Shown: positions 1 through 43,691 of the stretch, piece after piece
Layout of the letters: each line of letters starts with the position of its first letter
Numbering within the stretch: position 1 is the stretch's first letter
Source of the DNA: Candidatus Bathyarchaeota archaeon
GTDB taxonomy: Archaea > Thermoproteota > Bathyarchaeia > Bathyarchaeales > Bathycorpusculaceae
Direction: 5' to 3'
Length of the DNA: 43,691 nt
NCBI GenBank assembly: GCA_018396955.1
Contig: JAGTQI010000004.1
Location: 1 to 43,691, forward strand
Notes under the pieces: generated by a model
What the model saw: the letters and a program-made list of their open reading frames with translations, nothing else
Told to the model about the DNA's origin: nothing
Databases searched by the model: none
Made by a program: the position numbers and the translations under genes

Positions 1-15
1 AGCTTTGGCAAAGCG

Positions 16-27
16 TAAAGTTTAAAG
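16..27 (+). promoter_or_regulatory. Probable TATA box for rpoH
   Basis: The A/T stretch AAAGTTTAAAGG is centred near base 22. An archaeal TATA box sits about 26 bases before the transcript start, so transcription should begin near base 48. This leaves a leader of about 35 bases that contains the AGAGGT ribosome site before the TTG start at 83. The assignment rests on position and composition only. Confidence 0.4.
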
Positions 28-82
28 GTCTACGCCATGTTAAGGATTCGAATGCCGATTTGACACAAGAGGTTTAAACAGT

Positions 83-634
83 TTGAGTGTTGAAGAGGAA
101 AATCTGGAAGAACGAAAAGCAAAAATTCTAATAAAGCTTAGGGGATACAAGCTCATTAAAAGGGAGAAAGTCAAAGACACAGTAAGCTACGTTGTTGAGG
201 CCCCAAAAGAAGGGAAAAAGAAGATCCTAATATGGTGCGCCCCAGAAGAAACTGTTGGCATATTAACCATAAACCGCATGGCAAAAGCCATGAAAGAAGC
301 TGAAATAGAACATGGAATATTAATAGCAAGCGGACGCTACACCAACGCTGCAAAACAAACGGCAAAGAAAAAACGTATAGAGCTCCTTCCAAAAACCTTC
401 CCAGTCTTCGACATATTCGAGCATCGGCTTGTGCCAAAACATGAAATCCTAACCCCAGAAGAACGCGAAAAAGTCCTAGCCCAGTATAGAGTGGAGCCAT
501 ACCAGCTTCCACAAATTAAGGCTTCAGACCCAGCAGCAAAAGCCATAGGGGCAAAGCCGGGCGACATACTACGCATAATCCGAAAAAGCCCCACAGCGGG
601 CGAACACATAGCCTACAGATACGTAGTAGAATAA
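83..634 (+). CDS. rpoH: RNA polymerase subunit RpoH/Rpb5 with eukaryote-type N-terminal jaw domain
   Basis: Subunit H of archaeal RNA polymerase, equivalent to eukaryotic Rpb5. Residues 109-183 are the conserved assembly domain ([11 protein letters not shown], the KASDP motif, and the RKSPTAGE-x4-YR ending). Archaeal RpoH is usually only this domain, about 75-85 residues. Here residues 1-108 form an extra domain that lines up with the human Rpb5 jaw: RGY near residue 20, an EE-x-VGI-x-TI motif near 55-63, then M-x-E-x2-I, a hydrophobic strand and a T-x-AAKQ motif near 87-92. The start is TTG, chosen because AGAGGT lies 9 bases upstream and the jaw homology extends close to it. The gene is not beside rpoB, which lies more than 30 kb away, and it converges on the next gene with a 10-base gap. 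Identity of the C-terminal half is near certain; the jaw match was made by eye. Confidence 0.95.
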
Positions 635-644
635 GCGAATGGGT

Positions 645-983
645 TTACTGTCTGCCTTCTGCAAGCACCTTATTTAACAAGTTTTCCACGCGCCTATACT
701 CTTCTAAGAGCATTTTTCCAAAACTTGTGAGTTCTGCGCCGCCCCCGCCTTTTCTGCCGCCCCTATAAGTTTCCAGTATGGGCTTTTTCAGTGTTTTCTC
801 AACTCTCTTTATGTAACTCCAAACATAGCGATAGGACATCCCAAGCCTTTTCGCAGCCCTTGATATGGAGTGCTCCTTTTCTATTTGTTCTAGGATTTGG
901 GCTCCGCCCTTCCCTATGAGCGGTTTTCCATGATGTTCCAGCCATATTTTGAAGGATAGCTTATGTTTTGTCTGGTTTCGCAT
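645..983 (-). CDS. ModE-type winged-helix transcriptional regulator
   Basis: A 112-residue DNA-binding protein of the ModE N-terminal family, whose winged helix is related to LysR. Visible are GKGGAQILEQIEKEHSIS, the SRAAKRLGMSYRYVWSYIK recognition-helix region, and a glycine-rich wing (RGGRKGGGGAELT) followed by a G-x2-L-x-EYRR helix, all typical of ModE. The C-terminal molybdate-binding (TOBE) domains of full ModE are absent, as in many short archaeal versions. It is therefore unclear whether it senses molybdate or tungstate. It is transcribed divergently from the TauE/SafE permease, and an inverted repeat flanks the shared promoter, so control of that permease is plausible but unproven. 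Confidence 0.85.
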   Translation of the reverse strand: MRNQTKHKLSFKIWLEHHGKPLIGKGGAQILEQIEKEHSISRAAKRLGMSYRYVWSYIKRVEKTLKKPILETYRGGRKGGGGAELTSFGKMLLEEYRRVENLLNKVLAEGRQ

Positions 984-999
984 TTTGTTTTGGTATTTG

Positions 1000-1050
1000 C
1001 CTCGTTAGGTTTATAAGCTTATTCGATATGAATACGGAAGCACAACGAGG
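1000..1050. promoter_or_regulatory. Inverted repeat flanking the promoter between the ModE-like gene and the permease
   Basis: CCTCGTT (1000-1006) is exactly complementary to AACGAGG (1044-1050). Between the arms is a TATA-like TTTATAAGC (about 1010-1018), suited to transcription towards the permease with a start near 1040. Arms placed around a promoter next to a divergent regulator suggest an operator. The right arm overlaps the GAGGAGG ribosome site, so an RNA hairpin is an alternative. The sequence does not match the bacterial ModE box closely. Confidence 0.35.
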
Positions 1051-1061
1051 AGGCGAACAAA

Positions 1062-1862
1062 ATAAATAAAGAAACGCCGCTTTCAAAGAGGAAACTTTCA
1101 GCAGCCCTCTTCTTTGGCGTTCTTTTAGGCGCAGCCGCCGGGTTAATAGGCGTTGGCGGAGGCGAGTTTAGAACGCCAATACTTCTATATATTATTGGAC
1201 TTCCAGTGGTGACAGCCATAGCCGTAAACTTGCTCGTCGGCCTACTAACAGTAATAGTCTCCTTTTTTAGGCGCTTCCAGCTAGGCTTGTTAAACGGGCA
1301 CAGCATCAACATCGCCCTAATCATGTCTGCAACATCAATTATCGGGGCCTATCTTGGGGCGCTTTTAACGGATAAGATTCCGGAAAAACCATTAAAGAGG
1401 CTTCTAGCAGCCTTCCTTGTAATCGTCGGCTTAAAAATTGGGCTTGAACCCTTCATACAAATACCATTCACATTCACCACCACTCTTGGTTTTTTAGAAG
1501 AGGCCCTCCTAGCAGCCTTAATAGGCTTGGTGATAGGCATTATTTCTGGAACCATTGGGGTTGCAGGCGGCGAATTCCGAATCCCAGCCCTCATATATGT
1601 TTTCAGCCTAGACATAGTTGCAGCTGGGACAGCCAGCCTCCTAGTTTCCATACCAACGGTGGCTTCCGGCTTTTTGAAACATCATATCATGGGACACATG
1701 AACAGAAGCGCCACAATAATAGCGATAGCCATGGGCATAGGCTCAGTGCTTGGTGCTTTCATAGGTGCGTCCTACGCTGGAGAAGTTGAAAAGGAGATTC
1801 TAAAAGTGCTGCTGGGTTTAATCCTGATTTTGGCAACCGTCAGAATGGTAACAAAACCTTAA
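1062..1862 (+). CDS. TauE/SafE family permease with a non-standard start
   Basis: A multi-pass membrane transporter of the TauE/SafE family (sulfite, organosulfonate or related anion export). The family has two repeated halves, and both glycine-rich signatures are present: GVGGGEFRTP near the beginning and GVAGGEFRIPAL in the middle. In this reading frame no ATG, GTG or TTG occurs between the upstream stop at 1029 and base 1206. A start at 1206 would delete the first membrane helix and the first signature. An excellent GAGGAGG ribosome site (1047-1053) sits 8 bases before an ATA codon at 1062, which I use as the provisional start. Alternatively an ATG at 1028 in another frame (13 codons, stop at 1067) would join with one frameshift in the A-rich stretch 1056-1070. 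Length is about 266 residues, normal for the family. Substrate unknown. Confidence 0.8.
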   Translation: MNKETPLSKRKLSAALFFGVLLGAAAGLIGVGGGEFRTPILLYIIGLPVVTAIAVNLLVGLLTVIVSFFRRFQLGLLNGHSINIALIMSATSIIGAYLGALLTDKIPEKPLKRLLAAFLVIVGLKIGLEPFIQIPFTFTTTLGFLEEALLAALIGLVIGIISGTIGVAGGEFRIPALIYVFSLDIVAAGTASLLVSIPTVASGFLKHHIMGHMNRSATIIAIAMGIGSVLGAFIGASYAGEVEKEILKVLLGLILILATVRMVTKP

Positions 1863-1865
1863 AGG

Positions 1866-2087
1866 CTAAGCGCTTTTCCGCTCATTTTTAAGCTCATACA
1901 GGATTACTAATGCTTCGCCGAGGGGGATGCCAAGCCTAGATGCAAGCTCGGAAGGCGTAATATTCGGGTTTTCGTGGAGCACCACGTCCCTTGTGTAAGC
2001 CTTATGATGGTGATACATGACCATAGCATGAACCGTCTCCACAAGTATTGGCCAAAGCTTTTCTTTGGCGTATTCTTCAAGACTCAT
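1866..2087 (-). CDS. Small helix-turn-helix protein, function unknown
   Basis: A 73-residue protein. The first half is helical with a histidine cluster (MVMYHHHK, residues 24-31). The second half reads like a DNA-binding helix-turn-helix (PNITPSELASRLGIPLGEALVIL). It lies 41 bases downstream of the nitroreductase on the same strand and may share its transcript. Its 3' end faces the permease gene across a gap of three bases. The histidines could bind a metal, which would make it a small metal- or redox-responsive regulator, but that is a guess. I do not recognise a named family. Confidence 0.6.
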   Translation of the reverse strand: MSLEEYAKEKLWPILVETVHAMVMYHHHKAYTRDVVLHENPNITPSELASRLGIPLGEALVILYELKNERKSA

Positions 2088-2128
2088 AACTCATCATAAA
2101 AGAATATTGTGAAAGTTGGTTATTCAGT

Positions 2129-2680
2129 TTACTCTCGATAGTCACTGAGGTTTTGCGGTTTCCTCCCAAACTCTTCAAAGCTTACAATTTTTTCTAGAGG
2201 TTTCCGGCGTCTAATCAAGTGGAGCACTTTGCTCGTTAAATCAAACTTTTTCCTCGGATATCCTAGTGCCAACAACGCCACAACGCGGTAGTTCTCTGGA
2301 ATTTTTGGTAATTCGCGCACTTGGCTTTCCCCGAAGCTTCCAACCCAGCACGTTCCAAACCCCATGCTTGTGGCTGTTAAAACCATGTTCTGCATGGCTA
2401 TGGCAACATCCACCATAAACCATTTAGGCGAAGCCTTCTGGTCGCCGCATCCAACAATGATGACAGGCGCCTCTTTGAGGAATCTTGCAAAAGGTGCTTG
2501 TGCAAGCTTTTCCCGTCTTTCAGCGTCTGTAACAACAATGAAGTGCCATGGCTGTTTGTTGCCGGCTGAAGGAGCAAGCCTACCTGCCTCCAAAACCCGC
2601 AGAAGTTTTTCTTTCGGCACTGGTGTTGGTTGGTAAGCCCTTATAGAACGCCTAGCCTGAACAGCCTCAAAGACTTCCAT
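2129..2680 (-). CDS. Nitroreductase family FMN-dependent oxidoreductase
   Basis: A 183-residue nitroreductase-fold flavoprotein. The N-terminus has the FMN-binding RRSIRAYQ motif and the APSAGNKQPWHF motif. The middle has the helix with AMQNMVLTATSMGFGTCWVG, followed by ALGYPRKK near the end. These proteins use NAD(P)H to reduce nitro compounds, quinones, flavins or other small acceptors; family membership alone does not give the substrate. It is probably cotranscribed with the small helix-turn-helix gene that follows. Length is normal for the short subfamily. Confidence 0.9.
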   Translation of the reverse strand: MEVFEAVQARRSIRAYQPTPVPKEKLLRVLEAGRLAPSAGNKQPWHFIVVTDAERREKLAQAPFARFLKEAPVIIVGCGDQKASPKWFMVDVAIAMQNMVLTATSMGFGTCWVGSFGESQVRELPKIPENYRVVALLALGYPRKKFDLTSKVLHLIRRRKPLEKIVSFEEFGRKPQNLSDYRE

Positions 2681-2815
2681 CCTACAAACACCATAAAGGC
2701 GTTATACCCGCGTCTGAAATAAGGCTTTGCTACAGCGGAACAGGCCAGCCTAAGGCTCGGGTAAAGTTTATCTTTAACGATTCTGTTAGGCTACAAATTC
2801 AAAAGGGCTGAACGA

Positions 2816-3502
2816 ATGATAAGGGCTGTTGTCTTCGACCTAGACGGAACAATAGTTAAATTCAACATAGACTTCAGAGCCGTGAGAGCCGAGGTAAGAA
2901 GCCTCCTAATCAAGGAGGGAGTTCCAGCCTCAGTCCTATCCATAAACGAAAGCATGTTTGAAATGTTGAAGAAAATGGAAATTTTCATGAAGAACAACGG
3001 AAAGCCGATGAGCAAGATAGAAGAGATTCGAAGGAAAGCCCTAGCAATAGCCGAAAAATACGAATTAGAAGCCGCCAAAACCACAAGCCTACAGCCCGGG
3101 GTAAAGGAGATCCTAAAAACCTTGAAGGATATGGGCTTAAAGATTGGCATATGCACAGTTAACAGCCGAAAATCGGTGGAATACATCCTCAAGAAATTCA
3201 GGATAGATAGGTTTTTTGACGCCTTAACCCCTAGAGACGCGGTTAAAAACGTTAAGCCCAGCGCTGAACACTTGGAAGCCACATTAAAAGCACTGGGGGT
3301 GAACTCGAAAGAAAGCTTGGTTGTTGGTGACAGCCCAGCAGACATGAAATGCGCGAAAGAGTTGGGCGCGGTGGCCGTGGCTTTACCAACGGGAATGTCA
3401 ACACAAAAAGAGTTGTCGGATGCTGGGGCAAACTACATAGTAACAAGGATAACTGACATACCCACCCTTATAGAGCAGATTAATATTTCCAAAAGTGTTT
3501 AA
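2816..3502 (+). CDS. HAD superfamily phosphatase (phosphoglycolate phosphatase-like)
   Basis: A 228-residue haloacid dehalogenase-type hydrolase. Motif I is DLDGTIVKF at residues 8-16 with the nucleophile and acid/base aspartates. A helical cap (about residues 20-90) follows, then motif II (ICTVNS), the motif III lysine in the KNVKPSAEH stretch, and motif IV (VVGDSPADMKCAKELGA). The layout is that of the phosphoglycolate phosphatase/Gph group, which removes phosphate from small phosphorylated metabolites. The exact substrate is not determined by sequence. The ATG start is in good context and motif I follows at once. It is a single gene, with a TATA-like AAAGTTTATC near 2763-2772. Confidence 0.88.
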   Translation: MIRAVVFDLDGTIVKFNIDFRAVRAEVRSLLIKEGVPASVLSINESMFEMLKKMEIFMKNNGKPMSKIEEIRRKALAIAEKYELEAAKTTSLQPGVKEILKTLKDMGLKIGICTVNSRKSVEYILKKFRIDRFFDALTPRDAVKNVKPSAEHLEATLKALGVNSKESLVVGDSPADMKCAKELGAVAVALPTGMSTQKELSDAGANYIVTRITDIPTLIEQINISKSV

Positions 3503-3560
3503 TATAAAGCGTAGACTATTTCAGAATATGTGCGCGAATTATATTTGGAGAAAGTGATTG

Positions 3561-3962
3561 ATGAGAGAAGAATCTGTATGGTGGATTGAGGATGCAAAGA
3601 GGAGTTTAACAAAGGCTGGAAAGTATTTAGAGCTCGGTTTTTACGAGGACTGTGTTTTTAATTGTCAACAGGCCCTAGAAAAACTGTTTAAGGGCTTATC
3701 AATTGAGCTTCTTAAAAAGAGGCCTGTTAAAACCCATAAGCTTACAACCCTTTACAAACCGCTGGAGAAATACGCCCAGATAGGCGAAGAACTTAAGGAT
3801 TTTCTTTCACTTATATCGCCCTACTACTTTATCACGCGGTATCCGGACATAGCGATGGGGTTGCCCAGCGAAATAGTAACCGAGAAGTTTGCAAAAGAAT
3901 GTCTGACCAAAACGAGGAGGGTTTTCGATTGCTTTCAGAAGTTTATATCGAAAGGGAAGTGA
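3561..3962 (+). CDS. HEPN domain protein, toxin partner of a HEPN/MNT pair
   Basis: A helical HEPN-domain protein of 133 residues. The N-terminus (WWIEDAKRSLTKAGKYLELG) and the FNCQQALEKLFKGL helix are typical. The RPVKTH stretch fits the R-x4-6-H motif of HEPN ribonucleases. The 3' end overlaps the next gene, a minimal nucleotidyltransferase, by 34 bases, the classic arrangement of HEPN/MNT toxin-antitoxin pairs. In those systems the HEPN protein cleaves RNA and the nucleotidyltransferase blocks it, in characterised cases by modifying HEPN. The start is ATG 3561; a TTG one codon earlier is also possible with the GGAG at 3547-3550. Confidence 0.88.
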   Translation: MREESVWWIEDAKRSLTKAGKYLELGFYEDCVFNCQQALEKLFKGLSIELLKKRPVKTHKLTTLYKPLEKYAQIGEELKDFLSLISPYYFITRYPDIAMGLPSEIVTEKFAKECLTKTRRVFDCFQKFISKGK

Positions 3963-4276
3963 GGTGCTACCTAAAGAGCCTGCCAGTTAAAATAGATTTT
4001 GCCATCCTTTTTGGCTCAACTATTTATGGTGAAAGATTAAGAGACAGCGACATAGACTTAATAGTGGTTTCAAAGGATTTTGAGGGCATGCCCTTTGAGG
4101 AGAGAATTTTTATTCTGCAGAAGCATTGGAAACACAGTGTTATGCTTGAAGCTTTCGGATTCACACCAACAGAATTTGAAAAACTCAAAGATAAGAGCAT
4201 AGTTGTCCAGGAAGCTGTTGAAAAAGGGAAGAGAATCTTAGTTCGCAGAAATGGTAAAGTGGCTAAAACGGTTTAA
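3929..4276 (+). CDS. Minimal nucleotidyltransferase (MNT), antitoxin partner of the HEPN gene
   Basis: A 115-residue nucleotidyltransferase with the motif GSTIYGERLRDSDIDLIVV: the GS dipeptide, then the two catalytic aspartates of D-x-D. A third acidic strand follows after the KHWKHSVMLEAF segment. An upstream ATG at 3899 is in frame, but a perfect GAGGAGG (3914-3920) lies 8 bases before TTG 3929, so I place the start there. This reduces the overlap with the HEPN gene to 34 bases and implies translational coupling. The 3' end overlaps the convergent DUF35 gene by 14 bases. Confidence 0.86.
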   Translation: MLSEVYIEREVRCYLKSLPVKIDFAILFGSTIYGERLRDSDIDLIVVSKDFEGMPFEERIFILQKHWKHSVMLEAFGFTPTEFEKLKDKSIVVQEAVEKGKRILVRRNGKVAKTV

Positions 4277-4664
4277 AATGATATCTTGGCCATTGGGGCC
4301 ATTGCTGGGTATGCTGGGGCTCTTCAAATTCCATTTTTAAGCGCATCCCAACCTTGATTTTATCCAGCGGAACATCTCTTATCATTCCCGGGATTTTTAC
4401 TCCGTTTTCTAGCTGGATTATGCCCACCGCGTATGGTGCCATGCTTTGGAATTGGGTTGGTGCTACATGGATTATTGTGTATGTTAGGAGTTTGCCTTTT
4501 TGTGGTAGTTCAACCCATTCGAATTCTGTTGAGAGGCATTTGTCGCATAGGGGTCTTGGCGGAAGGTGGATTTTTCCGCATTTGCGGCATTTTCCACCCA
4601 TGAGTTTTTTCTGGCTTATGTTCTTGTAGAACTGTTCTATGGTAAAGGCTTGTGGTTCCGCCAT
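4263..4664 (-). CDS. DUF35 OB-fold/zinc-ribbon protein, thiolase partner
   Basis: A 133-residue acyl-CoA-associated scaffold protein. The zinc ribbon has two CxxC pairs (CRKCGK and CDKC, residues 26-42), followed by an OB-fold with TYTIIHVAPTQFQ and a GMRLKMEFEE strand. In archaea such proteins sit next to thiolases and HMG-CoA synthases; in the methanogen acetoacetyl-CoA thiolase/HMG-CoA synthase complex the DUF35 protein bridges the enzymes and holds the CoA. The thiolase gene immediately upstream ends 9 bases before this ATG, so the two almost certainly form one transcript and complex. Confidence 0.9.
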   Translation of the reverse strand: MAEPQAFTIEQFYKNISQKKLMGGKCRKCGKIHLPPRPLCDKCLSTEFEWVELPQKGKLLTYTIIHVAPTQFQSMAPYAVGIIQLENGVKIPGMIRDVPLDKIKVGMRLKMEFEEPQHTQQWPQWPRYHFKPF

Positions 4665-4673
4665 ATGCCCTTT

Positions 4674-5846
4674 TCACCCCCTCCTGTAGATGTGGACCGT
4701 GGCTGTTGCGCCTGAACCGCCCACATTATGGGTTAAGCCTATTTCAGCGTCTGCCACTTGCCGCTTGTCAGCTTGTCCAGTAAGCTGCAAATATATTTCA
4801 TAGGCTTGGGCTGTTCCCGTGGCGCCCACTGGGTGGCCTTTAGCCTTTAGGCCTCCGCTTGTGTTGACGGGGATTCTGCCCTTCAAGGTTGTTTCGCCTT
4901 TTTCTGCTAGTTTTCCGCCTTCGCCGGGCTTGCAGAAGCCTAAATCCTCGTAGGCTATTATTTCGGCTATTGTGAAGCAGTCGTGCACCTCAGCCACGTC
5001 GATGTCTTCCGGCGTTAAACCAGCCATTTCGTAGGCTTGTTTTGCCGCTATTTTGGCTGCCTTAAGCGATGTGAAATCATCCCTTTCATAAATGCCTATG
5101 GTGTCGCTTGCTTGCCCGCTCCCAATTATGTGCACTGGCGTATCCGTGTACCGTTTGGCTATTTCAGGCCTTGTCAGTATGAGGCAGCTTGCCCCATCGG
5201 TTATTAGCGAGCAATCGTAAAGCTTTAGGGGCCAAGCGATAACCCTTGAGGTTAAGGCTTGTTCTAGGGTTATCTCCTTCTGCATGTGCGCCTTCGGGTT
5301 TAGGCTCCCATTGTAATGGTTTTTCACGGCAACATGGGCCAACTGCCCTTCTGTTGTGCCGTACTTGTGCATGTGGGCTGTAGCCATCAATGCAAACAGT
5401 CCCGGAAAGGTTATGCCGTGCCACTGTTCGAAGGGGAAATCTGAAGCCATAGCCAAAAACTCCGTGACTTCTGGGGTGCTTCGATGAGTCATTTTTTCAA
5501 CACCTCCAGCCATCACCACATCGCATAGGCCTGAGGCAACCGCAAATATGGCTGCCCTCAATGCTGCGCCTGATGAACTGCAAGCCGCCTCAGTTCTTGT
5601 TGCGGGTATGTGTAGCAAACCAGCCCAGTCTGCTGCCGTGGCGCCAGTATGCCCCTGATGCTCATAGGATTCACCCATATGCCCAATAAACAGGGCTTTT
5701 ATGTCCTTTTTTGGGTCTAGTTTTGGGCAGCGTTCATAAGCCTCTTTTGCAGCTTGTGCAAAAATCTCGCGGGCGTACAAACCTTCAAGCTTCCCAAATT
5801 TTGAAAGCCCTGCAGAAACTATTGAGGCGAGGGGTTTTCCCTTCAA
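4674..5846 (-). CDS. Thiolase (acetyl-CoA C-acetyltransferase family), catalytically complete
   Basis: A 390-residue archaeal thiolase, catalysing cleavage or formation of a 3-ketoacyl-CoA such as acetoacetyl-CoA. The nucleophilic cysteine lies in EAACSSSGAALRA. Other motifs are HDCFTIAE, the NTSGGLKAKGHPVGATG motif with the catalytic histidine, and the C-terminal NVGGSGATATVHIYRR. The frame opens at TTG 5888, but the TATA-like box at 5902-5910 predicts a transcript start near 5880, after that codon. A GGGAG 10 bases before TTG 5846 supports the later start, which also gives a more typical N-terminus. It forms an operon with the DUF35 gene downstream, so it could serve either the mevalonate pathway or acetoacetyl-CoA cleavage. 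No HMG-CoA synthase is visible here. Confidence 0.9.
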   Translation of the reverse strand: MKGKPLASIVSAGLSKFGKLEGLYAREIFAQAAKEAYERCPKLDPKKDIKALFIGHMGESYEHQGHTGATAADWAGLLHIPATRTEAACSSSGAALRAAIFAVASGLCDVVMAGGVEKMTHRSTPEVTEFLAMASDFPFEQWHGITFPGLFALMATAHMHKYGTTEGQLAHVAVKNHYNGSLNPKAHMQKEITLEQALTSRVIAWPLKLYDCSLITDGASCLILTRPEIAKRYTDTPVHIIGSGQASDTIGIYERDDFTSLKAAKIAAKQAYEMAGLTPEDIDVAEVHDCFTIAEIIAYEDLGFCKPGEGGKLAEKGETTLKGRIPVNTSGGLKAKGHPVGATGTAQAYEIYLQLTGQADKRQVADAEIGLTHNVGGSGATATVHIYRRG

Positions 5847-5901
5847 ATTTAAACTTCTCCCAGAGTTAGCGTTATAGAGAAAATCCAAAGTTAACGAACA
5901 A

Positions 5902-5910
5902 GTATTTAAG
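5902..5910 (-). promoter_or_regulatory. TATA box for the thiolase/DUF35 operon
   Basis: On the minus strand this reads CTTAAATAC, a good archaeal TATA box centred near 5906. It places the transcript start close to 5880. That start lies downstream of TTG 5888 and upstream of the GGGAG/TTG pair at 5861-5846, and so decides the start codon of the thiolase gene. Confidence 0.5.
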
Positions 5911-6007
5911 TTTCTTCAATACTTCCGCTTATTTTCCACGAAAAGTTTTATGTGAACACCAGTTTAAACTATAGCCTCTAAAATGGAGAAAAGGGGAAGG
6001 AGAAATT

Positions 6008-7165
6008 ATGAGCGAAGTCGCAATTGTTGGTGTTGGATGCGTCGGCTTTAGACCAATAACGCCAGAGCTTTCCTATAAAGAGTTGATGTTTGAGGCGGCT
6101 GTTAAAGCCTATGAAGATGCTGGCGGGATAAATCCAAGAGAAGACGTTGACGTTTTTGTGACGTGCGCCGAAGACTACTTGGAAGGCTTCAGCATATTCG
6201 ACGAGTTCGTACCAGACCAGCTTGGTGCAGCCCTACGCCACTTGCTCACTGTTTCCGGCGACGGTATGCTTGGACTGGCAACGGCTTACATGCTGATAAA
6301 GACTGGATACTTTGACACTGTGGTTGTGGAAGCCCACAGCAAAGCCTCAGACATACTAACATACATGGATATTGTGCAGTTTGGGCTTGACCCAATTTTT
6401 AATAGGCCTCTTGGCGGGCACCCTTACTACATCGCCGGCTTGGAGATGAACCGCTACTTGCATGAAACTGGCACAACCGAGGAGCAGTGCGCCGAAGTCG
6501 TGGTCAAAAATAAGAAGAACGCCGTCCTCAACCCGCATGCAGCTTATGGTGCAAACATAACCCTAAACCAGGTTATGTGCTCAGAAAGGCTTTTCCACCC
6601 GCTGAAAAAGCTGGAAATTAGCACGCCGGCAGACGGCTGCATAGTCCTGGTTTTAGCCTCCGAAAAGGTCGCTGAAAAGCTTACGGACAAGCCAGTCTGG
6701 GTTAAGGGGGTTGGATGGTGCACTGAAACCCCAAGCCTAGAAACAAGAGACTGGACAAGGGCGGTTTACACACGGCTGGCGGCTGAAATGGCCTACAAGG
6801 AGGCTAAAATCAGCAATCCATGGAGGGACATAGACTTTGCAGAGATCCACGACGTGTTCGCCTATAAGGAGCTGCAGCACATGGAAGCCCTAAAACTTTG
6901 CGATTATGGCACGGCTGGAAAACTGACGGAGGATGGCTTAACAGCCTTGGACGGAGAGTTGCCAGTGAACCCGTCTGGAGGGCTGCTGGGAATGGGTTAT
7001 GGACTTGAGGCTTCTGGACTGCAGAAAGTGCTTGAAGTCGTTTTACAGCTTAGGGGCGAGGCTGGTGCAAGGCAGGTTGAAGACGCACAGGTGGGTTTAG
7101 CCCACACGTGGCGTGGAATTCCAACAGCAACGGGCGCTGTAGCCGTTTTAAGCAATGTTAAGTAG
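6008..7165 (+). CDS. Thiolase-fold protein lacking the catalytic Cys and His (possible retro-aldolase subunit)
   Basis: A 385-residue member of the SCP2/lipid-transfer branch of the thiolase superfamily, starting at ATG after a GGGGAAGGAG ribosome site. The N-terminus VAIVGVGCVGFRP and the DVFAYKEL and NPSGGLLGMGYG blocks give the fold. When aligned with the complete thiolase next door, the nucleophile position in ACSSSG falls in VSGDG, so the cysteine is replaced. The GHP histidine motif is replaced by GYG. Such proteins cannot do classical thiolysis. Cys-less thiolase homologues paired with DUF35 proteins (Ltp2/ChsH2 in steroid side-chain breakdown) are retro-aldolases that split 3-hydroxy-acyl-CoA. 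The gene leads a four-gene run with a second such protein and two DUF35 genes, divergent from the true thiolase. Substrate unknown. Confidence 0.85.
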   Translation: MSEVAIVGVGCVGFRPITPELSYKELMFEAAVKAYEDAGGINPREDVDVFVTCAEDYLEGFSIFDEFVPDQLGAALRHLLTVSGDGMLGLATAYMLIKTGYFDTVVVEAHSKASDILTYMDIVQFGLDPIFNRPLGGHPYYIAGLEMNRYLHETGTTEEQCAEVVVKNKKNAVLNPHAAYGANITLNQVMCSERLFHPLKKLEISTPADGCIVLVLASEKVAEKLTDKPVWVKGVGWCTETPSLETRDWTRAVYTRLAAEMAYKEAKISNPWRDIDFAEIHDVFAYKELQHMEALKLCDYGTAGKLTEDGLTALDGELPVNPSGGLLGMGYGLEASGLQKVLEVVLQLRGEAGARQVEDAQVGLAHTWRGIPTATGAVAVLSNVK

Positions 7166-7181
7166 TGGAGGTGTATGAGGC

Positions 7182-8348
7182 GTGTTTGGAAAGAAAAGAG
7201 TAGCCATAGTTGGTGCGGGCGTAACCCTATTCAGAAGAAACTTAAAAGAGACTGGGAAGGAGTTGTCGTTCCACGCGGCGAAGATGGCTTTGGAACAGGC
7301 TGGGATGGAGCTCCGGGACATCCAAAGCGTTGTAATGGGAACAGCGCCAGACGCCTTCGACGGAGTCCACATGAAAGGCGAATATTTGGCGGATGGAGCC
7401 GGAGCTTACCATAAACCTTACACAAGGGTTTTTGTTGGCGGCGGAACAGGTGTCTTTGCGCCTTTGGCGGGATGGTGGCACGTTGCCTCTGGAAAGTTTG
7501 ACACATGCCTAGTTGTATGCGAGGAGAAAATGTCTTCTTGTTATCCGCATCCGCAATACGCCTTCACAACAATATTTGACCCGATTCTTGAACGCCCCAT
7601 TGGCATGAACCTAATATGGATTTTCGCTTTGGAGATGAACCGTTACATGCACAAGCACAACATAAAAAAGGAGGACATAGCCCTAGTCTCTGTTAAAAAC
7701 AAGCGGAACGCCCTAGACAACCCCATAGCGCAGTTGGCCGCAAACATAACGGTTGAGGACGTTCTAAACTCTGAGATTATGGCTTGGCCGGTCCAACGTC
7801 TAGACGTCAGCCCGACAAGCGACGGGGCAGCCGCAGCAGTACTTGTCTCCGAAGACATAGCCAAAGAGGTTACAGACAACCCGGTATGGATTGACGGTGT
7901 CGGCTGGTGTATAGACTCTACATACTGGACTGACCGCGACCTATACTATCCGGACTATGTGGAGTATGCGGCTCGAATGGCCTACAAAATGGCTGGAATT
8001 AAGAATCCGCCCAAGGAGATTGATGTGGCTGAGCCCTACGACCCCTTCGACTATAAGGAGCTACACCACATGGAAGGCTTACTCTTGTGCAAGAAGGGGG
8101 AAGCGCCAAAACTGACAAGGGAAGGCGTAACCCAACGAGACGGTGACTTGCCCACATGCCCATCCGGCGGGTTGTTGGGATGCGGCAACCCCATAGCAGC
8201 GGCCGGCATGATGAAAGTATGTGAAATCTTCTGGCAACTGCGGGGCGAGGCTGGCAAAAGACAAGTGCCCGGAGACCCTAGAACAGGAGTGGCACAAGCG
8301 TGGGGCGACCTAATGCAGTACGGCTCAGTAATAGTGTTAAGACGTTAA
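7182..8348 (+). CDS. Second Cys-less thiolase-fold protein
   Basis: A 388-residue paralogue of the preceding protein. The start is GTG 7182, preceded by GGAGGTG 8 bases upstream. The N-terminus RVAIVGAGVTLFRR, the SPTSDGAAAAVLVSE block and the NPIAAAGMMKVCEIFWQLRG end show the thiolase fold. The position of the nucleophilic cysteine falls in a GGGTGVFAP stretch, and the GHP motif is GNP, so both Cys and His are missing. The usual HD-x-F motif is EPYDPFDYKEL. Two diverged copies in tandem suggest a hetero-oligomer in which the two share one active site or one has a structural role. They are followed directly by two DUF35 genes. Retro-aldolase or acyl-transfer activity is inferred from comparison with Ltp2-type systems. 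Confidence 0.85.
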   Translation: MFGKKRVAIVGAGVTLFRRNLKETGKELSFHAAKMALEQAGMELRDIQSVVMGTAPDAFDGVHMKGEYLADGAGAYHKPYTRVFVGGGTGVFAPLAGWWHVASGKFDTCLVVCEEKMSSCYPHPQYAFTTIFDPILERPIGMNLIWIFALEMNRYMHKHNIKKEDIALVSVKNKRNALDNPIAQLAANITVEDVLNSEIMAWPVQRLDVSPTSDGAAAAVLVSEDIAKEVTDNPVWIDGVGWCIDSTYWTDRDLYYPDYVEYAARMAYKMAGIKNPPKEIDVAEPYDPFDYKELHHMEGLLLCKKGEAPKLTREGVTQRDGDLPTCPSGGLLGCGNPIAAAGMMKVCEIFWQLRGEAGKRQVPGDPRTGVAQAWGDLMQYGSVIVLRR

Positions 8349-8365
8349 AAAAGGGAGGCGTTAAA

Positions 8366-8881
8366 ATGAGCGTGAAAATTAAGCATTATCCCGGCGAGGA
8401 AGTTGAGACAAAAGACTTCCGCGAGGGAAAAGTGCTTTTCGAAAGTTTCCGTCCAAAAGCAAAATACGCATGGAGCGCTGGCATAGCCATAAGCCGATTC
8501 CTAGAAGAACTTAAAAACGGGCGAATTATCGCCACAACATGCAGCAAATGCGGGCGCATAATGGTTCCGCCAAGAATTTACTGTGAAAAATGCTTCAAGC
8601 CGACAGACGGGTGGACCTATGTTAAGGATACTGGCGTAATCAACACGTTTTCAGTCTCGTTTATAGCTGCTGATGCTTCTAGGCTGAAGGAGCCGATAGT
8701 TGTGGCTATTATAAACTTGGACGGTGCCTCAGAAGGCATGGGCATAGTCCACCGCATAGAGGAGTACGGCGACTGGAGGGAAATCAAAATTGGAATGCGG
8801 GTCAAAGCCGTCTGGAAACCGCCAGAAGAGCGCACAGGAGCCATCACCGACATAAAATACTTCAAACTAGTAAAGGAGTGA
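8366..8881 (+). CDS. DUF35 OB-fold/zinc-ribbon protein with N-terminal extension (first copy)
   Basis: A 171-residue DUF35 protein. The start is ATG 8366 with GGGAGG at 8353-8358; an open frame further upstream only runs through the previous gene. An N-terminal helical extension of about 60 residues precedes the zinc ribbon (TTCSKCGRIMVPPRIYCEKC, two CxxC pairs). The OB-fold follows, with a GMRVKAVWKPPEERTGAITDI end. The extended N-terminal part is shared with the next gene and is longer than in the thiolase-associated copy at 4263. It probably forms a complex with the two Cys-less thiolase-fold proteins encoded just upstream. Confidence 0.88.
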   Translation: MSVKIKHYPGEEVETKDFREGKVLFESFRPKAKYAWSAGIAISRFLEELKNGRIIATTCSKCGRIMVPPRIYCEKCFKPTDGWTYVKDTGVINTFSVSFIAADASRLKEPIVVAIINLDGASEGMGIVHRIEEYGDWREIKIGMRVKAVWKPPEERTGAITDIKYFKLVKE

Positions 8882-8887
8882 AAAACT

Positions 8888-9355
8888 ATGAGCCTTGAAA
8901 AGATAACCAATCTATTTGACGCTCGCCACTGGATAGGCCACATGGAGGCGGACTACCGTTACACGCTCGGCATTGCTGGAGAACGCTTTTTCAAGGAGAT
9001 TAAGGAAAATGCCCGCATAATGGGCGCCAAATGTCCCAAATGCGGCGTGGTTTTTGTTCCGCCAAGGCTTTACTGCGAAAAATGTTTCATGAAGCTTGAA
9101 GAGTGGGTGGATGTTGGCAAAAGAGGCGAAGTTTACACATACACAATTGCCACAATAGATATTGATGGCAAGAAACTCGAAAAACCCCAAATATACGCGC
9201 TAATAAAGTTTGAGGGCGCCCACGGCGGACTAATCCACAAAATAGGCGAAACAGAAAACGTCTACATAGGGATGAAAGTGGAAGCCGTCTTCAAGCCGCC
9301 CAGTGAAAGAAAGGCCTCAATAAACGACATAGCCTACTTTAAACCAGTCAAATAG
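8888..9355 (+). CDS. DUF35 OB-fold/zinc-ribbon protein with N-terminal extension (second copy)
   Basis: A 155-residue DUF35 protein beginning 6 bases after the previous gene, with AAAGGAGTG as its ribosome site. After an N-terminal helical segment comes the zinc ribbon (CPKCGVVFVPPRLYCEKC). The OB-fold ends in GMKVEAVFKPPSERKASINDIAYFKPVK, closely matching the previous copy. The match of two Cys-less thiolase genes to two DUF35 genes in one operon suggests a four-component assembly in which each DUF35 subunit carries or positions the CoA substrate. Confidence 0.88.
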   Translation: MSLEKITNLFDARHWIGHMEADYRYTLGIAGERFFKEIKENARIMGAKCPKCGVVFVPPRLYCEKCFMKLEEWVDVGKRGEVYTYTIATIDIDGKKLEKPQIYALIKFEGAHGGLIHKIGETENVYIGMKVEAVFKPPSERKASINDIAYFKPVK

Positions 9356-9415
9356 CCATTTAACCTCTCTTTTTCCTTGAATAAACGGGTATCTCATCTT
9401 TTAGGCGAAAAATGG

Positions 9416-10144
9416 TTATCGTATTGCTGGGTAGAATTTTTCCAACGGTTTTTTAAGCAAGTAGTAAGATAAGTAGTTTTTCCACCAATACGCATGGCTT
9501 TTGAGAAAGCCCCAACTTTTCAGCCTTCTGCTCGACTCGTAAACTGGCTTATTTAGAACCGCAACCTTGCCCATGCGTTGGACTCGAACTATGAAGTCCG
9601 TTATTTCCATTACGCTGAGCTTTTCGTCGAACCCTCCAACTTTATTAAACATGTCCTTTTTAACCGCAAAGAAATCACCCCTATTATAGAATTTTAACAA
9701 GAATTGAATTTTCCTGCAAGCTTTTATGAAAGTTACGTCAATGGCGTAGAAGATTTTCTGCGCGAGTGTGGGCTTTTTATCATAAGTCTGGACGTATGTT
9801 ACGGCTGCAACAACATTATCCTCTTTGAAGGTTTCCAGCAATTCTCTGAAGATGCATTCTTGAGGGACAGAGTCGGCGTCCATATAAACAATGATATCTC
9901 CGCGGGCTTTTGATGCTCCATAGTTCCTTGCCTTCGCAAGCCCCTTTTCACTAAACCTAAAAACTTTGTCGGCGAAGCAACTTGCAATCTGAGAGGTTAA
10001 GTCGTTATCGCTGCTATCCACAACAATGATTTCGGCGTTAACTCCACACAAGTTCAAGACTTTTTTAAGAGTGCGTAGTGTTCCGCCAATGTATTCCTCT
10101 TCGTTTAATGTGGCGAATATGACTGATATGAAACTTTGCTCCAT
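9416..10144 (-). CDS. Glycosyltransferase family 2
   Basis: A 242-residue GT-A fold glycosyltransferase. The N-terminus SVIFATLNEEEYIGGTL and the EIIVVDSSDND strand bind the nucleotide sugar. YMDADS (residues 92-97 region) is the metal-binding D-x-D, and GGFDEKL with a following ITDF acidic motif completes the acceptor side. A basic, aromatic C-terminal tail (SHAYWWKNYLSYYLLKK) may contact the membrane. It lies between the DUF35 operon and a pseudogene and has no partner that would identify the glycan. Its product could be a glycolipid or an N-glycan precursor. Confidence 0.9.
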   Translation of the reverse strand: MEQSFISVIFATLNEEEYIGGTLRTLKKVLNLCGVNAEIIVVDSSDNDLTSQIASCFADKVFRFSEKGLAKARNYGASKARGDIIVYMDADSVPQECIFRELLETFKEDNVVAAVTYVQTYDKKPTLAQKIFYAIDVTFIKACRKIQFLLKFYNRGDFFAVKKDMFNKVGGFDEKLSVMEITDFIVRVQRMGKVAVLNKPVYESSRRLKSWGFLKSHAYWWKNYLSYYLLKKPLEKFYPAIR

Positions 10145-10177
10145 AAATCTTCCAAAAGTCTAGATTTTGTTTAGGGC

Positions 10178-11144
10178 TTATTTTAAGTCTGCTATTATGT
10201 CTTCTGGGTCTTCTACTCCTAGGGCTAGGCGTACCAACTGGTCTGTTATGCCGAGTTTTTGGCGTTGCTCCGAGGTTATAAAGTAGTGGGATGATGTAGC
10301 GGGCTGTGTTGCGAGGGTTTCCGTTCCGCCTAAACTTGCTGCTAGGAGGCAGAGTTTAAGGCTTTCGACAAACCGCATTGTCTTTTCGAAGCTTCCTTTA
10401 ATTTCGAAGCTTACCACTTCGCCGTAGCCCAGCATCTGTTTTTTGGCTAGATTGTGTTGCGGGTGACTCAGCAAACCAGGATAATAGACTTTGGCGACTT
10501 TTGGATGTTTTTCCAGGAATTTTGCTATTTGCATTCCGTTTTGGTTGTGCCATTCCATTCTTAAAGCAAGAGTCTTTAAACCTCGCAACAGATGCCAAGC
10601 AGCCGTCGGGTCTATGGTTCCTCCCAAAAATTTTCCTCGTTGTCTTCAGTTTTTGGATGAACTCTTCTGAGCCGCAGACTATGCCGGCGTAGACCAGCCT
10701 TGTGTTCTTATTTATGGTTGTTTCCATTTTGCCAATATTGGTAGCGTCTATGAAGGTTACCTCAACCCTGAACCGCGGAAGCACCTCTTGAAAGAAGGTT
10801 AAGGTTCCGCCGTAAAGGTCTCTTGAAGCCACAACATGGTCGCCCTTCGAAACCATTGTAAGGATGGTTGTTGTTATAGCTGCCATTCCAGAGGCGAAGG
10901 CGGCCGCATCTTCCAACCCTTCCAGAAGCGCCATTTTTCTCTCGACGGCCCTAACCGTTGGGTTGTCAAACCTCGTGTATAGGTAGCCCTCAGCCTTTCC
11001 GCTTACGACGTCGATTGGCTCCTTAGCGCTTGTAAAAGCGAAAGCTGAGGTTTCATAAATTTGTGTGGCAACAGCCCCCAAGGCGTCGGGTTTCTCCCTG
11101 CCGTGTACAGCCCTTGTGGAAAAACCAGTCCTCCTTGAAGCCAT
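10178..11144 (-). pseudogene. Broken cystathionine gamma-synthase/O-acylhomoserine sulfhydrylase-like gene
   Basis: The two pieces are the N-terminal and C-terminal parts of a Cys/Met-metabolism PLP enzyme. The N-terminal piece has GFSTRAVHGRE, YTRFDNPTVRAVE, the FASGMAAI block and SRDLYGGT. The C-terminal piece has IDPTAAWHLLRGLKTLALRM and the SLGGTETLATQPATSSH motif. They are in different frames; one extra T in the run around 10628-10634 accounts for the shift. In addition, the protein jumps from NTRLVYA straight to a VCGSEEFIQKL-like segment near 10681-10692. This removes about 65-75 residues that normally hold the PLP-binding lysine. The remaining length (about 325 residues) fits that loss against the usual 380-400. 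Correcting the frameshift alone would not restore activity. Confidence 0.85.
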
Positions 11145-11207
11145 CCGCTTTCACCTTTAAATCATTGTTTCATGGCTTGCTTGAGAAATAACTTTTTAGG
11201 CTTGGCG

Positions 11208-11217
11208 CTAATATTTT
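11208..11217 (+). promoter_or_regulatory. TATA box for the B12 mutase operon
   Basis: CTAATATTTT, centred near 11213, predicts a transcript start near 11239. That start lies after the first in-frame TTG at 11226 and before ATG 11253, so it supports ATG 11253 as the true start of the mutase gene. Confidence 0.4.
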
Positions 11218-11252
11218 AGACAAAATTGGCTTGTATAGGGGTTCAGCACATA

Positions 11253-12935
11253 ATGTTTGATAGGCAGAAGATTGAGGAAATAGCCAAGGAAAGGGAACGC
11301 TGGCAAAAATCAACCTTGCCGAACTGGATTAGGCAGTGTCCAGAACGCCAAAAAGAATTCAAGAATCATTCTGGCATAACAATTAAGGGGTTGTACACGC
11401 CAGAAGACGTTAAAGACATGGATTATATGAGGGATTTAGGTTTTCCAGGCGAGTACCCTTTCACGCGGGGTTTGCATGCCACCATGTATCGTGGACGTTT
11501 ATGGACGATGCGCATGTTCGCCGGCTACGGCACAGCGGAAGACACTAACAAACGTTTCAAATATCTGTTAAGCGAGGGTGAAACTGGGCTAAGCACAGCC
11601 TTTGACTATCCAACAATTATGGGCTACGATTCTGACCATCCGATGGCAAGGGGTGAGGTTGGCGTATGTGGGGTAGCCATATCATCACTTCAGGATATGG
11701 AAGTCCTCTTCGACGGCATACCGCTAGACAAGGTTACAACTTCCATGACAATTAATGGCCCAGCGTCTGTTCTGCTTGCTATGTACATCGCCGTGGGCGA
11801 CAAGCAAGGCGTTCCAAGGGAAAAATTGGGCGGCACAACACAAAATGACAATTTGAAGGAGTTCTTCGCCCAGAAGCTGTGCATTTTCCCACCTAAGCCT
11901 TCGCTTAAGCTTTCAGTGGACGTGATAGAATACTGTGCTAGACACCTGCCAAAATGGAATCCCATAAGCATAAGCGGATACCACATCCGCGAGGCTGGAG
12001 CCACCGCGCTTCAAGAGTTGGCTTTCACACTGTGTGATGGCATAGCCTACGTTGAGGAAACCCTTAAAAGAGGCTTAAAAGTGGACGAATTTGCACCACG
12101 CTTGTCATTTTTCTTCGCTTCCCACAACGACTTCTTCGAGGAAATAGCAAAGTTCCGCGCTGCTAGACGCTTATGGGCCAGGATAATGAAGGAGCGTTTC
12201 CACACTAGAAACCCACGTTCCATGTGGATGCGCATGCATGTGCAAACTTCTGGCTGCACCCTAACAGCTCAGCAGCCCCTAAACAACATTGTCCGCACAA
12301 CCATTCAGGCTTTGGCTGCCGTTCTAGGCGGAACTCAGTCGCTTCACACAAACTCCTTCGATGAAGCCTTATGCTTACCAACAGAAGAGTCTGTACGTGT
12401 GGCGTTAAGAACCCAGCAGATAATAGCCTACGAAAGCGGAGTGGCAAACACTGTGGACCCGCTTGCCGGCTCCTATTACGTGGAGGCTTTAACCAACGAG
12501 ATGGAGGAGAAAGCCATGGAATATATCCAAAAAATCGACGACATGGGAGGCGTAATCCCAGCCATAGAGAAGGGCTTCTTCCAGAGGGAAATTGCTGAAA
12601 GCGCTTATCGTTACCAGCGGGAGATAGAGGAGAAAAAACGCATAATAGTGGGCGTCAACGAATACGCTATAGAAGGCGAAGAAATTCCAGTTAAACTTTT
12701 AAGGGTTGACCCAAGCGTTGAGAAAAAGCAGATAGAGAGGCTGCAGAAGCTGCGAAGAGAACGCGACAACAGAAAAGTTAAGGAAGTGTTGGAAAAACTT
12801 CACTATGCAGCTGAAAAGGACGAGAATCTCATGCCAATAATAATTGAGGCTGTTAAGGCTTATGCCACATTGGGTGAGATAATGGATGTCTTGCGAAAAG
12901 TTTACGGAGAATACAAAGAACTAATAATAATCTAA
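11253..12935 (+). CDS. B12-dependent acyl-CoA mutase, large subunit, isobutyryl-CoA mutase type
   Basis: The catalytic (TIM-barrel) subunit of an adenosylcobalamin acyl-CoA mutase, 560 residues from ATG 11253. Residue numbers happen to coincide with Propionibacterium methylmalonyl-CoA mutase. Arg82 and Thr85 ([11 protein letters not shown]), Gln197 (TTQND) and His244 ([10 protein letters not shown]) are conserved. However, Tyr89 is Phe (RMFAGYGT) and Arg207, which binds the methylmalonyl carboxylate, is Gln (EFFAQKLC). Phe and Gln at these two sites are the signature of isobutyryl-CoA mutase. Position 116 is Ala, not the Asp of 2-hydroxyisobutyryl-CoA mutase. The likely reaction is therefore isobutyryl-CoA to n-butyryl-CoA or a close relative. 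The B12-binding subunit, MeaB chaperone and adenosyltransferase follow on the same strand. A general annotation of methylmalonyl-CoA mutase would probably be wrong in specificity. Confidence 0.9.
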
Positions 12936-12965
12936 AATCTGAATTATTGAAAAGGGTGGAGGCAA

Positions 12966-13373
12966 ATGCAAAGCGGTAGAAAAATAAGGGTTTTAATAGC
13001 CAAGCCAGGACTGGACAGTCACGACAGAGGAGCAAAAGTTGTCGCGCGAGCCCTACGCGACGCTGGGATGGAGGTAATCTACACCGGATTGAGGCAGACG
13101 CCGGAGCAGATCGTTGAAACAGCCTTGCAAGAAGACGTTGACGTCATAGGGTTAAGCATCTTATCAGGGGCGCACATGGCGCTTTTCCCAAGGATAATGG
13201 AGCTTCTCAAGGAAAAGGGCTTAACAGACGTTGTCGTGTTTGCGGGAGGCATAATCCCAGAGGAGGATATCCCAGAGCTTAAAAAGATCGGGATAAAAGA
13301 GGTTTTTGGACCTGGAACCCCCACTGAAACAATTATTAAGTATGTGTTGGAGAATGCTCCGAAAAGAAGATAG
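12966..13373 (+). CDS. Acyl-CoA mutase small subunit, B12-binding
   Basis: A 135-residue cobalamin-binding Rossmann-like domain. It carries the base-off/His-on signature D-x-H-x2-G in [12 protein letters not shown] (residues 14-25), where the histidine coordinates cobalt. The SILSGAH strand and the GGIIPEED and FGPGT motifs bind the nucleotide tail. It is the separate small subunit that pairs with the upstream catalytic subunit, the arrangement of two-component isobutyryl- and archaeal methylmalonyl-CoA mutases. A GGTGGAGG ribosome site precedes ATG 12966, 30 bases after the large-subunit stop. Confidence 0.95.
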
Positions 13374-13395
13374 GAAAAGCCGGTAAAAGCCATTG

Positions 13396-14340
13396 GTGAA
13401 AATTGAAGAAGTAGTTAAAGGTGTTCTCGCCGGGGACAAAAGAAGCGTAGCGAGAGCCATAACCATGGTTGAGAACAGCCCAGAAGAAGCCCAAAGCTTA
13501 ATTGCGGCGGTTTATCCCAACACCGGAAAAGCCCACATATTAGGCTTGACCGGACCGGGAGGTTCTGGAAAAAGTACCCTAATAGAGAAGATGATCCGCG
13601 AATATAGGCGGAGGGGTAAAACGGTGGGCATAATAGCCGTTGACCCAACAAGCCCCTTCACAGGCGGAGCCTTTTTAGGCGACAGAATCCGCATGCAGGA
13701 GCTAACCACGGATGACGGCGTTTTCATACGTAGCATGGCGACAAGAAATAATCCGGGAGGAATAGCTAAAGCCACAAAGGATGCTGTAAAAATCTTGGAC
13801 GCCTCTGGAAAAGACGTGATAATTGTCGAAACTGTTGGCGCCGGGCAGTCGGAAGTGGAGATAATTAAGGTGGCGCAAACAATAATTGTTATTCATGCTC
13901 CGGGGCTCGGCGACGAAATTCAAGCCATAAAGGCTGGAATAATGGAGATTGCCGATATATTCGTTATTAATAAGGCAGATCGTGAAAACGCCGACAAAGC
14001 TGTGATGGACATTCAAGCCATGCTACAATTAGATAATAAGGAGAAGGCTTGGACGCCGCCGATAATAAAGACTGTTGCCCTCACAGGTGAAGGTGTTCCA
14101 CAATTGATAGAGAAGATAGAGGAGCATTGGCGGTTTCTCCAGAAGGGATTATTGCACAAAAGAAGTTTAGAGAAAGCCGAAGCGGAGCTTGTTGAAGCCA
14201 TAAAAGATAAGGTGACAAGCTCAATAATTAAGAAGCTGAAGCGGGAAAAACGCTTCGAGGAGATTTTAAGGCGTATTGTTGACCGAGAAATAGACCCGGT
14301 GTCTGCTGCTGAAAAACTTCTAGACCAAATTTTAGAGTAA
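13396..14340 (+). CDS. MeaB/ArgK-type GTPase, B12 mutase chaperone
   Basis: A G3E-family P-loop GTPase of about 314 residues. The P-loop is GPGGSGKST; AVDPTSPFTGGAFLGDRIRM and the VETVGAGQSE switch region follow, then the NKAD base-specificity motif. MeaB proteins gate loading of adenosylcobalamin into acyl-CoA mutases and guard the enzyme against inactivation. The position directly after both mutase subunits supports that role; in IcmF proteins the same three parts are fused into one chain. The start is GTG 13396 or the adjacent TTG 13393. Confidence 0.93.
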   Translation: MKIEEVVKGVLAGDKRSVARAITMVENSPEEAQSLIAAVYPNTGKAHILGLTGPGGSGKSTLIEKMIREYRRRGKTVGIIAVDPTSPFTGGAFLGDRIRMQELTTDDGVFIRSMATRNNPGGIAKATKDAVKILDASGKDVIIVETVGAGQSEVEIIKVAQTIIVIHAPGLGDEIQAIKAGIMEIADIFVINKADRENADKAVMDIQAMLQLDNKEKAWTPPIIKTVALTGEGVPQLIEKIEEHWRFLQKGLLHKRSLEKAEAELVEAIKDKVTSSIIKKLKREKRFEEILRRIVDREIDPVSAAEKLLDQILE

Positions 14341-14353
14341 AGGGCTGAAAAGC

Positions 14354-14884
14354 ATGCCGAAACTTGAAAGGGGTCTCGTGCAAGTTTACACTGGAAACGG
14401 GAAGGGCAAAACTTCAGCAGCCTTCGGGTTGGCTTTGAGGGCTGTGGGCAGGGGACTAAAAGTCTACATTATACAGTTTATTAAGGGCGGATTTGATTAT
14501 GGGGAACTCTACGTTGTGAATAGGTTGCCAAATTTGACGCTGAAAGCCTTTGGAAAAGGGAAATTCGTAACCCAGCAGCCCCCCTCAAAGGAGGATGTTA
14601 AGCTTGCGGAAGAAGCCTTCAAGCTGGCAGAAGAAATCATCAAAAGCGGAGAATATGACCTGGTTATATTGGACGAGATTAATGTGGCTTTAAACCTAAA
14701 ACTCATAAGCCTAGAGAAAGTTTTGGAGCTTATAAAGAGCAAGCCGAAGCACGTGGAGCTGGTTTTAACTGGACGTTATGCACCAAAAGAGATAATTGAT
14801 GTTGCAGACCTCGTCACGGAAATGCGGGAAGTTAAACACCCCTTCAAGAGGGGCTGCCAAGCAAGGGAAGGGATAGAGTTTTGA
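14354..14884 (+). CDS. cobA: Cob(I)alamin adenosyltransferase, CobA/CobO/BtuR type
   Basis: A 176-residue P-loop enzyme that transfers the adenosyl group of ATP to cob(I)alamin, making the coenzyme needed by the mutase. The P-loop is YTGNGKGKTSAAFG near the N-terminus, followed by ALRAVGRGLKVYIIQFIKG. LVILDEINVAL is the Walker B strand, and the C-terminal PFKRGCQAREGIEF is the family ending. It starts 14 bases after MeaB, so the operon supplies enzyme, chaperone and cofactor activation together. The stop overlaps the start region of the following DedA-type gene. Confidence 0.93.
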   Translation: MPKLERGLVQVYTGNGKGKTSAAFGLALRAVGRGLKVYIIQFIKGGFDYGELYVVNRLPNLTLKAFGKGKFVTQQPPSKEDVKLAEEAFKLAEEIIKSGEYDLVILDEINVALNLKLISLEKVLELIKSKPKHVELVLTGRYAPKEIIDVADLVTEMREVKHPFKRGCQAREGIEF

Positions 14885-15516
14885 AGATGAAGCCGAATGC
14901 CGAAAAAGAAGCGAAACAAAATTTTTCAGACGTTGTTAAAACTTCATGGGTTAAGTCCGCCATAATCGTTGGACTAGTTTTTCTCGCCATAGGAATAGCC
15001 GCAATATTCATTTTCAAAGCTGTGAATATTGGCAGTTTCCAAATAATTTCAGATGTGAAAGCTTTTGCAAAGGATTATGGCATTTTAGGCGTTTTCCTCG
15101 CTACGATACTTGCTGGAACAGTTATCCCGCTCGGAAGCCCGGCACTCGTGGTGGCGGCAGCATCATTAGGAATCCACCCATTACCGCTTGTAGTTACCGC
15201 AACAATTGGGTTCACAACAGGCATGACAATAAACTATTTTTTGGCTTATCGCCTAGGGAGAACTTTCGTAATCAAAAGGTTGGGTGCTGAAAAGCTTGAG
15301 GAAGCAACGTTTTTATGGAGCCGTTGGGGCTGGATTCTTTACACGCTTTTCGGTCTTATTCCATTTCTGCCAGTAGAGTTTCTGGCGCTGGTCTGCGGAC
15401 TTTTAAAAGCAAGCATCAAAACCTTTCTCGTTTTGAGTTTTATGCCCAGGCTGATGGTTTTCGCTGTTCTCGCATATTTTGGAGAAGCCATCGGCAGTTG
15501 GATTGGAATAATTTAG
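14881..15516 (+). CDS. DedA/VTT-domain integral membrane protein
   Basis: A 211-residue membrane protein of the SNARE-associated/DedA (VTT) family. One helix spans about residues 22-43. The VTT core follows, with GVFLATILAGTVIPLGSPALVVAAASLG, a GFTTGMTINYFLAYRLGR motif, and two C-terminal helices with FIPFLPVEFLALVCGLL-like sequence. Family members are implicated in lipid scrambling and membrane homeostasis. The first possible start is TTG 14881, inside the adenosyltransferase stop; ATG 14887 is equally good. It is probably cotranscribed by read-through rather than functionally linked to B12. Confidence 0.82.
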   Translation: MKMKPNAEKEAKQNFSDVVKTSWVKSAIIVGLVFLAIGIAAIFIFKAVNIGSFQIISDVKAFAKDYGILGVFLATILAGTVIPLGSPALVVAAASLGIHPLPLVVTATIGFTTGMTINYFLAYRLGRTFVIKRLGAEKLEEATFLWSRWGWILYTLFGLIPFLPVEFLALVCGLLKASIKTFLVLSFMPRLMVFAVLAYFGEAIGSWIGII

Positions 15517-15535
15517 GCGCGGGCAACCATGCCAA

Positions 15536-15778
15536 CTATCTTCTTATGGGCTGCGGAACAGCAATCAAGGTTTGTGTGCGGCGAACACCCTTAATCTGCT
15601 GAACCCTCTCAATTATTTTCCCAAGCTCCTCAACCTTCGCAAACTCCACATAAACAACAACGTCAAACTGTCCAGTCACAGCATGAGCCATCTTAACACC
15701 ATCAATCTTTAAGGCTGCCTCCGCAACTTCCCAAATCATCCCAGCCTCAGCATTTATCAAAATATAAGCTTCCAACAC
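15536..15778 (-). CDS. Stand-alone Lrp/AsnC ligand-binding (RAM) domain protein
   Basis: An 80-residue protein consisting only of the alpha-beta RAM/AsnC effector domain. It starts AYILINAEAG, and the middle has HAVTGQFDVVVYVEF, the conserved TG-x-FD turn. It ends QQIKGVRRTQTLIAV. No DNA-binding helix-turn-helix is present. Such stand-alone modules form dimers or octamers with full Lrp proteins, or sense amino acids on their own. It converges with the DedA-type gene across a 19-base gap. Confidence 0.88.
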   Translation of the reverse strand: MLEAYILINAEAGMIWEVAEAALKIDGVKMAHAVTGQFDVVVYVEFAKVEELGKIIERVQQIKGVRRTQTLIAVPQPIRR

Positions 15779-15945
15779 TAAGCCTCCTACGTATGTTATT
15801 CGCTAAACTGAGCATAAAAATTTAGCCCACCAAACCCAAATCAAAATTCTCTCTAACACTTGAATATCCACACATATCAAATATACCACAAACTGAACAC
15901 CGAACAAACATTAAGCCACTCACCCTTGACGAACTGAGGGCGCGA

Positions 15946-16629
15946 TTAACCCCAATCAAGAGCGACTAATACCCCAGCAAGATTTTTTATGAATGGAAAT
16001 TTTTCTAAGCAGCTTTCAATTTCTAGTAGGATTTTCGTCACAGCGCTGGGAATTTTTGCTTTTTTATGTTCTACCAACCATCCAAGTGGCAGAAAACTTC
16101 GCGTGGTGATTAGGTAGTTTCTAAAACCTGCAATTTTTAAAAGAATCGCCAGTTCTTGTTTTGTTACATATTTTTCTATGGATGGCCGTTTATGGGTGCC
16201 GAACCATGATGCTACCTTACTCATGTCAACTGGACACAGCTTGTTTGGAGTGCATAAATAAATCCTGCCTAGTGAAACTCTGCGCATTTCTTGTAAAGCC
16301 CTTAATGGCTTGCTGAGATGTTCTAATACGTCTGTGGAGAAGACGAGATCAAAACAGCCGTTCTTAAATGGAAGATTGTGCGCATCTGCAACGATAAAAT
16401 TAAGACCTAATTCTTTAATGAAAGCTTTTTTATTGATGTCGATCCCTACTGCGAATTGAATTCTTTTAGAAAAATATTTGAGATAACGCCCGTTTCCACA
16501 TCCTACATCTAAAATGCTTTTTAATTTCGCGAAAAAATTAAGTTGCTCTCCATCCTTTAAGCGAACCCACATATGATGCCATTCACCGAGAGACTTTCCA
16601 GCTAAATTGCAGGAAGGCGTGGAATCCAA
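15946..16629 (-). CDS. Class I SAM-dependent methyltransferase
   Basis: A 227-residue methyltransferase. Motif I is ILDVGCGNGRYL, followed by GIDINKKAF (ribose-binding acidic strand end), VADAHNLPF (adenine contact), and FDLVFSTDVLEHL (motif IV of the UbiE/BioC type). The substrate is not evident. The frame opens at TTG, and the true start may be a little downstream. It overlaps a short doubtful reading frame upstream by 28 bases. The stretch 15779-15945 between this gene and the RAM-domain gene is A/T-rich and holds nothing I can identify. Confidence 0.87.
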   Translation of the reverse strand: MDSTPSCNLAGKSLGEWHHMWVRLKDGEQLNFFAKLKSILDVGCGNGRYLKYFSKRIQFAVGIDINKKAFIKELGLNFIVADAHNLPFKNGCFDLVFSTDVLEHLSKPLRALQEMRRVSLGRIYLCTPNKLCPVDMSKVASWFGTHKRPSIEKYVTKQELAILLKIAGFRNYLITTRSFLPLGWLVEHKKAKIPSAVTKILLEIESCLEKFPFIKNLAGVLVALDWG

Positions 16630-16823
16630 ACTATCACACTCATCCCCTTAAAACTTAGCTTCAAATAGTAGTTAAGCCTTTTAGTTAATCCCCTTGCCCA
16701 CTCAATTTTAACCGTAAAATCCTCAGATGTCAAGGTTTGGCTATGCCCGATTAGGAAATTATTTATAATGTAACGGTATAACCTCATCATAGTTTCTCCA
16801 ATCACCCTTTCGCCTCTCAACAT
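16602..16823 (-). CDS. Short hypothetical protein, doubtful
   Basis: A 73-residue open frame that ends inside the start of the methyltransferase gene. The second half has alternating hydrophobic and charged residues (RLNYYLKLSFKGMSVIVWIP) that could be two strands. No motif or ribosome site makes it convincing. It could be a real small gene, or the 5' remnant of a longer methyltransferase gene that has been frameshifted. Confidence 0.3.
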   Translation of the reverse strand: MLRGERVIGETMMRLYRYIINNFLIGHSQTLTSEDFTVKIEWARGLTKRLNYYLKLSFKGMSVIVWIPRLPAI

Positions 16824-16978
16824 TAAAAGGCATTAGCTTAGATATTTCATAGTAATAGGCTCCAAGCTTTGCCCTCAAATGGTAAAACCTTCTCTTTTAC
16901 ACTTGATTGACACCAAAAAACATAAACGTTATGTTCCATATAACAGCGAAACTAAAGTATCAGCATAGAAATGTTGGG

Positions 16979-17629
16979 TTAATAAGCAAGATGTTCATCG
17001 GTTTTCCTAAAACTGGATGTAGAAAATGTGGAGCGTTTGATGAGGAAGTTTTTGAGGGCTTTTCTAATCTCTTTTAATGTTAGTTTTCTCTGTTGGAATT
17101 CTGGTTTGAAGGGGTGGGTTTCGCTTTCCAGAAGCTCTTTTAGGCGGGCGTAATAGGCTTCAAACTCTTCTGGCGTGTTGCTCTTAAACTTGAAGATGGC
17201 TGTTCCACCCTTCGGGTTTTCCCATCGTTTATCATAAGCTTCTATTGGGTGGGCGGTGCCGAACCGTTCAAGGCTTCTCTCAACTAAAATTTCCTTCTCA
17301 ACATTTAAAACTACGAGCAGGCCGTTGACTGGTGAAACTTTCGATGTTAAAAGGAAGTCACGGGTAACATTGTCTGGGGCTGTTGAGTCTATAACGACGC
17401 TGTAGCCCTTCTTTAGGAGGACGTCCCGCATTTCAGCAATAAGCGAGTAAACAAGAAATTCGTCTCGGCATGGAAAACCTTCATAAAAGAGCATCTGTCT
17501 CAGCTCGTCAACACCTATTCTGGCCAGATATGGGTAGTCGGCGACAAGCCTCTTAGCAAGCATGGTTTTGCCTGAACCCGGATAACCGCTTAAAACAATC
17601 AGCCACAAACCCTTAAGGTTGCCACCCAT
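16979..17629 (-). CDS. P-loop kinase of the AAA_33/zeta-toxin-like group
   Basis: A protein of about 216 residues with Walker A GYPGSGKT at its N-terminus, an RIGVDELRQ segment (the acidic residue after strand 2) and VVIDSTAPDNVTRD (Walker B and substrate segment). The body resembles small-molecule or nucleotide kinases: adenylylsulfate kinase, polynucleotide kinase and zeta toxin. The substrate cannot be called. The start is ATG 17629, with a TTG two codons earlier. It lies downstream of the SPFH cassette on the same strand but is separated by about 100 bases. Confidence 0.78.
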   Translation of the reverse strand: MGGNLKGLWLIVLSGYPGSGKTMLAKRLVADYPYLARIGVDELRQMLFYEGFPCRDEFLVYSLIAEMRDVLLKKGYSVVIDSTAPDNVTRDFLLTSKVSPVNGLLVVLNVEKEILVERSLERFGTAHPIEAYDKRWENPKGGTAIFKFKSNTPEEFEAYYARLKELLESETHPFKPEFQQRKLTLKEIRKALKNFLIKRSTFSTSSFRKTDEHLAY

Positions 17630-17725
17630 ACTCAACCCTTAATAGCCACCGCTAATTAAGACTTAAACTTCGCCAAAATAAAAGCGCCTTTAAGATTTTA
17701 AAGAACAAAATAAAGGAAAAAGAGT

Positions 17726-18763
17726 CTAGGCGAGTTTTTCTCCACAGTTTGGACAGAATTTGGCTCCGGCTTGAATCTCGCTTCCGCACTTTGGACACTT
17801 GACGGTTGATTGCAGTGGATTTCCACAGTTTAGGCAGAATCTGGCTCCAGCAGGGTTTAATGTTCCACATTTGGGACAGTTAACTCCCCCAACAGCTTGC
17901 AGTGGCGCACCACAGTTGCTGCAGAACTTTGCCGTCTGCGGATTCTGGAAATTACATTTTGGACACAACACCATAGGCACCGCCGGTGCAGGCGCCGGTG
18001 CAGGCTGAAGCACTTGTGGAAGAATCACCGCTCCAGCTCCAACCGCCGCTCCAGGACTCTTTGATAGGCTTTCGCTTGACTTTTGAACAGTCTCCATTCG
18101 TAGAACTTCGGTTGCTGCAACACCAGTCTTTACGTAGAACAACCTATCCCTCCATTCGGGCGTTGTGTCAATTCCCTCAAATTTAACGTCTATTAGCTCG
18201 AGACCTACCCTTGAAAAGGCATCAAAAAGGGCGTTTTTAGCCACAAGGCTTGTTTCATCCAGCTTACCATAAACCTCTGCAAGGGAATACTGGCTTAATG
18301 TGTCGATGAGCCTCTCGTTGAAGTATCCCCTCAAAAAGTCTTGAAGTTTGTCGGTTGAGAAGGCTCCCTGCCCGCCAACCACCTCGTTAACGAAGAGGTT
18401 TGGCTCTTCAACCCTAAACCAGAAGCTTCCAAAGAATTTTATTGGGGCAAGCTCCTTCGTCTGGCTTTGAGCGCCAAACCTACCCTGAAACTGTTTAAGG
18501 GAAATGAAGATTACAGCGCATCTGAAAGGAACCTTGTCAAACCCGGCGATTTTGGATAATACCTTTGTGAGAAGCGGAAGATTCGCCGTTGTCAAAACGT
18601 GGCGCCCAGCCCTAAAAACGTCGTAGGCTTTCCCATCTCTGAAGAAGACTGCAGCTTCGTACTCGTGGACTATTAGGTTGTCTCCCCACGCTATCTCTTC
18701 ATTGGGGTATCTCCAAACTATGTCTCCTTCCCTTGCACCAGTCCACTCTATAACTTTAGGCAT
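17726..18763 (-). CDS. SPFH-domain protein with three C-terminal zinc ribbons (YdjI-like)
   Basis: A 345-residue protein. Residues 1 to about 230 form an SPFH/stomatin-like domain of the type found in YdjI and virion-core-like proteins. The N-terminus is VIEWTGAREGDIVWRYPNEEI, with NLIVHEYEAAVFFRDGKA next. An Ala/Pro-rich linker (about residues 255-270) follows, then three four-cysteine zinc ribbons of the CPKC-x-CxNCG type. A perfect GGAGGTGA lies 8 bases before the ATG. SPFH proteins assemble on membranes and organise partners; zinc ribbons may bind clients or nucleic acid. It is the last gene of a four-gene run with a coiled-coil protein, a small membrane protein and an unknown protein. 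Confidence 0.85.
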   Translation of the reverse strand: MPKVIEWTGAREGDIVWRYPNEEIAWGDNLIVHEYEAAVFFRDGKAYDVFRAGRHVLTTANLPLLTKVLSKIAGFDKVPFRCAVIFISLKQFQGRFGAQSQTKELAPIKFFGSFWFRVEEPNLFVNEVVGGQGAFSTDKLQDFLRGYFNERLIDTLSQYSLAEVYGKLDETSLVAKNALFDAFSRVGLELIDVKFEGIDTTPEWRDRLFYVKTGVAATEVLRMETVQKSSESLSKSPGAAVGAGAVILPQVLQPAPAPAPAVPMVLCPKCNFQNPQTAKFCSNCGAPLQAVGGVNCPKCGTLNPAGARFCLNCGNPLQSTVKCPKCGSEIQAGAKFCPNCGEKLA

Positions 18764-18780
18764 TCAAATTTCACCTCCTT

Positions 18781-19317
18781 CTAACCCTGTAGCCCCCTTA
18801 AGATTTCAGATCTTTGGTTAATCAACATGTCTAGCTCCTCAACCTTTGAAGTTAAACTGTCCATGGCCTGCCTCCACTCTCCCCCGCCAACATCCATCTT
18901 AACTATTTTTTCAACATCCAACTTTATAGATTCAGCCTTTTCAATGAGGCTCACATCATACTGGAGAACCTGGTCAAGCTTGTCCTCCCGCACTTTGACG
19001 GCGTCGAACATCCCAGCATATCCAGCGACAGCCCTATCTATCCTTTGGGTTACCCTGTCAAGGCGTGACAGCAACGCCTCATATCTGTACGTGTCCTCTC
19101 CCGAAAGTTTTTGGACAATTGATGGGTTTGCAAAGTTTCTCCTGAAAATTGTTTTTGCATCCCTAAGCCTATTTACAACTTCCATCCGGACGAGGCGGTC
19201 GCTTTCCCTCCGCAGCTCCTTCTCCTTATAGCCCCTATAACCCGGTATATAGCCCATAATTCTCTCTAGGAGGCTTCTTTCCCCGCGAACTTTTTCCAAA
19301 TAGTCTTTCCCGCTCAT
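18781..19317 (-). CDS. Coiled-coil protein associated with the SPFH gene
   Basis: A 178-residue soluble, highly charged, almost wholly helical protein with no recognised domain. Heptad-like stretches cover about residues 35-60 and 130-178 (KAESIKLDVEKIVKMD and LTSKVEELDMLINQRSEIL). The ATG at 19317 overlaps the stop of the preceding membrane-protein gene (TGATG), with GAGGAG 8 bases upstream, so translation is coupled. A role as a scaffold for the SPFH ring is a guess from the operon. Confidence 0.75.
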   Translation of the reverse strand: MSGKDYLEKVRGERSLLERIMGYIPGYRGYKEKELRRESDRLVRMEVVNRLRDAKTIFRRNFANPSIVQKLSGEDTYRYEALLSRLDRVTQRIDRAVAGYAGMFDAVKVREDKLDQVLQYDVSLIEKAESIKLDVEKIVKMDVGGGEWRQAMDSLTSKVEELDMLINQRSEILRGLQG

Positions 19318-19697
19318 CACTTACTCCTCTTGTAGGCAGCTATACCTATAATGGCTATTATAATTAAAAGTATCCCTAGAATTAGAAGTGGGGGCACGAC
19401 CGCATAGGTTGCTGAAACAACACCAATACAAGTCATGATAACTCCCCAGACAAGGTAGTAAATTGGGTCTTTAGGGCTGAAAAACGAATAAAGCAAGGTG
19501 TAAACTCCCAGGGGACCGAAAATCCATGCTGGAAGGTTTAGATATTCAAAGGAAATTATGTTAATGCTATAAATAACAGCTGCAAAACCTAAAGAGGCAA
19601 CGAGAACCGCAAGGGCTCCAGCACCATAGCCGAATGAGGACGCCTTTCTTTTAGATTCCAACACTTTTCCTCCAGATACAATGATATTTTCCAGCAT
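19317..19697 (-). CDS. Small multi-pass membrane protein of the SPFH cassette
   Basis: A 126-residue protein with four predicted membrane helices. They lie at about residues 21-45 (GALAVLVASLGFAAVIYSI), 52-70 (LPAWIFGPLGVYTLLYSFF), 77-97 and 100-120 (LLILGILLIIIAIIGIAAY), followed by a basic tail. No named family is recognised. It probably anchors the coiled-coil and SPFH proteins encoded downstream at the membrane, as the overlapping genes suggest. Confidence 0.75.
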   Translation of the reverse strand: MLENIIVSGGKVLESKRKASSFGYGAGALAVLVASLGFAAVIYSINIISFEYLNLPAWIFGPLGVYTLLYSFFSPKDPIYYLVWGVIMTCIGVVSATYAVVPPLLILGILLIIIAIIGIAAYKRSK

Positions 19698-19767
19698 CGC
19701 CCTATTAAAGTTTCACAAAAATGGCTCTATGAAAGTTTAACCGTTACAAAAGCGTGTTCCAGCAAGC

Positions 19768-20460
19768 TCACTTTATGATTAGCGGGTATATTTCTTTAGC
19801 CACGTATTCTAGGTATTTCTCCTTATCCGTAAGGTTGAATATGGTTACTGAGGCGTCCCTGGTTATGCCAACCACATAGCCGTACTCCCTTGATCTAGCT
19901 ACAATGTACCAAAGATCGCCATGCTTGCAATAGTCCTCAAAAAGCGAAGTGTTCACCAAGTCCGGTCCATAAAGCGAAAGCTTATTCACGTTGGGGATGT
20001 CAACATTGTCAAAAAACGTGATTTTTGTGTCTTCAGGGTTTTTTAGATGGAACTCGCGGAGGATTTCAGGCGGTATGCGGGCTTCCACTACACCGCCGAC
20101 ACGATCGAAGAGAATTTCGCTTAGTTTGTTGGCTATAAAGTTGGCTATGCGCTTCTTCTCAACAACAGTTAGGAATGTGGCTTCATCCAGTTTGGAAAAG
20201 CTGAAGAGGGCTTCAACCGTGCGGGGTAGGGGCGCGACCTTGCCTCTATGGAAGACGTGGATTATGTAGTCGTGAGAGTAGACGCCCCTAAGCATGTTCT
20301 CATCTGGTTTTGGGAGAAGCCCAACAACCTCTGTCACAAGCTTAAACTTGTAGTCGCCCTCCTCATAAGATTCTTCAACACGATAACCTTCAAGCCTAGA
20401 AGCCACATCATCCAGTGGGAGCGGTTCTGAAAGCCTAAAAACTTTGCCGGCAACAACCAT
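19768..20460 (-). CDS. Conserved-looking hypothetical protein, first gene of the SPFH cassette
   Basis: A 230-residue soluble protein that I do not recognise. It has a mixed alpha/beta composition with strands such as YIIHVFHRGKVAPLP, a helical segment (FLTVVEKKRIANFIANKLSEIL) and a beta-rich C-terminal part (LWYIVARSREYGYVVGITRDASVTIF). There is no signal peptide or membrane segment. It opens the same-strand series that continues with the membrane, coiled-coil and SPFH genes, and the 70-base gap allows one transcript. Confidence 0.7.
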   Translation of the reverse strand: MVVAGKVFRLSEPLPLDDVASRLEGYRVEESYEEGDYKFKLVTEVVGLLPKPDENMLRGVYSHDYIIHVFHRGKVAPLPRTVEALFSFSKLDEATFLTVVEKKRIANFIANKLSEILFDRVGGVVEARIPPEILREFHLKNPEDTKITFFDNVDIPNVNKLSLYGPDLVNTSLFEDYCKHGDLWYIVARSREYGYVVGITRDASVTIFNLTDKEKYLEYVAKEIYPLIIK

Positions 20461-20585
20461 AAAGCTTCACCTAAACTTGAATAGGAGTTCATTTGCTTAA
20501 GAAGTTTAAGGATTAGTTTTAACTTCCCCCGGTCTTTTTGTTCTTTTCCTCACTGTCCTTCGGTCCATTTCCTCAATTTCGCTAA

Positions 20586-20957
20586 TCATTTTATTGAATA
20601 GAACGTCTTTACTCCATAAATAAAACCCGTCTTGCGAAGCCTTTTCGTGCGCTTCGTCTCTTCCGAATCCGTTTGCTCTATAATATATATTTCTATTTCT
20701 CTTAACTCATGGAAAATTATGTATTTTTCATAGGTTCGCCACATCTCAGAAATCCGTATATCATTTAAGGGAACCTTCACTTCTTGGCAGCATTTGTTGT
20801 AATATATTTTTCCTCTGAAAACGACGTTATATGTCGCATTATAATCTTCTATAATCTCATGTGGGACGTAACGAATCTTGTAAGCGTGTTCCGCAAGAAT
20901 CTTCATAGTCTCCTCAAATAAACCCCGCTTAACAAACTTCATCTTATAAATCCCCAA
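20586..20957 (-). CDS. Hypothetical protein with a HELREIE motif
   Basis: A 123-residue protein. The region YIIFHELREIEIYIIEQTDSEE has a helix starting HE, like the metal-binding helix of zincin-type proteases, but the second histidine of HExxH is an acidic residue. A stretch with two adjacent cysteines (YYNKCCQEVKV) and a basic KRTKRLRK region near the C-terminus are also visible. I do not recognise the family. It stands alone, beside decayed genes. Base composition is more A/T-rich than in the neighbouring operon, so recent acquisition is possible. Confidence 0.55.
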   Translation of the reverse strand: MGIYKMKFVKRGLFEETMKILAEHAYKIRYVPHEIIEDYNATYNVVFRGKIYYNKCCQEVKVPLNDIRISEMWRTYEKYIIFHELREIEIYIIEQTDSEETKRTKRLRKTGFIYGVKTFYSIK

Positions 20958-21003
20958 TTTAGAAGGCTTATATTCTCCTCTCCATTTAAAGGTTCAAGAT
21001 AGC

Positions 21004-21533
21004 CATGAGTCATGTACCTGAACAAGTTAAGCTTTGCTTAAGGGATTTAGTTGAAAGACTTAAAAAGTTTAGGATAAGGCATGTGATTGTTGGGCAATTC
21101 GGTACATTTTTATGGTAGACCCAGAACATCAGCGGACATAGACCTAGTGCTTATTTCACATGTTTCCAAGGGGAAACTGCAAGAAATTTTGGCGAATAGG
21201 TACACTTTATATTATAATGGAAAGGCTGTGATGAAGTTTATTGACATATAACCGAACAGGAATAGATATCCTCTTTCCAAACACCGCTGGTCTAAGTCAA
21301 GAATCGTTGAAAAGGCTTAAAAGGGTTGAGGTTGATGGAGTACAGATAACTATTCCATGCCCAGAAGACTACGTAATAACCAAGTTGAAGGTAGTAGACC
21401 GGACACTTTCGACTTTTCGGATGTTATGTCTGTGCTTCTAAACATGAGTGAGAAAATAGTCTGGGATTACTTGATGAAAAGGGCTGAGGGAGAAGGCTTA
21501 GCACATCTTATAAGTATTACAAGGAGGGGTTGA
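21004..21533 (+). pseudogene. Frameshifted nucleotidyltransferase-like gene
   Basis: The frame from ATG 21004 reads MSHVPEQVKLCLRDLVERL and then HVIVGQFGTF before a stop at about 21116. In another frame the sequence continues YGRPRTSADIDLVLISH, the D-x-D core of a nucleotidyltransferase. It stops near 21250 and resumes in a third frame with DILFPNTAGLSQESLKRL and an IPCPEDYVITKLKV segment. A last shift near 21400 leads to FDFSDVMSVLLNMSEKIVW and a final TGA at 21533. At least three frame changes are needed, so the gene is dead unless the assembly is poor. Such nucleotidyltransferases usually belong to toxin-antitoxin pairs or to AbiEii/DUF6036-like proteins. Confidence 0.75.
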
Positions 21534-21534
21534 G

Positions 21535-21778
21535 ATGGAGGGCAAGTTAAAGCCGCCGATTTATAGGGATGGAAGCTTTTCTGTCCCTACCGCCACCCGC
21601 CGCTATTAACAATTGAGAAGACCATTTTAGGTTTAAGTGCGCCGTGTGCCAGAAAACCCTTGGAAAGCTTAGAATAGCAACTTTGAAGAGGATGTTTAAC
21701 GATTTCCCAAAGAAGCTAGCAAAAGAATGGATACTTGAAATGGAGGCACGAAAAAAGCTTAGCCGTAACAAACTCTAA
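21535..21778 (+). pseudogene. Remnant of a small gene following the broken nucleotidyltransferase
   Basis: ATG 21535 opens a 24-codon frame (MEGKLKPPIYRDGSF) that stops at 21609. A different frame then reads HFRFKCAVCQKTLGKLR and a helical, basic stretch ending EMEARKKLSRNKL at the stop 21776-21778. It starts one base after the stop of the pseudogene before it, so the two were probably an operon. The CAVC pair hints at half a zinc site. The reconstructed protein would be about 80 residues. Confidence 0.55.
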
Positions 21779-21901
21779 TCCTTCCAAAAATTTGTCAAAA
21801 CATATGTTTACCCCGGTTGCTGGTTGCCTAATTGTTTTAATAAGAGTTTTTATCCTCTATTTTATACTGCAGTAGGGAAACGCTAGAGGAAAAGAAGTCG
21901 G

Positions 21902-23824
21902 ATGCTGATCAGCGAGGTGATCCTTGAAAACTTCATGAGTTATGAGTATGCCAGGGTGCCCCTTAAACCAGGTGTGAATGTAATTTGCGGTCCCAATGGT
22001 GCTGGGAAGTCCTCGCTTTTATTGGCTATTTCTGTGGCTCTTGGACAGTCCTATACTGAACGTTCTAGGAAGCTCAGCGACCTGATCCGTTGGGGTAAGG
22101 ACCAAGCTCGTGTGACGCTTATACTGGATAATTCTAAGCGTGGTGGTAAGCGTCCAGTTCCAAAGTTTAATAAGGACCAGATTTTCTTGACGCGTGTTTT
22201 GAGGCGGGATGGCAAGTACTGGTTTGAGTTGGAGAACCGTGCCGCCTCAAAACAAGATGTGGAAAGGCTTTTAGCCAAATTGGGCGTTGATCCGGACAAC
22301 ATGCTTATTATTATGCATCAGAACATGGTGGAACAGTTTACGATTCTTTCTCCACAGGATAAGCTCCGCATGGTGGAGGCGGCTGTTGGGCTTGAGGCTT
22401 ACCGCGAAAACGTTCTGGAAGCCCAGAAAAAGCTCACCCGCATACTAAGCCAAGAAGAGTCTATAAGCAAGCTTTTGGAGTCTGCAGAGCAGACCCTTAA
22501 CTACTGGAGGGAGCAGTACGAAAGGTTTCAAGAGAAGAAGCAGTTGATGGCTAAGAAACGCTTTCTTGAGCGGGAACTTGCATGGGCTGAGGTAAACCGC
22601 CGAGAAGACATTGCCAAGGATTTGGAGGCAAAACTCGAGAAGGAACTATCCCTTTTAAGGCAGATTGAGGGCGAAGCCAAAACAGCCCAAGAACAGCTCA
22701 AAAATCATCAAAGCCAACTTGAAAGGCTTAAGGGCGAATGGAAGAGAAGCCTCAGCGAAACCATAAACCTTGAAAGGGAGAAGGCTGGAAGTCAAGCTAC
22801 AATTTCGCTTTGTGAACAGCTAATGGCAGAGGCTTCCTTCATAGAGAACGAAGCCCAAAGCGGCAAACATCCCTTGAAGCTTTTGAAAGCTGAAAATCTA
22901 AAGGAGCTTATAGAAAACTCGCGGTTGAAGGTTTCAAAACTTGATCAGGAGTTGGGCAGAAAACTTTCTGAGACGCGGATTCTTGAAGAGCAGATGGAAA
23001 AAGTTGGAAGCCAAATTCTTGACACTCGCGTTAGGCTTGCACTTTTAAATTATCGAATGGAAGATGCAAAGTCGAATATTGAGGATTTAGAGGAAGCCCT
23101 TAAAGATGCAAAAGCCCAGCTGGAAGCAGCTATTAAAAGGGCTGAGGAGACTGGTCCCAGAATCGCCGTCATAAAGAGTGTTGGCGAAATATTAGATGAA
23201 ATTCGTGTTACTGATGGGCATTTGGCTGCTTTGGCTGGCGTTTCTGAAGATGTGGAGCGCATGTACGAGTCTTATTCACAGCTTTATTTGGAGCTTAAGG
23301 AGAAAGCCCGACTGGCGGCTGAAAACCGGGAAAAAGCCCTAGAAGAGGTTAAGGCACGGATGCAAGCATGGCGAACAGTGATTAAGAGCCTTTTAGACCG
23401 TGTAAACTTGGAGTATCGGAAGATTTTGGCAAATTCTCAGGCTTTGGGCGAAGTTAAGCTTGTGAATGAGCATGACATTGAGGCGGCTGGACTTGAAATC
23501 CTCGTGGGCTTTAGAGGCGGAAAGCCAGTGCCGCTTAACGCTTACACGCAGAGCGGTGGCGAAAGGACAACAGCCACCATGAGCTTCTTGCTGGCTTTGC
23601 AGCAGCATGTGCGCTCGCCCTTCCGTGCGGTGGACGAGTATGACGTGCACATGGACCCGAAGAACCGCGAACTAATAGCTCAAATATTGATTTCAACGGT
23701 TGAGGATGCGAATGCGCAATATGTGGTGATTACTCCAAGCCATGTGACCTTCGCAAAGGACAACGTGCACATTATTACTGTTCAAAACGTTGAGGGAAAA
23801 TCCATAATTAAAGAGGTCACCTAA
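21902..23824 (+). CDS. Smc5-like SMC ATPase without a recognisable hinge
   Basis: A 640-residue SMC-family ATPase. The N-terminal head has Walker A GPNGAGKSS (residues 30-38) and the Q-loop IIMHQN (136-141), followed by VEQFTILSPQDKL, which parallels the Smc5 segment after the Q-loop. Coiled coil fills about 165-310 and 335-510. The C-terminal head carries GLEILVGFRGG, the ABC signature TQSGGERTTATM (549-560), Walker B PFRAVDEYDVHMDPKNRE (573-590) and QYVVITP. The SGGER-x6-L-x-LQ, PFR-x-VDE-x3-MDP-x-NR and ITP features are those of Smc5/6, especially Smc5, rather than Smc1-4, Rad50 or bacterial SMC. No globular hinge of about 150 residues and no CxxC zinc hook lies between the coils, so the arms are short. 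It overlaps the next gene by one base (TAATG). It should bind DNA and use ATP to hold or compact it. Confidence 0.85.
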   Translation: MLISEVILENFMSYEYARVPLKPGVNVICGPNGAGKSSLLLAISVALGQSYTERSRKLSDLIRWGKDQARVTLILDNSKRGGKRPVPKFNKDQIFLTRVLRRDGKYWFELENRAASKQDVERLLAKLGVDPDNMLIIMHQNMVEQFTILSPQDKLRMVEAAVGLEAYRENVLEAQKKLTRILSQEESISKLLESAEQTLNYWREQYERFQEKKQLMAKKRFLERELAWAEVNRREDIAKDLEAKLEKELSLLRQIEGEAKTAQEQLKNHQSQLERLKGEWKRSLSETINLEREKAGSQATISLCEQLMAEASFIENEAQSGKHPLKLLKAENLKELIENSRLKVSKLDQELGRKLSETRILEEQMEKVGSQILDTRVRLALLNYRMEDAKSNIEDLEEALKDAKAQLEAAIKRAEETGPRIAVIKSVGEILDEIRVTDGHLAALAGVSEDVERMYESYSQLYLELKEKARLAAENREKALEEVKARMQAWRTVIKSLLDRVNLEYRKILANSQALGEVKLVNEHDIEAAGLEILVGFRGGKPVPLNAYTQSGGERTTATMSFLLALQQHVRSPFRAVDEYDVHMDPKNRELIAQILISTVEDANAQYVVITPSHVTFAKDNVHIITVQNVEGKSIIKEVT

Positions 23825-24651
23825 TGCAGTCAAAGAGGGAACGTGCTAAAATTGGGCGGGAAAGGCTTCAGCGGGTTATTGAGATGTGTAAGGCTGTTGA
23901 GGAACGCTCCTTAGACCCTTTTCTGGTAGATGTGGACGAAATAATAAGGGTTGTTAGAGAGTTTTTCCCGGAATGGGAGCAGCCCGAAGACCTATGCCTA
24001 GACGCTGAGGCAATAAACCGCCTAGCATCGGTTGTTAGGCTTCAGAGCGAATGGGTTAAGCATCGTTCAACGTTGCTTTATACGGACCCCTTCCTGTTAG
24101 AGGAGAAGATTAAACGCATGGAGAAGGATGCCATTGTGGAGGCGTTTCTGGGCGCTTGGCACCCAATAGTTGAGTTTGAGCAGATTTCGCTTCACAGCCT
24201 AAAAGAGGCACTTCGGTACTGGGTAAGCCTTCCACCGCTGAAAGACAGATGGAAGGAGTTCCCCATGCCGGAGGAGGCTGGTGGAGCCGCCACCCGAGAG
24301 GAGCTTATAAGGCTGAGGATTTTGCAGGATAAAGCCTTCACAGAGGAGTTGGAAAACTTCTGGAATGAGTTAAAAAAGCTGGTTAGCGAGGAGGGTGAAG
24401 ATGGCAGAATCAGGTACTGGGATTTTGTTGGCGCCGAAACCTATGAGGAGACAACCCACAGAGCTTTCATGACAAGCTTTCTCGTAACTTATGGTTATGC
24501 AACCCTCGAAGTTCACCCGTTGGAGGAGGAAATTTTCATAAAGCCCTTTGATAGGCAGCAGAGGCGCATAGCCAAAAAACAGCTGGTTTCAATTCCTATA
24601 GCCATAACTGTTGAAGAGTGGGAAAAATGGAGGAGAGGAGCAAAAAAGTGA
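23824..24651 (+). CDS. Nse4-like kleisin subunit of an archaeal Smc5/6-type complex
   Basis: A 275-residue protein. The C-terminal region (about 195-272) reads IRYWDFVGAETYEETTHRAF, then MTSFLVTYGYATLEV, then QLVSIPIAITVEEWEKW. The same order of motifs ends Nse4 proteins: a hydrophobic strand with FV, a T-x-EN-x-F segment, a SFL-x2-DG helix, a strand, and a final DWE helix. The N-terminal part (DPFLVDVDEIIRVV, residues 31-44) suits the SMC-neck-binding half of a kleisin. Nse4 bridges the SMC heads and carries Nse1/Nse3. ATG 23824 overlaps the stop of the SMC gene and the next gene overlaps this one, so all three are cotranslated. A generic ScpA-type kleisin is the alternative; the C-terminal motifs favour Nse4. 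Confidence 0.75.
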   Translation: MQSKRERAKIGRERLQRVIEMCKAVEERSLDPFLVDVDEIIRVVREFFPEWEQPEDLCLDAEAINRLASVVRLQSEWVKHRSTLLYTDPFLLEEKIKRMEKDAIVEAFLGAWHPIVEFEQISLHSLKEALRYWVSLPPLKDRWKEFPMPEEAGGAATREELIRLRILQDKAFTEELENFWNELKKLVSEEGEDGRIRYWDFVGAETYEETTHRAFMTSFLVTYGYATLEVHPLEEEIFIKPFDRQQRRIAKKQLVSIPIAITVEEWEKWRRGAKK

Positions 24652-25205
24652 GTAAGAGGAAAGCCGTTTACGCCAGCAAGATGAAACGCGCCGTCCACAT
24701 GCTCTTCTACCGCAGACACAAGAAGCCCGGAGTGAAAGGCTGGGAGCTGCGAAAGGCTTTGGGCGCTGACTACCCAAAGGTTTTAAGCATATTGGATGAG
24801 TACTTGAAGCCGCTGGACTTACAGGTTAAAATGGTCTTTGAAGAAGAAAAACCAAAATCTGAAAAGCCAGCATTGGAAGAGTTGGATAAGGCGAGGTTTT
24901 ACATAACCTTAAGGGGCGATTTGACGCCTAAAGAGGCTAAGATGGTCGGATGGCGAATAGACGACTTGGCGGGACTAGCCATAACAATAGCCTACATAAT
25001 ATCGAAAAAGGGGAAGGCGCCCCGCAAAGAGGTGGAAGAGCTTTTAAGAGAGAAGCTGCCCGGCTGGAAGGTGGGCTTAAACATAGACCGTTACATACGC
25101 TATGGCTATTTAACCCAGGACGAAAATGAACAATTGTATTTGGACTGGCGAACCCGAGCAGAAGTAGACCAAAAAGCACTCATAGACCTAATCTTATCCA
25201 AGTAG
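24648..25205 (+). CDS. Nse3/MAGE-like tandem winged-helix (KITE) subunit
   Basis: A 185-residue protein with two winged-helix domains (about 1-90 and 105-185). The first, GVKGWELRKALGADYPKVL followed by a YITL strand, parallels the first domain of human NSE3. In the second, GLAITIAYIISKKGKAPRKE matches the GLL-x4-G-x-IF-x-KGN segment of MAGE proteins. The end YLDWRTRAEVDQKALIDLI matches the MAGE ending YEF-x-WGPR-x3-ETSKMKVL. KITE subunits bind the kleisin and DNA. The GTG start at 24648 overlaps the Nse4-like stop (GTGA) and has GGAGAGGAG 7 bases upstream; an ATG at 24618 is in frame but has no such site. The 3' end overlaps a convergent pseudogene by 26 bases. Confidence 0.75.
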   Translation: MSKRKAVYASKMKRAVHMLFYRRHKKPGVKGWELRKALGADYPKVLSILDEYLKPLDLQVKMVFEEEKPKSEKPALEELDKARFYITLRGDLTPKEAKMVGWRIDDLAGLAITIAYIISKKGKAPRKEVEELLREKLPGWKVGLNIDRYIRYGYLTQDENEQLYLDWRTRAEVDQKALIDLILSK

Positions 25206-25886
25206 ATGGACTAAACTGTTTCTTCTCCTTCCTAAGCTTATCAATTAGTTTTTGGCTGAACTTGGTTCTTAGAATGGCTATTATTTCCCGAACCTCCAGC
25301 CCCTTTTCAACATTTGTCACTCCGATAACCGTTGAAGACTTAACAACCAAAGCACAGTTGGCTCCACCACTAAGCCAACCGGATCCAGCTATCGCTATAA
25401 CTTCTTTCCCAACAGGAATTGCGCTTGCTTTAACCGCAATCAAAGTTACTTCCAGCGCTGTTTTAAACCCATAACCCATAGTTCTACTTAAAAATTCATG
25501 AATTGCCTATTAGGGAGCAGTTCTTCCTAAAACTGCGCGTCAAAAGTTACTTCTTTGAAAATGTATGGTGTTTCCTCAATGATTTTGGCGCCTAAATTTT
25601 TCCAATCTCTTTCCAATTTGGCATCTTATGCTCAGCCATTTTTCGCTTTCTGGATATGCAGGCCTAATCCCGGCATAGGCGCTTAAACACACAACATTAG
25701 CTTTGAATTCCCTTAATGCCTCTGCAACCCTCAGCGCAGTGGCGCCACTTTCAGATGTTCGACTACAACATGCCCAATTTCCGAATCCTTTATCCTTTTT
25801 TTAACAGCCCCAATTAAGGCTGCTGTGTTCTTCCGGTCTCGGCTCATTAAAATAGCGTACAATTTTGTCTCAAAACGTGCGGTCAC
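25180..25886 (-). pseudogene. Decayed pyruvate kinase alpha/beta-domain protein
   Basis: Stand-alone proteins with the C-terminal domain of pyruvate kinase are common in archaea. Here a 99-codon frame at the 3' end reads FKTALEVTLIAVKASAIPVGKEVIAIAGSGW and LEVREIIAILRTKF, which is that domain. Upstream, other frames of the same strand hold the missing beginning: FETKLYAILMSRDRKNTAALI and KDSEIGHVVV from a GTG at 25886. SGATALRVAEALREFKANVV lies in a second frame and IIEETPYIFKEVTFDAQF in a third, followed by a stop. At least three frame changes and in-frame stops show the gene is dead. It converges on and overlaps the Nse3-like gene. Confidence 0.75.
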
Positions 25887-25969
25887 CTTGATTTAACGTC
25901 AATCTACTTGTATAAAAGTATTGACACACTCAAAGTTTAAAACGTAGCAAAATAGTTTAAACACTGCGA

Positions 25970-26179
25970 TTATTTTCTTATTTTTCTGTAGAGATATGCT
26001 ATAATGTCAATTATAATTATTGCTGTGAGAACCAAGAGGGGACTGCCTAAAAACCGGCTTGGAAAGGATTCTTCTGCTGCATAAACACGGTTAGTGAAGG
26101 CGAATATTAACAGTAGTATGTTAACAACAATGATTGCGACTAAATTTTTCTTCATGGTCGCTTTCTGCCCCCTTTTCAT
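25970..26179 (-). CDS. Small two-helix membrane protein downstream of nusA
   Basis: A 69-residue protein. A basic start and a hydrophobic segment (NLVAIIVVNILLLIFAFT) look like a signal peptide ending near AYAAEES-type sequence (VYAAEES). A second membrane helix follows (LLVLTAIIIIDIIAYLY) with a basic KIRK tail. ATG 26155 is an alternative start that sits nearer the hydrophobic segment. The gene begins 13 bases after nusA and may ride on the rpo transcript. Function unknown. Confidence 0.6.
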   Translation of the reverse strand: MKRGQKATMKKNLVAIIVVNILLLIFAFTNRVYAAEESFPSRFLGSPLLVLTAIIIIDIIAYLYRKIRK

Positions 26180-26192
26180 TTTTTGGCGTATT

Positions 26193-26630
26193 TTAGACTA
26201 TGCTGACGTTTTGTATTTGGAAGTAGCGTTTCATTAGCATTCGGAGGCGTTCAGCGTTTCTTCCATTCTTCCCTATGGCCACGCCCTTATCCCTTGGATG
26301 AACAGTTACAACGGCTATTGTTTTGCCGTCTGGTTTCTCGGTTATCCTAACTTCTTGGACATTTGCTGGTTTTAAGGCGTTTTTGATGAACTGGACCGGG
26401 TCTTCGGAATACTCTATTATCTCGTGTTTTTTGCCGGTCATCCTCTCCAGAAGCCTTATGTTTCTTCCACCTTTGCCTATGGCTGCGCCGATGTCGCCTT
26501 CTTTAACAACCATGATTACGCGGCCTTGCTCCTCGTCGACTATGCAGTCTTTGACGCTGGCGCCGCTTATACTTTCGAAGAGGGCTATATACTTCATTTC
26601 TGTGCTGGTGAATTTTATGCCGCTACTCAT
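26193..26630 (-). CDS. nusA: Archaeal NusA-like KH-domain transcription factor
   Basis: A 145-residue archaeal NusA consisting of two KH domains without the N-terminal and S1 domains of bacterial NusA. Both GXXG loops are visible: IGKGGRN in the first domain (residues 51-57 region) and IGKNGRN in the second. It binds RNA and acts with RNA polymerase in elongation and termination. The ATG overlaps the stop of rpl30e (ATGA). In many archaea rps12 and rps7 follow next, but they do not here. Confidence 0.95.
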   Translation of the reverse strand: MSSGIKFTSTEMKYIALFESISGASVKDCIVDEEQGRVIMVVKEGDIGAAIGKGGRNIRLLERMTGKKHEIIEYSEDPVQFIKNALKPANVQEVRITEKPDGKTIAVVTVHPRDKGVAIGKNGRNAERLRMLMKRYFQIQNVSIV

Positions 26631-26962
26631 TCGCTTCCTCCTTCGGCTTCCTCTGTTTCCTTTGACTCCACTAATCTAAGAATTTCTGAATCGCCGGGCT
26701 CTCTTATAGTTAACGCTGAAACAAGGAAGGGTTTCCCACAAACAGCAGCTAAATCCGTTGACAAGCCCCTATAAACAATTAATGGGATTTTTGAAAGCTT
26801 GCAGTAATATTCTAGGTCGCTGCGGATTTCAGCTGGACAGTTGGACGCCACAATAATCATCTTCGCCTTCCCAGTTTTCGCACTTTGAATTGCTGAGTTT
26901 GCACCAAAGGAAACCTTGCCGGTTTTCACGGCTGTTGAGATAGCCTTGTCTATGTCCATCAT
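26627..26962 (-). CDS. rpl30e: Ribosomal protein L30e
   Basis: A 111-residue L7Ae/L30e-fold ribosomal protein. GKVSFGANSAIQSAKTGKAKMIIVASN is the RNA-binding start of the fold, and LVYRGLSTDL-type sequence (VYRGLSTDLAAVCGKPF) completes it. The highly acidic tail is longer than in many homologues. It overlaps rpoA upstream and nusA downstream by four bases each, so the whole cluster is translationally coupled. Confidence 0.95.
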   Translation of the reverse strand: MMDIDKAISTAVKTGKVSFGANSAIQSAKTGKAKMIIVASNCPAEIRSDLEYYCKLSKIPLIVYRGLSTDLAAVCGKPFLVSALTIREPGDSEILRLVESKETEEAEGGSE

Positions 26963-29900
26963 TTGTTCTCCCTCTTAAGCTCAGAAGTGGACATAAACAA
27001 CTCCACAAGCCCGGTGCCGACAGGTATGGACTGCCCAACAATAACGTTTTCAGTGACGCCTTCCAACGGGTCGCTTTCGCCTCTAATGGCAGCCTCAACA
27101 ATATTTGGAACAGTAATCTCGAAGGCTGCCCTCGCCAAGACGCTTGCCTTTTTGCCGCTGACACCGTGCCTGCCTATCTGCTGCACCTCGCCAGTTGCAG
27201 TCATCATATCAGCCACAAGCATGACATGACGGATGTCAACGTCCAAGCCTTGCTCCTCCAAAACGCTCTTAGCCTCTTGTATAAGGACGTTTCTGGCGGC
27301 TTCAATGCCCAAGGTTTTGGCTATTTCATGAACATTGTTGGTTGTTGTCCTCGTGGCGTCAACGCCGTAAACCTCCAGAACTTTGGGCAGATTCGAGCCA
27401 TCAGTACGTATAACCCATTCGCCCTGCTCCTCGGTGACCAGAACACGCTTTATCCCTGGAACACCCTTAATATAAAGTGATGAAACCCTGTCAAGTAGCC
27501 TTTTAAGGGCTTCCGGCTTCTTTGGTTTTATATGGATGCTGTTTCCTGTTATTTTTACGGTGCAGTTGGCAATCTTAACTCTCTCCTTAAGCTCTTGTAT
27601 TGTTACGCCCCTGTCCTCCATCATAGCCTTATTCAACTCAACGACGATTTCTCCGCGCACAGGGTCTTGGTATATGGCCTGCGCAATGTTTTCCAGTATG
27701 GTGCAAAGTATGTTTCTAGCTATTTTGACTGCTGCCTCCCTGCTCTTGCGGTGCTTCTCGTCCAGGTAGATGACCATTATAGGCGTTGATGGAACTCTTC
27801 TGGCGTCGACAATTTCTATGAGCCGCGGCAAGCCCAAAGTCACGTTCTGTTCCCTAACACCGGCATAGTGGAAAGTCCTAAGGGTCATCTGTGTACCCGG
27901 CTCGCCTATAGACTGGGCGGAAACTATGCCTACGGCTTCGCCCGGCTCCATTAAGGCGCGCTTATAATGTTCGACTGTCAGCTCTATGGCTTTGTCAACG
28001 CCCTCTTTACTGAGCTTCGCCTCTGTTAGGCTCTGCTTCAACTCGCTTATCAGCAGTGGCGTGAGCTGATCTTCAACGGCTTTAAGCTTCTCCTTAATGT
28101 ATTTCGGAGGCGCCGGCTTACCCTTCCCCATGCCGATTCTTATCTGCTCAACAAGGCGGCTGACGTTCACAGCCTTTCCATGATCGCTTTTGGCAGGGTC
28201 AACGCCGTCCTCGCCGTACTTGAACTGGATTATGTCGCCAGTTGAGCTTCTAACAGTTCCGTCATATTCTAGGCGGAGATGCTCTAAAGCGTTGATTAGG
28301 CGTCTCTGCATGTAACCGCTCTGCTGCGTTCTAACAGCCGTGTCCACAAGCCCCTCACGTCCTCCCATGGCGTGGAAGAAGAATTCTATGGCGTCTAGGC
28401 CCTTCTGGTAGGAGGAGTAGACAAACCCCCTAGCTTTGGGAGATGGGTCGCCGAATTTGAAGTGGGGTAGTGTTCTCCCCAGATAGCCACGCATTATACG
28501 TTTTCCACGCACAGCTTGCTGTCCAACACAGGCGCTCATCTGCCCAATATTTAAGCTTGAACCCCTAGCGCCAGTTCGCGTCATTACTATGCCGGAATTT
28601 TCAAGGGTAAAGTCTTCATCAGCGATTTTTCCAGATTCATCTCTGGCTTTAGCCAGCTCGTTCATAACATAGATTTCAAAAGAATCCTCAAGGGTTTGTC
28701 CGGGAAGTCTAGGAAGTGTGCCGTCACGGTAACTCTTTATAAGCTCCTCAATTCTTTTTTCAACCTTCTCCGTTATCCTCTTTATCTTTGCCTCCGCCTG
28801 CGGAGAAAGCACCAGCTCATCATAGGAGTAGGAGAATCCCCGCATTGTTATGAAAAGCTTCAAAAGCCTCGTAATTTTGTTTATAAATTCGCGTCCAACA
28901 GCTGTTCCATAGTCCTTAATTATTCTGTGGAGGAGGCTTTCGGACTGCTCAGCCCCTACAGCTTTTCTGTCAATAACACCGCATATGAGTTGACCATTCT
29001 TGACAACCACGTAGGCGTCGTAGGGACACTCCTCCTTTAAGCATTTGGCACATCCACGGCAAGTGTTCGCCTTCAAAACATAGTTTAAACCTTTTGGCAA
29101 GAATAGGCTGAAGATTTGTTTGCCGCTCCACATGGGCTGAGGCTCTTTTATTTGGGGTTCTGGAAGCGGCCCCTCATAGCCAGCCGCGATTAAGAGGCGG
29201 CTCACCTCGTCTTTTGTTAAGTAGTTTGACTTCCTCGTGAAGAGATAAGCAGCCGTAATAAAGTCTCTAATAGCCCCAATTATTGGACCGCCAAAGCGTG
29301 GGGAAAGTATTTGATCTTGAACCTGCATTAGGAGGCGGGCTTCTGTTTGGGCTTCCTCGCTTTGTGGTATGTGGAGGTTCATCTCGTCCCCGTCGAAGTC
29401 CGCATTATAAGGCGGACAGACGCAAAGGTGTAGGCGGAAAGTCTTGTAGGGCAAGACCCGCACATAATGCGCCATAATGGACATTCTGTGGAGGGACGGT
29501 TGACGGTTGAAAATGGCTATATCACCATTTCTTAAGTGACGCTCAACAATGTAGCCTGGCTCCAAAGACTCGGCAATTTTCTCCCTGTCAGTGACAAACT
29601 CAAGCCTAATCCTTTTGCCGTCTGGGCGGATAATGTAGAGGGCGCCCGGATATTTAAACGGACCATTTATGACAAGTTTCCGCATCTCCTCAATGTTCCA
29701 AGAGGTCACCTTTTCGGGAACTGAAAGCCTCATGGCAACATCCAGCGGAACGCCAACCTCGTTTATGTCGAGGTTTGGATCTGGAGAAATCACCGTGCGA
29801 GCTGAGAAGTCAACACGCTTGCCTGAAAGGTTACTTCTAAACCTTCCCTCCTTGCCCTTAAGCCTCTGGGAAAGCGTTTTAAGGGCTCTTCCAGAACGGT

Positions 29901-30777
29901 GTCTTGCTGGTGGAATGCCAGAAGCCTCATTGTTAAAGTAAGTTGTCACATGATACTGGAGAAGCTCTGACAGGTCTTGAATTATGAGGGTGGGAGCGCC
30001 AGCTTCCATGTTCTCTTTTAATCGCTGGTTTATGCGGATTATGTCCACAAGCTTGTGGGTTAAGTCGTCTTCTGAGCGTATGCCAGACTCCAAAGTAATG
30101 GAGGGCCGCACATATACTGGCGGAACAGGCAAGACCTGTAGAACCATCCATTCTGGACGAGCCGTTTTGGGTTCTAAACCCAAAAGCTCCAAATCATCAT
30201 TCGGTATACGTTCAAGTCTCTCCCTAACCATGCTGGGAGTTAGAGGCTGAGAGCCGCCGGGAATTTCTTCACTAAACTTTGTGGGTTTTTCAAAGGTTAT
30301 CTTGTATTGGGGAGCATTACAATGGGGACAAGTCTTAGCCCTTATCTCTTGAGTTATCCGCCTAAACATTTCATCTGGAACTGATCCCAGCAGCTGGCGG
30401 GTTCTATCAATTCTCGCCCTTAACTTTTTAACGGCGTCTTCCGGGAGCAGAATCCGCCCGCAGTTTCGGCATGTGACCCTAAGAAGGTCGTAGATTATTT
30501 TTGCAAATTCGATGTGGATTATTGGGACAGCTAGTTCTATATGCCCAAAATGTCCAGGGCAGCGTATAGCTGTGTTGCCGCATGTCTTGCACCTCTGTCT
30601 AGGCTCAAGAGTGCCGAGCCTCCCATCCATAAGTCCAGCGGTTATTGGGGCGCCATCCTCGTCGTAGGTGTCAGGCGTCTGAATTTCAACCACTGAAAGT
30701 TTCCGTATTTCCTGAGGAGAGAGTAAACCGAAATGGATTTCGTCAACAACCTTATGGGCGACTTCCTCAACAGCCAT
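26959..30777 (-). CDS. rpoA: RNA polymerase subunit A, A' and A'' in one chain
   Basis: The largest subunit of archaeal RNA polymerase, 1272 residues. In most archaea it is split into RpoA' and RpoA''; here both are in one uninterrupted frame, as reported for Thaumarchaeota and several TACK relatives. Near the N-terminus is the zinc site CKTCGNTAIRCPGHFGHIE. At about residue 460 is the catalytic NADFDGDEMNLH, whose three aspartates hold the active-site magnesium. SAQSIGEPGTQMTLRTFHYAG marks the trigger-loop region at the start of the A'' part. An extra cysteine cluster (CRGCAKCLKEEC, about residues 571-582) lies in the funnel region. It starts one base after rpoB. Confidence 0.98.
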   Translation of the reverse strand: MAVEEVAHKVVDEIHFGLLSPQEIRKLSVVEIQTPDTYDEDGAPITAGLMDGRLGTLEPRQRCKTCGNTAIRCPGHFGHIELAVPIIHIEFAKIIYDLLRVTCRNCGRILLPEDAVKKLRARIDRTRQLLGSVPDEMFRRITQEIRAKTCPHCNAPQYKITFEKPTKFSEEIPGGSQPLTPSMVRERLERIPNDDLELLGLEPKTARPEWMVLQVLPVPPVYVRPSITLESGIRSEDDLTHKLVDIIRINQRLKENMEAGAPTLIIQDLSELLQYHVTTYFNNEASGIPPARHRSGRALKTLSQRLKGKEGRFRSNLSGKRVDFSARTVISPDPNLDINEVGVPLDVAMRLSVPEKVTSWNIEEMRKLVINGPFKYPGALYIIRPDGKRIRLEFVTDREKIAESLEPGYIVERHLRNGDIAIFNRQPSLHRMSIMAHYVRVLPYKTFRLHLCVCPPYNADFDGDEMNLHIPQSEEAQTEARLLMQVQDQILSPRFGGPIIGAIRDFITAAYLFTRKSNYLTKDEVSRLLIAAGYEGPLPEPQIKEPQPMWSGKQIFSLFLPKGLNYVLKANTCRGCAKCLKEECPYDAYVVVKNGQLICGVIDRKAVGAEQSESLLHRIIKDYGTAVGREFINKITRLLKLFITMRGFSYSYDELVLSPQAEAKIKRITEKVEKRIEELIKSYRDGTLPRLPGQTLEDSFEIYVMNELAKARDESGKIADEDFTLENSGIVMTRTGARGSSLNIGQMSACVGQQAVRGKRIMRGYLGRTLPHFKFGDPSPKARGFVYSSYQKGLDAIEFFFHAMGGREGLVDTAVRTQQSGYMQRRLINALEHLRLEYDGTVRSSTGDIIQFKYGEDGVDPAKSDHGKAVNVSRLVEQIRIGMGKGKPAPPKYIKEKLKAVEDQLTPLLISELKQSLTEAKLSKEGVDKAIELTVEHYKRALMEPGEAVGIVSAQSIGEPGTQMTLRTFHYAGVREQNVTLGLPRLIEIVDARRVPSTPIMVIYLDEKHRKSREAAVKIARNILCTILENIAQAIYQDPVRGEIVVELNKAMMEDRGVTIQELKERVKIANCTVKITGNSIHIKPKKPEALKRLLDRVSSLYIKGVPGIKRVLVTEEQGEWVIRTDGSNLPKVLEVYGVDATRTTTNNVHEIAKTLGIEAARNVLIQEAKSVLEEQGLDVDIRHVMLVADMMTATGEVQQIGRHGVSGKKASVLARAAFEITVPNIVEAAIRGESDPLEGVTENVIVGQSIPVGTGLVELFMSTSELKRENK

Positions 30778-30778
30778 T

Positions 30779-33700
30779 TTAAGCCCTCTCCTTAAGCTTT
30801 AACTTTGGCGCCACACAGAGGCTCATCAGTTCTTGGAGGAGAAGCTTAAAAGCATAGGAAACTATTACGGGTGAGATTTTAGCTTTATCCTCGCATATCC
30901 TGCAGATATACTTCCTCTGTTTTAGGTCGTAGTAGGCTATGTAGCCGCAGTTCTCACAAACATAGAGCGTATACTTGTCGGATTCCTCTAAAAGTCTGTC
31001 GCGGAGTAGCATGGCAGCCCCATGCCCGATGAGGCAGTCTCTTTCCATCTCGCCGAAGCGCAGTCCACCTCCGCGGGCTCTACCTTCCGTCGGCTGCCTC
31101 GTTAACATTTGCACTTGTCCTCTGGCTCTTGCGTGGATTTTGTCTGCAACCATATGGTGGAGCTTCTGATAGTAGACTATGCCTACGAAAATGTCTGCCA
31201 CAAACTTTTCACCTGTCACACCGTTGTAGAAGACCTCTTTTCCAGTGTGGCTGAAGCCGAGCTTTATTAGGGTTTTTCTCAGGTCTTCAGCCTTCTCATT
31301 TGAGAAGGGTGTTCCGTCAACCGGTCTGCCTCGTAGAGCTGCAACTTTTCCAGCTATGGATTCAATGAACTGTCCAATTGTCATTCTTGACGGGATAGCG
31401 TGGGGATTAATTATAATGTCTGGGACTATGCCGTCCTCTGTGAAGGGCATATCCTCCTGTGGTACAATAAGCCCGATAACGCCTTTCTGTCCGTGGCGGG
31501 ATGCAAACTTGTCGCCAAGCTCCGGGATTCTCTGGTCTCTAACCCTAACCTTGACAAGCTTGCTACCTTCACCAGACTCCGTTATGAAGACAGCGTCAAC
31601 AATTCCGGTTTCTGATGGACGCATGTCCACGGAAGTGTCCCGCATTGATGGACCTTTAACCTCAAACTCTTTGTATTCTTCAAGGAATCTCGGTGGGCTT
31701 GTTCTTCCTATAAGAACGTCTCCGCCGGCGACTTGAGCTTCTAGGCTTATTATGCCGTCGGGCTCCAGAAGCCTATAATATTGTTCGCCTCTGAAGCCTC
31801 TTATTCCAGGTTCTGGCACGACGAATTTGTCTTTTAGTCCGCCCATGTATTGGCGGCATTCAGCCTCGTATATGCGGTAAAATGTGGAGCGTCCTAAGCC
31901 CCTTTCAATTGAGGCTTTGTTGAAGATTAGGGCGTCCTCCATGTTATAGCCTTCATAGGATAAAACAGCCACAATGCAGTTCTGCCCGGATGGGCGGAGC
32001 TTATAGCCCATAACCTCCATTAAGGCTGTTTCAACCAGTGGCGTCTGGGGATAATGGAGTATGTGGGACCTTGAATCAACACGTAATGGGAAGTTAGTGG
32101 CGAAAACGCCGAGAGCTTGCTTGGCCATAGCCGCCTGATAAGAGTTGCGGGGTGACTGGTTGTGTTCCGCGTATGGTATTGTTGAGGCGCAAATCCCGAG
32201 AATTGTGTAAGTTGCAATTTCCAGATGGGTGTGCTCCGGGGTTAGTTCTTCAATGTTTATGGCGACATAGGCATTTTCCTCCTCTTCAGCATCCAAATAC
32301 TCGATTATGCCGTTCTTAACGAGGTCCTCCCATGACCACTCGCCGCGGGTAATCTTTTCTATGTGTTCCGGCTGAAGCCTTGAAACGCCATTTTCAACTA
32401 TTATTAATGGTCTTCTAACCCTTCCCTCATCACAGTTAACATAGATTTCCTCTCTTTCGCCATACTCTTTGGAGAAGTATGCGATGTTGACTTCTGTTGA
32501 TATTTCTCCCATACGTCGCCGTTGCCTAAACTCGTTAACAACTTTTTCTGGAGCGGTACAATAGCCCACTATTGTTCCGTCCACGAAGACTTTTGCGCCG
32601 TAACGCTTCAGCGTTTCATTCGCCTCATATACTGGCGTGACGCCCATGCTGAACAATATTTGCTTGATCTTCTCTGGATTAACACCGACAGATATGGAAG
32701 CAGACAATGCTAGATTCTTGACTAAGCCGCAATTTGAGCCTTCCGGCGTCTCGTTTGGGCATAGGCGCCCCCAATGGGTTGAGTGCAAGTCTCTAGCCTC
32801 AAAGTTTGGCTGGCTTCTGCTAAGCGGAGATTGAAGCCTTCTCAAGTGGCTTAAGGTGGAAAGGTAATTTGTTCTGTCGAGGAGTTGTGTTACACCGACG
32901 CGTCCCCTTCCCCAGTTTCCAGTGGCAAGCGCATGTTGAAGCCTCTCGGTTATTATTCCGGGGCGAACAGCTGCAGAAACCGTAATTATTGGTCCTTTAA
33001 CGCCTATCCTTTCAAGCTGGTATTTAATGTCTCTTACAAGGTTTCTGAAGGCTACACGGAACAAGTCTGCTAGGAGTGGCCCCGCAAGCCTCAAACGCTT
33101 GTTCTTAAAGTGGTCTTTGTCGTCTGGTTTTCGCCTTCCAAGTTTCAGCTCTATAACTCTGCATGCCATCTCACCCAAGAATATGGCTTTGTCGCGGCGG
33201 CTTTGACTTGTTCTTCCAAGATGGGGCAAGAAGTTTTTGTCTATGGCTGCCTCAGCCTTCTGAATGCGGTATTCTTCAACCTGCCCGTGGGCTACACGGT
33301 TTCCTATATATAATATCGCATCTCTAACAGTGTCGACGCCTATAGCCTTTTCAAAGGATGGTTCCAGCTCACTTTGAATTTCCTCATCAACAGAAACAGC
33401 TTCAGCAATCTCCTTGTCAGACTCAAGCCCCAGGGCACGCATAACAATGACAAAGGGGACTTCTGTCGGCACTCCAGGCATTGTGACGTATAAGGCGCCG
33501 TCAGACTTCATTTTCAGCTCTATCCTCGCCCTAAAGCCAACGGTCGTGGAGAATAGCTTGGCTTGATAAACTGGCGCGGCGCCCTTCTCGTCTATATCAA
33601 CGATTATGCGGTTTGGAGCCAAGTCCTCCATAGCCACAATAACACGTTCAGAACCGTTAACAATGAAGTAGCCGCCGGGGTCGTCTGGGTCTTCGCCGAC

Positions 33701-34144
33701 AGCTATCAGTTCTTCTCGGGAAAGCTGAGACAAGAAGCAAAGTTTAGATTTTAGCATTACTGGGATGTTGCCAATAAAAACGAGTTCTGTGTCCTGTTCT
33801 CTGCCGTCCACAACTGGCGTCATTTCAAGGGCAATGGGCGCCGCGTAAGTGAGGTTGCGGAGCCTAGCCTCTATTGGGTAGATTTCATGTTTTGTGCCGT
33901 CAACCTCCGTCACATATGGACCGCTAATCCGCGTTTGTGGGTCAATTATCCAGACTTGCCCAAGCTTAACGGTGTATGGGCATTCTGGAACCTCTATTGG
34001 GATTTCTCCAACCTCGTCTATAACCTCTTGTAAGCCGTGGTCTATGAACTCGTTGTAGGAGTCTAAGTGCTGGCGGACCAGCCCCTTCTCTCTAAAGAAA
34101 GCCTTTAAAAGCGTATTAACATCTTCTTTTGAAAGCTTAACCAT
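30779..34144 (-). CDS. rpoB: RNA polymerase subunit B (unsplit)
   Basis: The second-largest RNA polymerase subunit, 1121 residues in one chain, without the B'/B'' split of methanogens and halophiles. Visible are [31 protein letters not shown] near the N-terminus, the fork-loop segment [22 protein letters not shown], and the hybrid-binding [12 protein letters not shown] near residue 876. [11 protein letters not shown] and the C-terminal zinc site CENCGY-x10-CRIC are also present. It is the first gene of rpoB-rpoA-rpl30e-nusA. In most archaea rpoH lies immediately upstream; here that place is taken by a non-coding stretch and a tRNA gene on the other strand. Confidence 0.98.
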
Positions 34145-34364
34145 TAAGAGTTAACCCCCGCAATTCCCACTTTAACCTGGCGATGGAGAGGCGAACAGGG
34201 TGCGGGTTTCCTCAAACTTTTAATTTCCTCCGCTTTTTGGGTCATCCAGTTTTAAAAAGTCTCCAATATATTGAAGCTAAACACGTAAAACTGCACAGCT
34301 CACTAATAAACTTTTTTGTGGAAAAATAATGCTCAAGCCCCACACTGCAAAGAAAACCAACATT

Positions 34365-34388
34365 TATTGGGCTTTTCCAAACCCAATA
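34365..34388. repeat. Perfect 7-base-pair hairpin with 10-base loop
   Basis: TATTGGG (34365-34371) pairs exactly with CCCAATA (34382-34388) around CTTTTCCAAA. It sits between the rpoB promoter region and the tRNA promoter. It could be a protein-binding site, part of a small RNA, or a terminator-like structure, but no T run follows. Function unknown. Confidence 0.4.
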
Positions 34389-34432
34389 GAAGCTACCCCT
34401 CCATTTTTCCGGTTTCGAAAATGCAGTCGGTA

Positions 34433-34442
34433 AGCTTAAATC
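34433..34442 (+). promoter_or_regulatory. TATA box for tRNA-Leu
   Basis: AGCTTAAATC, centred near 34438, lies 31 bases before the mature tRNA 5' end at 34469. The transcript would begin a few bases before the tRNA, as is usual for archaeal tRNA genes. Confidence 0.45.
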
Positions 34443-34468
34443 TCATTATCCAATTTTTGAAAGAATGG

Positions 34469-34590
34469 GCGGCGGTAGCCAAGCCAGGTTAAAGGCGGAG
34501 GACTCAAGGTTGGTGTTTAGAAGGGCTAGACCCCTATGAGCCATCCTCTCCCGTAGGGGTTCGCCGGTTCAAATCCGGCCCGCCGCACCA
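34469..34590 (+). tRNA. tRNA-Leu(CAA) with a 34-base bulge-helix-bulge intron
   Basis: The acceptor stem is GCGGCGG (34469-34475) with CCGCCGC (34580-34586), then discriminator A and an encoded CCA (34588-34590). The D stem is GCC/GGC. The anticodon stem is GAGGA (34498-34502) with TCCTC (34544-34548), and the anticodon is CAA (34505-34507). The T stem is GCCGG/CCGGC around TTCAAAT. The long variable arm (CCC-GTA-GGG) marks a class II tRNA, as expected for Leu. An intron of 34 bases (34509-34542) follows position 37. CTCA (34503-34506) pairs with TGAG (34537-34540), giving the four-base-pair central helix, and three-base bulges fall on each side at the expected cut sites. It decodes UUG. Confidence 0.93.
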
Positions 34591-34606
34591 CCGCCTTTTT
34601 ATCCCG

Positions 34607-35752
34607 TTAAATTTTGCATGTGAATATGTTTGCTAGGAGTTCGCCGTGCCAGATTTTGCGGTCTTTAATTATGGTGATTCCGGTGTTTTCTGCCGCTTCT
34701 TTAAACCTTTTTGAGGCGGCTGTTATTATGACTAGGGTTGCTTCTGGAAGCTTTGTTTTTAATGCTTTTAAGAAGCTTTCATAGAGTTTGCGGACTCCCT
34801 CTTTTGGGTTTGCCCTCAACCCGTAGGGTGGATTTACAACTATGAAGTCGAATTGTGCTTCCGGGTAGTCTTGGGGTTTTGTGGCGTCTCCAATTTTGAA
34901 ACTTATCGTTTCGTGTACACCCGCTTTTTTGGCGTTTTCAATTCCGCCTTGCACGTGTTTGGCGAACTTTTCCATGGCGCAGATTTTGCACGCGCTTTCC
35001 AATTTTTGTTGGGCTAGCGCTTCAGCCCTTATTTTTTCGAAGGTTTCTTGGTTGCAGATTTTGAGTCTAAGGAAGGCGAAATCTTTTCGCAAATGGTTTG
35101 GCGGGATGCCGCTAGCCTCTAATGCAGCCTCAATTGGGATGGTGGCGCCCCCACACATGGGGTCGATGAGGGAATTGGCTGGTGTCCAATCGCCTATCCG
35201 GAGCATGGCTGAGGCTATTGTTGGTTTTAGGGCTGCTGGATGGCTGTATACGCGGTAGCCACGCTTGTGTAGGGATGCACCTGTGGTGTTTACTCCCATG
35301 ATGAAGTCGCTGTTTCTTACTAGGCAGTATATTTCAACATCTGGCTCATCCAAGTTCACTTTCAGCCTTTTACCCGTCGCATTAGCGAAAGAGTCTATTA
35401 CTGCTTGTCCAACAACGCGTGAAACATCCATGCTTGTGAAGTTGTGCACGCCCACTCTTTCGCTTCTTATTGCGAAGGTCTGCTGTGCGTCCAATATCCA
35501 AGTGTAGTCTAAACTTTTTGCAAGCCTGTAAATGTCGTTTAGGCTTTGGAAGGTTGACCCGTAAAGTTCAATGAAAACCTTATTAATGGTTGAGGCCTTC
35601 AAGTTTAGGAGGTAAACGTCTTCTAGGTTTCCATGGAAAGCTATTCTCCCAACATCCTGTTCAGTTTTAACCCCTATCAAGCTTTCAACCTCTCTTGAGG
35701 CTACATCCTCAAGCCCTATGACTGTTGTTGCGAAAAATCTTAGCTTCTCCAT
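34607..35752 (-). CDS. THUMP-domain tRNA guanine-N2 methyltransferase (Trm14/TrmN-like)
   Basis: A 381-residue RNA methyltransferase. Residues 1 to about 170 contain an N-terminal ferredoxin-like part and a THUMP domain, which binds the tRNA acceptor region. The Rossmann-fold catalytic domain begins with the SHPAALKPTIASAMLR segment and DPMCGGATIPIEAAL (SAM binding), and has the catalytic NPPYGLRAN motif. This layout is that of archaeal Trm14/TrmN, which makes m2G at position 6 of tRNA. The G10 enzyme Trm-G10 is the main alternative. It lies next to, and opposite in direction from, a tRNA gene. ATG start at 35752. Confidence 0.88.
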   Translation of the reverse strand: MEKLRFFATTVIGLEDVASREVESLIGVKTEQDVGRIAFHGNLEDVYLLNLKASTINKVFIELYGSTFQSLNDIYRLAKSLDYTWILDAQQTFAIRSERVGVHNFTSMDVSRVVGQAVIDSFANATGKRLKVNLDEPDVEIYCLVRNSDFIMGVNTTGASLHKRGYRVYSHPAALKPTIASAMLRIGDWTPANSLIDPMCGGATIPIEAALEASGIPPNHLRKDFAFLRLKICNQETFEKIRAEALAQQKLESACKICAMEKFAKHVQGGIENAKKAGVHETISFKIGDATKPQDYPEAQFDFIVVNPPYGLRANPKEGVRKLYESFLKALKTKLPEATLVIITAASKRFKEAAENTGITIIKDRKIWHGELLANIFTCKI

Positions 35753-35882
35753 TTCTCTAGAAATAAGTGGGGGACGCGCGGTGCTTTAACAATTGCTATG
35801 CTATTACATAAAAGCATAGTTGGGGCACAAAGGCATATATCTCCCATTGTACTTTTGAAGATGTTTAAAGGCGAAGTTTGAA

Positions 35883-36794
35883 ATGGCTCTTGACGAAAAA
35901 ATATTGCAGTTGAAAAGAGAGAAGAAAGCCATTATTTTAGCTCATAACTATCAGAGGCCAGAAGTCCAAGACATAGCCGACTACGTGGGGGATAGTATAG
36001 AGCTCAGCAGAAAAGCCATGGAAGAGAAGGAAGCAGAAATAATTGTTTTTGCAGCTGTGGATTTTATGGCTGAATCCGCAGCCATTCTTAACCCGGAAAA
36101 GAAGGTTTTGCTGCCTTCTGCTGGTGCCCGGTGTCCTATGGCTCAAATGCTGACTGTTGATGAGATTAAGAGGTGGCGTGTGCTTTACCCTCTTGTGCCT
36201 CTGGTTTTGTACGTTAACACTTTGGCTTCTGCAAAGGCTTACTGCGATGTGTGCTGCACTTCAGCTAATGCTGTTGAAGTGATAAATGCCTTGGACGCTG
36301 AAACAGTTCTTTTTGGACCAGACCACAATCTGGCTGAATACGTACAGGAAAAGACTGGGAAAACAATTATACCAATTCCGGAACGTGGCTTCTGCCCAAC
36401 TCATCTTCTCTTTCAACCGGAAGAAGTGCAGGCTTTAAAGGCTGATTACCCCGACGCTGTTGTAATGGTTCATCCAGAATGCACGGCTGAGATGCGGAAG
36501 ATAGCCGATTTTGTTGGAAGCACTTCTCAGATGTGCCAATACGCAAAGAAGAGCAACGCTGAAATATTTATTGTTGCGACGGAGGAGGGGCTTCTGCACC
36601 GTTTAAGGAGGGAGAATCCAAGCAAACGTTTTGTTTTGGCTTATGAGGGGGCCGTCTGCCCCAACATGAAGCTGAACACTCTTGAAAGGATTTACCTATC
36701 TTTAAGAAACGAAAGGCATGTGGTTAAGGTTCCAGAACCAATAGCTAGCAAAGCCAGAAAAGCCTTAGAAAAAATGTTTGAGATAACGCATTAA
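35883..36794 (+). CDS. nadA: Quinolinate synthase
   Basis: NadA condenses iminoaspartate with dihydroxyacetone phosphate to quinolinate in NAD synthesis. The 303-residue protein has AHNYQRPEVQDIADYVGDS at its start. Its three predicted iron-sulfur ligands are Cys84 (GARCPMA), Cys171 (GFCPTH) and Cys259 (GAVCPNM), matching the three-cysteine [4Fe-4S] site of archaeal and Thermotoga enzymes. His197 and Glu199 in HPEC match catalytic residues there. The partner genes nadB or aspartate dehydrogenase and nadC are not in this window. It converges with the NikR gene across 7 bases. Confidence 0.96.
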   Translation: MALDEKILQLKREKKAIILAHNYQRPEVQDIADYVGDSIELSRKAMEEKEAEIIVFAAVDFMAESAAILNPEKKVLLPSAGARCPMAQMLTVDEIKRWRVLYPLVPLVLYVNTLASAKAYCDVCCTSANAVEVINALDAETVLFGPDHNLAEYVQEKTGKTIIPIPERGFCPTHLLFQPEEVQALKADYPDAVVMVHPECTAEMRKIADFVGSTSQMCQYAKKSNAEIFIVATEEGLLHRLRRENPSKRFVLAYEGAVCPNMKLNTLERIYLSLRNERHVVKVPEPIASKARKALEKMFEITH

Positions 36795-36801
36795 AAGCCC
36801 T

Positions 36802-37218
36802 TCAAAGCGAAACAATCACTGTTTTGAGAAGCTTAACACCCCTTTTTGACGAGAGTTCATCGCTTAGCCTACGAATCTCCGCAGCGTCGCCCTTAACCGC
36901 TATGGCTTCTAGGCAGTCCCGCCCGGTTAAGTGAATATGCATTGTTGAAGAGATTATATTGGCGTAATGGTGCTGCACATCCGTTAGGGCATCCTCTAAA
37001 CCCCTAACCTCATGATCGTAGAGAAGCATCAAAACCCCGGCTTGGAGACCCTTCTCTTCTTGAAGCCACTTACGCTCAGAAACAAAAAGCCTAACAGCGT
37101 CTTGAACAGCCTTAGAACGTTTTTCGTAGCCCATTTTTCGGATTACCTCGTCAAAGTCCCTTAAAAGGTCTGGTGGAAAGGTTACACTCACGCGCACTAT
37201 TTTCTCGGTTTTCGCCAT
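36802..37218 (-). CDS. nikR: NikR nickel-responsive regulator
   Basis: A 138-residue ribbon-helix-helix repressor. The DNA-binding part is RVSVTFPPDLLRDFDEVI with a following MGYEKRSKAVQDAVR helix. The C-terminal ACT-like domain has the nickel ligands: a histidine in VQHHYANI, then two in MHIHL, and the cysteine in GRDCLEAI. Nickel-loaded NikR represses nickel uptake genes. No nickel transporter is present nearby, so its targets are elsewhere. The conserved metal site suggests the cell uses nickel enzymes. Confidence 0.95.
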   Translation of the reverse strand: MAKTEKIVRVSVTFPPDLLRDFDEVIRKMGYEKRSKAVQDAVRLFVSERKWLQEEKGLQAGVLMLLYDHEVRGLEDALTDVQHHYANIISSTMHIHLTGRDCLEAIAVKGDAAEIRRLSDELSSKRGVKLLKTVIVSL

Positions 37219-37284
37219 TGGAACCCCAGTTTAATTTTCACCTTAAACCATAAAGTTTTTGCCCAACAAACCTTTAATTTAGCG

Positions 37285-37317
37285 CTTAAACGTTAAGTAG
37301 GAGCGCGAAGTTTATAT
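37285..37317 (+). promoter_or_regulatory. Promoter of the thioredoxin operon with a short palindrome
   Basis: TTTATAT (37311-37317) is a good TATA box, predicting a transcript start near 37340. Just upstream is the perfect inverted repeat CTTAA-ACG-TTAAG (37285-37297), placed where an archaeal repressor or activator could act on TBP/TFB binding. The regulator is unknown. Confidence 0.4.
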
Positions 37318-37334
37318 CAGAAAATGACTTTGAG

Positions 37335-37400
37335 TTGAGGCGTATCAGAGAAAGAAAACTGCGTGAATTGAGGAAAGCGTTTGAGGAGAAGAAAGTTTGA
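37335..37400 (+). CDS. Possible 21-codon leader peptide overlapping thioredoxin
   Basis: From TTG 37335 a short frame encodes a charged helix (RRIRERKLRELRKAFEEKKV) and stops with TGA inside the start of thioredoxin (TTGA overlap). It resembles the charged helical extension found before some archaeal thioredoxins and also PDCD5-type N-termini. It could be a translated leader that couples thioredoxin synthesis, or a former N-terminal extension now in a different frame. There is no ribosome site for it, and the predicted transcript start is almost at its first codon. Confidence 0.3.
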   Translation: MRRIRERKLRELRKAFEEKKV

Positions 37401-37726
37401 ACGGACAAGTAATCCATATTACGGATTCAAATTTCAAAGAAATAGTGAGCAAAAATCCGCTCGTGCTTGTTGACTTCTTTGCAGACTGGTGTATGCCATG
37501 CAGAATGATGGCGCCGGTTATAGAGGAACTGGCAAAAAAGTATGCTGGCAAAGTTCTTATTGGAAAAATCAATGTTGATGAAAATCCAGCAACAGCCGAC
37601 CGTTTTCAAGTTTTCAGCATACCAACCCTTGTAATTCTTAAGGCTGGAGAAGAAGTTGATAGGATAGTCGGCTTTGTCCCTAAAAGCGAAGTTGAAGCCC
37701 GCCTCAAGAAATATTTGGAGCGATAG
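37397..37726 (+). CDS. trxA: Thioredoxin
   Basis: A 109-residue thioredoxin with the redox motif WCMPC (FADWCMPCRMMAPV, residues 29-42), the DENPATADRFQV segment and the cis-proline in FSIPTL. It reduces protein disulfides in the cytoplasm. The TTG start has GAGGAG 9 bases upstream (37382-37387). It is followed directly by a small membrane protein gene. Confidence 0.95.
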   Translation: MNGQVIHITDSNFKEIVSKNPLVLVDFFADWCMPCRMMAPVIEELAKKYAGKVLIGKINVDENPATADRFQVFSIPTLVILKAGEEVDRIVGFVPKSEVEARLKKYLER

Positions 37727-37730
37727 GGAC

Positions 37731-37871
37731 ATGGACTTGCACGAGCGCAGAGTTATAGGAGCCCTTCTATTACTTTTAGGCGTATCATTATTCGCTATAG
37801 GCTTATATACGGGGCATTTGGAGGTTGTAATCAAGCTTTTAAAAGAGGCCTTCGGACCTCTAGGCTTTTAG
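37731..37871 (+). CDS. Small single-helix membrane protein after thioredoxin
   Basis: A 46-residue protein from ATG 37731 with one membrane helix (VIGALLLLLGVSLFAIGLYTG) and a short amphipathic tail. An open frame extends upstream through thioredoxin, but the ATG 4 bases after the thioredoxin stop is the likely start. It is almost certainly cotranscribed with thioredoxin. Function unknown. Confidence 0.6.
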   Translation: MDLHERRVIGALLLLLGVSLFAIGLYTGHLEVVIKLLKEAFGPLGF

Positions 37872-37936
37872 CGGAAAATAAAAACACTTAACTTCGCATA
37901 GCCTAACCTATTTGATTTATTTGATGGGGTGAATTT

Positions 37937-38503
37937 GTGAGCCCAAAAATTGAAGGTGAAGATGGCGAGAAAGAGGCAATCCTTGAAACTGCAAAGCTCA
38001 TGCTAGCCGCAGCAAGAACAGCCCCAAAAACGGCTGGAATAGACGACATCCTAACACTAATTGTTTACGGCGAAGAAAAGAATGCCATAGCCGAAAAAAT
38101 GGAAGAGATAGCTGAACAAAGAAAAATCGACGGATTCAGACGAGACGCGAGAAACGTGAGAGATTCAGAAGCCGTTGTCCTAATAGGGGTTAGGGGGAGT
38201 AAAAGTATAGGAATCAACTGTGGAGCATGCGGCTACAAAAACTGCAGTGAATTTGAAGAAGCAAAAAGGCATGTGGGACAAGACTTTACTGGTCCAACAT
38301 GCCTTTTCAAGGCTTTAGACATTGGGATAGCCCTTGGCTCAGCCGTTAAAATTGCAAGCCTCTTGAACATTGACAACCGCATAATGTACCGTATAGGCAC
38401 GGCTGCGCTAAAGCTGAACTTAATGCCCGAAGCAACAGTTGTAATGGGTGTACCTCTTTCGGCAAAGGGCAAAAACATATATTTTGACAGAAAATGGCCT
38501 TAA
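37937..38503 (+). CDS. DUF2148 ferredoxin-domain protein
   Basis: A 188-residue member of the DUF2148 (COG4739) family. The central INCGACGYKNCSEFEEA motif, with a further cysteine in GPTCLFKALD, could bind an iron-sulfur cluster. The N-terminal AKLMLAAARTAPKTAGIDDI helix and the C-terminal VVMGVPLSAKGKNIYFDRK are both family hallmarks. The biochemical role is unknown, although the family is common in anaerobes. The start is GTG with GGGGTGA upstream. Confidence 0.88.
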   Translation: MSPKIEGEDGEKEAILETAKLMLAAARTAPKTAGIDDILTLIVYGEEKNAIAEKMEEIAEQRKIDGFRRDARNVRDSEAVVLIGVRGSKSIGINCGACGYKNCSEFEEAKRHVGQDFTGPTCLFKALDIGIALGSAVKIASLLNIDNRIMYRIGTAALKLNLMPEATVVMGVPLSAKGKNIYFDRKWP

Positions 38504-38510
38504 ATCCGCT

Positions 38511-39116
38511 TTAACTTTGGCCCTTCATTTTTTCGTACATTTTCTCCAAAGTCCACTTGACACTTGACTTAAGCTCTTTTAGGCGTTCTGCATCAAAGTT
38601 TTTGATGTGGATTTCACGGATTATGTCGCCGTCCTTAACAATGTTGTAGGAAAAAATTTCTTCAGGCTTAAGCTTTCCAGCCTTGGCTAGTTCGCCGTTC
38701 TTCTGCTCCATTTTTGCCAGAACCCTCTCAACTAAAAACTGGTTAAACGGCGGCGTGTTAACGTTGAATTTTTTGTCTTCGTCTAAGACAATTTTTAGAA
38801 AGCCTTCACCAACATAGATTTTTGCGAGCGGCTCGCCGGCGGCAGTTTTTATGGGAATAACCTCCTTAAACTCCGGCACTTGTGCTGGCGGCTGAATCAC
38901 AATTTCTTCTCTTGCTGGCACAACTTCTGATGGCGGTGTTGGAGATGGGGCTTTAACAATTTCTGCCCGTTTAAACCCTTTAGCCAAAAGAACAGAGTTC
39001 ACGGCTTCCAAGATTAATTTTAGCTCTATAAGCTCTGATTCAAGCTTTTCAACTCTTCTTTCAAGCTTCTTTTTGAAGGCTAGAAGCCTCTTAACCTCTT
39101 CAGCCTCTTCGGACAT
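38511..39116 (-). CDS. Coiled-coil hypothetical protein
   Basis: A 201-residue protein in three parts. Residues 5-50 form a charged coiled coil (KKKLERRVEKLESELIELKL). Residues 55-85 are a proline-rich linker (APSPTPPSEVVP). Residues 88-201 form an alpha/beta domain starting VIPIKTAAGEPLAKIYV and ending in a helix (LKSSVKWTLEKMYEKMK). I do not recognise a family with confidence. It converges with the DUF2148 gene across 7 bases. Confidence 0.65.
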   Translation of the reverse strand: MSEEAEEVKRLLAFKKKLERRVEKLESELIELKLILEAVNSVLLAKGFKRAEIVKAPSPTPPSEVVPAREEIVIQPPAQVPEFKEVIPIKTAAGEPLAKIYVGEGFLKIVLDEDKKFNVNTPPFNQFLVERVLAKMEQKNGELAKAGKLKPEEIFSYNIVKDGDIIREIHIKNFDAERLKELKSSVKWTLEKMYEKMKGQS

Positions 39117-39183
39117 AAATGCTCACAGCTGAAATATATGCGGTGTTCTGGCTTATCAAACCTTTGATGGATAAACCGAAAGT

Positions 39184-39672
39184 TCAGAGGGTCTCCGCCA
39201 GTGTGCAATCTTCAAGGTTCGGCTTTGGGTTGGCATACTCTTCAATTTTTACTCTAAACTCCTTTTCAAGAAAGTTTTCAAATTCCTGGAAAACGGCGCT
39301 GTCTGTGAAATTCAGCTTGACACAAGTGTTCCGCCCCTCCGTGAAGGGACTCAGATCGTAGAGGGCAACCCTTTTTGAAAATTCTGGATTCGCAAGGAAA
39401 AGGTTTAGGAGGCTTTCAGGCGGCGTTTCGGTGAAAACCCAAGCCATGTAAGAGGCTTCAACAACTCGGTAGGATAAGCCTTCACGAACAACACACTTTC
39501 TGTTTTGAGCAATGTTACGGAAGGATGATGGATGAATGTTTCGAGTTAAAAGGAAATTGTGATATTTGCGGTCAACCTCAACCCAGTCTTCACTTTCAGA
39601 GGTTTTCCAACCGCGAAACCTGCAAGTTTCCTTAAATTTTTTTAGAATCTCCCAAACCCTTGATGTTCTCAT
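39184..39672 (-). CDS. Hypothetical protein
   Basis: A 162-residue soluble protein. It is basic at the N-terminus (RTSRVWEILKKFKETCRFRG) and acidic towards the end (EFENFLEKEFRVKIEEY), with four scattered cysteines and no clear motif. The codon use and start look genuine. It is probably cotranscribed with the coiled-coil gene downstream. An inverted repeat (TAGAAT/ATTCTA, 39696-39720) lies 24 bases upstream of its ATG and may be regulatory. No function can be offered. Confidence 0.6.
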   Translation of the reverse strand: MRTSRVWEILKKFKETCRFRGWKTSESEDWVEVDRKYHNFLLTRNIHPSSFRNIAQNRKCVVREGLSYRVVEASYMAWVFTETPPESLLNLFLANPEFSKRVALYDLSPFTEGRNTCVKLNFTDSAVFQEFENFLEKEFRVKIEEYANPKPNLEDCTLAETL

Positions 39673-40025
39673 CTTTCTTACACAAACCTCTCTGTTAGAA
39701 TTTTCTAGAAGAGTATTCTATCCCACAGATTTAAACTTATTTGTCAGCTTATTTGCAAAAATGCAGCTTTAAAAATTAAAAATTGAAAGATTGTAGGTTA
39801 AAAATTGTTTTTATGACAATTTTCCGGAAATGCAAAAGGATGTTTTCGATAGCATTATTAAGATAGGAAACACGCGGACAGATTACATAGCCATTTCATT
39901 GCTTTTTCCGCTGCTATTTAATCGAACACTTTCCGATTTTAAACTGTTTTTTCTACATTTTTCCGACAACAAATGATATATTACCTAGGCGTGTTCTAGA
40001 TAGGGAATGCTAGCAGGGCTACAAG
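39673..40025. promoter_or_regulatory. A/T-rich intergenic region between divergent genes
   Basis: 353 bases without a convincing gene. The left end holds the inverted repeat TAGAAT-N13-ATTCTA (39696-39701 with 39715-39720) before the hypothetical gene at 39672. The right end holds the TATA-like GATATATTA (39975-39983), predicting a transcript start near 40005 for the Lrp-type gene. Lrp regulators often bind their own upstream A/T-rich DNA, so autoregulation is plausible. Confidence 0.45.
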
Positions 40026-40547
40026 TTGCGCGTCAAAAACAACATGTTAAGCCTCGACTCCACCGACATCAAAATATTGGAAATGCTGCAAGAGGACGCA
40101 CGGCAAACCTACACAACTATTGGCAAACGCTTAGGAATAGCCCATTCAACAGTCTATGATAGGATAAAACGAATGGAGCAGCATGGCATAATAAAAAAGT
40201 ACACGGCGCTCGTAGACGCTGAAAAGGCTGGAGCCAAAAACATAACAGCCATAATGACAATAATCACAGACCCAAAAGAAAGCGAGAAAGTAGCAGAAAA
40301 ACTCTGCGGAGTTCCCCAAGTTACAGAAGTTTACACATCCTTATCTGAAGAACTTCAAATAATAGCAAAGGTCACAGCCGAAAACCAGGAAAGCCTCCAC
40401 GAGTTTATCGCAAGCACAATTGCGCCGCTTCCAGGAGTCCTCAGAATCCGCACATCCATAATCACAAAAAAGTTTAAGGAAACCCAACCTTTAATAGTAA
40501 ATGACCCGAAAAAGTTAACACCAACAGAGAACAAAAACAGGCAATAA
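40026..40547 (+). CDS. Lrp/AsnC family transcriptional regulator
   Basis: A 173-residue feast/famine regulator. The helix-turn-helix is LDSTDIKILEMLQEDARQTYTTIGKRLGI-like (positions about 8-40), with STVYDRIKRMEQHGIIKKY as recognition helix and wing. It is followed by a RAM domain. The RAM part has the usual fold but a modified loop in place of the TG-x-FD turn. The TTG start may be replaced by ATG 40044, which sits immediately before the conserved domain. The short DUF5752 gene follows after 15 bases. Confidence 0.9.
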   Translation: MRVKNNMLSLDSTDIKILEMLQEDARQTYTTIGKRLGIAHSTVYDRIKRMEQHGIIKKYTALVDAEKAGAKNITAIMTIITDPKESEKVAEKLCGVPQVTEVYTSLSEELQIIAKVTAENQESLHEFIASTIAPLPGVLRIRTSIITKKFKETQPLIVNDPKKLTPTENKNRQ

Positions 40548-40562
40548 GAAGGGGAAATAAAA

Positions 40563-40901
40563 GTGAAAAAGGAAACGGAAATAAAAGCTTTGAAAACCGT
40601 TCCAAGAGAAAAAGCCTTCTACTTCTTCACATCAATAGGGAATTATACGGGAGAAAGCGCCTCATCCCTAAAAGAGTTTATGGAAAAAATAAACGAGGTT
40701 AACGTAAAATCTTTAGAGTTTCACCTATACCGCGGAGACTTCGAAAAATGGATAAACGAAGTCCTAGAGGACGCTACGCTAGCTGAAGAAGTAAGAAAAT
40801 TGAAGATGGCAAACTTGATGGGAGAAAGTCTTCGAAACCAATTATACATTATGGTAGCTAGAGAACTAAAGCATCTAACAGAAAATATCTCAGTTGTATA
40901 A
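40563..40901 (+). CDS. DUF5752 family protein
   Basis: A 112-residue protein. It starts with AFYFFTSIGNYTGESASSLKEFMEKI and continues SLEFHLYRGDFEKWINEVL, with a highly charged helical body. This is the DUF5752 pattern, often found fused or adjacent to trehalose or glycosyltransferase enzymes in archaea. The GTG start lies 15 bases after the Lrp gene, with an AAGGGGAAAT site upstream. Most of its length is overlapped in antisense by the 3' part of the next gene's open frame, which is probably not the true end of that gene. Confidence 0.75.
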   Translation: MKKETEIKALKTVPREKAFYFFTSIGNYTGESASSLKEFMEKINEVNVKSLEFHLYRGDFEKWINEVLEDATLAEEVRKLKMANLMGESLRNQLYIMVARELKHLTENISVV

Positions 40902-41764
40902 AAACCTTTTAAAGAAGAACTTGAAAGCTCTGCCTCCGCAATCAAATCGGATATTTTTAAATTTCCGGCGGATTCCGGATAAAAACTAAGACGGGCTTTT
41001 CCGTATACGCCTGCCTCTTCAACAGCTTTACCAATAGCTTTGTTTTCATGTAAAAGTCCATGTATTAATTTTATTGTTTCTTTGTCTGAATGTTCTATCA
41101 AAACCCAACTGGACCATCCAATATAGACCTTTGCGCCTTTTGTATCACAGAACGCCTTTGCCATAGATTGACCCGCTGTTAGATTGAGAGTTTGGCACCC
41201 CATTGCAATAACTATGCTTTTTGGAAAAGTGCCCTCCAACTCCTTTACGAAATCTGATGTGAAAGCAAAATACTCTTTAATTATTCCAGAAATATTTAGC
41301 TCACCTTTAACTAAGAGCCCTTTATTTTGCAGTTCTTCATAGTTTGTGCTAACATAATGCTCAGATGTGAAGAAGTCTACTGCTGAACCATCTTTTCGCA
41401 GTGCGGCATGAGTTCTTAAAATTATTATGCCATAATTGCCTTTAGCCAATCCCTTGAAAAATTCAACTTTTGTCCGGGTGTGATTATAATATGTAACTTT
41501 AAAACCGAAATCATTCAAAATTTTGGTCACGTTATCAACAAAGGCTTTGTTGTAAAGATCTTCGCTTAGCTGGTCGATTATTGCAGCTTTAAGCGAGAAC
41601 CTAACCTCGCTCTCTGAGGCTCGCCAGAAAAACTGGTATATTATTGCGCCTAAAATTATAATGGCTGCTAGCGTTATTGAAATTACCAGCAATTTCTTGT
41701 TAAGTAAGGGTTTCTCTGCCTTTTTTTCTCGAATCTTTTTAATTTTCTTAGTGTTTTCTGGCAT
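40721..41764 (-). CDS. Membrane-anchored clan CD (caspase/C25-like) peptidase-type protein
   Basis: A 347-residue open frame. A basic N-terminus and one membrane helix (about residues 24-46) are followed by an outside domain with the pattern of caspase-fold peptidases. Strand YGIIILRTHA ends in His119, and strand SIVIAMGCQTLN carries Cys190, the His-Cys dyad order of clan CD; C25/gingipain-like or CHAT-like are the nearest types. The last 60 or so residues are antisense to the DUF5752 gene and look like non-coding translation. A single-base shift near 40905-40915 would end the protein at a TGA around 40890-40892. The natural protein is therefore probably about 290 residues. Confidence 0.65.
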   Translation of the reverse strand: MPENTKKIKKIREKKAEKPLLNKKLLVISITLAAIIILGAIIYQFFWRASESEVRFSLKAAIIDQLSEDLYNKAFVDNVTKILNDFGFKVTYYNHTRTKVEFFKGLAKGNYGIIILRTHAALRKDGSAVDFFTSEHYVSTNYEELQNKGLLVKGELNISGIIKEYFAFTSDFVKELEGTFPKSIVIAMGCQTLNLTAGQSMAKAFCDTKGAKVYIGWSSWVLIEHSDKETIKLIHGLLHENKAIGKAVEEAGVYGKARLSFYPESAGNLKISDLIAEAELSSSSLKGFYTTEIFSVRCFSSLATIMYNWFRRLSPIKFAIFNFLTSSASVASSRTSFIHFSKSPRYR

Positions 41765-41815
41765 GGGTAAAATGGCCTTCTAACGTGTTTTTCTATGGTA
41801 TATTAAGAGTATGGT

Positions 41816-42232
41816 TTAGAGTTTTTGCGGGTCTATTCTTTTTATTCCCGGTATTGTGTCGAACACCTCGTCTGTTGATATTATTGTGTGGTCTGGAACT
41901 TGGTTTAGGGCTGTAGCCGCATAATAAGCATCAAATAATGACTCTATTCTGTATTGCCGCATTAGTGTAAGGGCTAGGAGGTCTATTTGGTAGGTTGTTT
42001 CAACAAACTTTAGGTTTTCTATGGCCGTGAGCGCCGCTGCCCTGGAGATGTACTCGTCTAGGCTGACGCCCTCCTTCTTTGAAACGTAATAGAGCTCGTG
42101 GAGGCTTTCTCTTGAGGCATAAACTATGCCTAATTCTCCTTTGACAATTTTTGTGAAGACTTTGTCTGCAACTGGTTTAAGTCTGTCCTCTTCCTTCACA
42201 TATGCATAAAGCATGTCTGTTTCAATCATCAA
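41816..42232 (-). CDS. PIN-domain ribonuclease (VapC-type toxin)
   Basis: A 138-residue PIN-domain protein. Acidic residues of the metal site are in IETDMLYAY, ESLHELYY, SLFDAYYAA and ISTDEVFD. It should cleave RNA with magnesium or manganese. Its start overlaps the stop of the AbrB-type gene by four bases (ATGA), the usual antitoxin-first order of VapBC pairs. ATG start; the first Met of two is taken. Confidence 0.88.
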   Translation of the reverse strand: MMIETDMLYAYVKEEDRLKPVADKVFTKIVKGELGIVYASRESLHELYYVSKKEGVSLDEYISRAAALTAIENLKFVETTYQIDLLALTLMRQYRIESLFDAYYAATALNQVPDHTIISTDEVFDTIPGIKRIDPQKL

Positions 42233-42477
42233 GTTTGTTTTCTCCTTCTTGACCTTTGCACAGCATTTTCTAACGCGGATTTTTCCGCCAAGGCTTTTAG
42301 TTCCCTTCTATCTAGCTTGGTTGGAAGCCATGAGCGGGCATGCTCATGAGGTTTTGTTGGCAGCGGAATTGTTACGAAAAACGATCCTGCTGGAATTATT
42401 ATTGCCCTTGTCTTTTTAATGCCAAACTCCTTTGGAATTGTCATTCTCCCTCTATCATCAACTGTGACCATTGCCAT
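42229..42477 (-). CDS. AbrB/MazE-type antitoxin (VapB)
   Basis: An 82-residue protein whose N-terminal swapped-hairpin DNA-binding domain reads MVTVDDRGRMTIPKEFGIKKTRAIIIPAG. The C-terminal tail is basic and helical (DRRELKALAEKSALENAVQ, then RSRRRKQT) and would bind the PIN toxin. The pair probably represses its own promoter; a TATA-like AAATATAAATTT lies just upstream near 42508-42519. Confidence 0.87.
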   Translation of the reverse strand: MAMVTVDDRGRMTIPKEFGIKKTRAIIIPAGSFFVTIPLPTKPHEHARSWLPTKLDRRELKALAEKSALENAVQRSRRRKQT

Positions 42478-42557
42478 CGCTTTATCCCACTAAATCTTTT
42501 AAACCCACAAATATAAATTTTGCCCACAATAAAATATACGAAAAGAAATATAGAAAA

Positions 42558-43691
42558 TTATTTTCTCTTGCGCTTTGTTAGGCTTAGAAGCGAGGCGAGT
42601 AGTGCCATTAGCATTGTGTATGCGATTATTGGCGTTGTTGGGGTGTTTTTGGTTAGGGCTATTGAGTATCCGCCAACCGGAATGGCTGATACTGTTACTT
42701 TAGCGGGGTCTGACTGGGCTGTGTTGCCTGCTGCATCTGTGACTTTCAGCGTTATGTAATATGTGCCTGTTGCTGTTGGCTTGAATGTGAAGGTATTGGA
42801 GGTTGCTCCTGGAACTGGCTGGTTGTTAACGTACCATTGGTATGTGTAGGGTGGTGTTCCGCCGCTTACTGTGGATGTGAAGGTTATTTGCTGGCCGATT
42901 AGTATTGAGGCGGACATGGGGCTTATTGAAACTGTTAATGGCGGGACTTGTCTGAAGAAGGCTTTTAGAACATAGTTGGCGTTCATTGTAACAGTGTAGG
43001 TTGTGGCTGTGCCGACGTTTGTGCCGTTGAGCTCCCAGTGGTCAAAGATGTAGCCGCTGCTTGGAATTGCCGTTACTTGAACTTGTGAGCCTGCAGCATA
43101 ACTGTATGTGCCCGGCGCGGGGTTTGTTGTTCCGCCAGGGGTTGTTTCAATTTTAAGCGTGTAGGTTATCACAACTGTGGTGTAATGGGCTGTAGCAGTT
43201 TTCGGCGCATTTATAATCACTGTTATTGGGTTTACGCCTGCTCCTTGGGACATGCCGTCAACATCCCAGTAGTTGAAGTTGTAGCCGGATACTGGTTGAG
43301 CTGTTAATGTTACTGATGTGTAGGCGTCATACCACCAGCTATTGAGCGGACCTGACTCGCCAGGCGGGTTTCTTGTAGGTTGTGGGCTTAGGCCCGCTGG
43401 GTCTGTAACTACGGTTAAGAGGTGTTGGGTTTTCCAGTTGGCCACCGCCGTTTTTGGTGCGTTCATTGTTATTGGGTTGCTTTGGGCGTAGTTTGTTCCT
43501 GAAGCGTCGCCGCTCCAGCTTGTGAATACTCGGCGGGTTCCGTTTCCATGGTCAACTAAGCCAGTATCCAGCGTTGCGTAGGCTGTTGCTCCGCTTGGGT
43601 ACCAGCCTTCACCGCCCACTGTGCCGAAGGGGGAGACCACCGTCAAGTAGTATTCGAGGATATAGTGGGCGGTGGCTGTATGATTAGCGTC
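42558..43691 (-). CDS. Surface protein with repeat and PKD-like domains, C-terminal part (5' end outside window)
   Basis: At least 377 codons remain open to the right edge, so the start lies beyond 43691; an internal TTG at 43646 is not the start. The visible part consists of divergent InlB/Flg_new-type repeats (HYTTVVITYTLKIETTPGG, GYIFDHWELNGTNVG and FNYWDVDG blocks). One Ig/PKD-type domain follows (PYTYQWYVNNQPVPG, YYITLKVTDAAGN). The C-terminus is a three-part anchor: a PVGGYSIALT motif, a membrane helix (IIAYTMLMALLASLLSL) and a basic TKRKRK tail. This is the pattern of proteins processed by archaeosortase-like enzymes. The protein is predicted to be on the cell surface. Confidence 0.85.
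   Translation of the reverse strand, partial: DANHTATAHYILEYYLTVVSPFGTVGGEGWYPSGATAYATLDTGLVDHGNGTRRVFTSWSGDASGTNYAQSNPITMNAPKTAVANWKTQHLLTVVTDPAGLSPQPTRNPPGESGPLNSWWYDAYTSVTLTAQPVSGYNFNYWDVDGMSQGAGVNPITVIINAPKTATAHYTTVVITYTLKIETTPGGTTNPAPGTYSYAAGSQVQVTAIPSSGYIFDHWELNGTNVGTATTYTVTMNANYVLKAFFRQVPPLTVSISPMSASILIGQQITFTSTVSGGTPPYTYQWYVNNQPVPGATSNTFTFKPTATGTYYITLKVTDAAGNTAQSDPAKVTVSAIPVGGYSIALTKNTPTTPIIAYTMLMALLASLLSLTKRKRK

Follow-up and report, generated by a model that had tools for sequence, protein, structure and literature searches.

An archaeal three-gene operon that probably encodes a hinge-less SMC-kleisin-KITE complex of the Smc5/6 type

The window analysed here is a 43,691-nucleotide stretch from a Candidatus Bathyarchaeota archaeon (GCA_018396955.1, contig JAGTQI010000004.1), in which positions 21902-25205 carry an operon of three overlapping genes encoding an SMC ATPase, a kleisin and a tandem winged-helix (KITE) protein. 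The SMC gene (21902..23824, +; 640 aa) ends with the stop codon TAA at 23822-23824, and the kleisin gene (23824..24651, +; 275 aa) starts with ATG at 23824, giving an overlap of 1 base. The kleisin stop codon TGA occupies 24649-24651 and the KITE gene (24648..25205, +; 185 aa) starts with GTG at 24648, i.e., the overlap is 4 bases; an alternative start, GTG 24618, would yield a KITE of 195 aa. The original prediction had claimed three overlapping genes with exactly these overlaps, and the open reading frames together with their start and stop codons bear this out. The sequence motifs quoted in that prediction are all present as well, and many of their residues are invariant across SMC relatives; the existence of a three-gene SMC/kleisin/KITE locus is confirmed.

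The ATPase motifs of the SMC protein are intact. They comprise the Walker A motif GPNGAGKS (residues 30-37; 21989..22012, +), the ABC signature SGGER (residues 551-555; 23552..23566, +) and the Walker B motif with the D-loop, FRAVDEYDVHMD (residues 574-585; 23621..23656, +). Among 34 diverse SMC relatives, K36 and S37 of the first motif, S551, G552, E554 and R555 of the second, and R575, D578, E579, H583 and D585 of the third were invariant (34/34), as were Q140 and the proline of the 'ITP' motif (residue 612); because these key residues never vary, the motifs are not a product of chance. In the alignment, all Smc5/6-type rows have the 'ITP' proline and the canonical rows all lack it. When the SMC family profile was compared to the PDB, the ten best matches were all eukaryotic Smc5 or Smc6, with Rad50 far down the ranking. 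In a head tree, the SMC groups with Smc5/6, apart from canonical SMC and Smc3/4 (support 100/100), and an alternative tree, in which the heads join canonical SMC and the eukaryotic SMCs stand apart, was rejected by the AU test (p-AU 7e-9); it should be noted that the head trees are based on about 340 head columns, have long eukaryotic branches and leave out Smc1 and Smc2. The predicted Smc5/6 type of the SMC is upheld by the PDB ranking, the tree and the AU test, and the head falls neither with Rad50 nor with ordinary SMC. The label 'Smc5-style' holds for the Smc5/6 branch and fails for Smc5 alone: only one Smc5/6-type SMC gene was found in the genome, so there is no two-SMC heterodimer pair, and the evidence supports one archaeal SMC that corresponds to Smc5 and Smc6 alike.

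The SMC_hinge domain is absent from all 34 SMC relatives searched (34/34), whereas the same search recovers it in the controls, i.e., the canonical SMC of the same genome (9.7e-23) and an Asgard relative (1.3e-13). Between the head and the C-terminal joint, the arm region spans 271 residues; among the SMC relatives, both arms and the tip together span 192-316 residues. It is not obvious how a protein without a hinge would form the closed ring of classical SMC complexes.

For the kleisin and the KITE, single-sequence Pfam and NCBIfam searches yielded little, and PDB searches with profiles built from close relatives gave chance hits only; phylum-wide alignments were needed. The kleisin has an N-terminal helical domain and a C-terminal winged helix (approximately residues 169-241), and its match to Pfam Nse4_C is under the Pfam cut-off (E 0.011, 16.4 of 26 bits). 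The same model is matched by 27 of 37 kleisin relatives (best 5.6e-9), three of eight relatives checked singly exceed the cut-off, and a six-frame search of the genome with Nse4_C (E<=10) returned the second gene of the operon as the only match. With the kleisin profile, yeast and human Nse4 are on top in the PDB, followed, some four orders of magnitude weaker in E-value, by archaeal ScpA C-terminal domains (E 0.004). The AlphaFold model of the kleisin likewise has Nse4 structures (7qcd_F, 7tve_G) as its top Foldseek hits. Profiles and fold thus agree with the claim that the second gene is Nse4-like.

The KITE AlphaFold model (mean pLDDT 92.6, pTM 0.81) has 5hvq (MAGE-G1/NSE-1) and 7dg2 (Nse1-Nse3-Nse4) as top Foldseek hits, with ScpB lower down the list. 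Its relatives match MAGE (best 2.8e-4) and SMC_Nse1 (best 2.2e-4), both weakly and mostly under the Pfam cut-offs. The third protein had been predicted to be Nse3/MAGE; the tandem winged helix and the leading NSE1/MAGE folds agree with this, but Nse1 is matched equally weakly, and the evidence supports naming it a single KITE of the Nse1/Nse3 type rather than 'Nse3' proper. Such a protein, matching Nse1 and Nse3 alike, fits a single ancestor that was duplicated later. Neither partner matches ScpA/ScpB or an unrelated fold first: Nse4 leads for the kleisin and NSE1/MAGE for the KITE.

The same three-gene order was sought in other archaea and found: of 40 loci, drawn from more than 30 families, 36 have SMC-kleisin-KITE, and the complex is single-copy. 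In three loci without a nearby SMC, a family SMC match lies elsewhere in the genome, and the same holds for Halobacteriota in 8/8 genomes checked (in one, a 62-residue fragment only). Asgard relatives have the same order, but their SMC carries a hinge. Inside some families, loss of the complex is patchy. Strong kleisin matches occur in only 14 of 148 Halobacteriota genomes; the weak ones there, which cover the C-terminal region at E about 1e-4 to 1e-11, probably represent ordinary ScpA for the most part. A Lokiarchaeal SMC (L107), considered as a relative, was dropped because its first PDB matches are canonical SMC and Smc3/4 and it forms a long branch. The P-loop pattern being generic, a scan of named genomes with the SMC alignment was swamped with canonical SMC.

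Upstream of the operon lies a divergent gene (19768..20460, -; 230 aa), to which no family was assigned; its protein has no good match in Pfam and none in the PDB. Of the 40 operon loci, 13 contain a member of its family, the locus in the window among them, and 48 of 101 genomes have both this family and the kleisin (exceptions, 5 and 2). Neighbourhood and co-occurrence suggest a candidate accessory factor.

We interpret the operon, with a probability of about 0.82, as encoding an archaeal Smc5/6-type SMC-kleisin-KITE complex, i.e., a homodimeric SMC with a bridging kleisin and a KITE that would act as an ATP-gated DNA clamp. This supports the overall reading of a Smc5-Nse4-Nse3-like operon, refined with regard to the KITE name, the identity of the SMC and the hinge. 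The computations show what the subunits are, that the ATPase motifs are intact and the operon conserved, that the hinge is missing and that a condensin coexists; we infer the assembly, the stoichiometry, the clamping of DNA and a role in repair. One gene would supply both heads of the SMC homodimer, the Nse4-like kleisin would bridge them, and a KITE, probably dimeric, would bind the kleisin. ATP would engage the heads with each other, and together with kleisin and KITE they would close around double-stranded DNA, a step modelled on the head-Nse1/3/4 clamp of eukaryotic Smc5/6. Because the SMC has no hinge and its arms are only about 100-155 residues long, it would serve to maintain or repair chromosomes mainly as an ATP-gated clamp or a short-range DNA tether, alongside the canonical SMC-ScpA-ScpB condensin that the genome encodes separately. 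A more specific version, in which a hinge-less, short-armed machine with a single SMC and a single pre-duplication KITE acts as a clamp and not as a loop-extruding ring, together with an undescribed divergently encoded partner of about 228 aa, is put forward tentatively, at slightly below even odds.

Smc5/6 is a genome-protection complex in human and yeast, the least understood of the eukaryotic SMC complexes, and where it came from is a matter of debate. A 2024 preprint by van Hooff et al. may describe the kleisin and KITE partners. Archaeal 'SMC5/6-related' SMC proteins that fall with Smc5 and Smc6 are known (Yoshinaga and Inagaki 2021, via PMC9389158) and are very probably the same SMC group as the SMC of the window; where PMC9389158 treats them, it covers the SMC protein only and mentions neither kleisin/KITE partners nor a missing hinge. 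The SMC part is already published; the hinge-less form and the co-occurring neighbour gene (19768-20460, -) look less explored. A Smc5/6 core in three archaeal genes beside a condensin implies that the split between the condensin/cohesin type and the Smc5/6 type predates eukaryotes, and opens the origin of Smc5/6 to study in a much simpler, hinge-less version. The three-protein system, which lacks hinge, SUMO ligase and Nse5/6, could reveal for which Smc5/6 activities heads, kleisin and KITE suffice and whether loop extrusion requires the hinge.

Among known systems, Wadjet/MksBEFG (JetABCD) also combines kleisin, KITE and SMC, and a complex of the Smc5/6 type could have defence against plasmids or viruses as its main job, like bacterial Wadjet or human Smc5/6. 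Smc5/6 acts against extrachromosomal viral DNA in humans, circular DNA is a target of restriction by related KITE-SMC complexes (PMC10586767), and the patchy loss would suit such a role; however, the operon has no JetD-like nuclease, the SMC matches JetC weakly (34 bits, PADLOC), neither kleisin nor KITE has a PADLOC match, and the single-copy complex keeps its order in more than 30 families. RNA polymerase and other housekeeping genes lie next to it, and in other lineages the Lhr helicase does. We consider this role improbable.

The canonical archaeal Smc-ScpA(-ScpB) shares the general SMC-kleisin-KITE plan, all kleisins and KITEs being distantly related, and the positions of ScpA and ScpB in the kleisin and KITE searches would be compatible with an ordinary condensin whose genes diverged and became shorter. 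This is very unlikely, given that an intact SMC-ScpA-ScpB operon lies elsewhere in the same genome (contig C33; a 1182-aa SMC with a hinge, ScpA, and ScpB at E 1.6e-37), that the kleisin favours Nse4 and that the canonical grouping of heads is rejected; in the PDB, the condensin SMC matches archaeal SMC, Smc4 and Smc3 first, with Smc5 far down. The statement that the ScpA/ScpB set is not seen is correct for the window and does not extend to the genome. A small SMC-related protein of the Rad50/arcadin-4/coalescin-like (ASRP) kind with unrelated winged-helix neighbours is scarcely credible: ASRP, coalescin ClsN and Sph are similarly short archaeal proteins of the SMC superfamily, and NCBIfam gives weak matches (ASRP 74 bits, arcadin-4 55 bits, Rad50 82 bits), but these scores are far under the cut-offs (ASRP 73.7 vs 300 bits) and below SMC_prok_A (171 bits), indicating another branch, the arm regions of the 34 relatives have no zinc-hook CxxC such as that of coalescin (PMC9764264), Rad50 ranks low in the PDB, and the partners match Nse4 and Nse1/3-type folds.

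The Smc5/6-type complex resembles eukaryotic Smc5/6 in its SMC heads, its Nse4-type kleisin, its Nse1/Nse3-type KITE and the motifs QSGGER, PFRxVDE and ITP. It differs in having a hinge-less SMC with much shorter arms, and the operon proteins include no Nse1 RING, Nse2 SUMO ligase or Nse5/6. Because there is one SMC gene instead of two, and one KITE gene instead of two different KITEs, we regard the operon as an ancestral-like or reduced relative of Smc5/6 and not as the eukaryotic complex itself.

The operon consists of three overlapping ORFs on the plus strand (21902-25205; 640, 275 and 185-195 aa), encoding an SMC ATPase, an Nse4-like kleisin and a KITE protein of the Nse1/Nse3 type. The SMC and kleisin genes overlap by 1 base (TAA/ATG at 23824), and the kleisin and KITE genes by 4 bases (TGA/GTG at 24648). 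The source genome is a MAG of 1.37 Mb with a completeness of 91%. The absence of ScpA/ScpB, as originally noted, holds for the window but not for the host genome, where another contig (C33) carries in one operon a canonical SMC (1182 aa, with a hinge), ScpA (PF02616, E = 3.2e-5) and ScpB (PF04079, E = 1.6e-37).

Using the operon SMC as a single query against PDB, we found yeast Smc5 first (5e-30), followed by Smc6 and human SMC5/6, with archaeal and bacterial SMC proteins ranking below Smc5/Smc6. A family profile of 34 relatives drawn from the whole phylum returned eukaryotic Smc5/Smc6 as its ten best PDB matches (195-242 bits), and Pyrococcus Smc (180 bits), Smc2 (159), Smc3 (157) and Rad50 (50) at lower ranks. 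In contrast, the canonical SMC of the host matched Pyrococcus Smc at 362 bits, Smc4 at about 200 and Smc5 at only 46. In the head-domain tree, for which eukaryotic heads were taken from PDB alignments and Smc1 and Smc2 were left out, the archaeal family, Smc5/6 and an Asgard group were split from canonical SMC and Smc3/4 with support of 97/87, which rose to 100/100 without the three longest branches. A constraint joining the archaeal family to canonical SMC, to the exclusion of every eukaryotic row, was rejected (-75 log-likelihood units, p-AU 7e-9). All Smc5/6-type rows, those of Asgard included, carry the proline of the "ITP" motif, and no canonical row does. Because all the ATPase residues that were checked are invariant, the operon SMC is expected, from its sequence, to be an active ATPase.

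A domain-library search matched SMC_hinge in none of the 34 SMC relatives (572-756 aa); the positive controls in the same library were the canonical SMC of the host (9.7e-23) and the Asgard relative L198 (1.3e-13). In the SMC relatives, only 192-316 residues, covering both arms and the tip, lie between the head and the C-terminal joint, and this segment contains no CxxC. The Asgard relatives L198 and L200 are about 830-840 aa long (the hinge check was made on L198) and branch outside the archaeal-plus-eukaryotic group in the head tree; thus, we infer, as the simplest reading, that the hinge was lost in the Thermoproteota line.

The kleisin profile retrieved from PDB yeast Nse4 (6.8e-7), human NSE4B/EID3 (4.3e-5) and then archaeal ScpA C-termini (0.004). 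Pfam Nse4_C was matched by 27 of 37 kleisin relatives (best 5.6e-9), and 3 of the 8 checked singly exceeded its curated cut-off; the window kleisin alone fell under the cut-off (E = 0.011) and is the sole Nse4_C match in the six-frame host genome. In its AlphaFold model (pLDDT 79.6), a helical domain at the N-terminus is combined with a winged helix at the C-terminus, and the first two Foldseek matches in PDB are the Smc5/6 structures 7qcd_F, named Nse4 in the profile search, and 7tve_G, followed by eleven ScpA, cohesin, condensin or Smc5/6 entries. Several kleisin matches (the L105 region and genomes G380, G123, G135, G365 and G191) contain one in-frame TGA, for which pseudogenes, sequencing errors and recoding are candidate causes.

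The KITE protein was modeled confidently as a tandem winged helix (pLDDT 92.6, pTM 0.81), and Foldseek placed MAGE-G1/NSE-1 (5hvq) and Nse1-Nse3-Nse4 (7dg2) first, followed by ScpB and MukE. Among its relatives, the best Pfam matches are 2.8e-4 to MAGE in some and 2.2e-4 to SMC_Nse1 in others. Weak as these sequence signals are, a KITE predating the Nse1/Nse3 duplication would look like this.

The kleisin is present in 157 of the 398 genomes sampled from the host phylum, and the order SMC-kleisin-KITE is kept in 36 of the 40 loci fetched (>30 families). Where the SMC was not nearby, it was found elsewhere in the genome (3 Thermoproteota and 8 Halobacteriota genomes checked); in one of these Halobacteriota genomes, it was represented by no more than a 62-residue fragment where a contig ends. 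Strong kleisin matches occur in 14 of 148 Halobacteriota genomes; in L224-L229, from this phylum, kleisin and KITE are still adjacent, with the SMC gene at a different site in the genome. Of 227 genomes from the phylum to which the Lokiarchaeal locus L107 belongs, about 3% gave a match to the kleisin or KITE profile, the matches including SMC-kleisin-KITE operons (L198-L200, L230, L231). A second locus type there (L201) has a kleisin with an Nse4_C match of 0.0013 and two more small ORFs. This Asgard locus (L201, 3327-8799; L207, 893-4063) encodes a 1057-aa SMC with an SSGQKQ-type signature, a 322-aa ORF, a kleisin and a 176-aa ORF; the 322-aa and 176-aa products could be two KITEs, like Nse1/Nse3.

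A divergently oriented gene of a conserved family (19768-20460, minus strand, ~230 aa) lies upstream of the operon, an arrangement shared by many lineages. The family had no match in PDB and no good one in Pfam, and 13 of the 40 loci encode relatives close to the operon. Among 101 genomes, 48 have both this family and the kleisin, and the exceptions number 5 and 2 (Fisher 1.8e-20, uncorrected for shared ancestry); in one exception, G043, the kleisin may be missing through an assembly gap, because the SMC is only partial (a 438-residue open frame). We consider this protein a candidate accessory factor of the operon. About 15 of the 40 loci have an Lhr-type DNA helicase gene nearby, in most cases convergent with the operon and directly adjoining its 3' end; none was seen in the window. 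This adjacency hints at a connection with DNA repair. The helicase gene is close and convergent in L074, L077, L079, L083, L085, L086, L092, L093, L096 and L102. Elsewhere in the window, the stretch 26959-34144 (minus strand) holds RNA polymerase Rpo1 as a single uninterrupted 1272-aa gene, in which A' and A'' appear fused, beside Rpo2, and an SPFH/Band 7 protein with zinc ribbons (17726-18763, minus strand) is kept at the corresponding position of the related locus L106.

A 2024 preprint by van Hooff et al. reportedly deals with the prokaryotic roots of SMC complexes, and may well describe the kleisin and KITE partners. It is cited in PMC12188315. The SMC subunit is not new, because archaeal "SMC5/6-related" SMC proteins are already in the literature (Yoshinaga and Inagaki 2021, as described in PMC9389158). 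Excerpts of PMC7055376 and PMC9764264 give only ScpA/ScpB as partners of archaeal SMC, and there is real uncertainty about priority for the archaeal SMC-kleisin-KITE complex.

In structures of eukaryotic Smc5/6, according to PMC9191643, DNA is clamped by the heads and Nse subunits. Regarding assembly, stoichiometry and function, we infer that the archaeal complex would serve chromosome maintenance or repair as an ATP-gated clamp or short tether. This is favored because the operon has counterparts of the head/Nse DNA clamp, and what it lacks compared to eukaryotic Smc5/6 are the SMC hinge, long arms and regulatory ligases.
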